Below are positions 1 to 64,000 of a stretch of DNA of 64,000 nucleotides, piece by piece. Each line of letters opens with the position of its first letter. Within the stretch, counting starts at the first letter, position 1. The position numbers were made by a program, and so were the translations under genes. Source of the DNA: Ignavibacteria bacterium (GTDB lineage Bacteria > Bacteroidota > Ignavibacteria > Kapaibacteriales > UBA4661). Location: NCBI GenBank assembly GCA_014654705.1, contig JACVZY010000093.1:62001-126000 (forward strand), written 5' to 3'. Under the pieces are notes generated by a model, which was not told the origin of the DNA, did no database searches, and saw only the letters and a program-made list of their open reading frames with translations.

Positions 1-905
1 ACGTTGCTCAGCACACTCTTCCCGTTGTTATTAAAGCAGACGGTTTAGCGGCAGGCAAAGGCGTAACGGTTGCCGAAACACACCGCGTAGCACTGGAAGC
101 ACTAGACGCAGCATTTGACGGAAAATATGGCACGGCGGGCAGGAGTATTGTCGTGGAAGAATTTATGCAAGGCGAAGAGGCATCCGTCTTTGCGATATGC
201 GACGGCGAGCGTTTTCTCACGCTTGCCACCGCTCAAGACCATAAACGCATCGGCGACGGCGACACGGGCGACAACACGGGTGGTATGGGTGCTTACGCTC
301 CGGCACCGATTGTTACGCAGGATATTCTTCGCAGAGTGGACGAACTCATTATTATGCCAACGCTGCAAGGTATGAAGGCAGAGGGAAAGCCGTTTGCAGG
401 CTGTTTATATGTGGGCTTGATGATTGACCAAAGCGGCTCGGCGCGAGTGGTCGAATTTAACGCCCGCTTCGGCGACCCCGAAACACAAGTAATCTTGGCA
501 ATTCTGGACGGAGATTTGGCGCGTTTGCTGCACAGCGCCGCCATTGGGAAATTAGATACCAGTACTGTCAACAACGTTGCAAACGGCGTGGCATGCTGCG
601 TTGTGCTGGCTGCGGGCGGCTATCCGGGCGAAACCCGCAAGGGCGATGAAATCACAGGCATTGAAGATGCCGAAGGAGCAAGCGATGGTTCAGTTAGTGT
701 CTTTCATGCAGGAACAGCACTTCATCACGAGTCGGACGGCGCAGCAAGCCTCCGCACCAATGGCGGGCGCGTTCTGGGCATAACCGCCAGCGCAGAAACA
801 CTCAAAGAAGCCATCCAACGCTGCTATAAAGCGGTTAATCTCATACACTTTCGCGGGAAGACGTATCGCACGGATATTGGTGCAAAGGGGATAAGGACAG
901 GATAA
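1..905 (+). CDS. purD: Phosphoribosylamine-glycine ligase (GARS), 5'-truncated by window edge
   Basis: This is the ATP-grasp ligase that joins glycine to phosphoribosylamine in de novo purine synthesis. The reading frame is already open at base 3, so the 5' third lies outside the window and about 300 residues remain of a family usually near 420. Visible marks are the ATP-grasp glycine-rich segment KADGLAAGKGV, the acid segment EEFMQGEEAS, the metal-binding stretch EFNARFGDPETQ, and the C-terminal GARS domain from about GVACCVVLAAGGYPG to the stop. The purine nucleoside phosphorylase gene follows 60 bases later on the same strand, so both are purine-related and may be co-transcribed. The identification is firm. 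The true start cannot be seen. Confidence 0.96.
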   Translation, partial: VAQHTLPVVIKADGLAAGKGVTVAETHRVALEALDAAFDGKYGTAGRSIVVEEFMQGEEASVFAICDGERFLTLATAQDHKRIGDGDTGDNTGGMGAYAPAPIVTQDILRRVDELIIMPTLQGMKAEGKPFAGCLYVGLMIDQSGSARVVEFNARFGDPETQVILAILDGDLARLLHSAAIGKLDTSTVNNVANGVACCVVLAAGGYPGETRKGDEITGIEDAEGASDGSVSVFHAGTALHHESDGAASLRTNGGRVLGITASAETLKEAIQRCYKAVNLIHFRGKTYRTDIGAKGIRTG

Positions 906-965
906 AAACGGAAGGATGAAAAACAAGAATTTCGTGAATCAGCACTCTATATTTTCAGAGGCAAC

Positions 966-1862
966 ATGGACAAGAATTATACACCCTCGGAGACGCTTAC
1001 AAACGTATTAGACCATCACTACGGCGACCTCTACCGCCGTGTCCGGCAGAAAACGTCTGCTGCGGTCGAAGGCATTGTTATTAGCGGAAGTGGCTTAAAT
1101 TCTGCGCTAGAGCACTACGCAGCAGAGGAAACTATTGATTTGCATGATATTGAAGGCTTTCCCATGCCGACAGTAAAGGGACACTCTTCTTTTCTGCGCA
1201 TTATCACGATTGAAGGCAAGCACGTGGCACATTTCACGGGGCGCTGCCACCTTTACGAAGGTTTTTCGCTGCAAGATTCACTGGCCCAAATTGCGCTTGG
1301 AAAGCTCTTGGGTGCTCGCTTCACCGTACTAACAAACTCCGCCGGAGGAATGCACCATTCCTACACCGCAGGCGATATCATGCTTTTGACCGATTCGCTC
1401 AATCTTATGCTGCGCCCCGTGCAGCGCAAATGGCTGGCAAGCCTGACACAAAGCGCCCGCCAAGAGCACCCTGAACTGGACTATTTCCGTCCTGCATCGG
1501 GCGAAAGTATTATTTCGACGGAGTGGCGCAAGCGCATTGTGCCCGTGCTCGCGGCAAGAGGCGTACCCTTTCACCAAGGCACCTATATCGGGCTGACGGG
1601 ACCGACCTTTGAAACGCCCGCTGAAGCCAGAATGTATCGTAAATTTGGCGAAGCCGTCGGGATGTCCACCGTCCATGAGGCTGAATTTGCTCGCGTCTGT
1701 GGTATGGATGTCGCTGCCTGCTCGCTCATTACCAATATGCTCCCCGAAAGTGCTGCCGTCAACGTGTCGCACGACGACGTGATTCATGCCGCCGCTATTG
1801 GTGCACCGCGCGTGGCGACGTTTATCGCCGCAGCCTGCAAAACTGCATCATCACCCTTTTGA
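966..1862 (+). CDS. Purine nucleoside phosphorylase, trimeric class II type
   Basis: A cytoplasmic purine-salvage enzyme that cleaves inosine and guanosine with phosphate. The 298-residue product has the low-molecular-mass PNP signature: SGSGLNSALEHY near the N-terminus (phosphate loop), GRCHLYEGFS, LTNSAGG, and the base-binding GPTFETPAEARMYR followed by VGMSTVHEAE and SLITNM, where the Glu and Asn that select 6-oxopurines are expected. An AGAGG-like ribosome site lies just before the ATG. It sits between purD and queE on the same strand, and queE starts 9 bases after its stop, so the three are probably one transcript. Length matches the family. MTA phosphorylase is a less likely alternative because the Glu/Asn pair is kept. 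Confidence 0.93.
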   Translation: MDKNYTPSETLTNVLDHHYGDLYRRVRQKTSAAVEGIVISGSGLNSALEHYAAEETIDLHDIEGFPMPTVKGHSSFLRIITIEGKHVAHFTGRCHLYEGFSLQDSLAQIALGKLLGARFTVLTNSAGGMHHSYTAGDIMLLTDSLNLMLRPVQRKWLASLTQSARQEHPELDYFRPASGESIISTEWRKRIVPVLAARGVPFHQGTYIGLTGPTFETPAEARMYRKFGEAVGMSTVHEAEFARVCGMDVAACSLITNMLPESAAVNVSHDDVIHAAAIGAPRVATFIAAACKTASSPF

Positions 1863-1871
1863 GCTTTTCTC

Positions 1872-2591
1872 ATGCAACCCGTTCTCAATCTTGCCCCCGC
1901 CGACCACCATCGTATTCTGGCTGCTGACCCGCTTTCACTGCCTTTCGACCTGAACGAAATTTTCTTTTCCGTGCAGGGCGAAGGTACGCGGGCGGGTATT
2001 CCATGCGTGTTTGTGCGTCTGCATGGTTGCAAACTGCGCTGCTCCTACTGCGATACGAAATATGCAATAGACCGCAGAGCAGGCGGACTTTCGGTATCAG
2101 GCGCTGATATTGACCAGCGTGTGCGTGAGTATGGATGCCGCTTTGTGGAATTCACCGGCGGCGAGCCACTTGAGCAACCCAACGTCTTTGCGCTGATGAA
2201 ATACTATGCCGATGAAGGATTCACGGTTGCCGTCGAGACAGGCGGACATGTGGACGTAAGCCTTGTAGATGAGCGCGTCATTCGGATTATTGACATGAAA
2301 ACACCAAGTTCCAAGATGTTGCCGAAAAACAATTACCACAATCTTGAGATTCTGCGCCCACACGACGAGGTAAAATTTGTGATTGGGTCGCGGGAAGACT
2401 ACGAATGGTCGAAAAAAATCACACTTGAATACGATTTGCCTCATAAGACTGCAGCCGTGCTCTTTTCTCCGATTTTTGGAACGGTGGAGTACAAACAAAT
2501 TGTGGAATGGATACTGGAAGACCGCTTAGATGTGCGCTTCCAACTGCAAATGCACAAATTTATTTGGCATCCGGATATGCGGGGGGTCTAG
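1872..2591 (+). CDS. queE: 7-carboxy-7-deazaguanine synthase (radical SAM)
   Basis: Catalyses the radical-SAM ring contraction of 6-carboxytetrahydropterin to 7-carboxy-7-deazaguanine, on the way to queuosine in tRNA. The 239-residue protein has the FSVQGEGTRAG segment typical of QueE and a CX3CX2C cluster at Cys53, Cys57 and Cys60, which binds the 4Fe-4S cluster. FTGGEPLEQ is the SAM-contacting glycine motif. The start is 9 bases after the PNP stop, which suggests coupling. No other queuosine gene (queC, queD, queF) is visible nearby. Identification is strong from the motif spacing and the GGEP segment. Confidence 0.93.
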   Translation: MQPVLNLAPADHHRILAADPLSLPFDLNEIFFSVQGEGTRAGIPCVFVRLHGCKLRCSYCDTKYAIDRRAGGLSVSGADIDQRVREYGCRFVEFTGGEPLEQPNVFALMKYYADEGFTVAVETGGHVDVSLVDERVIRIIDMKTPSSKMLPKNNYHNLEILRPHDEVKFVIGSREDYEWSKKITLEYDLPHKTAAVLFSPIFGTVEYKQIVEWILEDRLDVRFQLQMHKFIWHPDMRGV

Positions 2592-2736
2592 TATACGTTT
2601 CCAAAGGTTATCACTGTTCCTAGCATCCAAACGACAATATGCCAGAAGGCGCGAAAAGCCAAATCTTAGAAAAATCCGAACTCAAACAGTCATCACAGAG
2701 AATAGCCAATACCCCCTATCGTTATTATTTTCTTCT

Positions 2737-5631
2737 ATGACCACCATTCCCGAATTTGTCCACTGGACGCGCAATCACATCAAAGGCGATGAAAAAGGCG
2801 AGGCGCAAATTTTTCTCGACCGCTTTTTTCGTGCGTTTGCGTGGGAAGGCACAAAGGAAGCAGGCGCGGAATACGAAGAGCGCATCCGCAAAAAAGAAGC
2901 CGGAAAGCGCACCACGACTTCCTTCGCCGATTTAGTCTGGCGACCCGATGCTGCCCGAAAACGCTCCGGCTTGCTCGTGGAAATGAAAAAACGCGGCGAA
3001 CATCTCCACAACCATTACGCCCAAGCCTTTGAATACTGGCTGCGCCTTGTGCCGCACCGCCCGCGCTACGTCATGCTCTGCAATTTCGATGAGTTTTGGA
3101 TTTACGATTTTGACCGCCAGATGGATGAGCCGATGGACAAACTCACGCTGGACACGCTCGCAGAACGCGCTTCGGCACTCGGCTTCATGCTCAAAGAGGA
3201 GAAAACGCCCCAATTCGGCAACAACCGCGAACAAGTCACCCGTGAGGCGGCGGAATCCGTCGCGGCGCTCTTCCGAAAGCTGGTGGAGTGGAAAGTTCCT
3301 CGCCCCGAAGCCCAACGTTTCACGCTGCAATGCGTCTTTGCGATGTTTGCTGAAGATTTGGGGCTGCTGCCAAACAGTATTTTTTCGGAAATCGTCGCCG
3401 AATCGGAGAACAATCCCGCACTTTCCTACGATGCCATTGGCGGTTTGTTCCGGCAGATGAACTCGCCCGAAGCCGCACGGGGCGGTCGCTTCCGCGAGGT
3501 GAAGTATTTCAACGGTGGTTTGTTTTCACGTATCGAACCCCTCGAACTCCAAAAAGCGCATCTGTTCCACCTGCAATTTGCCGCCCGCCAAGATTGGAGC
3601 AAGGTCAATCCCGCTATTTTCGGGACGCTCTTCGAGCAGAGCATGGATGCGGGCGAGCGCCACGCGCTGGGCGCACACTTCACCAGCGAGGCGGATATTC
3701 AAAAAGTAGTTTTGGCAACGATTGTTCGCCCTTGGCGTGAGCGCATCGAAGCCGCGAACACCTCCGCCGCACTCCGCGAGACCGCCAGCGAACTTGCCGC
3801 TTTCCGCGTTCTCGATCCCGCTTGCGGCAGCGGCAATTTTCTCTACGTCGCCTACCGCGAAATGAAGCGCTTGGAGCGGGAGCTTTGGGCAAAACACGCC
3901 GCAAATTTCTCGCTCGCGCACCGCGAAAGCATCGGTCAAACCTCGAAAGTCAGCGTCCGGCAGTTTTTCGGCATGGACAAAAGCGCCTTTGCTACCGAAC
4001 TTGCCAAAGTAACGCTGCTTTTGGCAAAAGAACTCGCCATCACCGAAGCCGAAACCCAGCGCCGAAGCGGTGAACAAGCCACCTTCGCCCCCGACGACGC
4101 ACTCCCATTGGAAAACCTTGACGATAACATTCGCTGTACCGATGCGCTCTTCACGTCCTGGGCAGAAGCGGATGCGATTATCGGCAATCCACCCTTTCAA
4201 GCAGCCTTTAGAATGGTAGAAGAGTTCGGTGCAGACTATGTTGCACGGTTGCGCGGCGCGTACCCCGACGTTCCCGGACGCGCCGATTATTGTATCTATT
4301 GGTTTCGTAAGGCGCATGAACACTTGCCCACAGGAGGTCGTGCGGGACTTATTGGAACAAATTCTATTCGCTCCAATTATTCCCGCGAAGGTGGTTTGGA
4401 CTACATCGTTGCCAACGACGGCGTGATTACCGATGCCGTCGGAACGCAGGTCTGGAGCGGTGATGCGGCGGTTCATGTCTCGGTGGTGAATTGGGTGAAA
4501 GCGCCGCAGGAAGCAGAACGCAAACAAGCAAAAACGCTCATGCTCCAAATGGGAGACCACGCCGACAGCCCTTGGAAAACCTACGCATTGGAACGCATTT
4601 CCGCTTCACTTTCGCCTGAAGTCGATGTGACAAGCGCCGTTGCATTGCAAGCCAATACCCGCATCCAGCGTTGTTTTCGCGGGCAGGAACCCGGACACGA
4701 TGGTTTTTTACTGAACATGAGCCAAGCACAGGAAATGATGAAAGACCCCAGAGCCGCGTCTGTGCTGCATCCGTACCTCATCGGCGATGAACTTGTTAGC
4801 GCCTTGTACTCGCAACCCTCACGCTTTGCCATCAATCTCAATCATTGCAAAGATGTACTGGAAGCAAGGGAATACGGAGAAGCATTCAAGCATTTGCAAG
4901 CAACAGTTTTTAAGGCGCTGGAAGCAAAAGCAAACGATGAACGTAGTAAAAGCGGTAAGGAAACAGGAACATATCAGCAACGGCTTCAACGCTGGTGGAA
5001 ATTTCGACGCTCAACACAAGAAACCATTGACGAAATTAGCAAGGCACCGCGCTACATCGTTTGCAGCCGTGTTACCAAGCGACCAATTTTTGAGTTTATT
5101 CATGCCAGTATTCATCCTGATTCTAGGCTTGCGGTCTTCGCCTTAGCTGATGATTACTCATTTGGCGTGATTCAGTCCATTGTTCATTGGAAATGGTTTA
5201 TTGAAAAATGCACAACACTTACGGCTCGATTTAACTACAACACCGAATCGGTGTGGGACACCTTCCCATGGGCGCAAGCCCCCACGCTGAAGCAAGTACA
5301 AGCCGTAGCATCGGCATCGGTGGAACTGCGGCGTTTGCGGCATGAACTCTGCGAGAAGCACGGTTGGAGCCTCAGGGAACTCTACCGCAGCCTGGAAACG
5401 CCCGGCAAACACCCCTTGCGCGATGCACAGGAAGCGCTGGATGCGTCTGTCCGTGCGGCGTACGGCATGAAAGCAAAGGATGATGTGTTGGAATTTTTAC
5501 TGGCGCTGAACCGCGATTGCGCTGCCCGCGAAGCACGTGGGGAAGCCATTACGCCGCCGGGACTGCCGGATGTGGTCAAGGATGCGCGGGCATTTGTGAG
5601 CGAGGATTGTGTGCGGATGCGGGCGGGGTAG
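2737..5631 (+). CDS. MmeI-type single-chain restriction-modification enzyme (type IIG/IIL-like)
   Basis: A 964-residue protein with the MmeI domain order: N-terminal nuclease, helical linker, N6-adenine methyltransferase, target-recognition domain and C-terminal helical tail. The nuclease site is visible as Asp65 (SFADLVWR) and Glu82-x-Lys84 (LLVEMKKRG), so the cleavage domain looks intact. The methyltransferase carries DPACGSGNFL at 360-369 and the catalytic NPPF at 484-487. The frame is open back to 2530, but I chose the ATG at 2737 because the MmeI-like homology begins there and the upstream residues look non-coding. No separate specificity or nuclease gene is adjacent, as expected for a self-contained enzyme. 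By eye its GC is higher than the genes after it, consistent with transfer. A DISARM or BREX methyltransferase is less likely because their partners are missing. Confidence 0.85.
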   Translation: MTTIPEFVHWTRNHIKGDEKGEAQIFLDRFFRAFAWEGTKEAGAEYEERIRKKEAGKRTTTSFADLVWRPDAARKRSGLLVEMKKRGEHLHNHYAQAFEYWLRLVPHRPRYVMLCNFDEFWIYDFDRQMDEPMDKLTLDTLAERASALGFMLKEEKTPQFGNNREQVTREAAESVAALFRKLVEWKVPRPEAQRFTLQCVFAMFAEDLGLLPNSIFSEIVAESENNPALSYDAIGGLFRQMNSPEAARGGRFREVKYFNGGLFSRIEPLELQKAHLFHLQFAARQDWSKVNPAIFGTLFEQSMDAGERHALGAHFTSEADIQKVVLATIVRPWRERIEAANTSAALRETASELAAFRVLDPACGSGNFLYVAYREMKRLERELWAKHAANFSLAHRESIGQTSKVSVRQFFGMDKSAFATELAKVTLLLAKELAITEAETQRRSGEQATFAPDDALPLENLDDNIRCTDALFTSWAEADAIIGNPPFQAAFRMVEEFGADYVARLRGAYPDVPGRADYCIYWFRKAHEHLPTGGRAGLIGTNSIRSNYSREGGLDYIVANDGVITDAVGTQVWSGDAAVHVSVVNWVKAPQEAERKQAKTLMLQMGDHADSPWKTYALERISASLSPEVDVTSAVALQANTRIQRCFRGQEPGHDGFLLNMSQAQEMMKDPRAASVLHPYLIGDELVSALYSQPSRFAINLNHCKDVLEAREYGEAFKHLQATVFKALEAKANDERSKSGKETGTYQQRLQRWWKFRRSTQETIDEISKAPRYIVCSRVTKRPIFEFIHASIHPDSRLAVFALADDYSFGVIQSIVHWKWFIEKCTTLTARFNYNTESVWDTFPWAQAPTLKQVQAVASASVELRRLRHELCEKHGWSLRELYRSLETPGKHPLRDAQEALDASVRAAYGMKAKDDVLEFLLALNRDCAAREARGEAITPPGLPDVVKDARAFVSEDCVRMRAG

Positions 5632-5669
5632 CGTTCTATCGGAAGAAGTTACTTTCAGATGGGTAGAGA

Positions 5670-6056
5670 TTACTCCCAAATACGCCGCACACCGTAACCG
5701 TCAAACGCCTCATCACTACTGACAACGGGGATGCTTTCTGTTATTGCTTGAGCGATGATTATTCTGTCGAATGGATCGCGGTGGTGGTGGGGAAGAGTAG
5801 ATAGTGTTGCAAGATGCTTGGGTTCAATGGGGAGTAACGAAATAATATGGCTATGACGGTCAAGAATTTCTTGCACAGAGTAACGAAGATTCAATTTTCC
5901 TAGCGAAGTTTTTATTGTCATTTCCCATGGACTGGCAATACTGACAATCAGTTCCGTTATTTGGATTGCCTTCTGTACTTTTGGTGTCAGGAGTTCAGGC
6001 GATTGAATCATGCGAATAAACGCATTCGTGTCCAGCAGTATGGGTTGGATGGTCAT
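5670..6056 (-). CDS. vapC: PIN-domain toxin, VapC family
   Basis: A 128-residue PIN-fold ribonuclease, the toxin of a type II toxin-antitoxin pair that usually cuts tRNA or rRNA. The acidic metal-binding residues expected of PIN domains are present: LLDTNAFI near the N-terminus, the Glu of SPWEMTIK, the Asp pair in RDPFDRIIIAQA, and VVSSDEAF near the end. The SPWEM and HHHRDPFDR segments are typical of the VapC subgroup paired with DUF2281-like or RHH-like antitoxins. Its ATG shares one base with the antitoxin stop codon (TAATG), so translation is coupled. It is convergent with the MmeI-like gene, placing two accessory modules side by side. Confidence 0.9.
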   Translation of the reverse strand: MTIQPILLDTNAFIRMIQSPELLTPKVQKAIQITELIVSIASPWEMTIKTSLGKLNLRYSVQEILDRHSHIISLLPIEPKHLATLSTLPHHHRDPFDRIIIAQAITESIPVVSSDEAFDGYGVRRIWE

Positions 6057-6310
6057 TAAATGTAATCCTCAAATCCTTCGGGAATCGCGTCAAAATCATC
6101 GGCTATATACAAGACAGCATCAGGCATTAAGCCCATTTTCTGGATGGTTTTTTGAGATGTATCCGATAATTCTTGCTCGGCGGGATGTGTTTGATTGCCT
6201 AGGGTTGCTAACGTACGCGCAATGAGCGTGTCAAGCGAAATTCCTTCGGAAGCAGCATATTTGCTTGCACGCTCCAAAATATGCGGCGGTATATCCAGTG
6301 TTACAGACAT
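6056..6310 (-). CDS. vapB: VapB-like antitoxin of the PIN toxin
   Basis: An 84-residue protein directly upstream of, and overlapping by one base with, the PIN toxin gene. The first half (SVTLDIPPHILERASKYA) has the pattern of an RHH-like or short DNA-binding domain, and the acidic C-terminus (DDFDAIPEGFEDYI) is the kind of tail that occupies the toxin site. The order antitoxin then toxin with overlap is standard for type II modules. These pairs normally repress their own promoter, which here would lie in 6311-6449. The function is inferred mostly from context, size and the toxin partner. Confidence 0.8.
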   Translation of the reverse strand: MSVTLDIPPHILERASKYAASEGISLDTLIARTLATLGNQTHPAEQELSDTSQKTIQKMGLMPDAVLYIADDFDAIPEGFEDYI

Positions 6311-6449
6311 CGTATATGCCTTGAGAGTGAAGGTAAAAGAAGGTTGTGAATCGTGTTTCTAATATACAACATTACCTCACAATTTCTATACACTCCGACC
6401 TTGCTGTAAGGCAATCTAAGGAATATCTGGATCCGTCAAAATTACGTGG

Positions 6450-7187
6450 TTAAAACAACATCCCACTCTCAAACGGCTCAATTTCTACTTGTTCTGTGAG
6501 TGAGTAATCATCAATGGCAGGAGAATTCACACGGTGCGAGACGGGGTACGCTTCTAAGACATCCGAGGAATATGGTCGTAAAAGTTTTGTCAGTTCCTGC
6601 ACGGGAAGTTTTTCATCCAACCACAAATCTTCATCCTGCGGCGTGAGAATCACTGCCATTCGGTGATGGAGCGCAGCAATAAGATCGTTGGGTTCGGTAG
6701 TGATGATGGTACAAGATCGCACGGGTGCTTGTGTTTGAGGATTCTTCCAGCTTTCCCATAACCCTGCCATTGCAAAGGGTTCACCACTTTTGAGGCGAAC
6801 ATACATGGGCTGTTTTGCTGCACCTTTGCCGCGACCACGTGCTCCCGGAGCCGCTGCTTTCCATTCGTAGAAGCCATTGGCAATGACTAAACAACGCCGC
6901 TTTTGGAAAGCATTCTTGAAGGAAGGCTTTTCCAAGAGTGTTTCTGCACGGGCATTGATGAGTTTGCTAGCGATAGATTCGTCTTTTGCCCACGATGGAA
7001 TCAAACCCCAACGAACCATGTCAGCAAAGCGCTCGCCATTCTGCATCGTGATAATCGGTACATCTTGCGTTGGCGCAAGATTGTAGCGAGGTGTTTCCAG
7101 CTTTTCGGCAATCTCGTCGGAAACATTTGCCCTAAAACGCTTCTTGAGGTCGTCGGGCTTGAGAAACATGGTGTAGCGACCACACAT
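6450..7187 (-). CDS. SRAP/HMCES-family abasic-site crosslinking protein (YedK-like)
   Basis: A 245-residue SOS-response-associated peptidase family protein that forms a covalent thiazolidine link with abasic sites in single-stranded DNA. The catalytic Cys2 is exposed after Met1 removal (MCGRYTMF). Other family marks are YNLAPTQDVPII, WGLIPSWAKD, LINARAETLLEKPSF, NGFYEWK with the active-site Glu, and HHRMAVILTP with the active-site His. A lower-complexity insert, APGARGRGKGA, lies between the Glu and His motifs. It is transcribed in the same direction as lpxA and vapBC but with its own gaps. The assignment is firm. Confidence 0.93.
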   Translation of the reverse strand: MCGRYTMFLKPDDLKKRFRANVSDEIAEKLETPRYNLAPTQDVPIITMQNGERFADMVRWGLIPSWAKDESIASKLINARAETLLEKPSFKNAFQKRRCLVIANGFYEWKAAAPGARGRGKGAAKQPMYVRLKSGEPFAMAGLWESWKNPQTQAPVRSCTIITTEPNDLIAALHHRMAVILTPQDEDLWLDEKLPVQELTKLLRPYSSDVLEAYPVSHRVNSPAIDDYSLTEQVEIEPFESGMLF

Positions 7188-7225
7188 AATAAATGATGAA
7201 TTGAAATGACCAATGGCAAGAGAAC

Positions 7226-8029
7226 TTATCGACAGATGCCGCGTTTTGAGGTTTGGATGAAGGTAATGCAGTCAAGCGTTTCCGTGTGCAACGTGCCACG
7301 CTCTTGAAATTTTGTGATACCGGCACTAATGTTCAAGCCGGAGCGAAGAATCGTTTGATAGAAATCTTCCAGTTCTTGAATGGCGCTATCACTGAAACCA
7401 CGACGCTTTAAGCCAATTTTGTTAACGGTCTCAAAACGCGCCGGGATGCCATCCACAAGTGCAAACGGCGGTATATCTTTTACAATTTTTGTTCCCGCGC
7501 CCACCATTGCATGCTTGCCTATTTTAGAAAATTGATGAATTTTTGCCACACCGCCGATAATAGCATAATCCTCAATGACCACGTGCCCACCGAGTTGGGA
7601 AGCATTCGCAATAATGACGTGATTGCCCACAGCGCAATCATGCGCCGCGTGGCAGTACGCCATAATCAGGCAATCGCTCCCGATGCGCGTTTCACCGCTC
7701 GCGTCCGTCCCTCGGTTAATCGTTACGCACTCTCGTATCACCGTTCTGTCGCCGATGAAAGCAAGTGTTGCTTCGCCGTTGAATTTTAAATCCTGCGGCT
7801 CGGCACCAATAACTGCGCCCGGATGAATCACGCAATCCGCACCAATACGGGCGGCACTGTAAATCACTACCGAAGAACGAATTTCTGTATTATCACCAAT
7901 AACAGCACCGTCTTCAATGATAGTAAATGCACCAACGCGCACATTCACGCCGAGTGTGGCTCCGGGCGAGATAATTGCCGTCGGATGATGAAGAACCGAT
8001 GATGTTGATTTAATAGTAGTAGGCTGCAT
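7226..8029 (-). CDS. lpxA: Acyl-ACP-UDP-N-acetylglucosamine O-acyltransferase
   Basis: The first enzyme of lipid A synthesis. It moves a 3-hydroxyacyl chain from ACP to UDP-GlcNAc in the cytoplasm. The 267-residue product is a left-handed beta-helix of hexapeptide repeats over about the first 190 residues, followed by a helical C-terminus. The catalytic His lies in MAYCHAAHDC, and GGHVVIEDYAIIGG and QFSKIGKHAMVG follow as in characterised LpxA. VDGIPARF ends the helix. Its presence shows that the organism makes lipid A. The other lpx genes are not in the window. The ATG at 8029 gives the usual family length. Confidence 0.95.
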   Translation of the reverse strand: MQPTTIKSTSSVLHHPTAIISPGATLGVNVRVGAFTIIEDGAVIGDNTEIRSSVVIYSAARIGADCVIHPGAVIGAEPQDLKFNGEATLAFIGDRTVIRECVTINRGTDASGETRIGSDCLIMAYCHAAHDCAVGNHVIIANASQLGGHVVIEDYAIIGGVAKIHQFSKIGKHAMVGAGTKIVKDIPPFALVDGIPARFETVNKIGLKRRGFSDSAIQELEDFYQTILRSGLNISAGITKFQERGTLHTETLDCITFIQTSKRGICR

Positions 8030-8109
8030 AATTCCTTACACTTGAGGGCAAAAGAAATATATTGATTTCACTGATGGTCGTCAGTCTCAATCTTACTTGA
8101 GATACCGAC

Positions 8110-8634
8110 TTACTTGAGATACCGCTCTTTAATGACGGCAAGATGGTGCATTTCGTGTCCGCCGATGATGTAGGCAAGGGAACGGACGGAAATAGGATTC
8201 TGGTTTGCTGTTCCAATTTGGGTTAGCATTTCTTCAGAAAAACTCTTGAGAAGTGACAATGTAGAAGCGCGAACGACGGTAAATTCTGCGAGAAGGTCGT
8301 GAATATTACGCTCATTAGCATTCGATGCCGGAACATATTCGTTTTCGTCGAACCCCGGAAGGTCAGTTTTATCCTTGCGAGCGAAACGAAGCGCCCGATA
8401 TGCAAATATGCGCTCTGCATCAATCAAGTGCCCAATAATGTCTTTAATTGTCCATTTGCCTTCTGCATAACGATAGCGCAACTGCTCTTCGGTGAGCGAG
8501 CCTATCAAAGCCTGTGTATCGCGGTGTGTGGCTTGCATAGCAGCGAAAAGGTCATCACCTTGCACCTTGCCAATGTAATTTGCATAATACTTGGGATACT
8601 CCGTGCTTTCGGGACGTGTGATTGCTGTTGCCAT
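8110..8634 (-). CDS. DinB-family four-helix-bundle protein
   Basis: A 174-residue member of the DinB/YfiT-like four-helix superfamily, often metal-binding thiol-dependent transferases of unknown substrate. The three expected His ligands can be seen: one in IIGHLIDAERIF and two in GGHEMHHLAVIKERYL. The segment EGKWTIKDIIGHL is the usual helix 2 signature, where the Trp and Ser/Thr precede the first ligand. It lies upstream of lpxA with an 80-base gap. The family has no fixed pathway, so I give no substrate. Confidence 0.85.
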   Translation of the reverse strand: MATAITRPESTEYPKYYANYIGKVQGDDLFAAMQATHRDTQALIGSLTEEQLRYRYAEGKWTIKDIIGHLIDAERIFAYRALRFARKDKTDLPGFDENEYVPASNANERNIHDLLAEFTVVRASTLSLLKSFSEEMLTQIGTANQNPISVRSLAYIIGGHEMHHLAVIKERYLK

Positions 8635-9173
8635 TGGAGGATTTCAAAAAAAGAAAAGTAAAGATTGTTGCTACGCCACAAATCTAGCGTTTTTCTTGAT
8701 ATTGCGAAATGCTGATATTCTGGCTTGTCTAATTTAACACTTTCTTCACAATTGGAAATATCTGCTAAAATTGCTATATTGCCTCATACTTTCCTGCATT
8801 GTATAATTTATGAGAATACGAACACTCACATCTTCTCGTCTTAACGGCGCTCAGAATAGCGTCAAAGGCACAATTCGCGGCGGCTCTTTTTTGAGCAGTC
8901 AGCGTTTACGTTCGTATCTGCTTCTCATTATCTCCCTTGCCAGCTCCATCCCTACGGCGCTCCTCACTGCATAAGTGCTTTTCCGGCATCTGTCCGAAGT
9001 CCTTCCTGATTTTCTGCACTGATTTATTGTGCATAGATTTTTCGTACTGGTGTCCCCATTCTGAGAACTCTCTTTCATGAAGGCAGAACAAGCACTTCCT
9101 TACCCGCTTCTTGATTCATAACCTGATTACATATACTTCATTTTCATACCATTTTTCTCAACGGAGAACAGAT
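8635..9173 (+). promoter_or_regulatory. Long leader of the lysine aminotransferase gene with a candidate promoter
   Basis: This 539-base gap separates the divergent DinB-family gene from the aminotransferase. TTGCCT at 8779-8784 and TATAAT at 8802-8807 are 17 bases apart, the spacing of a primary-sigma promoter. TATAATTT also fits the looser Bacteroidota -7 element. Transcription from there would leave about 360 bases of leader before the ATG at 9174. I could not fold this leader into a known riboswitch. A clear ribosome site, GGAGA at 9163-9167, precedes the start. One open frame at 8810-8974 is listed separately. Confidence 0.4.
8810..8974 (+). CDS. Possible 54-residue leader peptide
   Basis: A short open frame begins with ATG immediately after the candidate TATAAT element. 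It encodes a basic N-terminus (MRIRTLTSSR) and a hydrophobic end (SYLLLIISLASS...TALLTA) that would span a membrane. If transcription starts about seven bases after TATAAT, the ATG would lie at or before the transcript end, so the frame may be leaderless or not translated. No ribosome site is seen. It could be chance in a 539-base gap. The hydrophobic tail is the only reason to list it. Confidence 0.2.
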   Translation: MRIRTLTSSRLNGAQNSVKGTIRGGSFLSSQRLRSYLLLIISLASSIPTALLTA

Positions 9174-10592
9174 ATGTCCACAACCAAAACCGCACCTGTT
9201 ACCAATGGTAACGGCACACACACCAAGAAGATGCACCACTCTTCGTTTTTGCCGTCGAATATTCCGGCGAACCAAGTCCATTCCACCTTGCGCAAGCATA
9301 TGCTCGCCGACGGCTTTGATATGGTATTGGACTTGCACGGTAGTACAGGTTCGTACATGACCGATGCGGCGACGGGTGATAAATTCCTTGACCTCTTTAC
9401 TTGCTTTGCCTCCATGCCGATTGGCATGAATCACCCGAAGCTCACCGACCCTGAGTTTATCTATTATCTCGGGATGGTCGCGCTCAATAAGCCATCCAAC
9501 TCCGACCTCTACACCGAAGAGATGGCAGCATTTGTTGACACGTTCTTCAAAATCGCGGTGCCCAAACACTTCAAATACAGCTTTTATGTAGAAGGTGGCG
9601 CTCTGGCAAATGAAAATGCCATCAAGGCAGCATTTGACTGGAAAGTTCGCAAAAACTTTGCTAAGGGCTATCAGCACGAACGCGGACACGGTGTGATGCA
9701 CTTCCTTCAGGCGTTCCACGGGCGCTCAGGCTACACAATGACGCTCACCAACACGGATGAGAAAAAAGTAAAATACTACCCGAAATTCAACAACTGGCCC
9801 CGCGTCTTGAACCCCTCAATGCGCTTCCCACTTACGCCGGAGAATGTCGAGCACACGCTCAAACTGGAACAGCAATCACTTGCCGAGATGAAACAAGCGT
9901 TCTTTGAGCATAAAGATCATATCTCCTGCATGATTCTGGAGCCGATTCAAGGCGAAGGCGGCGACAATCACTTCCGCCCTGAGTACCTCCAAGCTGTGCG
10001 ACAGCTGTGCGACGAAAACGAAGCGCTCCTGATTTTTGACGAAGTTCAAACGGGCGTAGGCATCACCGGCACATGGTGGGTGCATGAGCAACTTGGCGTA
10101 CAGCCTGACATTATGACCTTTGGCAAAAAAATGCAGGTCTGCGGCTTGCTCGCTGGCAGCAAACTGGACGAAGTTCAAGATAACGTTTTCCACGTGCCGA
10201 GCCGTATAAATTCGACATGGGGCGGCAACTTGGTAGATATGGTGCGCGTTGCACGGTATTTGCAGATTATCCAAGAAGAGAACATGGTACAGAATGCGGC
10301 GACTGTCGGCGCATATCTCGTGCAGCAGCTTGGTGCAATGGCAGATGAATTCCCGAATCTGGTTACGAATCCTCGCGGACGTGGCTTGTTTGCTGCCTTC
10401 GACCTACCAACAGCGGAACAGCGCGACGAGTTCCGTCGTATCTGCTACGACCACAAAGTTATTCTGCTTGCGTGCGGCGTTCATTCCATCCGATTCCGCC
10501 CGCCTCTTAACTTGACCAAAGACCAAGTTGATGAAGGTATGGTTATTATGAAAGAAGCGCTTCGCAAAATGAAGCAAAATGTAGATTGTTAA
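9174..10592 (+). CDS. lat: L-lysine 6-transaminase
   Basis: A PLP-dependent class III aminotransferase that converts lysine and 2-oxoglutarate to 2-aminoadipate semialdehyde (piperideine carboxylate) and glutamate. The 472-residue protein has FYVEGGALANENAIKAAF, EPIQGEGGDNHF, LIFDEVQTGVG, and the PLP lysine in MTFGKKMQVCG. The FTCFASMPIGMNHP and INSTWGGNLVDMVR segments are characteristic of the Lat subfamily rather than of ornithine or GABA aminotransferases. The frame is open back to 9111, but the ATG at 9174 follows GGAGA at a good distance and gives a family-like N-terminus. The gene stands alone between a long leader and a strong terminator, so it is a single-gene transcript. Confidence 0.92.
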   Translation: MSTTKTAPVTNGNGTHTKKMHHSSFLPSNIPANQVHSTLRKHMLADGFDMVLDLHGSTGSYMTDAATGDKFLDLFTCFASMPIGMNHPKLTDPEFIYYLGMVALNKPSNSDLYTEEMAAFVDTFFKIAVPKHFKYSFYVEGGALANENAIKAAFDWKVRKNFAKGYQHERGHGVMHFLQAFHGRSGYTMTLTNTDEKKVKYYPKFNNWPRVLNPSMRFPLTPENVEHTLKLEQQSLAEMKQAFFEHKDHISCMILEPIQGEGGDNHFRPEYLQAVRQLCDENEALLIFDEVQTGVGITGTWWVHEQLGVQPDIMTFGKKMQVCGLLAGSKLDEVQDNVFHVPSRINSTWGGNLVDMVRVARYLQIIQEENMVQNAATVGAYLVQQLGAMADEFPNLVTNPRGRGLFAAFDLPTAEQRDEFRRICYDHKVILLACGVHSIRFRPPLNLTKDQVDEGMVIMKEALRKMKQNVDC

Positions 10593-10610
10593 GAAATCAT
10601 CAAATCCTTC

Positions 10611-10645
10611 AAAAGCCGCACCATATCTTTCTTGGTGCGGCTTTT
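10611..10645 (+). terminator. Intrinsic terminator after lat
   Basis: A perfect 12-base inverted repeat (AAAAGCCGCACC with GGTGCGGCTTTT, loop of 11) begins 18 bases after the lat stop and ends in a T-rich tract. It separates lat from the DJ-1 family gene. Confidence 0.9.
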
Positions 10646-10734
10646 GTATTATTCTGACCGATTTCTCCTCGGCATTGTCGGTAACTTTTCGCTATTTTTG
10701 TACGCATTTTTTTTCTCAACCATTACGTGTATTC

Positions 10735-11358
10735 ATGCAAGCACTTGACCGCGATTCTGAGCGCCTCGGTGTGGCAATTCTGCTCTTCGACGACGTAGAA
10801 GTGCTGGACTTTGCCGGACCATTTGAAGTTTTTTCTGTTACCGCCGAATTAAACGGCTATAAACATTTGCACGTCTTTACTCTCGCTGAGGAACTACGTA
10901 GTATCACTACCCGCAACGGACTCACTGTTACTCCGGCTCATACCCTCGAAGATGCACCAAAACCCGATATTATCATTGTTCCGGGCGGGATTGGTTCTAA
11001 GCAAGCAATGATGCGCCCTGCCATTATCGAATGGCTCAAGGCGCACGCTGCACACGCCGAAGTCGTTATGTCCGTTTGCACCGGCGCACGTATTCTTGCC
11101 AAAGCGGGCTTGCTGGATGGCTTGACTGCTACCACACACCACGAAGCATTTGCTGATATGCGCGAACTTGCGCCAAATACAACGTGGGTGGAGGGTGATT
11201 GGCAAGACACACGCTTCGTGGAGAATGGACGTATTATCACATCCGGTGGTATTTCAGCGGGCATAGATGCATCGCTGCACGTCGTCGCAAAGCTCCTCGG
11301 ACGCGATAAAGCACGCGCTACGGCAGAGTATATGGAATATGAAACAACACTACTGTAA
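10735..11358 (+). CDS. DJ-1/PfpI family protein
   Basis: A 207-residue cytoplasmic protein of the DJ-1/PfpI glutamine-amidotransferase-like fold. The nucleophile elbow is VMSVCTGARILAKAGLL, with Cys in the usual position and an early acidic residue in LFDDVEVLDFAGPFEVF. This subgroup includes isonitrile hydratase and the sensor halves of AraC-type regulators, but there is no helix-turn-helix here. The frame is open from 10675; the ATG at 10735 starts where family homology begins. The substrate is unknown, and neighbours give no clear hint. Confidence 0.85.
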   Translation: MQALDRDSERLGVAILLFDDVEVLDFAGPFEVFSVTAELNGYKHLHVFTLAEELRSITTRNGLTVTPAHTLEDAPKPDIIIVPGGIGSKQAMMRPAIIEWLKAHAAHAEVVMSVCTGARILAKAGLLDGLTATTHHEAFADMRELAPNTTWVEGDWQDTRFVENGRIITSGGISAGIDASLHVVAKLLGRDKARATAEYMEYETTLL

Positions 11359-11439
11359 ACTTACAGTGTGGAATTTCCACGCTACGATTTTACGAAGTAT
11401 CTTTTCACCATTTTTTTATTTTCTTGAAGGACTCGTTGA

Positions 11440-12030
11440 ATGAAACGCACTCTCTTGGCTACACTTGTCGTGGCAGTAACTCTTGGCGCAAATGCTTTTG
11501 CACAAACAGGCAAATGGGCGCTTGACCGCACACACTCCCAAATCAGTTTCTCGGTAAGCCATATGGTCGTGGCTGAGGCAGAAGGTAAATTTGATTCCTT
11601 CGATGTCGCTGTTCTCGCCGACAAAGAAGACTTGACCGACGCAAAAGTAGATGTAACCATCCAAGTCGCAAGCGTCAACACGGACAACAAAGACCGCGAC
11701 AATCACCTCAAAAGCGCTGACTTTTTTGAGGCAGAGAAATTCCCGACCATTACATTCAAATCTAAAGAATTGAAAAAAGTCGGCGATAACAAATACAAAC
11801 TTGTCGGCGATTTCACTATGCACGGCGTTACCAAACCGGTAGAGCTTGACGCAAAATTCGGCGGCGTTGTCAAAGACGGCAAAGGCAGACTCCACGCAGG
11901 CTTCAAGGTAACAGGGCAAGTCAATCGTCAAGATTACGGCGTAAAATGGAGCAAAAAAATTGACAACAATGGTCTTGTTGTCGGCGATGTCGTCGAATTC
12001 AAAGGTAATGTCGAACTTGTCAAACAATAA
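11440..12030 (+). CDS. YceI-family periplasmic lipid-binding protein
   Basis: A 196-residue exported lipocalin-like barrel that binds polyisoprenoids or similar lipids. A signal peptide is clear (LLATLVVAVTLGANAFAQ, cleavage after AFA). The family core follows: WALDRTHSQISFSVSHM, TVDV-type strand VDVTIQVASVNTDN, the RDNHLKSADFF segment, KFPTITFKSK, and LVGDFTMHGVTKPVELD, ending with the WSKK strand. An AAGGA ribosome site lies about 10 bases ahead of the ATG. It is upstream of an M20 peptidase gene by 20 bases and may be cotranscribed with it. Confidence 0.93.
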   Translation: MKRTLLATLVVAVTLGANAFAQTGKWALDRTHSQISFSVSHMVVAEAEGKFDSFDVAVLADKEDLTDAKVDVTIQVASVNTDNKDRDNHLKSADFFEAEKFPTITFKSKELKKVGDNKYKLVGDFTMHGVTKPVELDAKFGGVVKDGKGRLHAGFKVTGQVNRQDYGVKWSKKIDNNGLVVGDVVEFKGNVELVKQ

Positions 12031-12050
12031 CGATAAAAGCAACACCAATC

Positions 12051-13250
12051 ATGCACCACCACGACCTTATCCGCTCCGCCAACGCCGCACACGAGCAAAT
12101 GCGCTCCATCCGGCGTACGCTTCATCGTAATCCTGAACTGTCGTTCGTGGAGTATGAAACGAGCAAATTTATTCAGGCGCGATTAGCGGAATTGAACATT
12201 CCTTTTCAGGTAATGGCAGAAACAGGCGTGGTGGCGCATATTGGCGCAGGCGATAGATGTGTGGCGCTTCGGGCAGATATTGACGCACTCCCCATTGACG
12301 AAGAATCCGGCGTAGAATATGCCTCCACCAAGCCCGGCATTATGCACGCCTGCGGACATGATGCCCATACTGCTATGCTGCTGGGTGCGGCACAAATACT
12401 CAAGGAGCGCGAAATCTCAGGCGGCGCCTCGGCGCTTGGCGGCGTCATCAAGCTCATCTTTCAACCCGGTGAAGAAATGTCCCCCGGCGGTGCTTCCATT
12501 ATGATTCGCGAAGGTGTCCTACAAAACCCACGCCCCGAAGTTATTTTCGGGCAGCACGTCAATCCTGATGCCGTTTGCGGAACAGCAGCTTTTGTCGGTG
12601 GAATGATGATGGCTTCTACGGATGAACTCTATTGGAAAATCCACGGCAACAGTGGACACGCCGCCCAACCGCATAAAGCCACAGACCCTGTGCTCATGGC
12701 AGCGCATCTTATCACGCAACTGCAAGCATTGATTTCACGGCGTCTGAACCCTTTTGCGCCTGGTGTACTTTCGATTTGCTCCATTCACGGCGGTCATGCA
12801 ACCAATGTCATTCCCGACGTGGTCGAACTTTCGGGTACGCTCCGCACCATGAATCAAGCATGGCGCGAAGAAGCTCTCGGCACTATTGAGGCACATTCTA
12901 CAGCACTTGCTTCTTCGCCTCTCTATGGCGGAGGGCGCTCCGAACTGCGCATTGAACGTGGTTATCCGCCGCTTGTGAATAATAACGAAACAACACGTTT
13001 TGCCCGCCAGATCTCAGAAAATCTTCTTGGTGCGGCAAATGTCGAAGATTTTGAGCCTAAAATGTGGGGTGAGGATTTTGCGTATTACACACAGGAAATT
13101 CCGGGAACATTTTGGATGCTAGGCATTCGTCCGCCGCACTTGGAGTTTACTCCCGGACTGCACAATTCCAAATTCATTCTTGATGAAAATGTACTTCCTG
13201 TCGGTGCTGCTTTGCTTGCAAATGCAGCCTTATCATGGCTTGCAGCATAA
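12051..13250 (+). CDS. M20D-family amidohydrolase (N-acyl-amino-acid or hippurate hydrolase type)
   Basis: A 399-residue zinc or manganese amidohydrolase. Metal ligands are visible in MHACGHDAHTAMLL, FQPGEEMSPGGA and the C-terminal HNSKF of the peptidase core. The dimerisation lid is interrupted by GNSGHAAQPHKATDP, which contributes a substrate-binding His. RADIDALPIDEESG is the usual early strand of the M20D group, which covers carboxypeptidase, indole-acetyl-amino-acid hydrolase and hippurate hydrolase. Length matches the family. It follows yceI by 20 bases and overlaps the open frame leading into the DCC gene. The exact substrate cannot be read from the sequence. Confidence 0.92.
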   Translation: MHHHDLIRSANAAHEQMRSIRRTLHRNPELSFVEYETSKFIQARLAELNIPFQVMAETGVVAHIGAGDRCVALRADIDALPIDEESGVEYASTKPGIMHACGHDAHTAMLLGAAQILKEREISGGASALGGVIKLIFQPGEEMSPGGASIMIREGVLQNPRPEVIFGQHVNPDAVCGTAAFVGGMMMASTDELYWKIHGNSGHAAQPHKATDPVLMAAHLITQLQALISRRLNPFAPGVLSICSIHGGHATNVIPDVVELSGTLRTMNQAWREEALGTIEAHSTALASSPLYGGGRSELRIERGYPPLVNNNETTRFARQISENLLGAANVEDFEPKMWGEDFAYYTQEIPGTFWMLGIRPPHLEFTPGLHNSKFILDENVLPVGAALLANAALSWLAA

Positions 13251-13267
13251 TTTCAGTAAAGAGCACC

Positions 13268-13690
13268 ATGCCAAAGTCCCCGCAGAATCTTGACGCAAAG
13301 ACTATCGTTTTTTTCGATGGCGTCTGCAATCTCTGCAACGGCGCGGTGAATTGGCTCATTGACCGCGACACGCATCACCACTTATATTTCGCGCCACTTC
13401 AGGGTGAAACATTTGCCACAATGCGCGAAGATAAAAACATCTCTCCCGATGACCTTTCGACGATTGTACTTTGGTCGGAAGGGCGCTTCACCACACACTC
13501 CGAGGCTGTTCTTCGCACGTGTGCAGCGCTTGGTGGCGTTTGGCGTTTGGCGGTTGTGGGGCTGATTGTACCTGCCTTTCTGCGAGATGGCGTGTACCGT
13601 TTTATTGCCCGCCACCGCTATCGGTGGTTCGGTAAAGCAGATGCTTGCCGCGTGCCTACACTCGAACTTGCCAAAAAATTTCTCAATTAA
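13268..13690 (+). CDS. DCC-family thiol-disulfide oxidoreductase-like protein (DUF393)
   Basis: A 140-residue protein named for the DGVCNLCN motif, which is present near the N-terminus (FFDGVCNLCNGAVNWL). The two Cys resemble a thioredoxin-like CxxC site. The middle holds LYFAPLQGE and the AVLRTCAALGGVW segment, and RHRYRWFGK lies near the C-terminus as in the family. The frame is open from 13235, inside the M20 gene, but the ATG at 13268 is more likely. The function of the family is not well defined. Confidence 0.88.
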   Translation: MPKSPQNLDAKTIVFFDGVCNLCNGAVNWLIDRDTHHHLYFAPLQGETFATMREDKNISPDDLSTIVLWSEGRFTTHSEAVLRTCAALGGVWRLAVVGLIVPAFLRDGVYRFIARHRYRWFGKADACRVPTLELAKKFLN

Positions 13691-13792
13691 CCGCTATTCG
13701 CCGATTCAGTACTGACCGATTCAGTATTCACTGATTTGCTGTTCGCCAAACTTCTATTCTCACAACCGCTCATTCATAATCACTCATTCTTT

Positions 13793-14503
13793 ATGCCTCC
13801 TTTTGTTCGTCGGCTTGGCTCTATTCTTGAAATTCTTCTTGCTATGAGTGGTATTATTTTGCGGCGCATGACGTTTGCACGAGGCGTATCAATACTGCTT
13901 TCGCTGGGGTTGTATATTTACCTGACGTTGTTGAATAATCTTACGATTGCTCTGTGGTATTTCGCCGCCGCAACCCTTATTCACTATGTGCTACTTTTTG
14001 GAATGTTTGCGCCTAACGGCTGGTCGCAGCGCTTCATTGATCGCTTTGGCGAGGAAGAGGGATTTCGGCGCTACGAAGCCTTGATGGCATTTGTCTTTTT
14101 TCACAATGGCGCAAGTATAGCTCTTGCTTGCACAACATCGGCAGGGGCACTGAACGCCTTCGCACCCAGCTATGCACTGACAATCGGCGGCTTTCTGTTT
14201 TCTTTCATAGGATTACCAGCAAAGACTTGGGCAACGTATATCGTCGGCATTGACACATACTACTATCGCGACTTGTTTTTGCGCCGTCCTGTCGGGGAAT
14301 TTCGTGTTGCAGGACCGTACAAAGTATTTCGCAATCCTATGTACGGTGTTGGGCATCTACACGGCTACGGCTCGGCGCTCGTGGCGGCTTCACTGCTGGG
14401 TTTAGTATTGGTTGCATTCAATCAAGCCTGCGTGTGGATTTTTTATTGGACTGTTGAGAAGCCGCATATTGAAGCTGTGTACGGAGCACAGATGAGCGAA
14501 TAA
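13793..14503 (+). CDS. Membrane methyltransferase-like protein (PEMT/ICMT superfamily)
   Basis: An integral membrane protein of 236 residues with several hydrophobic spans in the first two thirds. The C-terminal third resembles the SAM-binding part of phospholipid and isoprenylcysteine methyltransferases: GPYKVFRNPMYGVGHL, where RNPMY is the family-like motif, and VEKPHIEAVYG with the usual Glu. Canonical members have an RHPxY segment, so this one is close but not identical. The frame is open from 13736; I chose the ATG at 13793. It follows a stretch with two copies of CCGATTCAGTA. Phospholipid methylation is a reasonable guess, not shown. Confidence 0.65.
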   Translation: MPPFVRRLGSILEILLAMSGIILRRMTFARGVSILLSLGLYIYLTLLNNLTIALWYFAAATLIHYVLLFGMFAPNGWSQRFIDRFGEEEGFRRYEALMAFVFFHNGASIALACTTSAGALNAFAPSYALTIGGFLFSFIGLPAKTWATYIVGIDTYYYRDLFLRRPVGEFRVAGPYKVFRNPMYGVGHLHGYGSALVAASLLGLVLVAFNQACVWIFYWTVEKPHIEAVYGAQMSE

Positions 14504-14641
14504 TTCGCTGTAACTTTACACTCCTACCAACGTATAGCACAAACACTTCTCAGTTTTTAACCTCAGAGTTGTAGGTTTGCTCGGCATATTCCGCATTCTG
14601 ATTATTCTTCACTACCACGATTTTCTTGTAAGGGTGTTACA

Positions 14642-16894
14642 GTGGGATTATCGCATTTTCTTCGTTGGTGTTGTATCATCACACCGATTGTTTTTTTACA
14701 CGTGGCAGCCTCCCTTTCTCTTTGTGCGCAAATGTCTGCTTCCGCACAACAAGGAAACAGCGTCCAAGCCTCTGTATTTGACAATTACGTTTTGTCCATT
14801 ACGCGGGCTTCGGGGAAAATTACCATTGACGGCAAGCCTACCGAAGAGGCATGGAAAAAAGCACCCTTCATCAATAATTTTTTTCAGCACTACCCCACTG
14901 ATTCACTTGCTGCACGAAGCCAGGTGGAAACCCGCGCGTTGTACGACGACGAGTATATGTACTTCTCCGTCACGTGCTTTGATTCGACTGCAGGACAATA
15001 TTATTTTCGATCACTTCGGCGCGACTTTGCTGCCGATGAGTCTGATGGCGTCATGATTCTTCTCGACCCCCTCGGCACAGGACAAAATGGTTTTGGTTTT
15101 CGCGTCTCGCCCGTTGGTGTTCAGTGCGAAGGCTTTGTAGCAAACGGCGGCAACTTCGGCATGGACAGGTCGTGGGATAATGTCTGGTTCTCGGAAGTTC
15201 ACACCGAAAACGACCGTTGGACTGCCGAGTTGGCAATACCATTTCGTGCTATTCGCTTTGAAAGTGGTCGTCAGCGCTGGCGTATCAATGTTGTACGCTG
15301 GGACTGGGGACGCAACGAAAATTCTACTTGGACACGCTTCCCGATTAACTTCAACTCTTTTTCCCTTGCTCACACCGGCATTCTCGAATGGGATACACCA
15401 CCCAAAGCAGGGGGGTTGAATATGAGCATTATTCCTTCAGCAGTGGGAATCGTGAGCCATGATTATCAAGACGATAACCTGACAAAGTTTCGATGGAATC
15501 TAGGCGGAGACGTAAAATGGGCAGTTACTCCCTCGCTTAACCTTGACCTTACGATTTTTCCTGATTTCTCTAACGTCAACGCCGACCGACAGGTAACAAA
15601 TTTGCAGCGCTTTAGTCTATTTTTCCCCGAGCAGCGCCAGTTTTTTATTGAAAACAGCGACCTTTTCGCACAGTATGGATTTTCACAAATCCGACCCTTT
15701 TTCTCGCGTCGAATCGGCTTGTCCGATGGGCAAAATGTCCCAATACCCGTGGGAGCGCGTCTGAGCGGAAATCTTGATGATAATTGGCGCGTGGGACTCA
15801 TGACGATTCAAACCTCCGCTAAACCCGAACAAACGCTGGAAACGCAGAATTACACCGTTGCAGCGGCACAACGGCGGCTGTTCGGGCGCTCGAATATCGG
15901 AATGATTTTCGTCAATCGGCAGGGGAGTAATTTTAACCAAGAAGCAGGAAATGATTTCAACCGCATTCTAGGTATGGATTTTAATCTCTTGAGTAATGAC
16001 GGTGTTTGGTCGGGGAAACTCTTTTATCACCAGAATTTCACCCCCATCAACAAACCCGACCAGTTTGCATCGGCAGGATGGCTTCAGTATAACGTTCCGG
16101 GGCTGAATATCAACTGGAATCATGAATATATCGGCTCAAACTACAACCCCGAAGTTGGTTTTGTGCCGCGCAAAGGCGTATGGCGCGTGCAGCCGAACTT
16201 CAACCAAGTGTTTTACCCGACCGACCGAAATGTTGTCAACGAGCATGGCTGGGGCGTGGAGGGCGACTGGTATTTTGACAATACCGGGCGCTTCGTGCCG
16301 CTCGACCGTGCGAATTTTGCGTATTATTATGTGAGTTTCACCAACACCATGAATACATCAATTTTCGCAGGAGATATTTTTACGAAACTGACAAGCCCCT
16401 TCGATGCAAGCGGCATGGGCGATGACGAGAAAGCGCTGCCGATTGGCGATTACCACTACAACGTCATTGGTATGGATTTTTCCAGCGACCGCCGTGCCCC
16501 CTTGACTTTATTTGCCTCTGCTCGCACAGGAACCTATTTCAATGGTCAAAGCAGCCGTATCAACGCATCGGTGGCATATCGTTTGCAACCATTGGGTTCG
16601 ATAACGCTCAATCTCCAGAAAGATTATATCACACTTCCCAAACCATACAACTCCAATGAATTGACCCTGATGAGTATGCAAGTGGAGTTTACCCCCACAC
16701 GCGAGGTTTTCTTTACCACGTTCCTTCAATACAACACCCAGATAAACAACGTCAACCTCAACGCCCGTATGCAATGGCGCTTTGCACCAATGTCGGATGT
16801 ATTTCTGGTCTATACCGATAATTACGATGCCACGTACTGGAAGATACGCAATCGCGGAATAGCGCTCAAAATAACATACTGGCTTAATGTGTAA
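14642..16894 (+). CDS. DUF5916 outer-membrane protein with CBM9-like N-domain
   Basis: A 750-residue exported protein. It begins with GTG at 14642, preceded by AAGGG at a fitting distance, and has a signal peptide (CIITPIVFLHVAASLSLCAQ). Residues about 50-220 form a family-9 carbohydrate-binding-like sandwich: KITIDGKPTEEAWKKA, ALYDDEYMYFSVTCFD and WTAELAIPFRAIRF. The remainder is a DUF5916 beta-barrel with the diagnostic NVNADRQVTNLQRFSLFFPE followed by RQFFIENSDLF, and many alternating strands to the C-terminus (KITYWLNV). DUF5916 proteins are common in Bacteroidota and have no proven role; a transport or binding role in the outer membrane is inferred. Confidence 0.88.
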   Translation: MGLSHFLRWCCIITPIVFLHVAASLSLCAQMSASAQQGNSVQASVFDNYVLSITRASGKITIDGKPTEEAWKKAPFINNFFQHYPTDSLAARSQVETRALYDDEYMYFSVTCFDSTAGQYYFRSLRRDFAADESDGVMILLDPLGTGQNGFGFRVSPVGVQCEGFVANGGNFGMDRSWDNVWFSEVHTENDRWTAELAIPFRAIRFESGRQRWRINVVRWDWGRNENSTWTRFPINFNSFSLAHTGILEWDTPPKAGGLNMSIIPSAVGIVSHDYQDDNLTKFRWNLGGDVKWAVTPSLNLDLTIFPDFSNVNADRQVTNLQRFSLFFPEQRQFFIENSDLFAQYGFSQIRPFFSRRIGLSDGQNVPIPVGARLSGNLDDNWRVGLMTIQTSAKPEQTLETQNYTVAAAQRRLFGRSNIGMIFVNRQGSNFNQEAGNDFNRILGMDFNLLSNDGVWSGKLFYHQNFTPINKPDQFASAGWLQYNVPGLNINWNHEYIGSNYNPEVGFVPRKGVWRVQPNFNQVFYPTDRNVVNEHGWGVEGDWYFDNTGRFVPLDRANFAYYYVSFTNTMNTSIFAGDIFTKLTSPFDASGMGDDEKALPIGDYHYNVIGMDFSSDRRAPLTLFASARTGTYFNGQSSRINASVAYRLQPLGSITLNLQKDYITLPKPYNSNELTLMSMQVEFTPTREVFFTTFLQYNTQINNVNLNARMQWRFAPMSDVFLVYTDNYDATYWKIRNRGIALKITYWLNV

Positions 16895-16999
16895 GCAAAT
16901 GAAGTTTGAATTCACGAAGGAAAATTTCTGCGAAATGTCCAATTTTTTTGCGATTTTGCCTTCCAATCAATTAAGTGTCGTACTATCTTTCTACGCGCC

Positions 17000-17290
17000 A
17001 TGGCAGCAATGACCACTCACCCCATTCTTAACGTCTCAGAGACCTATATTCGCCAAGCATTATACGATAATCTTTCCGAATCCGTTAGGAACAGCATTGA
17101 TTTTGAATCATTTCGCCCCTTTGTGAGCCACGACGATTATCGCTTCTTCGCCAGCGCTATGTCCGACCTCGTCAACGATTATATGCACGAGAATAATATC
17201 TTTGCAGAATTTATTGGTCAAGCTGCCCTGGAAACCATCTCGCAGAGCGAATCCCTCTCGAAATTATATGTTCCGGGCGGAACGGAATAA
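17000..17290 (+). CDS. Small acidic protein of unknown function
   Basis: A 96-residue protein that I do not recognise. It is predicted to be mostly helical, soluble and acidic, with no signal peptide or membrane span. Aromatic residues are frequent (FRPFVSHDDYRFF). A second ATG at 17009 could be the real start. It follows the DUF5916 gene by about 105 bases. It is listed because it is a clean open frame on the coding strand with a codon pattern like its neighbours. Confidence 0.5.
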   Translation: MAAMTTHPILNVSETYIRQALYDNLSESVRNSIDFESFRPFVSHDDYRFFASAMSDLVNDYMHENNIFAEFIGQAALETISQSESLSKLYVPGGTE

Positions 17291-17930
17291 AGCAACCATT
17301 GTTTGAGTATCTTTCCAATGCAGCGCTGTACTTGTGGCAAGTCGGCGTTGCATTTCTTGTTTGGAGGGCTTCTCGGGGCAGAGGCACTAAAAAAGAAAGC
17401 AGAACTGAGACCAAGTTCTGCTTCGGTTATCACGCTATTCTGCACAATATTTCCCCTCAAAGAAACTCTACAAAATTGTAGAGGCTGTGCATTTTCATAC
17501 CAATTTCTACCACGTTCATCACTTCAAATTTAGGGGAGACGAAAGAGTTCGCAAAGGGCTGAATGGTGGAAACCACTTTTGACTTTGAACTGTTGCAAAT
17601 ATAAATAATTAGCAAGGGCAGCGCTAGTGTCGGATGTAACGAAAAACCCGTTACAATCGTTGTTGCAACATTGAATTTTTTCAAAAAAAAACGCCGCAAC
17701 AAAAATAAAAACAACAACTTGCAGCGTTTTTTTTGTGAAAATTTTTGAAGAAATTATTTTTATTTTTTTGAAGATTTTTGCACTTTTTTGCACTTTTTTT
17801 GCGTTTTTGCACAAAAACATGGAATGTGATTCGAGGGTGTTTCGTCGAAATTTGAGCAAAAGGCACTTTTCATTTGCTCTTTTCGGTGATTTTGAGGGTG
17901 AAGCACGAGCAAATATCGTCAGAATGACGG
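17291..17930. other. 640-base gap, AT-rich with homopolymer runs
   Basis: I see no convincing gene. Small open frames on both strands lack ribosome sites and recognisable content. The half from 17680 to 17820 consists of A and T runs, including two direct copies of TTTTTTGCAC, and a probable terminator hairpin listed separately. The gap lies between the end of the plus-strand unknown gene and the end of the minus-strand lipoprotein gene, so it is a convergent 3' region where promoters are not needed. Confidence 0.6.
17683..17734. terminator. Probable bidirectional terminator in a convergent gap
   Basis: AAAAACGCCGCAA at about 17687-17699 pairs with TTGCAGCGTTTTTTTT from 17719, with one mismatch and a 19-base A-rich loop. 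Runs of A on one side and T on the other would serve both strands. It lies about 200 bases from the stop of the minus-strand lipoprotein gene. Confidence 0.5.
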
Positions 17931-19922
17931 TTAGGGAACCACGACCATTACATTTTCGATTGTCCAGCGCGGACGAACTTGGATTTCGCTTTGCAATACC
18001 ACAAAGCGCTCGGCGGGCACAAACGGAAAGGCGGAACCGTAGTCATAGCGCCCGTTCCCATTCGCATCTACAAATGCCGTTAGTCGGTATGCACCGGGCG
18101 GAATATTGCTGAACTCCCACGCACCTGACTTTTTGAGCCGCACCTCAAAGCGCTGTTCGGCAAATGGTAGGCTTATAGGCGTGGCTACTGGTGACGATGC
18201 TGTTCCTGGCGGTCGGCTTGTCGGATTCTGCACACTTTGACCATTACCACTCGGAGCCGTTCCCAGCGACGCTTGCAAGGACGACAATGATTCTAAAACG
18301 ATAATATACTCCACTTGCGTCGAAACAAGTTTCTGCACACTCCCCGTTGTGACAATACTGACCGTAGTGCTGCTAACGTACGCAGAAGTAGAAACGGCAA
18401 ACACAGAATCCCGCACGATTCCCGATACACCGCCATAGTCACGGGCATCTTCAGTTTGAAATCGCAGAACCACCACTGAGTCCCGCAGTGGTGCACCGTG
18501 CCATGCTTGCAGCGCCTGCGCTCTGAATCCTAGTGTGTACCACGCATTTGGCGCAAGCGCCGACGATGGCTCCATAACCAGCATATTTGCTTGCTCAAAG
18601 GTTGTTGTGTAAGCAACCTGTTTGCCATCAGCGCTTTCCCATACAATTTCTTTCACCGAAGCCCCCGTTGCAGTCAGAGCAAGCGCAGCAGAAAATGTAA
18701 AGGCTATACGAGGCTTTTGTGGGACATTCCGAGAACTATCTGCTAAAAGAGGTGCTGAAAATGGTGAAGGCGCTCTGGGACTCAAAATCTGTGTCCGTAC
18801 AAGCGTTGGCAGAAGCGTATCGGGTGGCGCGTCCGCGAGGATACTGAAATATGCTGTTTTTCCTGAATCGGCAACAACATTTCCAGCCGAATCGCGCACA
18901 GAGGAAACATCCAAGCGCCATCGGTCTATGCGGCGTGTGGACACGGTTTGCAAGACTTTATCGGTGTAGCAGAACACAATAGCGGGATTGCTAATATCAG
19001 CATGAACTGCCGTAACGCGGGGCAACTCGTTCATAGCAAGAGTTCCCGCCGAATCACGAAAGAGAAAATTGGCAGGTCGAAGCGAAGCAGGATGAATTTT
19101 TTCGCTGAACTTGACCGCAAACCGCGTCGCAGAAAGTTGGCGAATATCGAAAACACGGGGCGGGGTAAGGTCTTCTTTCGGAGCTATACGCAAGAGTGCA
19201 TCAGATGTGCCGCCTTCTGGCAGCATCAAATCCTGAGTGGCAGCACCAAAAGCATCCGTGCCTTTATCAATGAGGTCATTTCGGTATTCGTCGCGGAGTA
19301 CAAACAGGCGATATGCACCTTTTGCCAATGCAGGAAACTCCAGTGTTTTGTTCGAACCGACTTGGGTTTTGTACTTGGGTTTTGTTGTGGCGGGATTGAG
19401 TGTATCGGGTTTGTCGGTGAGTTGGTAGAGAAACGCCGTGATTCCGTCCGGCTTCTCCGTCTCTACGCGGGCGCGAATTGTACCGCTATCCAGCTTACTA
19501 CCCGTTGAGAAAATGAGCGTGTATGCTGCTTCGGGCTTATTGCCATCCCAGTCCGTGTACTGTGTGCCAAGCGTGAGAGCGACTGTGGTGTTAGAATCAA
19601 GTGGCTCTTTGAAATTGACAAAAACCGTTTTTCCCGACCAGACGTATTCTACCTTGATGGGCGGGGTAAGGAAAAGACTTTGCTGCACTTGGCTGCGCTG
19701 CTGCACAAACTTAGAAAATTCTAACGCAATATACTGTGGATGCACATTGATAGCACGTTGCGCAGGCTCGGTGAAAACAATTTTAGGAGTAGTCTTCTCC
19801 GGCTCGCCACCGGTGGGCGGCACCGCATTAGCACAGCCAACACACAGATAGGAGGCGGCGAGCAAGAGCAATGCTATTGCCAACGATGACGCGCGGTACA
19901 AACGAAGCTCTTGTGTGTTCAT
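17931..19922 (-). CDS. Ig-like (Big_5) domain lipoprotein
   Basis: A 663-residue exported protein. The N-terminus has a hydrophobic stretch ending at LCVGCANAVPP, consistent with a lipoprotein Cys about 30 residues in. A bacterial Ig-like domain of the Big_5 type follows (PKIVFTEPAQRAINVHPQYIALEFSKFV) at about 45-145. Further strands, including a second Ig-like segment near TPPRVFDIRQLSATRFAVKFSEKI, fill the rest. The C-terminus contains RLTAFVDANGNGRYDYGSA, a calcium-loop-like repeat seen in secreted proteins. It is the last gene of a unit whose previous gene ends 26 bases upstream. It would be anchored to the outer membrane. Its function is unknown. Confidence 0.75.
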   Translation of the reverse strand: MNTQELRLYRASSLAIALLLLAASYLCVGCANAVPPTGGEPEKTTPKIVFTEPAQRAINVHPQYIALEFSKFVQQRSQVQQSLFLTPPIKVEYVWSGKTVFVNFKEPLDSNTTVALTLGTQYTDWDGNKPEAAYTLIFSTGSKLDSGTIRARVETEKPDGITAFLYQLTDKPDTLNPATTKPKYKTQVGSNKTLEFPALAKGAYRLFVLRDEYRNDLIDKGTDAFGAATQDLMLPEGGTSDALLRIAPKEDLTPPRVFDIRQLSATRFAVKFSEKIHPASLRPANFLFRDSAGTLAMNELPRVTAVHADISNPAIVFCYTDKVLQTVSTRRIDRWRLDVSSVRDSAGNVVADSGKTAYFSILADAPPDTLLPTLVRTQILSPRAPSPFSAPLLADSSRNVPQKPRIAFTFSAALALTATGASVKEIVWESADGKQVAYTTTFEQANMLVMEPSSALAPNAWYTLGFRAQALQAWHGAPLRDSVVVLRFQTEDARDYGGVSGIVRDSVFAVSTSAYVSSTTVSIVTTGSVQKLVSTQVEYIIVLESLSSLQASLGTAPSGNGQSVQNPTSRPPGTASSPVATPISLPFAEQRFEVRLKKSGAWEFSNIPPGAYRLTAFVDANGNGRYDYGSAFPFVPAERFVVLQSEIQVRPRWTIENVMVVVP

Positions 19923-19948
19923 TGGGTGTTTACGGCATTTCTATTGCA

Positions 19949-22900
19949 CTATTTCTGAATCGTAATCATCGCCGACACACGCTTGCCCGACGGCGAGACA
20001 ACAACCACGCCATAGACTCCGCTCGTAAGGGACGTAAGGGGAATAGTAATGATAGATGGCGGAGCGTTTTGAAGGTCGTTGCTTTGTACTTCCGGCTTCC
20101 AATCCCGCATGAACAGACGCTCGCCGAGCATATTGACTATCTGCACCGAATGAACGCCCTCCTCAGGCACTTGCGCTGATATGCTCAGTTCATCACGCGC
20201 AGGAGTAGGATAAACGCTGACAATAGCCATCGTACGGCGCTGCACGGCATTATTGGTCAATCGGGGAACAAGTGAATTGCCAATTTGCTGCAAGACAACA
20301 TTCATTACCATCAGCCCGTTTCCATAGCGACTGACATCGTACACGCTGTCTTTCCGCGACCAACTTGTTTTGGCGAGCACCCATTCAAAAGCACTACGCA
20401 TCGTATCGGTAACAATGGGAGTGCCGCCAATAGTCGCAATCAGGGTCGTCGTGGACAAAAGGCGAACATTGGGAATAGTCATCACGACAAAGCGGTCAAG
20501 ACTATCAGCACGGTTCGTGTCAAGTCGCACTGTGCCAAACGGCGAAATAATCGCTTCAGCACGAGGGTAGAACATTCCCCGTCGAATCTTAAAAGCGGCA
20601 GTGAAATTATCCACGCGGTTAATTGCCGTGCCGATAACCTGCCCAAAGAGACGAATACTGGTGTCGCGGAGCATATTCACATCGCGCAAGGTATCCAACC
20701 AGATACGTGCTTGCATAGCAATTGGACCCGTCGGCGTAACCAATAGTGCTACGCTATCAGGCTTGAGAGAGCAGGGAGCAGTTACATTGCTATAACTCAG
20801 CCGCAGAAAGCCCCTCAGAGGCACATCAGGGACTTGCGCGTCGGTGGGAAGCACTTCTATCACAACGGAGTCCTGCGCCCCGCCAGCGAGCTGCAAAAGG
20901 CTTTGCGCCGGATAAACAATTCTGTATGGAGCACTCAGACTGCCGATAGTAACGGTAAATGGTGATGTGCCGGAATTGGTAATTCTCACGCTGCGCCTCA
21001 CCGCATTAAAAAATCGTACCGCCCCAAAGCGCACCATATCGGATGGCACAAGGTTCACTTGCGCAAAACTACTGCGTACTTGTACCTCAAATGGCACTCG
21101 TCGCTCTTTTGCTGCGGGGCGCGGATCGTTGGTGGTCAGAATAAGCGTATCACGATAGACAGTATCTCGCGTTGTCGCCAACGCAGTGAACTGCACTTGT
21201 ACCTGCCGTTCTGTGTTGGGGCTGAGGGACAATGCTATCGGCGAGAGCGTAAAACGGGAAGCAGGATTTGCCATGCGCACTTGAGCGCTGAGAATATCAT
21301 TTCCACCACTGGCAACCGTGAACGTCGCTGAGGTTCTCGCAATATCGGGATAGCATAAAGGAGGAATACTACCGAAACTCAATTTGCCGGTCGTATTTAC
21401 AGTATCCAGTTCTGGGCGCGTTCCCTCGCCGCTGAGAGTAAAGCGGAACGACGTATTATCGCCCGTGCAACGTCCGACACCGCTCACTCGTACAATCACA
21501 GTCTGCGTTGTTGCCGCACCCGCTACGTCGGGCTGAAAGCGTATGCGCAGTTGAAGGCTATCAGATGTGAATGTGCGCTCAGTAAAGCGAAACGGCGTGG
21601 AAGAGAGCGGCTGTTTGTCAGCGCTCACTACAAATTGCACCGCATCACGACTTGCATTAGGAATGGTAATAAGGGTATCACGACTACTGCCAACGGCGAT
21701 TTTGCCAAAATCAATGAGCGCATTGCCGTTATTGAGAGAAATACCAGTCGGCTGAACAATAAACTGAATGGTCTTTATCGGCGCTCGAAGTGCGATGTTG
21801 ATCGGGTTTGCACGGGAAATAAACGTTCCATTTGCCCCAATATCGGGAATAGTATCGTTGTGATAGATTTGAAGCGTTGAAATCGCAAAAAGACTGTCTG
21901 CTGGCAATGCAGATGTAGCAGTAAAGCGAATCGGAATACGAACAGAGTCTTTTCGCGGAATAAAAAATGGGCGCGCAAGCATTGTATCAATCGTAAAGTG
22001 CGGACTGAGCGAACGAACACTATCAATCCGAAGAAACCCTGCTCTGACATTTTTAATGGTTAGATATGCTCCTGTCGATTGAGCATCTGCTACACCACAA
22101 CGCTCAACTTGCTGGAACAAAAGTGGCTGGGGGGTTACTTCAATGAGCGGGAGAGCTTCGACGGTGAAAATAGTTGTACCCGATTGCGACATTACCCATT
22201 CCGGTATAACTTCTTTTGCAATCGGCTCAGGAAAAAACGCGCGCTGCACAGAAACGACAAATAGGAGGGAATCTTGTTCAACATCTGGCTGCGCTACGCG
22301 GGGGGTGAACAAAGTGAAAAAATTTACCTTTGAATTTTTGCCCTGACCATCAGGGTTTCCGAGATTAGTAGATTCCGTTCTTTCCCACCGACCACGTAAA
22401 CTACGTCGGAATAAAAAGATGCCACCTTGCGCCCCGCCATAACCGCTAATGTTCACCAAGTTCGTATCCGGGCGTGCATATGGGCTGGCGACTGTTTGAA
22501 TTTGCTTGCTCAACGTGATTCCAGTATAAGAACGATAGAGACTATCAGCCGGACTAGAAGTAATTCCGCGACTTTCAATTGGTCTAATTTGTGTTATCCG
22601 GTTCGGTGTATCGTACCGAACACGCCCGGCACCCAAATATCGGCTTCGCAACGAGTCTCCACCAGAGACGTTGAGAAAAATATTATCAACATCCTCGCGC
22701 GAGTGAATAGAGATATGTCCGCCGGAACCTGCGCCGCCATTGGGGCTGCCCGAAAGTCCCGAAGCGCCTCGCGCTTCAAGAATAAGATTAGTCACTTGAT
22801 TACCCGCAATACGAATTGCGCCGCCGCCACCGCCGCCATCACCACTACAGGCAAGAAAAGTTCTCGGATTCCCACTAGCACCACCGGAGCCACCTGCAAT

Positions 22901-24202
22901 AGGAACAACTGCTTCATTTCCATGCCGTTGACCACCTGCGAAGCCACCAGATGCGGCGGAATATCCCGTTGTGCCATAACCGCCGCCATCACCGGAAACT
23001 CCATTGTCACGACCTATACCGCCACCAGCCGTTTCGGCAGGTGCTCGGTCGTTTGGAACAAAATTCCATGCCCGCCCCGAAAGCCCGAAGGGATGTCCGG
23101 TGCCTCCTCCCGCCGCTTGTGGTCCTTCATTTCTAAGGCTACGCGAAGTCGCACCGCCCGCACCGTTGAGACTGCTGCCCCCAATTGACGGAAATACTGC
23201 TGGGTCAAGAGACAAATTTGTTGGAATCTTTGGACCGGTGCCGCTTCCACCATTATACCAGCCGTTTGGAAAAATGCTACTACTCGCATTGTTACCCCCA
23301 CTAGCTCCGCCAGTGAATCCGTTGCCACCACTCATGGTTGTACCACTTCCGTTTAGTGCATCACACACCTGTCCACCGCCGCCGCCGCCGCCTGCACCGC
23401 CATTTTTTCCCGAAGCATTTGCCGAAAGTATAGCACGACCACCGTCTATCTTTCCGGTACTCAGCATCACAAACGGCAAATAGCCTTGATTGCCGTCGGT
23501 ACGTGGGTCGCAATCCAGCGTGGAGACGTTGTAGCGATTTGTTGCACCACCCGTACCGTTTCCTTCCAAACTCACATCGCCCACCACCAGCGCACCACGC
23601 CGTGAGCGAACAGATTTCGGAGTAGAGCCATTTTCAAGAATTTCACCAATGATGAAGGTATTTGGAATAGTTGGGTCTTGTCTCGTGAATTCTCGTGCAT
23701 TTGCAAACGGGCGCACAATGTAGAGTGTGTCGGCAGCCGAAACAGAGTCCGCCCGCCCACTAACAACGACGCGAATAGGAATACGAAACTCTCTAGGAAG
23801 GTCGTCCCAATACGATGTGGGCGGTTGCGCCACGCTTGGCAGCACAAAAACTTGCGTCGAAATCAGGCGCCCGTTCCATGAGATCACCACGGGACCAATG
23901 ATAATTTTATTCGTGTCGGCAGCATTTTCCACTTCCACCCGCACAACATCTTCTCGGTTATTAGCATACAAGCCATCTTTCCCAAACGTCGTCGTATCTG
24001 AGGGCGCAGCCACAATCTCAATGTACGTGCTCATATTTCGGGCACACACATCGGGAAGGATGTATTGAATTTTTGGCGGGAAAACCTGTTGCGCCGAAAG
24101 GAGAGCGGGAAATACTGTACACAATATAGCAATAGCCCCAAGCAACAAGAGCGCTGCTTTATGGAGACGTTTTCTGTATGGTGCTTGCAATCGAGTGTTC
24201 AC
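19949..24202 (-). CDS. Large T9SS-sorted surface protein with Gly-rich region and ASH-like repeats
   Basis: A 1417-residue secreted protein that starts with GTG at 24202, one base after the stop of the OmpA/VWA gene, so translation is coupled. The signal peptide is LLLGAIAILCTVFPALLSAQ. Residues about 250-500 form a glycine-rich domain containing runs such as GGAGGGGGGGQ. Several choice-of-anchor/ASH-like beta modules follow, for example LTIKNVRAGFLRIDSVRS and VQFTALATTRDTVYRDT. The last 85 residues form a type A T9SS C-terminal sorting domain (SVYPTPARDELSISAQ, VQIVNMLGERLF, LTSGVYGVVVVSPSGK). This implies export to the cell surface by the T9SS and shows that the organism has that system. 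No catalytic site is seen. Confidence 0.85.
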   Translation of the reverse strand: MNTRLQAPYRKRLHKAALLLLGAIAILCTVFPALLSAQQVFPPKIQYILPDVCARNMSTYIEIVAAPSDTTTFGKDGLYANNREDVVRVEVENAADTNKIIIGPVVISWNGRLISTQVFVLPSVAQPPTSYWDDLPREFRIPIRVVVSGRADSVSAADTLYIVRPFANAREFTRQDPTIPNTFIIGEILENGSTPKSVRSRRGALVVGDVSLEGNGTGGATNRYNVSTLDCDPRTDGNQGYLPFVMLSTGKIDGGRAILSANASGKNGGAGGGGGGGQVCDALNGSGTTMSGGNGFTGGASGGNNASSSIFPNGWYNGGSGTGPKIPTNLSLDPAVFPSIGGSSLNGAGGATSRSLRNEGPQAAGGGTGHPFGLSGRAWNFVPNDRAPAETAGGGIGRDNGVSGDGGGYGTTGYSAASGGFAGGQRHGNEAVVPIAGGSGGASGNPRTFLACSGDGGGGGGAIRIAGNQVTNLILEARGASGLSGSPNGGAGSGGHISIHSREDVDNIFLNVSGGDSLRSRYLGAGRVRYDTPNRITQIRPIESRGITSSPADSLYRSYTGITLSKQIQTVASPYARPDTNLVNISGYGGAQGGIFLFRRSLRGRWERTESTNLGNPDGQGKNSKVNFFTLFTPRVAQPDVEQDSLLFVVSVQRAFFPEPIAKEVIPEWVMSQSGTTIFTVEALPLIEVTPQPLLFQQVERCGVADAQSTGAYLTIKNVRAGFLRIDSVRSLSPHFTIDTMLARPFFIPRKDSVRIPIRFTATSALPADSLFAISTLQIYHNDTIPDIGANGTFISRANPINIALRAPIKTIQFIVQPTGISLNNGNALIDFGKIAVGSSRDTLITIPNASRDAVQFVVSADKQPLSSTPFRFTERTFTSDSLQLRIRFQPDVAGAATTQTVIVRVSGVGRCTGDNTSFRFTLSGEGTRPELDTVNTTGKLSFGSIPPLCYPDIARTSATFTVASGGNDILSAQVRMANPASRFTLSPIALSLSPNTERQVQVQFTALATTRDTVYRDTLILTTNDPRPAAKERRVPFEVQVRSSFAQVNLVPSDMVRFGAVRFFNAVRRSVRITNSGTSPFTVTIGSLSAPYRIVYPAQSLLQLAGGAQDSVVIEVLPTDAQVPDVPLRGFLRLSYSNVTAPCSLKPDSVALLVTPTGPIAMQARIWLDTLRDVNMLRDTSIRLFGQVIGTAINRVDNFTAAFKIRRGMFYPRAEAIISPFGTVRLDTNRADSLDRFVVMTIPNVRLLSTTTLIATIGGTPIVTDTMRSAFEWVLAKTSWSRKDSVYDVSRYGNGLMVMNVVLQQIGNSLVPRLTNNAVQRRTMAIVSVYPTPARDELSISAQVPEEGVHSVQIVNMLGERLFMRDWKPEVQSNDLQNAPPSIITIPLTSLTSGVYGVVVVSPSGKRVSAMITIQK

Positions 24203-24203
24203 G

Positions 24204-25802
24204 TTATTTTTCCAAAATGACTATTTCAGTTCGGCGGTTGAGTCGCCGCCCCACATCATTATCGTTACTCGCAATAGGACGCGATTTACCAAAGCCAAGT
24301 GTATGAATCCGATGCGCAGCCACGCGGCGCTGAATAAGATACGCCTTCACTGCCTCAGCACGCTGGAGCGATAGACGAAGGTTATATTCGGGGCTACCAA
24401 CGCCGTCGGTATGACCTTCCACGCGAATCACGACAGTTTTACGATTACTCATAAATTCCGCAATGCGTTCCAATTGTGGCTGAAACGTTACAACAGGAAC
24501 GGATTGATTCGTCGCAAAAAGCAGGTCTTCGATGATGAGCTTGCGCCCAATTTGCAGAATGGGAATGGTGCGCCGCACTAGTTCCAAATTACGTTCGTTG
24601 ACAATGGCAACATTGATAGAATCCGGTATTGCCGGCTCTTCGGAGCGATAGGTGATGGCATACATATTTGCCAGTGTGCTGGTGTAGGTGTCCAAGATTG
24701 TCCCAAAGGGCTTTGAGATGTCAAAGGTAGAGGCACGAGTAGCATCAGCCATTTTGCTGTATTGCTTAAAAACTGGCTTCGTGATAGGTACAATCTTCAT
24801 TTCCTTTGCTTTTGCCGAATCAATAATGTTCTGCGCGGTAAAATTGGTAACTCCGTCGCCATCTTCGCCTTTTTGGTGATATGGTGCGTCAGTGATAAGA
24901 AGAGCCATTCGACTGGCTGCCGGACGAAACTTGAGGTGCATCGCGGCATTCAGCGCATCAAGCGCATTTTCTTTCTCGTCTTTTCCGCCTTTCGCCTGTG
25001 TGCCGGAGAGCCACCAGAGAAATTCTTGCACATCGCTCGTGGGCTGGCGAATAACCTCGACAGAATCGGAGTACGTTACTAGCCCCAGACGAAAATCTAT
25101 ACCTTTGGCGAGAAGATTTTTCGTAAATTTGTCCACATTTGCTCGAACTGCGTTGATGTAGTCACCCATTGTGGCAGTTACGTCCAGCACAAAGACGAAA
25201 TCAATGGGGATGCGCTTATCGGACGAAATCTTTTTCACGGACACCACATCACGGCGTTTACCATTTTCGAGAACGGAAAGTTTTTGCTGCTCAAGCGAAG
25301 CGAAAGCGGCACTATCGGCAGTCGTCGCCTCCACGATAAGCCCGACTTCGGGGAAGCGCGTAATATCAACATTCTGGATGAAGAGCTTCAAACGGTCATC
25401 GGCAGACTGAATACTGGCACCTTGCTGTACGCCTTGCAAAATCCCGACACGCTTGATAGAATCTGCTGTTTCCATCTCGCGCCGAAACAAGTTCGGCGGC
25501 AAGCCCGGATTGGCGGTCGTGGTGCGCAAGGGAGCGTTTTTTGCTGCCGGAAGTGTGCTCGTGGTGGTCGAACGAGCCGTTTTACTCTTGAGCAGTGGTT
25601 TTATTGTTGCGGTGGTGCTTGGTTTTTTCTGGGTGCTGGGCAGCCCCCCGGCGGTTTTCGTCGTCTGCGCTTTAGCATGGGGAACATTTACGGACACCGC
25701 CGAAGCTAATGCAACGACGCACAACGCCACCATGCTGGCAATGCGGTATTGTGCCAGAAAGAAACGAGATATGATACTAATACGCTCTATCGAAATTTTC
25801 AT
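24204..25802 (-). CDS. OmpA-family protein with von Willebrand factor A domain
   Basis: A 532-residue exported protein. The start at 25802 was chosen because GGAGA lies 6 bases before it; ATGs or TTG further upstream are possible. After a signal-like segment (VALCVVALASAVSV) and a Ser/Thr/Lys-rich linker, a VWA domain carries a MIDAS-like DVTATMGDY, with Thr in place of Ser, followed by LITDAPYHQ. The C-terminus is an OmpA peptidoglycan-binding domain: VVIRVEGHTDGVGSPEYN, LSLQRAEAVKAYL, and RRLNRRTEI. It is the first gene of the operon that contains the T9SS cargo and Ig-like lipoprotein. It probably fixes that assembly to the cell wall. Confidence 0.88.
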   Translation of the reverse strand: MKISIERISIISRFFLAQYRIASMVALCVVALASAVSVNVPHAKAQTTKTAGGLPSTQKKPSTTATIKPLLKSKTARSTTTSTLPAAKNAPLRTTTANPGLPPNLFRREMETADSIKRVGILQGVQQGASIQSADDRLKLFIQNVDITRFPEVGLIVEATTADSAAFASLEQQKLSVLENGKRRDVVSVKKISSDKRIPIDFVFVLDVTATMGDYINAVRANVDKFTKNLLAKGIDFRLGLVTYSDSVEVIRQPTSDVQEFLWWLSGTQAKGGKDEKENALDALNAAMHLKFRPAASRMALLITDAPYHQKGEDGDGVTNFTAQNIIDSAKAKEMKIVPITKPVFKQYSKMADATRASTFDISKPFGTILDTYTSTLANMYAITYRSEEPAIPDSINVAIVNERNLELVRRTIPILQIGRKLIIEDLLFATNQSVPVVTFQPQLERIAEFMSNRKTVVIRVEGHTDGVGSPEYNLRLSLQRAEAVKAYLIQRRVAAHRIHTLGFGKSRPIASNDNDVGRRLNRRTEIVILEK

Positions 25803-25825
25803 CACATTCTCCATCAAAAATACAA

Positions 25826-25861
25826 AAGCCCTACGCAGGCAATAATTCTCTGCTAGGGCTT
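25826..25861 (-). terminator. Intrinsic terminator after gene B
   Basis: On the minus strand AAGCCCTAGCAG pairs with CTGCGTAGGGCTT around an 11-base loop, with one bulged base, and is followed by TTGTATTTTTG. It lies 80 bases after the stop of gene B and directly before the OmpA/VWA start, so it separates the two units. Its closeness to the next ribosome site could also make it act as an attenuator. Confidence 0.75.
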
Positions 25862-25941
25862 GTGCAAAAATACAGTTCTCTTATCAGAAAAACAACTTTA
25901 TGCTGGATTGGCAATGTTGATTGTCGGTCATTCGGCAGATA

Positions 25942-27513
25942 TTAACGCGGAATCAAGATACGGAATACCGGGGAAATCATGAACAGACTTTGCTGCTCAT
26001 AAGGACGCAACTCGCGGAGAATATGCGCATATTTTGCTTCTATGTATAGCCAATTACCGAAGAGCGGTAAGTACCCGATACCCATAAAGGTCTGATTAGA
26101 ATACTGCAAAGTAAAACCAAACGGGTAGGTGGTTTCATTGCGATACTCGAACTTAATAAAAAGCCAGTCTAAGACACTTTGTGGAGTATAATTCACAAGT
26201 CCACGACCGCCTCTATTGGCAGCAGAAACATTATCTGAGGTTGCGAAGTAGGTAGGACCAAATTGACCACCCGTTTGCACCAATGCGGTCTCTCTGACCT
26301 CGGAGTAGTTAATACCTGCATCAATGCGGAAAATGTTATCCGGTGGATTCTCTGCACCTTCGACCTCTAACCACCAAGTGTAGAAAACACTCGCTTGAGC
26401 AACCGTGCGCAAGAGTGGCGTAATGGTTTGCACATCAACCCCACTTGAGTTACGATTTGTAACAAACTGTGCATTTTCCGAAAAGCGAGGATGGCTGGCA
26501 AGAAGCTGCAAACGCTCACTGCGCCCAACACCGTTACTTTCGTCAAAATTGACGCGAGAGAAGGTTAATGGTTCTGCAATCGGAACACCTTGATTGATAC
26601 TCTGGACAGGTATTTCGGCATTAATTCGTGCACCAAAAACGTTAGTTTTATTGTCTTCGCCTAGCGGCAGAACACCTTCAAAACTGACGGCAATTTTCGG
26701 ATCCGGTCCCATATTCAGTCTTCGCTTGCCCAAGAAGTCCGTTAGTCGAGGGTTTTGATTCCCAACGTCGTCGTTTAAGCGGTAAACAATACCACCGCTC
26801 AATTTCAAAAGGTTTGGAATAGCGCGACGGGTATTATTATCACCGTTGTCAATAAGTGAGCGTGTCGCCGTTATTTTGGCTTCGCCGGCATACCAGAAGT
26901 GGTAACCTGCATTGTCATTACCAATAGTATTATGAATCCACCAGTTGGTAGCACCTACTCGAAGCATTTGGTCAAATACAGAGAGGGAATAATACTGACG
27001 ACCACCGGTGGGCATACGGAAGTTGTTCTCTCCTACGCCGACTTTTTTCTCAATATCAGAAGTTACCTTACCGCCCACATTGGATACAGCCACAAAGTCA
27101 TGGCAGTATTTTTCTTCGCCATCGGGACCGACAGGTTCAGCAATAAGGTCGTTTACGCCTTGAAGCATATTATCCACGAGTTCTTTTTTTACGGCAATGG
27201 CACTACCACATTTGATTTGATAGATGTCGTATTTGCCATTTTTTTTAGGCTCGCCCCAAACGGAGATTTTTGCCAAATCCGGTCCGGGATCTTTACCCAC
27301 AGTCTTAAAATACTGCTGGATAATTTTTTGAACCTGCGCCTCGCACACCGTCCATCGGCTCAAGAAAGGTATTGCCCTATCATCTATGGTCGAAAAGGCT
27401 TTGGGAATACCACTCGAACCACCCGTCGTAGAGTCTGGAGCCTGCCCAAAGAGTGATGACGTACTCGACACAACAAGCACAAAGGCGCTGAGAACCAGTG
27501 AATATCGTTTCAT
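25942..27513 (-). CDS. Exported outer-membrane barrel protein with periplasmic N-domain (protein B)
   Basis: A 523-residue protein that I cannot place in a named family. The start at 27513 gives a signal peptide (SLVLSAFVLVVSSTSSLFGQ). Residues about 36-120 form a distinct N-domain with RAIPFLSRWTVCE and KKNGKYDIYQIKCG at 90-103. From about 150 the sequence is a series of amphipathic aromatic strands that looks like a large outer-membrane barrel, ending YAHILRELRPYEQQSLFMI then SPVFRILIPR. The N-domain matches the middle of protein D (54866-56437) closely: RAIPFLSRW with EALPHLTRW, and KKNGKYDIYQIKCG with KKNGKYDIYEIRCG. It is the third gene of a C-A-B unit. Confidence 0.6.
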   Translation of the reverse strand: MKRYSLVLSAFVLVVSSTSSLFGQAPDSTTGGSSGIPKAFSTIDDRAIPFLSRWTVCEAQVQKIIQQYFKTVGKDPGPDLAKISVWGEPKKNGKYDIYQIKCGSAIAVKKELVDNMLQGVNDLIAEPVGPDGEEKYCHDFVAVSNVGGKVTSDIEKKVGVGENNFRMPTGGRQYYSLSVFDQMLRVGATNWWIHNTIGNDNAGYHFWYAGEAKITATRSLIDNGDNNTRRAIPNLLKLSGGIVYRLNDDVGNQNPRLTDFLGKRRLNMGPDPKIAVSFEGVLPLGEDNKTNVFGARINAEIPVQSINQGVPIAEPLTFSRVNFDESNGVGRSERLQLLASHPRFSENAQFVTNRNSSGVDVQTITPLLRTVAQASVFYTWWLEVEGAENPPDNIFRIDAGINYSEVRETALVQTGGQFGPTYFATSDNVSAANRGGRGLVNYTPQSVLDWLFIKFEYRNETTYPFGFTLQYSNQTFMGIGYLPLFGNWLYIEAKYAHILRELRPYEQQSLFMISPVFRILIPR

Positions 27514-27768
27514 AGTGCTTACGCTGAAAATCGTAAAAGTAAAGATGTTCTGAACAGTTAGGGAAAAAGGGAGGTTTGGCAACCGCGTTCTTTTTCCTCT
27601 GACAATACGTTTCTATTGCTAAATCTAAAGTAAAAGTTTTTTGCTGCGACTGTATGTCGCTGGCATTGAGAAACTGATACTTTCTAAATAATTATCATTT
27701 TTTGTGCCATTTTGGGAGTACTCAACAATCCTTGAAAATTGCTAGCACACTCTCGCCCCAAAACCATA

Positions 27769-29508
27769 TTACCATCGGAAAATAAATCGCAGCGATGGCA
27801 CGGCAACCAAGGATGATTCCCAGGCATACGGTCCGCGAATAATTGGTACGAAAAGTCGTCCGTCCAAGCGGATTGCTGTGAGAAATCCTGTATCGCTGAT
27901 GGGAACTTGCAACCATGCCATACCGGAGCCTGCGCCGTCAAAATACTGAATATAAGCGCCAAACGGTACTGAGAGACCATACGACATATACTCAATGCGG
28001 AAGAAGGGTCCAAATTTAAGAGTTGAGTTTCTATCGGTTGCGGCAACAAATTCGTCGCCTAATTTACGCGGCACCCACTCTTCCATCTGATAACCGGCAG
28101 CACCGATTTTGAAGCGGATGTTATAGCCAAGATTGTCTTTGTCAGGGTCTTGAATACCAATGGAGAATGTATAATTCAAAAGCCCGTGCCAGCGCATCAA
28201 GAAACTTTTTCTGAGGCGCAAAGAGTCTGGAACACCAGTTTCTTCGGGGTTCACAAATGGACCCTTGTCATTATAGCGAATGTTGTTGCCGAGCATGACA
28301 GAGCCGGAAGCAGTAAAGACACCGCTACGGTCAATTAACTTAAAGGGAAAATCAAACGATCCATTCAAGCCGACACTGTTGTTAATCGTTGTAAATCGAC
28401 TTGGGAGCGTGAGTATTGGAAGAATATTCGGCGCCCAAAGCGACGTTGGCAGAATAACACCAAGTTTGTTTGCATCCCAGAGTGCATTGACTGCCACGCG
28501 CTCACTCCAGAGCGATGGATATCCAATGTCATCATTGCCGAACCGCATCTCTACGCCATACTGAGGAAGGTTGGTCGGCTCACCTTGCACACTGGCAGGG
28601 TCTTGATAGTGTCTCCAGCTAATAAGGTCGGCTGCACCAATCACGATTTCATCGCTAAATTGTTTGTCATTATCAACTGCCTTGTGCGGCTCACCCTCGG
28701 TAATCATTAAATACTCATTTACTCTGTCTTCGCCGATCATCTTCGTCACAACTTCTTTATTGATTTTCATCTGTACGCTTTGCGTTGGGCGAATAGCCTG
28801 AGTTTTTTCAGCAGGATTCTGCTTAATGTTGTTCTTAATATAATCATACATATTCTCGTAGCCGGTTCCTTCTATCGAACCTTTGACCGCTACCATTGCA
28901 CCGGTAGAATCATCTTTTTCAAACTCTTTGGTCTTAAACTGGCGCAAGTCATTTGCGTCCAGAACAGAAGCGGAAATAGGACCGTTGAGGGCGTTTTTTA
29001 GATAATCTGGGTCGGACGCCTGTGTTTGTGATGGTGATTGAATACCCATCACACCAAGAATAACCGGCTCACTACCTTCGGTAAATCGCTCACAAAGGAC
29101 ATAAACTTTTCCTATACGAACCAAACCTGCAAGGGCAGTATAGTAATTTTTCACCGCTTCGCAATCCGCGGGGCTTCCACCATCGTCTATCATTGCTTGC
29201 GGAACAGGTTGCTTTTTTAAAACACGCTTTTTAATATCATCGGTGTTTGTACACTCTTGCTCTGCGGTTTCAAGGGCAGCCGTGCGTGGTTGACCCGGCG
29301 TTATCACTTCGCTAAACCGCTTAACAGCACTAGCATCAGCTTCATAGAGTGAGATATTGGAGTACTTATAGTAGTCCATCTTTCTCAAGAATGCTTTGGT
29401 CAGTTCTTGCGCCTGCAATGTACTACCACAAAAGAAAAGTATTACCGTGCAGAGAGTAATGCACGAAGAGAACATTATACTATGACGGTTTGATACTAAA
29501 GTGCGCAT
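27769..29508 (-). CDS. Exported outer-membrane barrel protein with periplasmic N-domain (protein A)
   Basis: A 579-residue protein of unknown family. The ATG at 29508 is preceded by AGGA at a good distance and gives a signal peptide (CITLCTVILFFCGSTLQAQ). Residues about 35-180 form a periplasmic-looking domain beginning FLRKMDYYKYSNISLYEAD and including VILGVMGIQSPSQ and ASDPDYLKNAL. The remainder is predominantly beta, with strands such as GLLNYTFSIGIQDP and FGPFFRIEYMSYGL, and ends with SLRFIFRW, where a terminal aromatic residue is typical of BAM substrates. The N-domain matches the first part of protein D. It sits between C and B in the same direction. Confidence 0.6.
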   Translation of the reverse strand: MRTLVSNRHSIMFSSCITLCTVILFFCGSTLQAQELTKAFLRKMDYYKYSNISLYEADASAVKRFSEVITPGQPRTAALETAEQECTNTDDIKKRVLKKQPVPQAMIDDGGSPADCEAVKNYYTALAGLVRIGKVYVLCERFTEGSEPVILGVMGIQSPSQTQASDPDYLKNALNGPISASVLDANDLRQFKTKEFEKDDSTGAMVAVKGSIEGTGYENMYDYIKNNIKQNPAEKTQAIRPTQSVQMKINKEVVTKMIGEDRVNEYLMITEGEPHKAVDNDKQFSDEIVIGAADLISWRHYQDPASVQGEPTNLPQYGVEMRFGNDDIGYPSLWSERVAVNALWDANKLGVILPTSLWAPNILPILTLPSRFTTINNSVGLNGSFDFPFKLIDRSGVFTASGSVMLGNNIRYNDKGPFVNPEETGVPDSLRLRKSFLMRWHGLLNYTFSIGIQDPDKDNLGYNIRFKIGAAGYQMEEWVPRKLGDEFVAATDRNSTLKFGPFFRIEYMSYGLSVPFGAYIQYFDGAGSGMAWLQVPISDTGFLTAIRLDGRLFVPIIRGPYAWESSLVAVPSLRFIFRW

Positions 29509-29640
29509 GGGTAATCCTGCCGTAAAAAGTTCAGAGTTAAAAATTATGGCAAAAAACATTCAAAAATTCACCACGATGTCTTTCCTCAATTCAGCAACAT
29601 AAAATGGCTTCCGAGGAAAAATTCAATTGTCTGTTTGTTT

Positions 29641-32049
29641 TTATTGATATGGGATATTAACGGTAATTATGCATGGCGGGCTCGACGATGCTGCCGAAGT
29701 ACCTGCTTTTCGGTTTACAATTTTTGCGCCAACTTTTATCGCAATCGTGCCACGTAATATACGGCTTTCACCGGGTGGCTTCGGCGGAAGGTCTTTGACT
29801 TGAATTGTTACAGGGAATGCACCTGTGCTTGCGTCAAACGCACCGGAAACAACGCCGAAACTAGTAGCATTAGCAACCCATGTGGAGGTTGCATCAGGCT
29901 CATCACCATTATAAATTCTCAGCACTGTGTCTGGGCTATTATAGTCAATTTCAGCGTCGCCGGAAGGTTCAACATCGGAAAGTGTTGCCTTAACACTTTT
30001 ACTTGCATTTGGATCTTTGTTATCCGCATCTATAGGAACCTCAAAGTCAACACCAATTCCCTTAACGACGATTTGGAAATTATTGGGTTGTACGGGTTTT
30101 TTGCTAGATGTTTTCTTTGCTTTGACATCAGCGGAACCACCGGATTTAAGTTCTGTAATTGCACTAGAACATGAAATGTCTGGAGGTGATTGCTCAGGAG
30201 TCGTCTCTTTGGAAAAGAGTGGAACACGCTCACCGGTTGGTGGATATATCCAGACGATATCAGTTTTAACTTTTTTAGCTGCTGCCGGAATATTAGGACC
30301 AGTCCATCCTTCGGCATATGCATTATCTTGATTCTTCTTTTCATTGCCTAATTGATAGTCAATCTTAAATTGCGCCAATGGCAACTCAGCAGCGACAAGA
30401 AGTTTGCTGCGCAACTGCAAGCGCTTGCCATAGTAGAGCTTAAGACCTGCCAATGTCTTCATACTCTTCGGATCAAGGCTACTGGGAAGAACTGTCAAGT
30501 CAGTTGAGGCTGTATCAGATTTACCACCACCAGAGTATTCAAGTTTGATATTATACAATCCCGCTGGGATGGGACTTTCAAAAACCATGCGATACCGGCG
30601 TTTTTTATTATTTGCCTGGGGATCAACTGGTCCGCCTGCATTTGCCTCATCCAACTCTATTTTGTACTTACCAGCAAGCGATGGTGTGCCTTTAATATCT
30701 ACATTGGGGTTTCCGGGTTTGAAATACGATCCGGGGGTAAGAGCAAATGTAATAATAGTCTTTTGTAATTTATCAAAGGTGATAATCTTCGGCTCAAGTT
30801 CGCTGATACCGGGCGCTGGCTGCTGCTGCTCAGGCTTACGCACTTGCACATCAATATCCATCGTGCCGCTATTCTGATCAAGGAAGGATGAAAAACCGGG
30901 GGTCATCAACTTTACGATATAATCATACAGCGTAATCCTATTCAATACTTCCTCATCAGCTTTATTATTCTCACGACCTAGTTTAATAGCTGCATTAAAC
31001 TCCTCGACGGCTTTATATCGAGTGTTAAAATCACCCTCACCATCAAACCATTTATCACGCAGCTCAACTTTCCCATCAAGTTCCTTTTGCAGTTCCTGCA
31101 TAACAGAGCGAAGTGCTTTCACTTTCAACTTTACTACACCTACATTTACTTGATCTTCATCAGAGATATCCTTGACACCACCTTCAAAATCCACGCCAAG
31201 AATCTTATTGGTGCTTGAGAAAAAGCGAAGTTTATACCAACCATCTTTGCGCTCGTCACCCGGATCAAAATTGACCGTAAAGGTACGTGCAACCATCTTG
31301 CCATTGTTCACAAGATCTTTTTCAGATTTCAAGCTATCATAGAAAAACACAGTGTCTTTCATCTGACTAGCTCTCTCTACGGGCGTGCTATTCACGGCAA
31401 GATTGTAGAGAGGTTTGCGCCAGCCACCTTCAGATTTGTTATATTCATATGTTGCGGGCACGTCAAGTTTCAACTGGCGATTATCTATTAATGTCCAATT
31501 AAAATTGCGACCAACTTGCTGGTCAATATAGGTAGCAACATCACCTGTCTTGAATTCTCTGAGGCGCTTGCTATTGTACACGCTATCCGGCAGACGGGGT
31601 GCATTCTCTTGTGTTTCGCCTTTGGGCGTTTCAGTAAAGAAAAGTTGATAGGTCAATTCCTGTACATTTGCCAATTTGGTGAAGGTATAATCCTTAAGAC
31701 CTTCGGCGGCTTCGGCGGCAGCTTCAGCATTCTTTGCCTCGCTAATATCAGTTACACCAACCTTAACACTATACGTTTTCTGACGCTTAATACGTTGATC
31801 TTTAGGCAAAGACTCTACGGTTGCCTTATCTTGGATAATAATGAGGTCATTCGGAGCAACGTTCATATTGAAATTGCCCGAACCACTTTGTAGTTGTGAA
31901 AGGATATTCTGCACAATCTTCATAGACTCTTTCGTCTTTTTATGCAGACCTTCTTCAGCTTCATCGCGCTCGACGATGATGATGAGAAGTTCCAAGATAA
32001 CGGCAAGGTATAATACAAAATATACTTTGCCTGCACTGCCTTTCGACAT
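29641..32049 (-). CDS. Inner-membrane-anchored periplasmic protein, GldM/PorM-like in architecture (protein C)
   Basis: An 802-residue protein. The start at 32049 was chosen because one transmembrane segment (VYFVLYLAVILELLIIIV) follows directly; the open frame reaches to 32235 but the upstream residues look non-coding. A charged, helical stretch comes next (ERDEAEEGLHKKTKESMKIV), then mostly beta modules to the C-terminus. A single N-terminal anchor followed by a long periplasmic rod is the plan of GldM/PorM, the T9SS motor shaft, but I cannot show sequence homology. The last 150 residues (KKPVQPNNFQIVVKG, then VKDLPPKPPGESRILRG) match the end of protein D. It is the first gene of the C-A-B unit, with 132 bases to A. 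Confidence 0.5.
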   Translation of the reverse strand: MSKGSAGKVYFVLYLAVILELLIIIVERDEAEEGLHKKTKESMKIVQNILSQLQSGSGNFNMNVAPNDLIIIQDKATVESLPKDQRIKRQKTYSVKVGVTDISEAKNAEAAAEAAEGLKDYTFTKLANVQELTYQLFFTETPKGETQENAPRLPDSVYNSKRLREFKTGDVATYIDQQVGRNFNWTLIDNRQLKLDVPATYEYNKSEGGWRKPLYNLAVNSTPVERASQMKDTVFFYDSLKSEKDLVNNGKMVARTFTVNFDPGDERKDGWYKLRFFSSTNKILGVDFEGGVKDISDEDQVNVGVVKLKVKALRSVMQELQKELDGKVELRDKWFDGEGDFNTRYKAVEEFNAAIKLGRENNKADEEVLNRITLYDYIVKLMTPGFSSFLDQNSGTMDIDVQVRKPEQQQPAPGISELEPKIITFDKLQKTIITFALTPGSYFKPGNPNVDIKGTPSLAGKYKIELDEANAGGPVDPQANNKKRRYRMVFESPIPAGLYNIKLEYSGGGKSDTASTDLTVLPSSLDPKSMKTLAGLKLYYGKRLQLRSKLLVAAELPLAQFKIDYQLGNEKKNQDNAYAEGWTGPNIPAAAKKVKTDIVWIYPPTGERVPLFSKETTPEQSPPDISCSSAITELKSGGSADVKAKKTSSKKPVQPNNFQIVVKGIGVDFEVPIDADNKDPNASKSVKATLSDVEPSGDAEIDYNSPDTVLRIYNGDEPDATSTWVANATSFGVVSGAFDASTGAFPVTIQVKDLPPKPPGESRILRGTIAIKVGAKIVNRKAGTSAASSSPPCIITVNIPYQ

Positions 32050-32287
32050 AAACTTCAACCTATAGAGATTGGGAAAATCGTAAGTTTGGGAGGAGAGGCA
32101 CAAAGACTTACTTTCTTGCCTCACTTCCAATATGCAAAAATCATAATACAAAACAAAAAATTTGTCATTTTCCACAAAAAGGACAAATTTTCTGCTGATG
32201 GCGATATATTCTACCGTTGATGCACCAAAAGGCAAAAAACACAGCCCTTTTGATGAGTCTCCATTTCTTGCGCCAGCCGAGAATGTG

Positions 32288-33268
32288 TTACATATTTAAT
32301 AGCCATGCAAAAACAAGCGGTGCTACTATGGTCGCATCAGACTCAATAATAAACTTGGGTGTCGTTACGTCTAATTTCCCCCATGTAATTTTCTCGTTTG
32401 GGACTGCTCCGGAATACGAACCGTAACTCGTGGTCGAGTCCGATATTTGGCAAAAATAACTCCAGAAAGGAATATCAGTCATCTCCATATCTTGATAGAG
32501 CATTGGCACAACGCAGATTGGGAAGTCTCCAGCGATGCCACCACCGACTTGGAAGAATCCCACACCTTTACCTTTGGAGTTCTCAATATACCACTTCGAG
32601 AGCCACATCATATATTCAATGCCTGACTTCATGACCGATGGCTGCAATTCACCCTTAATGCAATATGATGCAAAAATGTTGCCCATAGTCGAATCTTCCC
32701 AACCGGGTACAATAATAGGCAGATTTTTCTCTGCCGCAGCAATCATCCATGAGTTTTTAGGGTCAATTTCGTAATACTGCTGCATATCGCCCGAGAGCAG
32801 CATTTTGTACATATATTCGTGGGGAAAATAACGCTCTCCACTATCTTGGGCAGTTTTCCATTGTTGGAAAATGTGCTTCTGGATGCGGCGGAATGCTTCC
32901 TCTTCTGGAATGCACGTATCGGTAACACGGTTAAAGCCATCTTCCAAAAGCGCCCATTCATCCTGCGGCGACAGATCGCGGTAATGCGGCACACGCTTAT
33001 AGTGCGTATGCGCCACAAGATTCATTATATCTTCCTCCAAATTTGCTCCGGTGCAAGAAATAATTTGCACCTTATCTTGCCGAATCATTTCTGCCAGCGT
33101 CTTTCCAAGCTCCGCAGTGCTCATCGCACCAGCTAGAGTTATCATCATTTTGCCGCCTTCAGCCAAATGTGTTTCATATCCCTTTGCGGCATCTACAAGA
33201 GCAGCAGCATTAAAGTGAAGGAAATTTTCTTCGATAAAGCGCGAAATCGTATTGCGTTGTATAGCCAT
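32288..33268 (-). CDS. Deoxyhypusine-synthase family protein
   Basis: A 326-residue NAD-dependent enzyme of the deoxyhypusine synthase fold. In archaea and eukaryotes this moves an aminobutyl group from spermidine to eIF5A; bacteria lack eIF5A. The active-site lysine is present in NEKITWGKLD, matching the catalytic WGK of known enzymes. Other marks are IISCTGANLEEDIMNL and VGFFQVGGGIAGDFPICVVP (NAD/spermidine loop). Bacterial relatives have been proposed to make homospermidine or other polyamines. The gene is alone, with 238 bases to gene C and 143 to the EEP gene. Family assignment is strong; the reaction is inferred. Confidence 0.88.
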   Translation of the reverse strand: MAIQRNTISRFIEENFLHFNAAALVDAAKGYETHLAEGGKMMITLAGAMSTAELGKTLAEMIRQDKVQIISCTGANLEEDIMNLVAHTHYKRVPHYRDLSPQDEWALLEDGFNRVTDTCIPEEEAFRRIQKHIFQQWKTAQDSGERYFPHEYMYKMLLSGDMQQYYEIDPKNSWMIAAAEKNLPIIVPGWEDSTMGNIFASYCIKGELQPSVMKSGIEYMMWLSKWYIENSKGKGVGFFQVGGGIAGDFPICVVPMLYQDMEMTDIPFWSYFCQISDSTTSYGSYSGAVPNEKITWGKLDVTTPKFIIESDATIVAPLVFAWLLNM

Positions 33269-33411
33269 AAATCGTCAAATGAGAAGAGAATGAAAAGAAA
33301 CTTCGGACAAAATATTGTGAAAGCAGGGCAAAAATAGGAAATTTTTTCGCAAGCACGCGCATAAAATCATGCAAGACTCCAGAAAAAGTCCTTGCAGAGA
33401 CGCAGAGCATC

Positions 33412-34296
33412 TTACGGTAGAGAGATTTGCACCACAATCGGACAGTGGTCGGAAACCCGCTTTACTTCATTCTCCGGCAGCGCTGCGCGAAAATTGATAG
33501 CGCGAAGCGTACCAGGTACAACACGGCGCAGCAAGGAATCACTCACGATGATATGATCTATCGTCGGTAAGGCGCTGTATGTGCAACTTCTCATCTCGCC
33601 TGTAAGAAAGACAAGTCTCGAAAAGTTTACCAGTGTGTCCAACGTACTTTGCTTTTTGTGCGGCGAATCATTACAATCACCCAGAATAAGGATATTGCTA
33701 TTACCTCCCTTTTGCAAAACCGAATCAGCCCATACTCGTAGCTGCTCAGCTTGCGTCCTTCGGAGCAAACGAGAGCGTTCTACCAGCGCAGGCGTGGAAT
33801 CTGCACGCGATGTTGATTTCAGATGCACTGCTAGTAAAAGCCAACATGCCTTTCCAATAGAACATTGCACTAGCAAGCCCGCACGAGTACGCCCATCTTC
33901 TACCGCGAGTGAGTGCACCTCCCCCAACATGGTCACTTGCAACGGGGCACGATAAAGGAACCCGATGCGCTGCTTGCCACCGCTTGCGCCCATAATGCAA
34001 CGATACTCCGGCAACAACCGAAGAAGCCGCTCCATTGCTTGAGTATTTTCTATTTCTTGCACAGCAAGTATATCGGCATCCGCACACCGAACAGCATCAG
34101 CCAAAAGCCTATCATCAGCACCAGTGCGAAGTTTGCGGTCATCCGAAGAATTATCCCCGAACCATTCCATATTAAATGTACCGACGGTAATTCGTTCCAG
34201 CACTTGCTCACGAGCCACCTTGCAACTTTGGAGCAAATAACCCAATACGACAGACAAGGAAAATATCATACATAATGAAAACCATTTCCTGCACAT
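33412..34296 (-). CDS. Endonuclease/exonuclease/phosphatase-fold lipoprotein
   Basis: A 294-residue protein of the EEP (DNase I-like) fold with a lipobox. The signal segment MIFSLSVVLGYLLQSC ends in LQSC, so the mature protein should be lipid-anchored. EEP catalytic residues are visible: Asn in TVGTFNMEWFGDN, Glu in VQEIEN, His in LAVHLKSTS, Asp and Asn in LGDCNDSP, and the end motif IDHIIVSD then SDHCPIVVQ. It follows the GT39 gene by 9 bases, so it is the last gene of that operon. Extracellular nuclease or phosphodiesterase activity is likely; the substrate is not visible. Confidence 0.85.
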   Translation of the reverse strand: MCRKWFSLCMIFSLSVVLGYLLQSCKVAREQVLERITVGTFNMEWFGDNSSDDRKLRTGADDRLLADAVRCADADILAVQEIENTQAMERLLRLLPEYRCIMGASGGKQRIGFLYRAPLQVTMLGEVHSLAVEDGRTRAGLLVQCSIGKACWLLLAVHLKSTSRADSTPALVERSRLLRRTQAEQLRVWADSVLQKGGNSNILILGDCNDSPHKKQSTLDTLVNFSRLVFLTGEMRSCTYSALPTIDHIIVSDSLLRRVVPGTLRAINFRAALPENEVKRVSDHCPIVVQISLP

Positions 34297-34305
34297 AGTT
34301 TCTCT

Positions 34306-36000
34306 CTATGATTTCCTGAAATATCGCACCATGTATAAGTATGGTTGCGGGACAGCATCTTCTTTGAAACCCGCCATCGGCAATTTGAGCAATTGCGCCT
34401 TGAACCAGACATCAAATGCAGTCTGGCGTTGCAAAGGTTGTTCCGCTTCAAGTTTGTATCCTAAGCGCTGAAGAGCTTCGGCTAAACGGTCGGAATTGGT
34501 ATGGTAACGATTACGCTGTACAATCACGAACTCCGGCGTTTGCGCCGCAGTAACAAAGCGCTCACACGAATCAAGGGTAAATTCCTTTGTTAAATCTGTT
34601 TCCACCCAAAAAAGCGCATGAGACGTTGGCAAATAGCGATCAACAGCAGTTGCAGAGCCATTTGTCGCAGAACCAACACTTTCCATACCGTACCGATACC
34701 CAAACGGATGCGCTATCGTCAGGCGTGAAGCATCCTTCACGTGCGCACCGACGAAATCACGCACTTCGCGTATAGGTGGTGTTTGCTGCGTGGCGACAGT
34801 GTTCAGATTCCACGTCGCAATAGCGTAGAAATTGCACAGCATGATACTTACCACTACACCAATACGCAGTTCTCTTTTTGTAATTTTTGCAATTCCCATG
34901 CCCACCACTATCCAGAATAATGGCGCAACAAATCCCACACGCTGAACAGAAGGAATCAAATAGAACTGAAGCGGAGGATACATTCGCACAACAACCAGCG
35001 ACATAAAGACGAGCGGAAATGCCAGAAAAAATAGCCCAAAACGGTTACGTGCAATCCACTCAGTACGGAAAGCCAAAACACTGAGTACCACAATCAGCAC
35101 CAGCATCGGCAGCACCACCCACACCGTCCACGGGGCAACGGCAAAACCATTCATCAACCCGAACACCGTTGCTCCGAAAAACATAACTGCCGCTAACGGT
35201 TTTTTAACATTCGTTGCTGCAAGAGGGCTTGCACCTAAGTCCATCTGAGAATAGGTTGTCAAAATCGTAATGACTATCGGCAAAATAAGAACAATAATCA
35301 ACGCTTGCGATGCTGCCCACACGCCAATCTGTCTAAGTGAGCGCCTGCGGAGTGTCGAAAGGTAATGAAAACCTGCGCACAGTGCAAACACTGCTGCCGA
35401 AAGGTAATGAAAATAGAAGGTTGCGCCCGTGAGAACGGCGTACAGCGCCAGATTGCGCCACGAGGACTGACCGGTTTCCTGCGCCCTGTACCACAGCGAA
35501 TAATAATACACTGCCGCCAGCCCAAGCAGCATTACGATAGACTGGTACCGAGCAAAGTTCGCACCCATCCAGACAACGGGCGTTGTGGCAGCAAGACAAA
35601 AGACGGCAAGCCGCATATTATCAGTCAGTTGTCCGGCAAATAGGTTCGTCAACTTCCAAATGTACACAATCGCTCCAAGCGCAAAAATCAGCGCCAACAC
35701 ACGCAATGACTCATCGCTAAAACCGAACAGGCTTCCCCATGCGTGTTGCAGAAGACTTGTGCCGGCAGGATTATTTTCGTGGGGCGAGAAATAGAGTTTG
35801 AGAATAGTCGGAATGGACTTGGGAGCTGCCCAAAACATCGAAAATTCATCCGCCGCCACCGAGCGTTGTCCAAGCGTGAGAAGGGCAAAGAGCGCAAGCG
35901 CAGCAACGATACCGATAGCCAGCCAATGTGGGCGTTGAAGCATAAAAACCAGTGTTTGTTCGTAAAAAAAATCTGTGCAAATCTGCTTTACTTTCGTCAT
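34306..36000 (-). CDS. GT39-like membrane glycosyltransferase (second of the operon)
   Basis: A 564-residue polytopic membrane protein of the ArnT/PMT-like group, with about ten hydrophobic spans. An acidic pair is placed as in the family early after the first span (SVAADEFSMFWAAPK). A hydrophilic C-terminal domain follows the spans. It starts at 36000 with ATG overlapping the GT2 stop (ATGA), which shows coupling and fixes the start. Such enzymes move a sugar from a polyprenyl-phosphate donor to a lipid or protein on the periplasmic side. The adjacent GT2 could make that donor. The acceptor cannot be told. Confidence 0.8.
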   Translation of the reverse strand: MTKVKQICTDFFYEQTLVFMLQRPHWLAIGIVAALALFALLTLGQRSVAADEFSMFWAAPKSIPTILKLYFSPHENNPAGTSLLQHAWGSLFGFSDESLRVLALIFALGAIVYIWKLTNLFAGQLTDNMRLAVFCLAATTPVVWMGANFARYQSIVMLLGLAAVYYYSLWYRAQETGQSSWRNLALYAVLTGATFYFHYLSAAVFALCAGFHYLSTLRRRSLRQIGVWAASQALIIVLILPIVITILTTYSQMDLGASPLAATNVKKPLAAVMFFGATVFGLMNGFAVAPWTVWVVLPMLVLIVVLSVLAFRTEWIARNRFGLFFLAFPLVFMSLVVVRMYPPLQFYLIPSVQRVGFVAPLFWIVVGMGIAKITKRELRIGVVVSIMLCNFYAIATWNLNTVATQQTPPIREVRDFVGAHVKDASRLTIAHPFGYRYGMESVGSATNGSATAVDRYLPTSHALFWVETDLTKEFTLDSCERFVTAAQTPEFVIVQRNRYHTNSDRLAEALQRLGYKLEAEQPLQRQTAFDVWFKAQLLKLPMAGFKEDAVPQPYLYMVRYFRKS

Positions 36001-36938
36001 TTCTCCGCAATATCCGTCCTATCCACCACGAAATTCGGTCTGCCACGCGAGGCATCAAGCGCCCGCCAGACGTACTCGCCGATGACACCAAGCGCCATCA
36101 TCTGAAACGCTGAGACCATCACGAATACAACCATCAGCGATGTCCAACCTTGCACGTAGGGAATCCAACCGAACAATCGCGCCAGCATGATGAAACCGCC
36201 ATAACCAAACGCCGCCAAACCTAAAAGCAAGCCTAAAAACGAAATAGCGCGAATCGGGAAAAAGGAAAATGCAATAAAGGAATCAATGAGCAGTTTCACT
36301 TTCTTTGCCAACGTCCAGCGCGAAACACCGATGTCGCGTTTGCGGCGTGTGTAGGGGATGTTCACATATTCATAGCCTAGCCAGACCAGTAGATACAGGA
36401 TGTGCGTATTTTTTTCGGACATTTTGACAAGCTCATCTTTGAGGGCTTTGTCGAATAGAACAAGGTCGAAGCCGCCATCCGGGACGTTTTTTAGCGCCAA
36501 ACGCTTAATAAGTGCGTGGAAGGTCGTGGCAAAAAAACGCTGCCCGAAAGATTCTTCGCGGTCGGTTCGGTTTGCCAGCACCAGCTTCAAGCCTTGCTTC
36601 CAATAGCCATACATTTTAGGAATCAGTTCCGGCGGGTCTTGCAAGTCAGCAGCGAGAATCACGCACACATCACCCGTCGCGTAGTGGAGTCCCGCGAGAA
36701 TGGCGCTGTGCGAACCCACATTAGAAGCTAGCTTCACGGCTTTTACGTTCTGTGGGTATTTCTTGTGAAACGTCAAAATCGCGTCGTAGGTGCGGTCTTT
36801 CGAGCCGTCGTCCACCAGCACGTATTCAAACTCCACGTCTGCATCGAACTCTTTCTCGTTTTCGATGAGTGTTTGTGCGGTAACGGGTATATTTTCTTCG
36901 TTGAAATAGCAGGGAATGATGATGGAGAGTTTGGGCAT
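35997..36938 (-). CDS. GT2 polyprenyl-phosphate glycosyltransferase (DPM1/GtrB-like)
   Basis: A 313-residue protein with a GT-A domain and two C-terminal membrane spans. Key motifs are LSIIIPCYFNEENI, VLVDDGSKDRTY (nucleotide-sugar Asp), ILAADLQDPPELI (DxD-like) and the RRKRDIGVSRW segment that typifies the DPM1/GtrB subgroup. The spans are FFPIRAISFLGLLLGLAAF and SLMVVFVMVSAFQMMALG. It loads a sugar from a nucleotide donor onto undecaprenyl-phosphate. Its stop overlaps the next gene start, and it begins 29 bases after the first GT39 gene, so the three are one operon. Confidence 0.9.
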   Translation of the reverse strand: MPKLSIIIPCYFNEENIPVTAQTLIENEKEFDADVEFEYVLVDDGSKDRTYDAILTFHKKYPQNVKAVKLASNVGSHSAILAGLHYATGDVCVILAADLQDPPELIPKMYGYWKQGLKLVLANRTDREESFGQRFFATTFHALIKRLALKNVPDGGFDLVLFDKALKDELVKMSEKNTHILYLLVWLGYEYVNIPYTRRKRDIGVSRWTLAKKVKLLIDSFIAFSFFPIRAISFLGLLLGLAAFGYGGFIMLARLFGWIPYVQGWTSLMVVFVMVSAFQMMALGVIGEYVWRALDASRGRPNFVVDRTDIAEK

Positions 36939-36967
36939 GATGTTTTTGTATTGAATTCAAAAAGCTA

Positions 36968-38425
36968 TCAATTTTTACGACGCTGCAAAAGCCAGTAGTC
37001 ACTTGTGCGTTGAAGGGTTATAAATGCTGAATCCAGCTCGGCAGCATGCTTTTCAGCATCCGCAATTACATCGCGCTCTTCGCCGAAGCGATTCACAATG
37101 ACATATTCAATAGCGCGAATATCGCAAAACTGTTTGAGACTGCCAGCAGTAATCGTTGGACGGTCGCCTTCCATCGTTGCAAATGCTTGGTTGAAGGCGA
37201 TAAGATGTAAGCGCCCAATTTCGTTGTACATAAGATTGAGTGGCGCTAAACACCGCGCTCCATCGGGAATAGAGTGTGTGATGTCACGGTTCAATTCGCT
37301 CACATTTTCTTTGTGCAGGGCATCGGTTATCTGAAAATATATGCCATAGCCTATAAAAGCAACACTGCAAATGCCGCATACAATCTTGGCTATGCGCCCC
37401 TTCGACCAAACATCCGGCGCTGCATCGGCAATGAGAAGTGCAAGGAATGGCGCGTAAAGCGCGAAATAATCACGTTTATCTTCCAGCATCACGCCTAACA
37501 CAACAAAAAGCGCCGCGCAATACCACCGCAAAAAGCGGCGCAGATGCGAGGGATTACGCCACGTAGCGACAAGAAGTGCAAGCGAGAATACGCTCACCAT
37601 GATAAATTGCGGCTTACGAAAAAAACGCTGCTGTTCGTCCAGCAAGTGTTGAAGCGGTGTCCACCAATGCCAGAGAAATTTTGCTTGCGATTGAGGTTGC
37701 GATGCTTGCAATCGTGCGAGGTCGGCATGAAGCCACATATCTATCGGGTAGGGAGAAAAAACCACAAGCGCCACACAAGCAAAGAGCGCTGTGCTTTGCC
37801 AACGCTTTACTCGGAGAAGCATGAGCACTCCCGCACCCGCATACATACAGCCAGCCAGATGCGTCAACATAGCAGCACCGGCAAATGCGCCGGCAAGAAT
37901 CACGGCAATCGTGCGCTTTTGCTTGGAAATCTGCTCGTGCATCAAGCCGACAAAGAGCGTAGCAAAGCTCAAGAAGCCAAAAGCCGCCGTTTCAACTTCC
38001 GGGCGAAAACATTTAACGTGGTAAAAAAAAGACGGAATGAGTAATAATGCGGCAAGAGCGAGAATTGCTTGCTGCTTTTGCCAGCGCCAAGAGCGGGTTG
38101 TCAGTTGCCAAAGCGCAACCATAATGACACCGCCCGAAAGCAAAGAAACAAGCCGCACTGCCCAAAGATGCACACCGAAAAGCTTTAGCATCAATGCGCC
38201 ACTCCACGTGGCAAGGTGGTGATGAAGAACGACGTATTCATCCTGCCGCAAATACCCCTCCCAAAAATGCGAATGCACATAGCCATCGCGGGCAAAGAAA
38301 TAAGCATATTCGCCAATGAAGGCTTCATCCACATAAAAATCGTGGTACGGGATGCTCAAGGCAAACAATGCTGCGCCAAATGCTGCACAGACAAGCCCAA
38401 GGCGATAGAGCGTTGATGGAGTCAT
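36968..38425 (-). CDS. GT39-like membrane glycosyltransferase (first of the operon)
   Basis: A 485-residue polytopic protein with a first span followed by DFYVDEAFIGEYAYFF, where the Asp-Glu pair matches the catalytic site of ArnT/PMT enzymes. Around ten hydrophobic spans and a short soluble C-terminus follow. It resembles the other GT39 gene of the operon in plan but not closely in sequence, so the two probably use different acceptors or sugars. It opens the operon. The next gene upstream (38463-38846) is on the same strand but 37 bases away and unrelated in function. Confidence 0.8.
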   Translation of the reverse strand: MTPSTLYRLGLVCAAFGAALFALSIPYHDFYVDEAFIGEYAYFFARDGYVHSHFWEGYLRQDEYVVLHHHLATWSGALMLKLFGVHLWAVRLVSLLSGGVIMVALWQLTTRSWRWQKQQAILALAALLLIPSFFYHVKCFRPEVETAAFGFLSFATLFVGLMHEQISKQKRTIAVILAGAFAGAAMLTHLAGCMYAGAGVLMLLRVKRWQSTALFACVALVVFSPYPIDMWLHADLARLQASQPQSQAKFLWHWWTPLQHLLDEQQRFFRKPQFIMVSVFSLALLVATWRNPSHLRRFLRWYCAALFVVLGVMLEDKRDYFALYAPFLALLIADAAPDVWSKGRIAKIVCGICSVAFIGYGIYFQITDALHKENVSELNRDITHSIPDGARCLAPLNLMYNEIGRLHLIAFNQAFATMEGDRPTITAGSLKQFCDIRAIEYVIVNRFGEERDVIADAEKHAAELDSAFITLQRTSDYWLLQRRKN

Positions 38426-38462
38426 GGATGGGAATTAGTACTGTAAGTGAGTGTGGGCAGCT

Positions 38463-38846
38463 TTACAAGAACATATCCGGCTTCCAAAGATGCTTCTCCA
38501 GATTGACCGCCTCGCCGATAAATTCTACGCCCTCTGCTTCTAAAAGCTCTCGCATGAGCGTGGGCGTAGCAAAGTGGTGCTTGCCAGAAAGCTCGCCATT
38601 GCGATTGATAACGCGGTGTGCCGGAACATCGGTGGCGCGGTGCGCACTGTCAACGGCATTCATAGCCCATCCGACCATACGCGCCGAAGACTTTGCGCCA
38701 AGTGCTTCGGCAATGTGTCCATATGTGGTTACACGCCCGAAAGGAATTTGCCGCGCGATTTCGTACACGCGTTGGTAGAAATCGTCCTGCTTCGTAGTTT
38801 TTGGCGCAAAAGCGCTTTCCATTACTTCCCGTCTTTTCTGAGGCAT
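38463..38846 (-). CDS. Alkyltransferase-like protein (ATL; Cys-less MGMT relative)
   Basis: A 127-residue protein of the O6-alkylguanine-DNA alkyltransferase family. The fold-typical segments are FYQRVYEIARQIPFGRVTTY, GHIAEALGAKSSARMVGW and PAHRVINRNG. The active-site motif, PCHRV in alkyltransferases, reads PAHRV, so the acceptor Cys is Ala. Such proteins bind alkylated guanine and flag it for nucleotide excision repair. The frame extends to 39245, but that part overlaps the divergent gene and has no family content. I chose the ATG at 38846; 38822 is also possible. Confidence 0.85.
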   Translation of the reverse strand: MPQKRREVMESAFAPKTTKQDDFYQRVYEIARQIPFGRVTTYGHIAEALGAKSSARMVGWAMNAVDSAHRATDVPAHRVINRNGELSGKHHFATPTLMRELLEAEGVEFIGEAVNLEKHLWKPDMFL

Positions 38847-38958
38847 ACCGTTTATACTTTCTGTCGCGCCGATTCGCGGGTAGTGAATGAGGAAAATTTT
38901 TCGCAAATTTGCGGAAAGAATCTGATTTCTCAAACCATTTGCTTTCCAAACACCGTTA

Positions 38959-39774
38959 ATGCTTGATTTACAGCCTTCTCTTCCACGCCGAATTGTTTGC
39001 CTCACCGAGGAAACGGTCGAAACATTGTATCTTCTCGGCGCGGATGAGCTTATCATAGGCATATCCGGCTTTACTGTGCGCCCGAAAGAAGCGCGAAAGA
39101 CCAAGCCCCAAATTAGCACATATCTGGATGCTAACATTGAACAGATTCTTGCTCTCAAGCCAGATGTAGTATTGGCGTGGTCGGATTTGCAAGCAGATAT
39201 TTGCGCAAACCTGATGCGAGCAGGCGTAGAAGTCATCGGATTCAATCACCGTTCGGTGCAGGGTATTTTATCCATGATGCTTCGTCTGGGTGCTCTTGTA
39301 GGCAAGCAGAGTGAAGCTACACATTTGGTTACAAAACTACAAGCAGGGCTTCAGGATGCTCATTTGCGGGGCGAGGGGCGCAGACAAAAGCCGCGCGTCT
39401 ATTTTGAAGAATGGTACGATCCTCTTATTTCGGGCATTTGCTGGGTGAGCGAGGTCATCGAACTTTGCGGCGGCGTAGATATTTTCGCCGAGAATCGCCA
39501 TTTTCCTGATGCCAAGCGGCGCATTATTGCCGACCCCGATGAAATCATTCGCCGTAAGCCTGATATTATCGTCGCTTCATGGTGTGGAAAGATGTTCAAG
39601 CCTGAACGCCTCATCGCACGTGAGGGCTGGCAAGAAATCCCCGCCGTAGCGAATGGATGGTTGTTTGAAATTCCCTCGCCGATAATTTTACAACCCGGAC
39701 CGGCGGCTTTGACAGAGGGCGTAGAGCGGTTATTGAAAATTTTCGATGAATGGGAAGCGCGACAAGCACAATAA
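38959..39774 (+). CDS. Periplasmic-binding-protein-fold protein without signal peptide (BtuF/TroA-like)
   Basis: A 271-residue protein with the two-lobe fold of cobalamin and siderophore binding proteins. The first lobe has RIVCLTEETVETLYLLGAD and LALKPDVVLAW; the second has RVYFEEWYDPLISG, the IELCGGVDIFAE segment, and RRKPDIIVASWCG, all common in this family. It begins MLDLQPSLPRRIV with no hydrophobic leader, so it should stay in the cytoplasm, unlike transporter components. No permease or ATPase gene is nearby. It diverges from the ATL gene. It might bind a corrinoid or metal-chelate inside the cell. Confidence 0.8.
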   Translation: MLDLQPSLPRRIVCLTEETVETLYLLGADELIIGISGFTVRPKEARKTKPQISTYLDANIEQILALKPDVVLAWSDLQADICANLMRAGVEVIGFNHRSVQGILSMMLRLGALVGKQSEATHLVTKLQAGLQDAHLRGEGRRQKPRVYFEEWYDPLISGICWVSEVIELCGGVDIFAENRHFPDAKRRIIADPDEIIRRKPDIIVASWCGKMFKPERLIAREGWQEIPAVANGWLFEIPSPIILQPGPAALTEGVERLLKIFDEWEARQAQ

Positions 39775-39826
39775 ATTGACAATCACTTTCATTCCAATAC
39801 TTTCTCCATACTTTCCCCCTAAAACT

Positions 39827-40267
39827 ATGACCATCGCAATCGGCTCCGACCACGCGGGCTTCGGCTATAAACAAGAACTTGCTGACTTTCTGCGTACTAA
39901 TGGGCATACCGTTGAAGACTTCGGCACACATTCGCTGGACTCCGTAGATTATCCTGATTTTGCTGCGGCAGTTGGTCGTGCTGTGGCAAATGGTGGTGCG
40001 CCGTTAGGCGTACTGGTCTGCGGAAGCGGCATCGGCGTTTCGATTACCGCCAATAAAATAGCGGGTGTGCGTGCGGCAAATTGCCTCACCGAAGAAATGG
40101 CACGTCTGGCGCGGCAGCACAACAATGCGAATGTGGTCACGATTGGCGAGCGCTTGATGACGCTGAATACTGCTAAGGCAATTGTCAAAGCATTTTTGGA
40201 AACAACCTTTGAAGGTGGGCGACATGCAAACCGCGTGGAGAAGATACACCTGCTGACAGGGTGCTAG
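39827..40267 (+). CDS. rpiB: Ribose-5-phosphate isomerase B
   Basis: Interconverts ribose 5-phosphate and ribulose 5-phosphate in the pentose phosphate pathway. The 146-residue protein has IAIGSDHAGFGYKQEL at the start, DFGTHSLDSVDYPDFA, and the active-site LVCGSGIGVSITANKI with the catalytic Cys. LTEEMARLARQHNNANV and TFEGGRHANRVEKI complete the LacAB/RpiB signature. The frame is open from 39746, but homology starts at the ATG at 39827. It is close behind the binding-protein-fold gene, with 52 bases between them. Confidence 0.95.
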   Translation: MTIAIGSDHAGFGYKQELADFLRTNGHTVEDFGTHSLDSVDYPDFAAAVGRAVANGGAPLGVLVCGSGIGVSITANKIAGVRAANCLTEEMARLARQHNNANVVTIGERLMTLNTAKAIVKAFLETTFEGGRHANRVEKIHLLTGC

Positions 40268-40297
40268 ATTTCGCTCATGTTTTACTCGCTCATCCTT

Positions 40298-40792
40298 TTA
40301 GCCGCCAAAGAGTTTTTTCATCACTTCCATCTCTGAGCGCGAGACATGTGTGGGCTTATCGCTGGTGGCAAGGCGTTTGTCTTGCGGGCTGGACTTTGTG
40401 CCGGAGACCGATGCACGAGCCTCGCGCAAAAATGATTCTGATGATTTGACCGTACAACCACTGCGTTTTGCAAAATTGTGCACTTCCGTATCGGACGAAA
40501 CAACAGTGGCAAGGTGTGGCTGCTCCTCGCGGCGCACGAGGTCTTTGATGATGTCGTCTGCTTCTTGGAAACGCCGCGTTTCTCGCACAACCACATTGCG
40601 GAGAGAACTTGCAACACCAGCATTTACACCATCGAAAACGAGTGTGAAATACACATCTGGGCGCTTGCGGGCAAGCCCTTCCACCAAATACACAAGCGAC
40701 TGCCTTGCTTCGGTGAGCGAGGAGTCCATCTGACGCTTCATTGTTGCGTCCTTGTGCATGATATTGTGTGCGTCTAAGATGTAGTGTTGCAT
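40298..40792 (-). CDS. NYN-domain (YacP-like) RNA-associated protein
   Basis: A 164-residue PIN-like NYN domain protein. Asp residues in the metal site are visible in YILDAHNIMHKD, VFDGVNAGVAS, EADDIIKDLV and VVSSDTEVHNFA, which is the YacP arrangement. YacP (Rae1) of Bacillus is a ribosome-associated mRNA endonuclease. The frame is open to 40939, but the ATG at 40792 puts the first motif near the N-terminus, as in the family. It diverges from the pseudouridine synthase gene, 48 bases apart, so their promoters share a small region. Confidence 0.85.
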   Translation of the reverse strand: MQHYILDAHNIMHKDATMKRQMDSSLTEARQSLVYLVEGLARKRPDVYFTLVFDGVNAGVASSLRNVVVRETRRFQEADDIIKDLVRREEQPHLATVVSSDTEVHNFAKRSGCTVKSSESFLREARASVSGTKSSPQDKRLATSDKPTHVSRSEMEVMKKLFGG

Positions 40793-40840
40793 GGTGCTTA
40801 CGTTGTGATTGCTTCTCACCTCAATATACGCATTTACCCG

Positions 40841-41419
40841 ATGATTATTGCCTTTTACAAGCCCTACGGCGTACTTTCGCAATTCACCGGCGACGGCTCT
40901 GCGAATCGAACACTCTCGGAATTTGGCTTTCCACCTCATATTTACCCCGTTGGACGCTTGGATGCAGATTCTGAAGGCTTTTTGCTGCTTTCGGATGAAA
41001 CGTCTATGGTCAAATACCTATTAGAACCGAAATACGCCCATCCACGCGAGTATTGGGTGCAAGTGGAGGGCAATACCGAACAAACTGCCTTAGAAAGCCT
41101 TAAAAAGGGGATTCAAATTCAAGGCTATACGACAAAACCATGCCAAGCGCGATTACTTTCGGAACACGATATTACCCACCTACCTGAACGCATACCGCCT
41201 ATCCGTTATCGCAAGAATACTCCTACCTCATGGATTTCGCTCGAATTGACGGAAGGTAAAAATCGTCAAGTTCGCCGTATGACAGCTGCCGTGGGTTTAC
41301 CAACCTTACGCCTTGTCCGCGTGAGAATTGGTGAATTGTCATTACCATTTTGGGAAACAGGCGCTTGGCGGGAAGTGACCATGAATGAGCGACACCGTGT
41401 TCTTGGTCGCTTTATCTAA
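40841..41419 (+). CDS. RsuA/RluE-type rRNA pseudouridine synthase
   Basis: A 192-residue pseudouridine synthase. The catalytic Asp is in GRLDADSEGFLLLSDE, and GKNRQVRRMTAAVGLPTLRL is the standard RsuA-family end motif. There is no N-terminal S4 domain, so the protein is closest to RluE, which modifies 23S rRNA U2457. The N-terminal FYKPYGVLSQF is usual. The frame is open from 40784, but the ATG at 40841 matches family length. Confidence 0.9.
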   Translation: MIIAFYKPYGVLSQFTGDGSANRTLSEFGFPPHIYPVGRLDADSEGFLLLSDETSMVKYLLEPKYAHPREYWVQVEGNTEQTALESLKKGIQIQGYTTKPCQARLLSEHDITHLPERIPPIRYRKNTPTSWISLELTEGKNRQVRRMTAAVGLPTLRLVRVRIGELSLPFWETGAWREVTMNERHRVLGRFI

Positions 41420-41508
41420 ACTGCTTTTCTACCGTAATACCTCACCGCATAGCCCTACCATGACTTTTGGTCATACAAACTTCTCACTCTTGTACACTAC
41501 CCTTCAAG

Positions 41509-41620
41509 TGTCTCAATGTGTATTTTTGTAAAATGAGACAGTGTAATGTCGGCAATGTGGAAAAGTGTCAGGTAAATCCGACACAATATTATAAAGTGTC
41601 AGGAAAACTTGACACTTTTT
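41509..41620. repeat. Cluster of TGTCA/TGACA hairpins
   Basis: This lies in a 288-base gap between the pseudouridine synthase and CAP genes. TGTCTCA (41509-41515) pairs with TGAGACA (41534-41540). Then two tandem 24-base copies (41561-41584 and 41592-41615) each contain AAGTGTCAGG and end in GACAC, forming their own small hairpins. The second is followed by five T and could act as a terminator. Such ends recall IS481-family termini, but no transposase is present. Confidence 0.5.
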
Positions 41621-41707
41621 CCTCCAAACACCGCATAGAATCATGCGAAAGCACTTTGGCATGGATATTGAAATAGAGGGAGTATTCCAACAATTGAAAG
41701 TACGGCT

Positions 41708-42256
41708 ATGAAAACAATATCAACTACAACTTCGCATAAAACCACAAGCAGTATCATTACCTTGCCGCGTATTATTATCGGCATTGTAATTATCTGTCTT
41801 GCGTTACAAATTCAAAAAAGCAAATCGGTTGAACTGCCCAAATACTCCCTTCCGGAATACGTGAAGGAAAGTGTATTGGAGCGAGTCAACAACCACCGTT
41901 CTTCCGTTCATGCTCAAGAATTGACGCTGAATGATTCGCTTTCCGCCGAAGCGCGTCGCTATTGCGAGATGATTGCAAAAGGCAATCTCCAAGCGAATCT
42001 GGCAAGTGTCAATCTCAACATGGCGCTTAATAAGCGCGATGTAGAGGCATGGGACAACCAAAAAGGTGTACTTCGCAATGTCGCGGTGTTTGAATCCACG
42101 AGCGGTAGCCCCGCTTTAGATGCAATGCGCACGTGGCTCGAACACAACGATGAAGCGAATAACCTTGAGAGCGGTGAGGTAACGACGACTGGTATTGGAG
42201 TGGTAAAAAAAGGTAATACCTATTATATTTGCCAACTATTTGCACCCCGCAAATAA
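41708..42256 (+). CDS. CAP-domain (SCP/PR-1) protein, membrane-anchored or secreted
   Basis: A 182-residue protein. One hydrophobic segment near residues 20-36 (LPRIIIGIVIICLALQI) is a signal anchor. The remainder fits the CAP fold: VNNHRSSVHAQELTLNDSLS, then SAEARRYCEMI, then AMRTWLEHNDEANN, then TTTGIGVVKKGNTYYICQLF. The Tyr-Tyr...Gln-Phe ending is typical. It is smaller than the usual CAP domain, and the two catalytic-like His are not both evident. It follows the hairpin cluster. CAP proteins are secreted and bind lipids or act as proteases; the role here is not known. Confidence 0.75.
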   Translation: MKTISTTTSHKTTSSIITLPRIIIGIVIICLALQIQKSKSVELPKYSLPEYVKESVLERVNNHRSSVHAQELTLNDSLSAEARRYCEMIAKGNLQANLASVNLNMALNKRDVEAWDNQKGVLRNVAVFESTSGSPALDAMRTWLEHNDEANNLESGEVTTTGIGVVKKGNTYYICQLFAPRK

Positions 42257-42360
42257 TTATCCAATCAGGTGTTGTGCCGAATTGCAGCACATTGATATAA
42301 AGTTTGTATATTTGCCAGTGTATTCACAGTTTGTTCAACAATTAGAAGGAGAATCTGTTC

Positions 42361-42537
42361 ATGAGAAACTTCCGTTCATTGCTTGCGGTGGCTGCTGTTG
42401 CAGCTTTTAGCTTCGGTACCGTGTTTGCTGGTGGCGACAACTGCAAAGACAAAGATTGTTGCAAAACAAAAGCAGCAAAAACTTCAAAAAAAGCAGACAA
42501 GTCAACTGACAAAACTGCTGAAACGAAAAAATCGTAA
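42361..42537 (+). CDS. 58-residue secreted Lys-rich peptide with Cys motif
   Basis: A very small gene preceded by a strong ribosome site (GAAGGAGAA, 9 bases from the ATG) and followed by a hairpin and T tract. The first 23 residues are a signal peptide (LLAVAAVAAFSFGTVFAGG). The mature part begins DNCKDKDCCKTKAAKTSKKA and is basic and low in complexity, with three Cys close together that could bind metal or form disulfides. It has a clean gene structure: signal, stop and terminator. I do not know the family. It could be a small envelope or metal-binding peptide. Confidence 0.65.
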   Translation: MRNFRSLLAVAAVAAFSFGTVFAGGDNCKDKDCCKTKAAKTSKKADKSTDKTAETKKS

Positions 42538-42557
42538 GCACGTTCAAGTATTTAGAT

Positions 42558-42598
42558 AAAAAGCCGTATCGTTCGCCAAGAATGGTGCGGTTTTTTTT
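42558..42598 (+). terminator. Intrinsic terminator after the small secreted peptide gene
   Basis: AAAAAGCCGTATC (42558-42570) pairs with GGTGCGG (42584-42590), using two G-T pairs and one bulge, and is followed by a run of eight T. It begins about 20 bases after the stop at 42537. Confidence 0.75.
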
Positions 42599-42936
42599 GC
42601 CCCGTTCCGCACCCCTAATCCGCATATAAACTTGTCTTGGAGCACGTACTCATTAAACTTTTCTCGCCTACCAATGAATCAAAGAATTACATAGTACGCC
42701 GTAGTATGAAGCCGGACAAGCAATTAGAACTGGTACTGTATCAGCAATAAATTTTGATTTGCTTTTCTTCAAAAAACGTGTAGTTTAGGGCTTTACAAGG
42801 CAGTAATTGTGTATTATATGTTCGCATTGTATCGTCGTTATGAAGATATATCAGGTTCAAACGCATTCAATGTACTATGCAATCCAAATCAAAAATTGTT
42901 TTACCTACCCTTGATCGAGAAAAAGAGGAGTGTTTC
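42599..42936. other. 338-base gap before the LRR gene
   Basis: After the terminator the gap has no convincing gene. A stretch from about 42623 to 42750 is open in one plus frame but has no ATG until 42706 and no ribosome site. It may be a gene remnant. The region from 42760 to 42930 is AT-rich and probably holds the promoter and ribosome site (AGAGGAG, 42924-42930) of the LRR gene. Confidence 0.5.
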
Positions 42937-44061
42937 ATGCACCGCTATTTTGCAGTGATAATCGTTTGTCTCTTTATGCTGATGCAATACAATCAGGCAT
43001 ATGCTCAAAAAAAAAGTAAAACAAAGGTAACACCTTCTTCTAACGGTCAATCGAAGTCCCCAGCACCTGCTTCCTCAAGTTCAGGACAGGCACAAAAAGA
43101 TAAAGCCGGGCAGATACAAGTTGCCCCTGAACTCAAGCCCGGTCCACTTCTTGATTCGGCACAATTACTCATTCAGCCAACATTTACCTCGCTTCTTGAT
43201 GCGCTCCCACGTGCTGAAAAAGTCTATAAACTACGGTTGGATGAAAACAATCTAACAACACTTCCGGCAACAATCGGGCAGCTTGTTAATCTTCAAGAAC
43301 TATCTCTGGACCGCAATCTCTTAACGACCCTCCCGCCGGAGATTGGCAAACTTACCAATCTTCAAGTGCTTGTGCTTGATAAAAACAAGATTAAACGCTT
43401 GCCACGTGAAATAATGAACCTACGGAATTTGCAGAAGTTATACCTCAACAATTACAACCAAATTGAAGAAAGCGATGATGCCACGCCTGGCGAAGAACTA
43501 AGGATGCTCTGGGCTGGAATAGATAGTTTAACAAAACTAGAAACGCTTGGTTTGGGCGGCAACAAATTCAAAGAGGTTCCCCCTGCCATTGCAAAGATTA
43601 AATCAATACGTCATCTTTACATTAACGACAACAATTTAAGCGAATTACCGTCATCTATCGCTAGCCTTGAGCATCTTGAGCATCTTGATGTAAGCAATAA
43701 TCAACTAAAAGCCTTACCGGAAGTAATAGGAAGGCTCAAAACCTTGCAAATGCTTGACTGTCGCTTGAACAGTTTGCTCAAAGTTCCTACTGAAATTGGC
43801 GGCTGCGCAGGACTAATAGAATTAGATTTAGGGTTTAATCTTCTTAAAGAATTGCCCGATGAAATTGGCAATCTTAAAAATCTTGAAAAGGTCAATATTA
43901 GTAATAATCGCCTTACAACACTTCCGGCAACTATCGAGAAATGGGAAAAACTCAAAAAGCTTAAAATGACTGATAACTCGTTCAAAGACGATGCTTATAT
44001 CAGCGCTTTGTGCCGAAAACTTCCCCGTAAAGCCTCTATTGATAGAGACATAAAAAAATAG
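42937..44061 (+). CDS. Exported leucine-rich-repeat protein
   Basis: A 374-residue protein. AGAGGAG precedes the ATG at 42937; the frame is open from 42877, but the signal peptide (RYFAVIIVCLFMLMQYN...AYAQ) starts at 42937. A Ser/Lys/Pro-rich linker follows. About ten LRRs of about 23 residues come next, for example LQELSLDRNLLTTLPPEIG and LEHLDVSNNQLKALPEVIG, of the LPxxIG bacterial type. There is no obvious second domain or lipobox. By eye its GC is lower than the neighbouring housekeeping genes. It is a likely surface or periplasmic binding protein, though I cannot name a partner. Confidence 0.85.
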   Translation: MHRYFAVIIVCLFMLMQYNQAYAQKKSKTKVTPSSNGQSKSPAPASSSSGQAQKDKAGQIQVAPELKPGPLLDSAQLLIQPTFTSLLDALPRAEKVYKLRLDENNLTTLPATIGQLVNLQELSLDRNLLTTLPPEIGKLTNLQVLVLDKNKIKRLPREIMNLRNLQKLYLNNYNQIEESDDATPGEELRMLWAGIDSLTKLETLGLGGNKFKEVPPAIAKIKSIRHLYINDNNLSELPSSIASLEHLEHLDVSNNQLKALPEVIGRLKTLQMLDCRLNSLLKVPTEIGGCAGLIELDLGFNLLKELPDEIGNLKNLEKVNISNNRLTTLPATIEKWEKLKKLKMTDNSFKDDAYISALCRKLPRKASIDRDIKK

Positions 44062-44119
44062 GATATTGCCTCTCCAACAAAGGAGTGAACAGAGTTGCAA
44101 GGGTACTACCTTAGCGATG

Positions 44120-45271
44120 TTAGTCTTTATGCGACTGTGCAGAGATATTCAACAAAATGCCCAGCGCTGCTGCTGAAAAAAGTATAGCCGTACCGCCATA
44201 GCTAATGAAGGGAAGTGGTAAGCCCGTTGTAGGAAGAAGACCCGTTGTTACGCCCATATTTATCACGGCGTAGAGTGCAAACGTAATCGTGATACCTCCG
44301 GCAAGGAAACGACCAAAATCGTCTTTCGCTCGGCGGGCGGTAATGAAGCCGCGCCATAATATCAGGGAAAATGCCAGCACAATCAGCATCACGCCGACAA
44401 AACCATATTCTTCCCCGATAATCGAAAAAATAAAGTCCCCATACGATTCCGGCAAAAACCAATCGCGCTGACGGCTTTGTCCAGGTCCCATACCAAAAAC
44501 GCCCCCATTACCGAAGGCGAGAATTGCTTGCTGCAGCTGATAGTTGACATTGCGAATATTTTCAGCATAGAGCATCGTGCTGAATTGCTCGGTGAAATCT
44601 GTAATACGCTGCATTCGATATGGCGCTGACACGCCGTACACCCCGCCTCCCACCACACCAATAGCGAACAATCCCAAAATATGCAATACATTGGCATTGC
44701 CAATGAAAAGTAGCAGCACACCCAATACAAAAATCACGCCTGCCGTCGAAAAATTTGGCTGTAAGGCAATAGACGCAGCCACTAGACCAATCCAAAAGAG
44801 CATTGGCACAAAAGCACGTTGAAAATCCTTAATGTAGGATTGCTTCTCAGCAAGAAGTCTTGCCAAATGAAGCACCAAAGCAAATTTTGCTAATTCCGAA
44901 GGCTGAAAACTGAACGGTCCGAGCCCTATCCACCGCTTTGCACCTTTGATACTTGTCCCTGCAATTAAGACAAATACCAAGCAAATTAATGAGAAAAAAA
45001 GAAGGGATTTGGAATATCGCCAGAGAATGTGGTAGTCAATACGTGAAAATATCAGTACAACGAGTAAACTCAGCGCAACGCGAATAGTATGGAGTACAAA
45101 AAGATGTTCCGTTGAGCCAAATTTGACATCAGCAAAGTACGAACTGGCACTATACACAAATGCCACGCTAAACAGCATCAACCCGACTGATGCTAAAAAG
45201 AGCAACCAGTCTATATGAGAGCGCTGAAGCGCTTGCTGACGAAGATTTGCCACAAAAGTTGGAGTTGCCAT
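44120..45271 (-). CDS. ftsW: SEDS-family peptidoglycan polymerase, FtsW type
   Basis: A 383-residue membrane protein with about ten spans. SEDS motifs include AKRWIGLGPFSFQPSELAK and ENIRNVNYQLQQAILA near the middle, and LPTTGLPLPFISYGGTAI at the end, all characteristic. The gene follows murD by 61 bases on the same strand, the order found in dcw clusters, which favours FtsW over RodA. murG and murC do not follow; the next gene is on the opposite strand. It would polymerise septal glycan strands with a PBP partner. Confidence 0.92.
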   Translation of the reverse strand: MATPTFVANLRQQALQRSHIDWLLFLASVGLMLFSVAFVYSASSYFADVKFGSTEHLFVLHTIRVALSLLVVLIFSRIDYHILWRYSKSLLFFSLICLVFVLIAGTSIKGAKRWIGLGPFSFQPSELAKFALVLHLARLLAEKQSYIKDFQRAFVPMLFWIGLVAASIALQPNFSTAGVIFVLGVLLLFIGNANVLHILGLFAIGVVGGGVYGVSAPYRMQRITDFTEQFSTMLYAENIRNVNYQLQQAILAFGNGGVFGMGPGQSRQRDWFLPESYGDFIFSIIGEEYGFVGVMLIVLAFSLILWRGFITARRAKDDFGRFLAGGITITFALYAVINMGVTTGLLPTTGLPLPFISYGGTAILFSAAALGILLNISAQSHKD

Positions 45272-45332
45272 TATTTCAGCCTCGTCTTTGCGTTTTTGCG
45301 AACCACACGCGACACCATAGTAGAATTTTTGC

Positions 45333-46697
45333 TTACAGCGCCATTACTGCTTCCTTAAAGACTTGCCCGCGATGTTCGTAGTTGGCAAACATATCGAACG
45401 ACTTGCACGCAGGAGAGAAGAGGGCAATAGAGCCAGACTCGGCGTATTCGGCTGCACGATGAACAGCTTCCTCCATTGAGGCAGCTTTCACGCAACGTAC
45501 TACGCCGCTAAAATGATTAAAAATTGCGTCGGCTTCCTCACCAATAGCAATGACGCACCGCACATTCTGACGCACGAGGTCGTCAAGCGTGGAGTAGTCG
45601 TTGTTGTCGCCACGACCACCGGCAATCCATACAAGAGGTTTGGAATAACTGGAGAGGGCATACCACGTAGAGTTGATGTTGGTCGCTTTGGAATCGTTGA
45701 TATACTCAACGCCGTTCAAGGTACGGACATATTCCAAACGATGCTCAACACCGGCAAAACTCATTAAGCTGTCCCGAATATTCTCATTGCGTATCTCAAA
45801 GGCGCGTGCAGCAAGGGCTGCCGCCATTGAGTTATACACGTTGTGAATTCCGGGGATACGGAGTTCATCAACCATCATTAATTGTTCCTCTTTATGCTGA
45901 ATATCAGCACGTTGTGAATCAGGTTGCCCACGGGGAATGAGCATTTTGCCTGACGATACGTACAAGCCTTGCTGCAAAGGATGTACGCCGAAGTGAAGTA
46001 TTTGTGCGCGAGAATGTGCCGCTGCTGCTAAAGACGGCTCATTATCAGCGTTCAAAACTAATACATTTTTTTCATTTTGGTTCAAAGAAATTTTATACTT
46101 CGCTTCACAGTATTTTTCAAAAGTGCCATGATAGCTGAGATGGTCGGGGGTAATATTGAGCAATAGAGCCACGTCGGGGCGAAAATGCACGATGCGGTCA
46201 AGCTGATAACTACTTGCTTCTACCACTAAAATTGTTCCTGCTTCCAATCCACGCACCACCGATGTTATTGCCGTGCCAATATTCCCGCAAGCAATCGCCT
46301 TCTTGCCGGATTGATTGAGAATATGTGCCGTCAATGCTGTGGTCGTCGTTTTACCATTCGTGCCCGTGATAGCGATGACGGGATTGCGCACCGTGTCGAG
46401 CTGTCTCCACGCAAACTCAATTTCGCTGATAATCGGAATTTTTCGCTTCTCTGCTTCCTGAATAAACGGATTCGTGGGCGGCACACCGGGCGAAACGACG
46501 ATAATATCAGCCTGTAAGCCTTTATCGGTGTGCCCGCCAAACTCTGCATCAATACTGTGCTGTGCAAGTTCTTTTGCGGCAGCCTCAGCTTGCTCTTGAG
46601 TTTTTGCTTCGGTAAGAAAAACATTGTGTCCGAGGTCTTGCGCAAGAAACGCTGCGTATAAGCCGCTTTTGCCCGCCCCGATGATAGTATAGTTCAT
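45333..46697 (-). CDS. murD: UDP-N-acetylmuramoyl-L-alanine-D-glutamate ligase
   Basis: Adds D-Glu to UDP-MurNAc-L-Ala in the cytoplasm. The 454-residue protein has the Mur ligase motifs: ITGTNGKTTTTALTAHIL (ATP), VEASSYQLDRIVHFRPDV, LLNITPDHLSYHGTFEKYCEAK-type segment, and EYINDSKATNINSTWYAL in the C-terminal lobe, with SPACKSFDMFANYEHRG at the end. The N-terminal Rossmann domain starts MNYTIIGAGKSGLYAAFL. It sits between a Uma2 gene and ftsW. Confidence 0.95.
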   Translation of the reverse strand: MNYTIIGAGKSGLYAAFLAQDLGHNVFLTEAKTQEQAEAAAKELAQHSIDAEFGGHTDKGLQADIIVVSPGVPPTNPFIQEAEKRKIPIISEIEFAWRQLDTVRNPVIAITGTNGKTTTTALTAHILNQSGKKAIACGNIGTAITSVVRGLEAGTILVVEASSYQLDRIVHFRPDVALLLNITPDHLSYHGTFEKYCEAKYKISLNQNEKNVLVLNADNEPSLAAAAHSRAQILHFGVHPLQQGLYVSSGKMLIPRGQPDSQRADIQHKEEQLMMVDELRIPGIHNVYNSMAAALAARAFEIRNENIRDSLMSFAGVEHRLEYVRTLNGVEYINDSKATNINSTWYALSSYSKPLVWIAGGRGDNNDYSTLDDLVRQNVRCVIAIGEEADAIFNHFSGVVRCVKAASMEEAVHRAAEYAESGSIALFSPACKSFDMFANYEHRGQVFKEAVMAL

Positions 46698-46750
46698 ATT
46701 TTTTCAGAGTTTCAATGTTCAAACAGGGTTTCGATATTCAAATAAGTGCA

Positions 46751-47314
46751 TTATTCCACATCTTCATAGATTTCATCCATAGTGAGCGTGCATTCGACGG
46801 ATGCTAATTCGACATTATCATCTTCGGTAAACACATACAATTCCCACCGTTGCTGCTCGTTGCGACGAAAAACCTCTACAATGCGCTCATTCTGCGAGAC
46901 AAGTACGTATTCCTGCAAGGACGAAATTCTACTATAAAGATGAAACTTCGTTCCTCGATCATAGCTTTCTGTTGAGTCCGATAAAACCTCAATGATAACG
47001 ACAGGGTTCATTAAAGCATGATCTCGGAAAAACTCTTGTTTACCGCAAACAACGGAAATATCGGGATAGGTGAAGTATTGCAGTGCGGGAATATGAACCC
47101 GCATATCACTATTGTATGGGCGACACGACTTTCCTGCAAGATGCTTACGAAGAGCGTGGTAGATATTGCCGCCAATATCAGAATGACGCGGGCTTCCACC
47201 AGCCATAGCAAAAATCTCACCTTTGTAATACTCACTTTTATACTCGGCTTTTTCTTCACGTTCCAGATATTCTTCTATCGTGAAAAGCTGTTGTGATGCG
47301 GGATGTGCGGACAT
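46751..47314 (-). CDS. Uma2-family (DUF820) endonuclease-like protein
   Basis: A 187-residue protein with a restriction-endonuclease-like fold. The core is FTIEEYLEREEKAEYKSEYY, then the PDISVVCG segment (metal-binding Asp), then NPVVIIEVLSDSTE, which supplies the ExK-like acidic residues, and LYSRISSLQEYVLVSQ. AAGGAAA before the ATG at 47314 supports that start over the longer frame. It lies in a run of essential genes (pheT, M61, murD, ftsW), 23 bases after the M61 gene. The family is abundant in cyanobacteria and some Bacteroidota; its biological role is uncertain. Confidence 0.85.
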   Translation of the reverse strand: MSAHPASQQLFTIEEYLEREEKAEYKSEYYKGEIFAMAGGSPRHSDIGGNIYHALRKHLAGKSCRPYNSDMRVHIPALQYFTYPDISVVCGKQEFFRDHALMNPVVIIEVLSDSTESYDRGTKFHLYSRISSLQEYVLVSQNERIVEVFRRNEQQRWELYVFTEDDNVELASVECTLTMDEIYEDVE

Positions 47315-47337
47315 TGGGGATTTCCTTTTGTAACAAA

Positions 47338-49173
47338 TCACCGTTGTAGCCAACATTCCAAGAGCGCTTTTTCTTCCTCACTTGCGTCTTCGCGTACAGT
47401 AAGCGCGAAATCCAGCATTTTCTTCGGTGTGAGCGGAAGCGTGACCAATCCCGTATCCGATGCAATTACGAGTTCTGAAAATTTGTTTTCACCACGCTTG
47501 GCAAGAAGCACATCAAATTCATCCGCGGACGTACACCGCGAGGAATTCACAAAAATAATTTCATCGTCCGCACCAATTCCCGCTTCAAACGCGGGCGAAT
47601 AATCTTCTACCTGCGCTACCACAAGCCGACCGGCATCAGTTTTAAGCGTTAGTCCGGTAAAGAGTTTCGGAAGCGTTGGCATAGTTGGAATATCTTCGCC
47701 AATTTTCAACATCTCCGTGGGTGCCGCTTCTTTCCACTGCAAACCCACACGTGAAAAAAGCTCATCAAACGGCAGATCATCGCCCTTACCATTCAGCCAC
47801 GTAAGCAGATTTTTCCGAATTGCCACGCCCGTTGCTTTCTCAACAGCTTCGATAAATTCTTCTTCGGTAATGCCCATTTCAGGACGTTGTTTGTATATTG
47901 CCCACAGTGCGCGGAAGCCGTCGTCAAGGCGTTTTGTTCCTTTTGACTCTGCAATAATCCACAAGTCTAAACAGAGAAACACCAAACCGCCGTGAAGATA
48001 ATACGATACATTACGGTTCAATGAGTCTTCATGCGGCAGATAGAGCTTTACCCATGCTTGAAAACTGTTATCCTTAATCGTTGCTTCGTTCCGCCCCGGC
48101 TGACGGAAGAATGGCGATAAATGGTCTTTGGAGAGGATGCGTAAGTAATCAGCGCGAGTGTAGAAGCCGCACCGATACGTGAGATGATCGTCATAGTAGG
48201 ATGTTGCACCCTCTACGAGCCAAAGCATCCGCGTATAATTTTCGCGGTTGTAGTCGAACGGACCAAGTTCGCGGGGGCGAATACGTTTGACGTTCCAGAC
48301 GTGCAGGAATTCATGCACTAGGAGCGACAACAAACGATGGAGCTTTGCCGTGTCGCCCCACGAATCCATTGCGTTGACCGATGAGCGAGCGTGTTCCAAC
48401 CCACCGCCACGCATCCCCGGAAAGAGATGAATAATAAAGACATAACGATCGAACGGCAGACCGCCGAAAATACGTGCTTCAGTCTCGACAATCGTTTTAA
48501 TACGTTCCTCAAGCCACTCAGGATTGAAATTACCGCGATGCGCAATGGCAACCTCCACCACAGAGCCTTGATGCTCGAAACTGTTTACAAAATGATTCCC
48601 AATTTCTATCGGTGAATCCACGACAATATCATAATTGAGCGCTCCCAGCACGAGTGGTTCATCCGGCGTAAAATCTTCCTTCACGGGCGAAAGCGAGGTG
48701 GAGACATTTTTCCAGAGCGAACGGTTGTGATGAAACCAGAGATGATGCACTTCCTGTTCGCGTCCCTCCACGTAAAGGCAGCAGGTAACAAGATTCAAGA
48801 ACGCATGATTGCGCGTAACGTGCGACGAACGAATGGTACTGTCTTTTTCGTAAGCATAGTACATATATTCCACACGCAGCATACCTTCCTCAGCTTCTAC
48901 TTCGAGCCGATTTTTTGAGAGCCACTGCCATGAAAGCGACTTCCCATTCTGATTCGTCAGACTAAAACTACCAAGTGTTGAGATATAATCCCGAATCTTG
49001 TAGCTACCGGGAATCCATACCGGCAATCCTAACACGAGTGCGCCATTGCGAGCAACATCTACTTCCATCACCACGCGCACAACGTGGCGATGAGCATTTT
49101 CAAAATGTAGATGATAACGAATAGCGGCACTTGTGCCGAGTAATTGTTTGTCTGTTTGTTCGATAGAGTACAT
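47338..49173 (-). CDS. M61-family glycyl aminopeptidase with PDZ domain
   Basis: A 611-residue protein. Zn ligands are in LLVHEFLHVWNVKRIRP, the HExxH-type motif of M61 (His-Glu-Phe-Leu-His). The N-terminal portion is a beta domain. LWLVEGATSYYDDHLTYR provides the third ligand Glu. The C-terminus holds a PDZ domain (GLTLKTDAGRLVVAQ, SPAFEAGIGADDEIIFVN). No signal peptide is seen at the chosen ATG, which starts MYSIEQTDKQLLGTS, so it may be cytoplasmic. It lies 56 bases behind pheT on the same strand. Confidence 0.9.
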   Translation of the reverse strand: MYSIEQTDKQLLGTSAAIRYHLHFENAHRHVVRVVMEVDVARNGALVLGLPVWIPGSYKIRDYISTLGSFSLTNQNGKSLSWQWLSKNRLEVEAEEGMLRVEYMYYAYEKDSTIRSSHVTRNHAFLNLVTCCLYVEGREQEVHHLWFHHNRSLWKNVSTSLSPVKEDFTPDEPLVLGALNYDIVVDSPIEIGNHFVNSFEHQGSVVEVAIAHRGNFNPEWLEERIKTIVETEARIFGGLPFDRYVFIIHLFPGMRGGGLEHARSSVNAMDSWGDTAKLHRLLSLLVHEFLHVWNVKRIRPRELGPFDYNRENYTRMLWLVEGATSYYDDHLTYRCGFYTRADYLRILSKDHLSPFFRQPGRNEATIKDNSFQAWVKLYLPHEDSLNRNVSYYLHGGLVFLCLDLWIIAESKGTKRLDDGFRALWAIYKQRPEMGITEEEFIEAVEKATGVAIRKNLLTWLNGKGDDLPFDELFSRVGLQWKEAAPTEMLKIGEDIPTMPTLPKLFTGLTLKTDAGRLVVAQVEDYSPAFEAGIGADDEIIFVNSSRCTSADEFDVLLAKRGENKFSELVIASDTGLVTLPLTPKKMLDFALTVREDASEEEKALLECWLQR

Positions 49174-49229
49174 GAAAATATACCGTAGTTTTGATTCAGA
49201 AATAACAATGAAGTTGGGAAGTTCTCGAT

Positions 49230-51674
49230 TTACGCCCTCAAAACCGCTCCAACACCTGCTTGTACGCTTTTGACAATCGCACCGATGCTTGCTTCTATCT
49301 CAGTATCTTCAAGTGTCTTTTCGGCAGAATTAAATTCCAGCGCAAAAGCGATGCTTTTTTTACCCTCACCAAGTGCCGCTTGTGCGGACTTTCCGGCAAA
49401 GACATCAAACGTGCGAACCGAGCGCAAATAACTACCGCCGTTTTTGAGAATAAGGTCATGAATTCGTGCTGCTTCCACACCCGTTTCGACCACAAATGCA
49501 AGATCGCGCGCGACCGTCGGGAATGGCGAAACAGCCGTGTATTTTCGCACTTTCGTCGCTGCTTCAGCAAGAGCGGCAATGTTCACCACGCACGCCATAA
49601 CAGGCATACCAATATCAAACGCTTTCAGTGCTGTGGGAGCAATTTCACCCGCACAGCCGATAGATTTGCCGTTCACGACTAATTCAACAGTATTTGCCGA
49701 AAAGAGCGGGTACAACGCAAGATTGGATAGGGGCTGCATAGCTGCTTTTTCCAAGCCGCACACAGCAATAATACTTTCCAATATACCTTTGGCATCATAA
49801 AAGTCCGCGGGTCGCTCCGGCGCGTCCCACGCTTTGGCTGGCAAAATGTTGCCCGTCAAGGCAGCAATCAAATGACGCTCCTCGCGCACCCCACCGATAA
49901 ACGTTTGCTCTGTGTGAGAAACGGTGTGAAATACCGCGCCCAACTCGAAAAGCCGCACATTTTTTTGTCCGTAGCGGTGATTGCGCTCCAGTGTTTTAAG
50001 CATGGACGGCAGAAGCGACGGACGCATACACGAAAGTTCCTCACCAAGCGGATTGGCTATGCGCACGGGGGCTTCGGTAAATAGTGCTGCGGACTTGGGG
50101 TCTATCATATTTTGCGTTACAATATCCGTGAAGCCGTTTGAGCGAAAAAAGACGCTGAGTTCTTCCACAAATGGTAAGGGTGCATACCGTTTTGGTGTCT
50201 GTTCACCGCTCAGATTCACGCGCGAGACAAGAGCAGGCAGGATGTTGTCGTAGCCATGCAATCGCGCAATTTCCTCAATGCAATCGGTCTCCGTATCAAC
50301 ATCTACGCGGTAGCTTGGTATGCGGTAGGTAGCACCCGCGTCGTCATGCCTGATAACCGCAAAGCCAAGTCGCTCCAAAAGCGAACGCTGCTCGTCAGGC
50401 GCAATTTCCTTGCCGATGAGCATATTTGCTCGTGCATAGCGCACGGTTGCATGTTTTTCGGGATGCTTTGTTGGATAAATATCCACCACACCACTTGCAA
50501 TCTGCCCTCCTGCTACTTGCTGGATAAGTTGCGCTGCACGGTCAGCAGCAAAAACGACTGTTTCCATATCCACTCCACGCTCGAAGCGGTATGCTGCGTC
50601 ACTTGTGATTCCCAATTTTTTTGCTGTACGGCGAATGGACGAGGGCTTAAAATATGCTGATTCTATCAGTACATTCACCGTGGCTTCTGTGATTTCACTA
50701 TGCAAGCCGCCCATGATACCGCCCACAGCACTGCTTTTTTCGTTGTCGCACACCATCACCATTGACGAATCCAACGTTCGCTCTTTGCCATCAAGTGTGG
50801 AAAATTTTTCACCTTCTTGTGCTTGCTTGATGATAAGCGTTTTTCCGGCAATAGTATCCAAATCAAAGCCGTGAATAGGCTTGCCGCACTCCAGCATCAC
50901 AAAATTGGTAACATCCACTACATTATTGATAGAGCGCAAACCGCAAGCTGTGATGCGATCTTTCAGCCATTTTGGCGATTCGCCGATGCGCACGCCACGT
51001 ACCACGCGCCCAGCAAAACGGTGGCATCCATCCGCATCGTCGATACAAACCGTGATACAATTTTGTACTTTCAGTCCGGCATCTTCTTTCACCTCTGCAA
51101 CAGGCTTCAGAAGCGGTATATTAAAGTAAGCAGCAATCTCACGTGCAACTCCCAGATGACTCACGCAATCGGAACGATTCGGTGTAATGGAAATTTCATA
51201 GAGAACGTCGTCCATACCGAGATACCCTGCAAGCGCTACACCCACAGGCGCATCGGCAGGCAATTCCCAAATACCGTCGCTTTCTTCGGACACGCCGAGT
51301 TCGGCTTTGCTGCAAATCATCCCGTTTGACTCCACTCCGCGCAGTTTTCGCTTTTCAATTGTGAAGCCGCCATTGGGCACGACCGCGCCGCCAAGCGCAA
51401 CGGGGACTTTCTGACCAGCCGCCACATTGGGCGCACCGCAAACGATAGTATTGACAACCCCCTCGCCAACGGCAACGGTACAAACCGAGAGTTTATCAGC
51501 GTTGGGATGTTTTTCTTTGGTGAGGACTTCGCCTACGACAAAACCGTTCAGTTTTTCGCCCGGACGTTCAATTTTTTCGACCTCAAGCCCAAGCATGGTC
51601 AAAATACGTTCCAACTCCTCAGGCGAACAGGAAAAATCAACAAGTTCTTTAAGCCAGTTTTGCGAGATAAGCAT
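49230..51674 (-). CDS. pheT: Phenylalanine-tRNA ligase beta subunit
   Basis: An 814-residue subunit of the alpha2beta2 synthetase. The N-terminal tRNA-binding domain is seen in VVGEVLTKEKHPNADKLSVC, followed by B3/B4, B5 and the catalytic-like B6/B7 parts. IGGIMGG-type segment (AVGGIMGGLHSEITEATVNV in part), AYRFERGVDMETV, and the C-terminal ferredoxin-fold anticodon-binding domain (SPFPTVARDLAFVVETGVEA in part) are present. Length is standard. pheS is not within the window. It heads a five-gene same-strand run. Confidence 0.95.
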   Translation of the reverse strand: MLISQNWLKELVDFSCSPEELERILTMLGLEVEKIERPGEKLNGFVVGEVLTKEKHPNADKLSVCTVAVGEGVVNTIVCGAPNVAAGQKVPVALGGAVVPNGGFTIEKRKLRGVESNGMICSKAELGVSEESDGIWELPADAPVGVALAGYLGMDDVLYEISITPNRSDCVSHLGVAREIAAYFNIPLLKPVAEVKEDAGLKVQNCITVCIDDADGCHRFAGRVVRGVRIGESPKWLKDRITACGLRSINNVVDVTNFVMLECGKPIHGFDLDTIAGKTLIIKQAQEGEKFSTLDGKERTLDSSMVMVCDNEKSSAVGGIMGGLHSEITEATVNVLIESAYFKPSSIRRTAKKLGITSDAAYRFERGVDMETVVFAADRAAQLIQQVAGGQIASGVVDIYPTKHPEKHATVRYARANMLIGKEIAPDEQRSLLERLGFAVIRHDDAGATYRIPSYRVDVDTETDCIEEIARLHGYDNILPALVSRVNLSGEQTPKRYAPLPFVEELSVFFRSNGFTDIVTQNMIDPKSAALFTEAPVRIANPLGEELSCMRPSLLPSMLKTLERNHRYGQKNVRLFELGAVFHTVSHTEQTFIGGVREERHLIAALTGNILPAKAWDAPERPADFYDAKGILESIIAVCGLEKAAMQPLSNLALYPLFSANTVELVVNGKSIGCAGEIAPTALKAFDIGMPVMACVVNIAALAEAATKVRKYTAVSPFPTVARDLAFVVETGVEAARIHDLILKNGGSYLRSVRTFDVFAGKSAQAALGEGKKSIAFALEFNSAEKTLEDTEIEASIGAIVKSVQAGVGAVLRA

Positions 51675-51895
51675 ATTTTTTTGTGTTCAGATGAAACAGT
51701 TACTTTTTTATTTTCACAAAGATACGAAAGCAAACGTTTTTCCACAGGCGTTTTCTCTGCATTTTGCTCCATTACTGAGTAAAAAACGTGCGGTAACTTC
51801 TATAAATTCGGTTTGTTTTATCCGAATACTTTTGTATCTTTCATCTTGCAATTCACACTATTCACATTTTCTTTTCTAAACGTGGTGAGGTTAAT

Positions 51896-52438
51896 ATGCG
51901 TAAATTTTTCGCAGTCATGATGTTGGTTGTCGCTCTTAGCAGCATCTCTGTATTTGCTCAATCATCATTTTTACCTGGCGGCAATCCTAATTTCAAGGGC
52001 AAAGATTTATATCTTGGGGCGCATCTTGGCTTGGGTGGTGGTTTTTATGGCGGTATTGGACCTGTTGTAAATGCAGAGTATGGAGTTCTGTCCAACCTCG
52101 GTGTCACCGCAAGCATTGGCTTCTTTGTAACATCAGAAAGATATGCAAGCTATACATGGACATACACATCCATTCCCGTTATTGTCGGTGCAAATTATCA
52201 CTTCGACCTTTTGCGGGTAAGTAAACTTGATACGTGGGTTGGTATTGGCTTGGGAAATGTTTTCGGCGGAGTATCATCTAGTGACGCCCAATATTCCTAT
52301 TCCAACTCTTTTGGAGGTTTTACATGGGATGGTCGTCTTGGTGGTCGGTATTATTTTACCGATAGACTAGCTGCTAAATTGGAGCTTGGCTATTGGTCGC
52401 TTGGTTATCTTCGGGTTGGTGTTGATTTCAAACTCTAA
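51896..52438 (+). CDS. Small outer-membrane beta-barrel protein
   Basis: A 180-residue exported protein with a signal peptide (KFFAVMMLVVALSSISVFAQ). The mature sequence has about eight glycine- and aromatic-rich beta strands (LYLGAHLGLGGGFYGGIG, then TASIGFFVTSE) and ends YLRVGVDFKL, typical of a small OMP barrel. GGTGAGG precedes the ATG. It diverges from pheT with a 220-base gap and ends in a strong terminator. Function unknown. Confidence 0.8.
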   Translation: MRKFFAVMMLVVALSSISVFAQSSFLPGGNPNFKGKDLYLGAHLGLGGGFYGGIGPVVNAEYGVLSNLGVTASIGFFVTSERYASYTWTYTSIPVIVGANYHFDLLRVSKLDTWVGIGLGNVFGGVSSSDAQYSYSNSFGGFTWDGRLGGRYYFTDRLAAKLELGYWSLGYLRVGVDFKL

Positions 52439-52458
52439 GTTTAGTACACTTAAATCTC

Positions 52459-52492
52459 AAGCCGCTTTTGCTACATTCAGCAAAGGCGGCTT
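52459..52492 (+). terminator. Intrinsic terminator after the small OMP gene
   Basis: AAGCCGCTTTTGCT pairs with AGCAAAGGCGGCTT (14 base pairs, one G-T) around a six-base loop, 20 bases after the OMP stop. Confidence 0.85.
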
Positions 52493-52571
52493 TGGTGTTT
52501 ATAGCCGTAATTGTGGCATAATTTTACTATTTTTGTGCAATCCCCTTCATTATTCTGAACGTATTCTTGTC

Positions 52572-53900
52572 ATGCGCATTCTTTTTTGCCTTCTCTGTTT
52601 TGTGTTTGCTTGCTTGCCAGCGCATCTTTCCGCACAAAGCGGACTGACACTGGAGCAGATGAACGAAAAGCTCAAGCCCTATTTTGCCGACGAACTCATC
52701 GGCGACATCAAAGACCAGCTTCCACGTGGTGCGCAATACCGCATTTGGGGCTGGGATGTAGGCGATTTCACGGGCGATGGCGCACCAGACCTTGCCATGT
52801 CCGTCCGCATGAGTACCGACAAAGGGCGCAACGTACAAGTTTACCTTTTTGCTGATATAGATGGCTATCTGACGCGCGTCGGTAAATTCCCCTATACGTT
52901 CGTCGAAAGCCCGATTGAAGTCGGGGTATTGATTAAGGACAATGGCTGCTTTGTAATTGAAAAGGCACAGGATTTTGATTGGACAATTAGCGGTTACAGG
53001 CTGGACAACGGCTCACTGATGGTGCTCGATTCCTTTAAGACCGAGCGCGTCCGCACGATGACCCACGAAGCGTACCGCAATTTCCAAAACCTCTCCGGCT
53101 ACGAAAAATACCGCGATACCCGCACTAACGATGAACTTTTCCAAAGTGATTTTCTATGCGTACCCTCGTATCCGCGCGGGAAGTATATCTACAAAGGCTT
53201 TGCGTCCGATGCCGTGAGCAATAGCGTCAAATATATCTCCAAAGGCGCATACTACTGGTCTGGTGCGGATGACTTGGCATTCAGCGTCCGATCCGCCCAT
53301 AACGAACAATATCTCTATTTTCTGGTAAAGGTTACCGATGACCGCATCATAACGGAGGCGAAGGAAGGAGCGGCACACGATAAAGTAGAGGTCTGGCTGG
53401 ATATGTCTAACGTGGCAAATCGCTTTGTGAAAAAACGCGGCAAAACCGAGAACTTTCGCACTCGCGCCGAGGGAAGCATCTTTGCGTTTAGTATTAGTCC
53501 CGGAAATTTCTTGGATAAAAAGCCGACTGTGCGCCCTAGCGCTGTGGATGTGCTGACGGACGTACAAAAACAAGCCATTCAGCAGGTCAAAGCCGCAGCG
53601 ACACTCTGGGACAAAGGCTATATCGTCAAAGTGCGGATTCCCTTTCAGCTTTTGGGCTTTGTTGGAGCACCGATTGAAGAAGGAAAAATCATAGAATATG
53701 GCTGCACGGTCGTTGTGCGCGACATTGACAACGAGTTCCGCCCTGAAGAGGAAACATTTCTTTCCACCTCAAAATTTGACAATTCCAATCCCTCCAGCTA
53801 CGGGTCACTAATGCTCATGCCGAACGCGCTGGTATATGGGGAAGTGCGTAACATATACGCCGATGCGATTGCTGACCGCTTGAGGGATTTAGGGTTTTAG
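52572..53900 (+). CDS. Exported protein with CBM9-like C-domain
   Basis: A 442-residue protein. The start at 52572 gives a signal peptide (RILFCLLCFVFACLPAHLSAQ). The frame is open from 52386, but the earlier part overlaps the OMP gene and terminator. Near residues 50-70 a calcium-loop-like segment, DVGDFTGDGAPDLAMSV, resembles FG-GAP repeats. From about 205 a family-9 carbohydrate-binding-like sandwich follows: ADDLAFSVRSAHNEQYLYF, then DKVEVWLDM, then YIVKVRIPFQLL. The CBM9-like domain is similar in plan to the start of the DUF5916 protein at 14642. The function is unknown; glycan or surface polymer binding is a guess. Confidence 0.75.
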   Translation: MRILFCLLCFVFACLPAHLSAQSGLTLEQMNEKLKPYFADELIGDIKDQLPRGAQYRIWGWDVGDFTGDGAPDLAMSVRMSTDKGRNVQVYLFADIDGYLTRVGKFPYTFVESPIEVGVLIKDNGCFVIEKAQDFDWTISGYRLDNGSLMVLDSFKTERVRTMTHEAYRNFQNLSGYEKYRDTRTNDELFQSDFLCVPSYPRGKYIYKGFASDAVSNSVKYISKGAYYWSGADDLAFSVRSAHNEQYLYFLVKVTDDRIITEAKEGAAHDKVEVWLDMSNVANRFVKKRGKTENFRTRAEGSIFAFSISPGNFLDKKPTVRPSAVDVLTDVQKQAIQQVKAAATLWDKGYIVKVRIPFQLLGFVGAPIEEGKIIEYGCTVVVRDIDNEFRPEEETFLSTSKFDNSNPSSYGSLMLMPNALVYGEVRNIYADAIADRLRDLGF

Positions 53901-53961
53901 GGAGTATGTAATTGCTTACCCTTTTTGGAATTATTGCGGCAACAATGAGTGTTCAATAAAA

Positions 53962-53996
53962 AGCCCCGAAGCTTTATGGGAATCGGCTTCGGGGCT
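53962..53996. terminator. Bidirectional terminator
   Basis: AGCCCCGAAGC (53962-53972) pairs perfectly with GCTTCGGGGCT (53986-53996), with A residues before and T-rich sequence after. It lies between two convergent genes. Confidence 0.85.
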
Positions 53997-54038
53997 ACTT
54001 TGTGTTTTAAGTGTAAAGCCTGACTGCTTGTTTGGCTG

Positions 54039-54836
54039 CTACTGCAACGCTAGCCACGCTGTTTTATCTTGACTACCTCTCAGAAATCGAAACTGTCCTT
54101 TACCGTCAAATTCCACGACAAGATAGTTTCCGCGCTGCCAGTAGCCTGTTTGGTTAAGAATATTGCGCCAGTTTGTGTTGGCGAAGTCTGATATTTCATC
54201 ACCTTCAAACTGATGTTTTGATAGCTCGGAGACTTCTTCCCATTTCTGAATACGGTACGCACCTTTCAAAAGACCGCCATCAAGCCCAACAGCAAATGTT
54301 GGTTGTGATAAGTTACGGAAATCGTCGCTCACTTTCCATGCGTACCGTGTCGCATCATAGACGCTTCGACCTTCACGTAAGGCGTTTTGAATCGGGAAAA
54401 TAAACACTCTTTGATATGCTTGGGTTGGATTCACGGGCTTTGCGTTCAGTTCTGCCAATAATTCTTCCGTTCTTCTGATGCCTTGAACGTGATGATGTCG
54501 GCCCTGAATGTTGGTTAATGCTTCTGGGTAGATAAAGTTCACAAGGTCAATCAGGCTTGCTTCTACGGTGAAAGCGTCGTCTTCGGACAAGCCCTGCCGA
54601 AAAATCACGTGGCGGACGTTCCCCGCGCCAATTTCGGCAATGAGTGCCGCCTTAGCGGAAAGTGCGCCTTCTTCGGATTCGATAGATTGGATTTCTTTGG
54701 CGACACCTTGGGCATGGCTAAAGACGCGGTTTCCCGTACCTTTGCCAATGTAAAAGGGGATATTGTGCGGGCTTCTTGGGTCAAACAGCCCGTACACGTA
54801 AGATTTAAGCTGTTGTTGTGCTGCTGTGTCGAACAT
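54039..54836 (-). CDS. GIY-YIG nuclease-family protein
   Basis: A 265-residue protein with an N-terminal GIY-YIG-like domain. The motif reads SYVYGLFDPRSPHNIPFYIG then KGTGNRVFSH, the variant seen in the COG3680/LEM-3-like group, where Tyr-Val-Tyr replaces GIY and FYIG replaces YIG. An EAS segment (TVEASLIDLVN) supplies the catalytic Glu. The C-terminal half has no family I recognise. It is convergent with the CBM9-like gene and lies just downstream of protein D, 29 bases away, so it could be cotranscribed with D. Confidence 0.8.
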   Translation of the reverse strand: MFDTAAQQQLKSYVYGLFDPRSPHNIPFYIGKGTGNRVFSHAQGVAKEIQSIESEEGALSAKAALIAEIGAGNVRHVIFRQGLSEDDAFTVEASLIDLVNFIYPEALTNIQGRHHHVQGIRRTEELLAELNAKPVNPTQAYQRVFIFPIQNALREGRSVYDATRYAWKVSDDFRNLSQPTFAVGLDGGLLKGAYRIQKWEEVSELSKHQFEGDEISDFANTNWRNILNQTGYWQRGNYLVVEFDGKGQFRFLRGSQDKTAWLALQ

Positions 54837-54865
54837 GATATTGGAGTGAAGAGTGAAAAAAATGA

Positions 54866-56437
54866 TTATTTGTATTCTTGTTTGATTGGCACGACAATAC
54901 GCTTCGATTCACGCACGGTTGAACCATCAGCTTTTTTGCGGTTTATGACAGTTTTCAATTCTACGCTGCCTTGCAGGATGCGCTCTTCGTCCCTTATTTT
55001 GGGTGGAAGGTCTCGAACACCAATACTGACGATATATGAAGTGCCTTTGATTTCGCTTTTGTTTATCCCAAAGTTTAATACACCCGGCGACCAAGAAGCG
55101 GTCAAGTCTGGCTCACCGTTCTTCAAAAAAACTCGTATATCTGTATTATCGCTGTAATAGTCCATTGCTGTCGTTACGCTTGACACAATGTCTGCTTCTG
55201 CCCAAGATTCACCCTTGCCGAGAGGAGCAATCTTACTCAGGTCAATTTGTATCGTGAAATTGCTTGGCTGCACGGGTTTTCTGAATGTGCGCGGCGCGTT
55301 AGGGTTCGCTAGGAAATACTGATAATCTTTGTACGCTTGAATAGCATTGCGTCCCGTCAAAACATCAATGTATGCGCCTCGAATTGAGTATAAAGAAGAA
55401 ACGCCATCTGTCTCAAATTTTTTCGGATACATTGGCTCGAATTTTTTACTATTACTTGACGGTGTGGCGTATTCTTCAGGAATAAGCGGCAAAGGAAGTT
55501 CTTTCAATGCGACAGTCAACACGGCGTGGTCGTAATTCTGCACACACTCATCAGCCGGATTTCGCAAAACATCTAATATTCCGTTCGGAACATCATTGGC
55601 AATTTCCAATTTGTTCATATACTCCGCACCGCATCGTATTTCGTAGATGTCATATTTGCCATTCTTTTTAAGCACACCTGTCAGAATGAGCGTAGAATCA
55701 ACATTGGGCTTGCCATTTTGGCGAAAGAGCGTGTAAATGCTCTGAAGCAATTCACGTCCCTCTGTATTATCAGTACCAAGCCACTGCCAGCGCGTCAAAT
55801 GCGGCAAAGCCTCATCATCAATCACCGCAAATGCTGCTTTGTCAGGCGGAAATGCGGTAACAGATTTCGGTACAGGCAAGATTCCGCGAGGCTGCACAAC
55901 AAACACACCCCTTTTTGCCAAATCAGCAACTTCAAGTGAAAACTGTGGACGTAAACTTGCCGTAACATTAGCAAATACGCCTTGTTTGATGCTTGCTGCG
56001 CAATGTTCAAGCAATGTCTTTCCAAGCGGCTTTGCTATGAACTCTTTCGCACTTCCGCTTTGCGACGGAAAGCTGTGTAGTTGCTCAGATGTGAAAATAC
56101 TGCCGATGTCCACCCGCGCTAATTTCGACGACACAAAATCGGGGTCGTTTCGTTGCGCGGGGGAAGGTTTAGGCGTAGCAACTGCGCCGAGTATGCTTGA
56201 TGCTTCGCCACTGTTCGCTTTCGTTGTAACCACGAAGACCTGCCAAATATTTTCTTTTGGGACGAGTTCCAAAAAACGTTGTGCCGTAGCGCGGTCGGTC
56301 TCGAAAACGTGGACATTGGCAAATTTGTAGTAGTCAAGATTTGCGAGATAATCTTGCACTCCAAAACTTCTTTGAGCCTTAGCAGATGTAGTGCAGAGTA
56401 CAAGCGTAAGCAGCACCATAAGGGCTTTTTTCAACAT
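54866..56437 (-). CDS. Chimeric exported protein related to A, B and C (protein D)
   Basis: A 523-residue protein with a signal peptide (LMVLLTLVLCTTSAKAQ). Residues about 30-122 match the N-domain of protein A: LANLDYYKFANVHVFETD aligns with LRKMDYYKYSNISLYEAD. Residues about 204-292 match the N-domain of B: EALPHLTRW with RAIPFLSRW, and KKNGKYDIYEIRCG with KKNGKYDIYQIKCG. Residues about 386-523 match the end of C: RKPVQPSNFTIQI with KKPVQPNNFQIVV, and VRDLPPK...ERILQGSVELK with VKDLPPK...SRILRGTIAIK. It has no barrel and no anchor, so it should be soluble in the periplasm. The GIY-YIG gene follows on the same strand and HicB diverges from it. Confidence 0.7.
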   Translation of the reverse strand: MLKKALMVLLTLVLCTTSAKAQRSFGVQDYLANLDYYKFANVHVFETDRATAQRFLELVPKENIWQVFVVTTKANSGEASSILGAVATPKPSPAQRNDPDFVSSKLARVDIGSIFTSEQLHSFPSQSGSAKEFIAKPLGKTLLEHCAASIKQGVFANVTASLRPQFSLEVADLAKRGVFVVQPRGILPVPKSVTAFPPDKAAFAVIDDEALPHLTRWQWLGTDNTEGRELLQSIYTLFRQNGKPNVDSTLILTGVLKKNGKYDIYEIRCGAEYMNKLEIANDVPNGILDVLRNPADECVQNYDHAVLTVALKELPLPLIPEEYATPSSNSKKFEPMYPKKFETDGVSSLYSIRGAYIDVLTGRNAIQAYKDYQYFLANPNAPRTFRKPVQPSNFTIQIDLSKIAPLGKGESWAEADIVSSVTTAMDYYSDNTDIRVFLKNGEPDLTASWSPGVLNFGINKSEIKGTSYIVSIGVRDLPPKIRDEERILQGSVELKTVINRKKADGSTVRESKRIVVPIKQEYK

Positions 56438-56538
56438 AAAAGCTTCATGAATAGATGATTTTCACGTCCCTTGCGGAACGCTGTGAATTGTGTAGTTTTG
56501 TGTTATCAAGAATTTTGCTCATTGACTTTCAAAAGCGC

Positions 56539-56769
56539 ATGAAACCATACCATTTTCCAATTATCATCGAACACGACAGCGACGGTTATTTTGTTTCCTG
56601 TCCAGTGCTTCAAGGATGCTATACGCAAGGCGATACCTACGAGGAAGCAATGACCAATATTGCTGACGCTGTGCAACTCTACATCGAAGATGTTTTGGCA
56701 AGAGGCGGCTCACTTCCTGAAATTGGGACTATCTCCCTAACCACACTGGATCTGGAAATTGCGGCATGA
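56539..56769 (+). CDS. hicB: HicB-family antitoxin
   Basis: A 76-residue partial-RNase-H-fold antitoxin. The family pattern is clear: YHFPIIIEHDSDGYFVSCP, then VLQGCYTQGDTYEEAMTNI, then AVQLYIEDVLARGG. There is no C-terminal DNA-binding domain, which is common for short HicB. The frame is open from 56455, but the ATG at 56539 fits homology. Its stop overlaps the start of hicA (GCATGA). In this module hicB precedes hicA, as in some subgroups. Confidence 0.88.
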   Translation: MKPYHFPIIIEHDSDGYFVSCPVLQGCYTQGDTYEEAMTNIADAVQLYIEDVLARGGSLPEIGTISLTTLDLEIAA

Positions 56770-56994
56770 GTGATAAATCTCCACGTATCACTTCCAAACA
56801 AATCGTATCGGTTTTTGGAAAAACTTGGTTTTGCCTTTTCACGTCAAAGCGGCAGCCACAAGATTTACTACCATCCCGACGGTCGTCGTGTGGTTGTGCC
56901 TATGCACAGCACCGTAATCTTAAAGCCGAAAACGCTACACAGCATTCAACGTGACGCAAATCTTTCCAATGATGAACTCAAATCATTATTGTAA
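56766..56994 (+). pseudogene. hicA: HicA-family toxin, broken by a single-base frameshift
   Basis: HicA is a small double-stranded-RNA-binding-fold mRNA interferase. The ATG at 56766 overlaps the hicB stop and begins MSDKSPRITSKQIVSVF, the usual N-terminus. The following residues of the family (EKLGFAFSRQSGSHKIYYHP with the catalytic His in GSHKIYYH) are found in the next frame, from about 56817. A five-T run at 56812-56816 has one T too many; with four, the frames join as ...SVLEKLGFAFS. Read without correction, the first frame runs out at 56954. The 75-residue corrected length is typical. Either the toxin is inactive, slippage restores it, or there is a sequencing error. Confidence 0.8.
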
Positions 56995-57433
56995 GCAGAC
57001 GTTTTCCTTCCACTGTTGCCCGCAAACGCACATCCAATGCGATATGCTGCTCTCGCATCGTCTCCAATGCGCTCAAAAGCTCCTCACGTGAGGGCATATC
57101 CAGCAAATATCCTTGTGCGCCCGCCGAAAACACTTCTTGCACCAGAGAGATAGCCATTGTAGAGGCAATAACTAAAATCTTAAGGTGTGGCGCGGATTCG
57201 GCGGCACGGCGAATATGCTCAATGCGCTCCGTTCCAAGCTCCATGAAGTAGGCTATCATCACATCAGGAACAAAGCGACACACCGCGTCCTCGATATTAT
57301 CGAATGTGTGCAAACGAGCTACCACACGCATTGCAAGACCATTAAAGATAAACTGCTCCATTGCTTGCGCGACGGGAGCAGAATCGGAAACAAGAAGAAT
57401 TGTTTGACTGTGAAATGGAGTGGTTGTTGTCAT
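56978..57433 (-). CDS. Degenerate receiver-domain protein
   Basis: A 151-residue protein with the CheY-like fold but without key phosphorylation residues. The usual phospho-Asp strand reads FVPDVMIAYFMEL, with Ala in place of Asp, and the conserved Lys region reads GYLLDMPSREELL without the Lys. One acidic residue remains in LLVSDSAPV. There is no DNA-binding domain after it. Its 3' end overlaps the hicA end by 17 bases on the opposite strand. It lies downstream of the response regulator gene, with the 57505-57549 inverted repeat in between. It may act as a pseudo-receiver that binds partners regardless of phosphorylation. Confidence 0.65.
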   Translation of the reverse strand: MTTTTPFHSQTILLVSDSAPVAQAMEQFIFNGLAMRVVARLHTFDNIEDAVCRFVPDVMIAYFMELGTERIEHIRRAAESAPHLKILVIASTMAISLVQEVFSAGAQGYLLDMPSREELLSALETMREQHIALDVRLRATVEGKRLLTIMI

Positions 57434-57504
57434 AGCTTTTGTGTGCTTGCGAAATGTGAAGCATTACCACACAAAAGTAGAATATATGAGGCGGGAAAAC
57501 TATG

Positions 57505-57549
57505 GGTGTTTCCACCTAAGTTTTGAGGAAAAATGTAGGTGGAAACACC
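57505..57549. promoter_or_regulatory. 14-bp perfect inverted repeat
   Basis: GGTGTTTCCACCTA (57505-57518) and TAGGTGGAAACACC (57536-57549) are perfect inverted copies with a 17-base spacer. They lie 72 bases before the degenerate receiver gene and 58 bases after the response regulator stop. There is no long T tract, so an operator or mRNA structure is more likely than a terminator. Confidence 0.5.
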
Positions 57550-57606
57550 TATTGCGATAGGAGAACACGTGCACAGGAGAAGGGTTTGGCAAGAACGGTG
57601 AAGTTT

Positions 57607-58245
57607 TCACCACCCTTGTTCTTTTGCGTACGCAGTAAGTTCAGCGGCATTACGGATGTTCAATTTTCGATAGATGTTTGTCCGATGATTTTCAACGGTG
57701 CTGAGAGCAAGATTCAGCTCTTCAGCGATTTCTTTTGAAGACCTCCCCACAGCCACCAGTTTTGCAATACTCATTTGCGCTTGTGTGAGTGTTTTGTTTT
57801 GATGTGTCGGCTCATCCATCAAGGCATGGCGAACGGCACGAGAAGTGGGGCAAAAGTACGTTTTCCCCGCAGCAACGGTGCGGACAGCCTCTAACACTTC
57901 TTTTTCACCGACACTCATTTTGACCAAATATCCCTGTGCCTTACTGTTGATGGCATCTGCAATATGGTGTTTATCAGCGTAAAGACTGAGCATCACAACA
58001 CATGGTTTCCATGTGATTGTTGTAAAAGCATGAAGTTCGCGCAAAATCTCAAGACCGTTTTTATGTGGCATATTAATATCCAACAATATCACGTCAGGAG
58101 TGAGCTTCTGTGCGGCTTCTATCACTTCCTTTGCATGAGAGATTTGCCCGACAACAGTAAATTCCGAAGCACGGGTGTCAAGGATTGTGCGGATTCCATC
58201 GGTTAAAATGGGTTGGTCATCAACGAGAAGAACACGAATAGGCAT
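57607..58245 (-). CDS. NarL/LuxR-family response regulator
   Basis: A 212-residue two-domain regulator. The receiver has RVLLVDDQPILTDGIRTIL, the phospho-Asp in PDVILLDINMPHKNGLEIL, and the Lys in AQGYLVKMSVGEKEV. The C-terminal helix-turn-helix carries LTQAQMSIAKLVAVGRSSKE, then IAEELNLALSTVENHRTNIY and RKLNIRNAAELTAY. Its start lies within the 3' end of the kinase gene, with a 43-base overlap, so the two form one two-component system with coupled translation. Confidence 0.93.
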   Translation of the reverse strand: MPIRVLLVDDQPILTDGIRTILDTRASEFTVVGQISHAKEVIEAAQKLTPDVILLDINMPHKNGLEILRELHAFTTITWKPCVVMLSLYADKHHIADAINSKAQGYLVKMSVGEKEVLEAVRTVAAGKTYFCPTSRAVRHALMDEPTHQNKTLTQAQMSIAKLVAVGRSSKEIAEELNLALSTVENHRTNIYRKLNIRNAAELTAYAKEQGW

Positions 58246-60278
58246 GGGAGTATCAAAAAGAATGTAAAAGAATGTGTATTATTGTATGCGGCTATTGAGA
58301 CTTCACGCAAAGGAATTTCTGCCACAATGCGTGTTCCGCGACCGATGACAGAATTTATTGCCAATGTACCACCGAGCGCATGAACACGGTTCTGCATTGT
58401 GGATAAGCCAAGACCTTTTTTCTGCAACGTTTCCTGATGGAAGCCAACTCCCTCATCTTCCGCTGTTACTGTAAGCCATTCTTCTTGCACATTGTTTTTT
58501 ATGCGCATTTCAAGGGCAAAATTTAGCACAAGCGATTGCGCTTTGGCGTGTTTGAGGCAATTATTCACAATTTCTTGTGTCAAGCGATAGACCGATAATT
58601 CGTGCTGTGCCTCGAATCGCTTGCCCCTTAGAGCTTTCACATTGAGCAGAATTTCCGGCGAGACGACGCCCATTTTTGCAATGTAATCTTCCAGAGTTAC
58701 CGCCAAACCTGAACTTTCAAGAAGTGTTGGTAAAAAATTCTCCGAAATACGCCTCACTTCTACAACTGCGTCGCTCAGTGACACCGTTGCTTCCATAAAC
58801 GTTGAATAGTGTTCGGGTTGCTTCATTTTGATGATTTCTTGAGTGCTGCTGAACTTCAGTCCTGCCAGATGAAGTTGCGTACCAACGCCGTCGTGCAGCT
58901 CCCGTCCGACCCGTTTCCGCTCTTTCTCCATGCCGTTGAATGTCGCTTGCACGACAGCACGGCTTGTGCGTTCGGATTCTTCCAATAAACGCCGCGTGAA
59001 CGTCGCACGGTTACGGAAATACAACGTGCCGCCAACACCTCCAAGAACAAGCACTGAAGCAAAACCAAGAATAATTGCCGTGTTGCGCTCCTGCGCCCGC
59101 CGAAGATTTTCTACAAGAAGCGTTTCGTTTTCACGGCTCGTTTTGATGCGGTGTTCGGTTTCTGTGATAGCACGAAAGGTATTCAGTTTTGCCAACGAAT
59201 CAGCCAGCAAGCGTGATGCTTCTTGAAAACGAAATGCCTCCATTGTGTTGCCAAGCGCAGCATGAGCAAGTGCGCACTCTCGGAGCGCTGCACTTTGGCT
59301 GTACATTGCCTTAGCGCGTTTTGCCACTTCAAGAGCGTGTTTTGCTTCCGCCAATGCTTCACGATAAAAGCCCAATGAACGCAGTACGGCAGCTATATCC
59401 GTCAAAAGCTGCATTTGGTAAGTGTGCGTATAATCCAAACGACGGCTGTACACAATCGCCTCGTCTAAACATCGTTTTGCTGCTTGCTTATCGCCTCGTT
59501 GCAGGTGCAGTCGCGCAAGATTTTTCAAGGCAAAGCCGCCTGATAAGGCTTCACCTGCTTTTTTAGCGATATTCACCGCACGTTGCATGGATACAAAAGC
59601 CGAATCGTTGTAATGAAGCGCCTCGTAAATAAGCCCCAGATTATGCAATGTCCAAACGAGATTTTCTTGACCAAGATTATTTCTTTTCTGAAACGTCTCG
59701 CGCACAACCAGCGATTCTTTACAATATGGTAATGCAGAATCAGGATTCCCTGAGCGCAAATAAGCATCGGCAACAAGATTTAATGCCAGTCCAAGCATTG
59801 TTGTATCACGCTCAGCGCGTGCGCTTTGAACGGCTTGCAGAGCGTAATCAAAGGCAAAGGCAATATCGTGCGTACCGTCCAACGCCGTCATAGCAAGGTT
59901 CGCAAGGATTTGCGGCTGAAGTGAAGTAATGTTGTCGGCTTGAGTACGACGCAACAGAGCAAGATACTGAGTGAGTGATTCGTTTGCCGAGATGTTCGAC
60001 AAATCAGATTGACAGGTTATGAAGAAATGCTCCGCCTCAAGCTCATAGCCTTTTCTACCAAGTTTTTGTGCTAATGCGTGGTATTCAAGCAAATAGACCG
60101 GATGCTGTGAGCTTGCTCTCGTGTAATCAAGAAATTTTCGTGCATGGAAAAACTCTATTTTTTCCACGTCGGCGAGCGTTTGCAACACAGAATCCAATGC
60201 GGGAACGCGTTCTTGAGTACAACACGCAGCACGTGCTGAAACTAATAGGAGCAAGAGTGTAAGAAAAAAATACTGCAT
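58203..60278 (-). CDS. TPR-containing sensor histidine kinase (HisKA_3 type) with hydrophobic tail
   Basis: A 691-residue kinase. A signal or first anchor (YFFLTLLLLLVSARAACC) begins at the ATG at 60278; the frame is open to 60326. About 380 residues of TPR helices follow, then a membrane span (AIILGFASVLVLGGVGGTLYF in part). The dimerisation/His box is ERKRVGRELHDGVGTQLHL, and the ATPase motifs are QEIVNNCLKHAKAQ, VTAEDEGVGFHQE and KGLGLSTMQNRVHALGG. After the usual ending IVAEIPLREV there is a 30-residue hydrophobic tail (HSFTFFLILPCLFVFFSL) that overlaps the regulator gene. The tail is unusual and may come from loss of an earlier stop. Confidence 0.9.
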   Translation of the reverse strand: MQYFFLTLLLLLVSARAACCTQERVPALDSVLQTLADVEKIEFFHARKFLDYTRASSQHPVYLLEYHALAQKLGRKGYELEAEHFFITCQSDLSNISANESLTQYLALLRRTQADNITSLQPQILANLAMTALDGTHDIAFAFDYALQAVQSARAERDTTMLGLALNLVADAYLRSGNPDSALPYCKESLVVRETFQKRNNLGQENLVWTLHNLGLIYEALHYNDSAFVSMQRAVNIAKKAGEALSGGFALKNLARLHLQRGDKQAAKRCLDEAIVYSRRLDYTHTYQMQLLTDIAAVLRSLGFYREALAEAKHALEVAKRAKAMYSQSAALRECALAHAALGNTMEAFRFQEASRLLADSLAKLNTFRAITETEHRIKTSRENETLLVENLRRAQERNTAIILGFASVLVLGGVGGTLYFRNRATFTRRLLEESERTSRAVVQATFNGMEKERKRVGRELHDGVGTQLHLAGLKFSSTQEIIKMKQPEHYSTFMEATVSLSDAVVEVRRISENFLPTLLESSGLAVTLEDYIAKMGVVSPEILLNVKALRGKRFEAQHELSVYRLTQEIVNNCLKHAKAQSLVLNFALEMRIKNNVQEEWLTVTAEDEGVGFHQETLQKKGLGLSTMQNRVHALGGTLAINSVIGRGTRIVAEIPLREVSIAAYNNTHSFTFFLILPCLFVFFSLMTNPF

Positions 60279-60671
60279 GGAACTAGCCCGGATTATTGTG
60301 GCTTGAGAGACAAGAGGTTTTTGCAAATATACTTCATTTCTATACTACCCATCAAGCAAAGCATAGGAATGACACCATACAAAAAGCCGCCCCAAAGGGC
60401 GGCTTTTTGCATTTGCGGATACATTCGTTTTTGGTGGTGCTTCAGGTGAGTAGGGAAGCAATATCAAACAGGAGTGAAAGGTGAAAACGTGTCTGTCTTT
60501 ATCGGAGCAGAACGGAGTATATTCGTAGCGATTGTACTTTCAATTGCATCTAATTATATGCCAGTATTATTATTTCTTATATTTCAACAACTTAAAACGT
60601 TCTCGCGAAAAACACAAACAAACTCTACACGTATTGTGCATCAAAACCTCTCACTTGCGAGAGTATATCTC
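60279..60671. other. 393-base gap with terminator, otherwise no gene seen
   Basis: A strong hairpin at 60381-60408 (listed separately) is the only feature. The remainder has short plus-strand open frames that run into the flippase gene and no ribosome sites. The kinase promoter should lie in the first 100 bases. Confidence 0.6.
60381..60408 (-). terminator. Intrinsic terminator downstream of the flippase gene
   Basis: AAAAAGCCGCCC and GGGCGGCTTTTT form a perfect 12-bp stem with loop CAAA, flanked by A and T runs. On the minus strand it lies 264 bases after the flippase stop and before the kinase gene. It works on both strands in principle. Confidence 0.85.
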
Positions 60672-62204
60672 TCATTGTGGAGCGCTAATGCTCACGGTGC
60701 GAAGAAACGCCGCTTCTTCGCTTTTGAAAAAACCAAAAGCAAACAGCAAAAACGGATACACTAATATCCATGCGCACCGTGCCAACAAGCCACCCCAAAG
60801 ACCCATACCGCTGGTGGTGAAAACTGCTAAGGCAAAAATTATCAAGCAAATACTGACCGAGAGAAAAACGCGCCGCCATTCATAACGAAGCGGATAAATT
60901 CTGCGCGTCAGTCGGTACATCAGCACGGCACTCAGCATATACGCACCCAACGTCGCCCACGCCGCTCCCCAAATGCCGTAGTAGGGAATGAGCAAAAAAT
61001 TGAGCGCCACATTTGCCAGCGCCGCCGTGCCGGTAATTGCGGGTAAGTAACCAGTACGCTTGCGGATATAGACGCTTGCAGCAAAATTCACGTACAGACC
61101 ATTGAAGTAATATGCTCCCAAGATAATCGGAATTATCGAAAGACCGCTCCAGTATGCAGGATTCACAAACCGCCCGCCCAGGAAGGGCATCCGCACGACG
61201 TATTCTATCAGCAAACTCCCCGACAGAAACACCACACCACAGACAACTGTAAAATACGTTAGCACCCGTGCAAGCATAGCGTAAGTAGAGCGGCGCTGCT
61301 TGCGTACGGCAGGAGGCGAGTCTGATAAACGGAAACGAGAAGTTTCCCGCAAATAGAACGGCTTCCATGCGTACTCAAAGACCGTCACTGCCAGCATCAT
61401 CGGTATTCCCAAGCGATAGTTTGCCTGATACACGCCTATTGCTGCGTTGTCCACAAAGAGCTTGAGAATAGGGCGGTCAGCGACTTGCAGCATCATTGCC
61501 GAAAAAGCCGCAGGAACTGTTGGCAAACCAAAACGCCACATTTCGCGGAACAAAGAAGCATCGAAAACAATTTTGCCCATAAGTAGATACCGACGAAACT
61601 CCGGCAAGAGCAGCAGCACCGCCACAAATGACGATAACAAACCCGCCAAAAATATCCCGCGAATCCCTAAATGCAGATTTACTACCAACACTAAATTTGC
61701 CACAACATTCAGCACAATAACAGAAAATTTCAGCACGGCAAAACGCTTTGAGCGAGATTCCATGCGGAGCGCAGCAAATGGCACGAGTACGAGCGCATCA
61801 AAGAAAGCAATCAATCCCGCATAGACCACCATCGTGCCGACACTCTCCAAGCCAAGCCCCGAAGCAATACGCGACGGAAAGGCACAGACAAAAAGCGTTA
61901 CCGTCGTACTCACAACCGCAATTCCCATAAGCGCGTGTGCAAAGACGCTGCGGTTATGCGCTCCGACATCCCCCCCTTTTTCACTGCTTTTGAAAAACTT
62001 AAAAAAAGCAGAATCAAAGCCGCATGAATACACAACATTCACAAATGCTATCAGCGAGTAAAGATATGCCGTTTCGCCCAATTCAGCTTTGGTAACGTAA
62101 TTGGTGTAAAGCGGGGTGAGCATAAAGGTGAGGAATCGCCCCAGAATAGTGCTCACGCCATACACAACAGTATCGGAAGCAAGCGAACGAAGTTTGGCAA
62201 TCAT
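60672..62204 (-). CDS. Polysaccharide flippase (MATE/Wzx-like)
   Basis: A membrane protein of about 510 residues with 12-14 spans, of the oligosaccharide flippase group. The N-terminal segment LASDTVVYGVSTILGRFLTF then MLTPLYTNYVTKAELGE matches Wzx/RfbX proteins. GIRGIFLAGLLSSFVAVLLL and GIWGAAWATLGAYMLSAVLM are span pairs typical of the family. The frame is open from 62276; ATGs at 62240 and 62204 are possible, and I prefer 62204, where homology starts. No glycosyltransferase genes are adjacent; the GT operon is 22 kb away. It moves lipid-linked sugars across the inner membrane. Confidence 0.88.
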   Translation of the reverse strand: MIAKLRSLASDTVVYGVSTILGRFLTFMLTPLYTNYVTKAELGETAYLYSLIAFVNVVYSCGFDSAFFKFFKSSEKGGDVGAHNRSVFAHALMGIAVVSTTVTLFVCAFPSRIASGLGLESVGTMVVYAGLIAFFDALVLVPFAALRMESRSKRFAVLKFSVIVLNVVANLVLVVNLHLGIRGIFLAGLLSSFVAVLLLLPEFRRYLLMGKIVFDASLFREMWRFGLPTVPAAFSAMMLQVADRPILKLFVDNAAIGVYQANYRLGIPMMLAVTVFEYAWKPFYLRETSRFRLSDSPPAVRKQRRSTYAMLARVLTYFTVVCGVVFLSGSLLIEYVVRMPFLGGRFVNPAYWSGLSIIPIILGAYYFNGLYVNFAASVYIRKRTGYLPAITGTAALANVALNFLLIPYYGIWGAAWATLGAYMLSAVLMYRLTRRIYPLRYEWRRVFLSVSICLIIFALAVFTTSGMGLWGGLLARCAWILVYPFLLFAFGFFKSEEAAFLRTVSISAPQ

Positions 62205-62280
62205 AGCATAAACAGCAACAATGGTCAAAATAGTATTCATCAGCAGCACAGTACCGGACACGCCGGCACAATTCAAATCG

Positions 62281-62325
62281 AAAAGAGCATGGAAGTCGTT
62301 TCTATGCGGCTTCCACGCTCTTTTT
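62281..62325 (-). terminator. Intrinsic terminator after upp
   Basis: On the minus strand AAAAGAGCGTGGAAG pairs with CTTCCATGCTCTTTT (one mismatch) around a 14-base loop. It starts about 20 bases after the upp stop. Confidence 0.8.
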
Positions 62326-62343
62326 TAAGAAATGTCTCACTGC

Positions 62344-62964
62344 TTATACCGTCCCGTGATACCTATCGCCGGCATCGCCCAAGCCCGGTACAATAAAGCC
62401 GTGCTCGTTCAGACCACGGTCAAGGGTGGAAGTAAGAATTTGCACATTCGGAAAAGCAGTTTCTATACGCTTCACGCCTTCCGGCGCAGCAATCACCGAC
62501 ACAATCACCATACGCTTTGCACCACGCTCCTGAAGCCGCTCCAGCGTAGAACACATACTGCCGCCTGTTGCCAGCATAGGGTCTAGCACGAACACAAGTG
62601 ATTCAGGTGTCAGCGCTGGGATATTGCAGTAGTATTCGTGAATGGCAAGTGTCTCTTCATTCCGGCTCAACCCGATGTAGCCAATACGCGCTTCCGGCAT
62701 TAGATCAATAAATGCCTGCACCAACGAAGCGCCCGCCCGCAAGACCGGTAGCAAAATCACATCATGCCCGATTGCATAACCTTCCGTCTCTTCAAGCGGT
62801 GTCTGCACGCGCAAAGTACGCATACCGAGAAACTTCGCTGATTCTACCGCAAGTGCCGTTCCGATGCGCTGCATAGCTGCACGGAAACGATCGGGAGGAG
62901 TGGCTTTATCACGCAAAAACGTGATGTCGCGCCGGACAAGAGGATTATCAAGGACTGTGAGCAT
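62344..62964 (-). CDS. upp: Uracil phosphoribosyltransferase
   Basis: Salvages uracil to UMP using PRPP. The 206-residue protein has the N-terminal VLDNPLVRRDITFLRDKATP, the LPVLRAGASLVQAFIDLMP segment, IGLSRNEETLAIHEYYCNIP, the PRPP site LDPMLATGGSMCSTLERL, and the uracil-binding end GFIVPGLGDAGDRYHGTV. All are standard for Upp. It has its own terminator and is separated from the tatD-OMP gene by 66 bases. Confidence 0.95.
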   Translation of the reverse strand: MLTVLDNPLVRRDITFLRDKATPPDRFRAAMQRIGTALAVESAKFLGMRTLRVQTPLEETEGYAIGHDVILLPVLRAGASLVQAFIDLMPEARIGYIGLSRNEETLAIHEYYCNIPALTPESLVFVLDPMLATGGSMCSTLERLQERGAKRMVIVSVIAAPEGVKRIETAFPNVQILTSTLDRGLNEHGFIVPGLGDAGDRYHGTV

Positions 62965-63030
62965 AACGGGCGAGAATTAGAAATTGAGGATAAAAAATTA
63001 CCACTTGAGCTAAAACCACAAAAGATTAGA

Positions 63031-64000
63031 CTATTTTCCCGAAAAATTAGGGTACCATTGCAAAGTAACACGAGGAATAGAAAAAACAAATCCGTACAGT
63101 GTCCGCAAATCCGTTGGACCATAACGCTTACTTTCATTGAGCCCCAGAACAACATTAGCACGGTATTCCACGCCCGGGTAGAATATACCGATTGGTGTTT
63201 TCAAGTTCAAACTTATACCAATGATATTCATATGGAATCCCCAGTAGCTTTGCAAGGAATCGCGATTAAAATTGTTCGTCAAATATGAAGCACCAAGCAT
63301 AAAATGAAAATTGAGGATATTCGACGGATTCACTACATATTGGAGCGAGAGGTCAAATGCTTGATGGTCATTCGGGCGAAGTTGGCGTGGCATACCGGTG
63401 CGGGGATCAATTCTTGTCGGGGTAATATTGGTGCCTTGCCAATAGGATGCGTTAATCGCAAAGTGGTCGCTCAAGAAAAAAGAGAGGCTCGCTCCGGGAC
63501 CAACAGAAGAGCCATCGTCAGCAGTATTACCGCCACTATTAAAGTCCGTCAACGTATTTAATCCGAACAAGCCACCGATACCAATAACTTTCTTATATGG
63601 ATTCGGTGGTTCAACATATTTTTCATCATCGTCTTCATCGGCGGTGCTTTGAGCAAATGTTACCAAAGGCGCAGCAATGAGCGTTAGAACCAAAATACTC
63701 AACGCAAAAAAGCGCTTGGCGTTATCAGTTGTGCGCGAAAGAACATCTTCCACAGTCATTGAACGAATTTCGGCGACTTTTTCGGCGACAAGGCGCACAA
63801 ATGCTGGTTCATTGCGCTTGCCGCGATGCGGCACGGGCGACATATATGGCGCATCGGTTTCAATCATCAATTTGTCCATCGGCACAGTAGCTACGGTTTC
63901 GGAAAGAGTGGATTTTTTGAAGGTAATATTTCCCGTGAAGGAAATGTGAAAGCCTAGTCGAACAGCTCGTTCTGCCTGCTCCGGCGTACCGGAGAAACAA
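63031..64000 (-). CDS. tatD: TatD-family DNase fused in frame to an outer-membrane barrel protein (5' truncated by window edge)
   Basis: On the minus strand the frame is open from the window end to 63031. The first part is the C-terminal third of a TatD metal-dependent DNase: CFSGTPEQAERAVRLG, then MIETDAPYMSPVPHRG then KRNEPAFV, with metal-binding Asp in ETDAP, and the usual last helix MTVEDVLSRTTDNAKRFF. The frame does not stop there. It continues ALSILVLTLIAAPLVTFAQS, which is a good signal peptide, and then about 210 residues of beta strands ending VTLQWYPNFSGK. So the last TatD residues double as the basic N-region of a signal sequence. The OMP might be made from an internal start. Confidence 0.75.
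   Translation of the reverse strand, partial: CFSGTPEQAERAVRLGFHISFTGNITFKKSTLSETVATVPMDKLMIETDAPYMSPVPHRGKRNEPAFVRLVAEKVAEIRSMTVEDVLSRTTDNAKRFFALSILVLTLIAAPLVTFAQSTADEDDDEKYVEPPNPYKKVIGIGGLFGLNTLTDFNSGGNTADDGSSVGPGASLSFFLSDHFAINASYWQGTNITPTRIDPRTGMPRQLRPNDHQAFDLSLQYVVNPSNILNFHFMLGASYLTNNFNRDSLQSYWGFHMNIIGISLNLKTPIGIFYPGVEYRANVVLGLNESKRYGPTDLRTLYGFVFSIPRVTLQWYPNFSGK

What the first reader, a model, noticed from the sequence alone, without database searches (positions are those of the whole stretch)
25942..32049. Three-gene envelope cluster C-A-B of unknown family
A single-anchor periplasmic rod (C) is followed on the same strand by two exported proteins with soluble N-domains and barrel-like C-regions (A and B). 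The plan resembles the GldM part of the T9SS motor plus outer-membrane partners, but the proteins are not recognisable as GldK, GldL or GldN. It lies directly upstream of the operon that encodes a T9SS-sorted protein, OmpA/VWA protein and lipoprotein. A lineage-specific T9SS component or a separate envelope machine is possible.
Basis: partly seen in the sequence, partly recalled or inferred. Interest (0 to 1): 0.7.

Follow-up and report, generated by a model that had tools for sequence, protein, structure and literature searches.

The report
Second GldLM-type envelope motor, outer half
A conserved four-gene block in a little-studied bacterial lineage appears to encode the rod, outer-membrane barrels and cell-wall anchor of a second proton-driven motor related to the one that powers type IX protein secretion.

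Summary
In detail: C, A and B are real, on the minus strand, and match no Pfam or NCBIfam family credibly. The conserved unit is C-A-B plus the downstream OmpA/VWA gene (11 of 11 order-level loci examined). C and B each occur in 41 of 41 related genomes. C is a remote GldM relative, not canonical GldM: direct profile comparison fails, but a chain links GldM to M3, to its tandem paralogue, to C. In a sister family one operon reads L3-M3-L1-C-A-B-OmpA; L3 and L1 are GldL-like two-helix proteins with an invariant helix-2 glutamate (27 of 27). L1 sits directly before a PorU-like C25-sortase gene in 20 of 35 order genomes. SprA is in 41 of 41; GldN and PorP in 0 of 41, canonical GldM in 0 of 12 and GldL in 0 of 10 order genomes sampled. 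A window protein (54866-56437) fuses pieces of A, B and C, suggesting the three work together. Best reading: C-A-B-OmpA is the outer half of a second, lineage-specific GldLM-type motor tied to type IX secretion. Homology and linkage are shown; motor action and secretion role are inferred. 42 of 79 SprA-positive class genomes lack a detected GldL-like protein.

The parts
29641..32049 (-). C: 802 aa, single N-terminal membrane helix (YFVLYLAVILELLIIIVERDE), long periplasmic rod with Ig-like C-terminal half; remote GldM-type axle/rod
   Evidence: 41 of 41 relatives; E18, E25, R26 and D27 (counted from Lys3) identical in 17 of 17 rows; model, mean pLDDT 56.9; homology chain
27769..29508 (-). A: exported protein, soluble N-domain (about residues 40-250) plus C-terminal region homologous to the barrel of B
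   Evidence: 11 of 11 order-level loci
25942..27513 (-). B: exported protein, soluble N-domain (about residues 40-147) plus C-terminal outer-membrane barrel
   Evidence: 41 of 41 relatives; low-confidence barrel model, PDB matches of the OmpG/FadL class
24204..25802 (-). OmpA/VWA protein: VWA domain plus OmpA domain; fourth gene of the conserved unit
   Evidence: Pfam OmpA 1.3e-19 and VWA_2 6.3e-12; 11 of 11 order-level loci
54866..56437 (-). Mosaic protein, 523 aa: pieces of A N-domain, B N-domain and C C-terminal domain in one chain; no barrel match and no C rod or membrane-helix match

Best explanation
C-A-B-OmpA/VWA is the axle and outer-membrane half of a second, lineage-specific GldLM-type proton motor. 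C is the GldM-type dimeric axle and rod; its stator is most likely the unlinked GldL-like protein L1 (in this genome on G000:C118), whose helix-2 glutamate would carry protons. Movement of C would be passed by its Ig-like tip to the periplasmic N-domains of the outer-membrane proteins A and B, with the OmpA/VWA protein anchoring the assembly to peptidoglycan. It most likely serves the type IX secretion machine (or surface motion coupled to it), alongside a first motor pair, L3-M3, which is the closer relative of canonical GldL-GldM. Shown: homology, gene linkage, domain fusions. Inferred: stoichiometry, proton flow, movement, contacts, the L1-C pairing in the order, and the secretion role.
For: Homology chain: GldM to M3, prob 69.4, E 4e-5, 182 collinear columns with 25 sequences (26.7 with 21), first and second of 93 profiles; M3 to f40 M, prob 97.9 over 380 columns; f40 M to f40 C in the same operon, blastp 6e-18 to 3e-26 in 8 of 8 loci; f40 C to C, prob 98.3, 67 N-terminal columns. 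GldL to L3: prob 93.5-95.4, top of 93. Helix-2 glutamate in 27 of 27; GldL E49 is needed for secretion in F. johnsoniae (PMC8986121, passages). Sister family f40: L3-M3-L1-C-A-B-OmpA complete in 4 of 9 genomes, the other five cut by contigs. L-C-A-B operons in f13. A C paralogue in this genome sits directly behind a GldL-like gene. L1 directly before a PorU-like gene in 20 of 35 order genomes. SprA 41 of 41; GldN and PorP 0 of 41 over cut-off. Mosaic proteins join A-N, B-N and C-tip modules.
Against: Direct C-GldM profile comparison fails (prob 1-3), as does L1-GldL (5.2). C itself is not adjacent to a GldL-like gene in the order (coordinates; nearest about 20 kb, in family f6), so L1 as partner rests on outgroup operons and the L tree. 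The f40 C to C link covers only the N-terminal 67 columns. 42 of 79 SprA-positive class genomes had no GldL-like match. L1 is not beside a PorU-like gene in 15 of 35 genomes, including all nine of family f1 with a retrieved L1, this one among them. The one PorU-like protein scanned scores below the PorU model's cut-off (205.5 of 420 bits). Structure models are weak.
Confidence: 0.6

Rival explanations
1. It is a GldLM-type motor, but for a separate envelope task (surface adhesin movement, gliding or another transport), not for type IX secretion, which L3-M3 alone would drive.
For: Two GldL-like types coexist in the order, f40 and f16; L3-M3 is the closer GldLM relative; 42 of 79 SprA-positive class genomes have no GldL-like match at all.
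Against: L1 beside a PorU-like gene in 20 of 35 order genomes; one operon with L3-M3 in f40; C in 41 of 41 order genomes, all with SprA.
Confidence: 0.23
2. A passive scaffold: C tethers the inner membrane to outer-membrane proteins A and B and the OmpA/VWA anchor, without energy transduction.
For: OmpA and VWA domains, Ig-like rod and barrel would suit a tether.
Against: C homologues lie directly behind GldL-like genes with an invariant helix-2 glutamate.
Confidence: 0.08
3. C is simply the order's diverged canonical GldM, with A, B and OmpA/VWA standing for GldN, PorP and PorE; M3 is the extra protein.
For: Canonical GldM, GldN and PorP were not recognised in the order genomes tested; the layout is analogous.
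Against: M3 and L3 match GldM and GldL better than C and L1 do; the L tree puts the C-associated L genes in a clade apart from GldL and most L3 (support 0.90).
Confidence: 0.08

Closest known systems
[quoted passage not shown]
   Same: GldL-like hairpin with a conserved helix-2 glutamate; single-anchor partner with a long periplasmic part; remote homology by a profile chain; L1 beside a PorU-like gene in 20 of 35 order genomes
   Different: C fails direct GldM tests; C is 802 aa in this genome against about 515 aa for GldM; L1 is larger with an extra N-terminal region; partners are two exported barrel-type proteins and an OmpA/VWA protein; a second, closer GldLM-like pair exists in the same genomes
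PorE (OmpA-domain, peptidoglycan-binding T9SS lipoprotein)
   Same: C-terminal OmpA domain in a protein linked to the motor genes
   Different: Has a VWA domain; the PorE model matches only through the OmpA region, 51.8 of 600 bits
PorP/SprF barrel proteins
   Same: Outer-membrane barrel beside a GldM-type gene set (PorP's place in the T9SS is recalled)
   Different: A and B do not match the PorP/SprF model and no genome of 41 has a match over cut-off; A and B carry soluble N-domains
FadL/OmpG-class outer-membrane barrels, including a chain of the T9SS translocon (8gl6_F, 6h3i_F)
   Same: Barrel fold of the low-confidence B model (Z 14.2 for OmpG, 10.8 and 10.3 for the two translocon chains)
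   Different: Fold class only, at single-digit to 12% identity; no family relation shown

Membership tests
GldM/PorM | Match to the GldM family model (TIGR03517) or GldM Pfam domains | tested here: not met
   C has 0 families in Pfam and NCBIfam; TIGR03517 matched none of the 12 order genomes in the sample; PF12081 gave one match below cut-off elsewhere in this genome (E 0.077)
GldM/PorM | Direct profile-profile similarity of C to GldM | tested here: not met
   hhalign prob 1.3-3.4
GldM/PorM | Single N-terminal membrane helix followed by a long beta-rich periplasmic part | tested here: met
   One hydrophobic window starting at residue 4; Ig-like strands in 410-800 of the model; residues 1-128 modelled below pLDDT 50
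GldM-like superfamily (wider) | Homology to GldM through intermediates | tested here: met
   GldM-M3-f40 M-f40 C-C chain; weakest link GldM-M3, prob 69.4 with 25 sequences and 26.7 with 21
GldLM operon | gldM-like gene directly behind a gldL-like gene | tested here: inconclusive
   Met for C homologues in f40, f13 and other class families and for the C paralogue of this genome; not met for C itself in the order (coordinates)
GldL (for partner L1) | Two-helix hairpin with conserved glutamate in helix 2 | tested here: met
   27 of 27 aligned GldL-like proteins, 6 of them L1
GldL (for partner L1) | Direct profile similarity of L1 to canonical GldL | tested here: not met
   prob 5.2 for L1; 93.5-95.4 for L3
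PorP/SprF (for A, B) | Match to TIGR03519 | tested here: not met
   A and B unmatched; 0 of 41 genomes over cut-off, 13 with weak matches
GldN/PorN | Match to TIGR03523 anywhere in the genomes | tested here: not met
   0 of 41 over cut-off; one weak match, E 0.049
PorE (for OmpA/VWA) | Match to NF052230 over its cut-off | tested here: not met
   51.8 bits against 600
GldK/PorK | A GldK-type lipoprotein in the genomes | not tested
   No GldK search was run
Proton-driven 5:2 motor | Pentamer-dimer assembly and proton flow | not testable with these tools
   No complex prediction or experiment available

The most novel reading that the evidence does not exclude
In this lineage the type IX machine runs on two parallel, tandem-duplicated GldLM-type motors: one close to GldLM (L3-M3), and one whose rod C engages outer-membrane proteins A and B directly through their periplasmic domains, in place of a GldN ring and PorP, which were not recognised here. 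One family also makes shuffled periplasmic adaptor proteins built from the three contact domains.
Probability: 0.33. Interest if true: 0.85.

Novelty: new variant of a known kind. Interest (0 to 1): 0.68.

Why it matters
How inner-membrane motor movement reaches the outer-membrane SprA translocon is not settled. A lineage with SprA in every genome tested, no recognised GldN or PorP and no recognised canonical GldL or GldM in the sampled genomes, but with two related motor pairs, one of them encoded with two barrel-type proteins and an OmpA/VWA protein, offers a natural comparison of which motor parts are essential and how the rod meets the outer membrane. The mosaic proteins make one proposed contact (C tip with A and B N-domains) directly testable.

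Tried and rejected
Direct family and profile tests of C against GldM failed and are reported as failures. PDB sequence-profile searches with C, A and B gave nothing credible (leghemoglobin E 0.028, listerin E 1.4, none). The fold searches gave generic Ig chains for C and generic barrels for B; no GldM or PorM entry is among the 50 rows shown for C, which decides nothing. Promoter- and terminator-like sites were near the shuffle expectation: 29 against a mean of 21.6 (sd 5.0) and 19 against 19.3. A canonical GldL profile over 80 class genomes gave 4 weak matches, all outside the hairpin. The decoy test is modest: 40 clustered families, 18 of which match the profiles of this study, the same 40 reversed, and 13 named sets. 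GldK was not searched. Literature: searches returned 0, 1, 0, 8, 5 and 0 papers; by title and start of abstract none is about a T9SS motor in Kapabacteria/Kapaibacteria or Ignavibacteria, and I opened none of them. Searches returned general T9SS papers; of all papers I saw passages of PMC9389320, PMC8754138 and PMC8986121, and listings only of the rest.
Full report
WHAT IS THERE. The finding's coordinates are right. On the minus strand, C (29641-32049, 802 aa), A (27769-29508) and B (25942-27513) follow each other and are followed by an OmpA/VWA gene (24204-25802). C and A match nothing in Pfam or NCBIfam; B has two chance-level NCBIfam matches, E 0.026 and 0.16. The window lies in G000:C93. 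The closest named relatives are metagenome-assembled genomes titled Candidatus Kapaibacterium or Ignavibacteria bacterium.

THE CONSERVED UNIT. C matched in 41 of 41 related genomes and B in 41 of 41. Reading the coordinates of those two calls, C and B lie on the same contig and strand a few kilobases apart in 40 of 41. The exception, G009, has C at a contig end; G008 has C in two pieces; G030 has C split over two contigs, one part beside B. Open reading frames show C-A-B-OmpA/VWA in 11 of 11 loci taken from 11 of the 31 order genomes outside the family, and in 6 of 7 close-relative loci, the seventh being cut off inside A. The sorted protein and the lipoprotein downstream gave no match in the 11 order-level loci (19-20 kb each); the sorted protein matched in 5 of the 6 close-relative loci with a complete block. 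Its sorting domain is below both curated cut-offs: 24.9 of 27 bits in Pfam and 19.3 of 23 in NCBIfam. The conserved unit is therefore four genes. A and B are homologous to each other in their C-terminal regions (hhalign prob 97.4, 182 columns).

GLDL-LIKE PARTNERS. In other families of the same class a shorter C homologue (186-428 aa in seven loci) lies directly behind a two-helix protein. A profile of that protein finds relatives in 41 of 41 order genomes. By length and neighbours I sorted them into L1 (about 440-560 aa), L2 (about 325-345 aa), L3 (about 240-310 aa, directly before a 466-540 aa single-anchor protein, M3, in 21 of 23 L3 loci) and L4 (this family only, directly before a C paralogue, for example on G000:C14). 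All 27 members aligned keep a glutamate in helix 2. In F. johnsoniae the conserved GldL helix-2 glutamate E49 is needed for secretion (PMC8986121, passages). In a tree of hairpins, L1, L2, L4 and the C-associated class proteins form a clade of 64 with support 0.90 that excludes canonical GldL and L3. The grouping of 24 L3 proteins with GldL is weak (0.34), and one order L3 and the eight f40 L3 proteins fall on the other side without support.

THE SISTER-FAMILY OPERON. In family f40 of the same class the genes run L3-M3-L1-C-A-B-OmpA/VWA. The complete run is on one contig in 4 of 9 genomes (G200, G207, G193, G186); the other five (G180, G224, G229, G214, G220) show the parts their contigs allow. 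In f40 both the A and the B profile match both barrel genes, so A and B there are named by position; single f40 M proteins match the M3 profile only weakly or, in L234 and L248, not at E 0.001, and are named by position, size and the family profile. In f13 two L-C-A-B operons occur in one genome (G092: L120, L246). In f16 (G160) C-A-B-OmpA, L1 and L3-M3 lie apart, as in the order. In five class loci the genes behind the short C homologue include pairs whose profiles compare with A at prob 84.6 over 345 columns and with B at only 20.8.

HOMOLOGY CHAIN. Direct comparison of C with canonical GldM fails (prob 1-3). The chain is: canonical GldM to M3, prob 26.7 with 21 sequences and 69.4 (E 4e-5, 182 collinear columns) with 25, second and first of 93 profiles that included unrelated families and reversed controls; M3 to f40 M, prob 97.9 over 380 columns; f40 M to f40 C in the same operon, blastp 6e-18 to 3e-26 in 8 of 8 loci; f40 C to C, prob 98.3 over 67 N-terminal columns. 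A mixed f40 M and C family matches C at prob 97.8 over another 123 columns. Canonical GldL to L3: prob 93.5-95.4, the top of 93; to L1 only 5.2. C thus belongs to a wider GldM-like superfamily by transitive evidence, not to GldM itself.

TIE TO TYPE IX SECRETION. L1 lies directly before a PorU-like gene in 20 of 35 order genomes with a retrieved L1 locus. The one such protein scanned in full has the C25 peptidase domain far over cut-off (168.5 of 23 bits) and matches the PorU sortase model at E 1e-60 but below its cut-off (205.5 of 420); the others were recognised with a profile of four such proteins. The gene was not found in 15 genomes: all nine of family f1 with a retrieved L1, including this one (G003 is cut at a contig end), and six others; most loci had only 1.5 kb of flank. 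SprA is over its cut-off in 41 of 41 order genomes and 79 of 80 class genomes. GldN is over its cut-off in 0 of 41, PorP/SprF in 0 of 41, GldM TIGR03517 in none of the 12 order genomes sampled, and a canonical GldL profile matched no hairpin in 80 class genomes, 10 of them of the order. Against a simple reading, the GldL-like profile matched only 37 of 80 class genomes, so 42 of 79 SprA-positive genomes have no detected member. C itself is not adjacent to a GldL-like gene in the order; the nearest L1 is about 20 kb away, in family f6 (coordinates).

MOSAIC PROTEINS. Window ORF 54866-56437 carries pieces of A's N-domain (28%, E 2e-6; 24%, E 1e-4), B's N-domain (30%, E 5e-13) and C's C-terminal domain (34%, E 5e-13) in one chain. 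In loci fetched because they matched C or B, 29 paralogous ORFs carry such modules; 17 carry modules from at least two of the three proteins and 12 from one only, and the 17 come from 7 of the 10 genomes of this family. The sample is biased by that choice. Fusion of these three parts suggests that the C tip and the A and B N-domains belong to one assembly; physical contact is an inference.

STRUCTURE. C (8-row alignment): mean pLDDT 56.9, pTM 0.37, Ig-like domains in 410-800; PDB matches are generic Ig or cadherin chains, best Z 9.2. B (7 rows): mean pLDDT 47.9; the barrel matches OmpG (4ctd_B, Z 14.2, rmsd 3.8, 200 aligned), TodX, CymD and FadL (Z about 10-12) and a chain of the T9SS translocon (8gl6_F, Z 10.8, rmsd 5.4, 231 aligned; that it is PorV is recalled). 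These support an outer-membrane barrel and nothing finer.

MECHANISM. Shown: conservation, linkage, homology chain, invariant glutamate, fusions. Inferred: C as dimeric axle inside an L1 pentamer, proton-driven movement of C, transfer from the C tip to the A and B periplasmic domains, peptidoglycan anchoring by OmpA/VWA, and service to type IX secretion. Published models for GldLM describe a pentamer around a dimer with movement passed to the periplasmic part (PMC9389320 and PMC8986121, passages).

NOVELTY. A new variant of a known kind: a second, lineage-specific GldLM-type motor module with its own outer-membrane partners. Six searches of an open-licence library listed no paper whose title or abstract start concerns it; papers outside that library were not searched.

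Noticed in passing
window 54866-56437: Mosaic protein built from A N-domain, B N-domain and C C-terminal domain pieces; 17 such mosaics seen in 7 of 10 genomes of the family, in loci chosen by C or B matches.
   Followed up: partly
L039 8824-12704 (G000:C14): A C paralogue (782 aa ORF) lies directly behind a GldL-like gene (474 aa), with no A, B or OmpA/VWA match in that locus; the same pair occurs in L053 and L054.
   Followed up: partly
L154 9308-11860 (G000:C51): L3-M3, the pair closest to canonical GldL-GldM in this genome.
   Followed up: yes
class sample: 42 of 79 SprA-positive genomes have no detected GldL-like protein; what drives their type IX system is unexplained.
   Followed up: no
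L124-L163 and others, listed; f6 genomes G014, G023, G030, G036: In family f6 the L1 gene with its PorU-like neighbour lies about 20 kb from the C-A-B block on the same contig.
   Followed up: no
L116, L118, L119: A multi-helix membrane protein (DUF2254 in Pfam, tested for the L116 copy only) lies directly upstream of the GldL-like gene in these class genomes.
   Followed up: no
window 32288-33268: Deoxyhypusine-synthase family gene (Pfam DS) upstream of C; among the seven close-relative loci it matched only in L032.
   Followed up: no
window 2530-5631: MmeI-type restriction-modification enzyme (Pfam MmeI domains).
   Followed up: no
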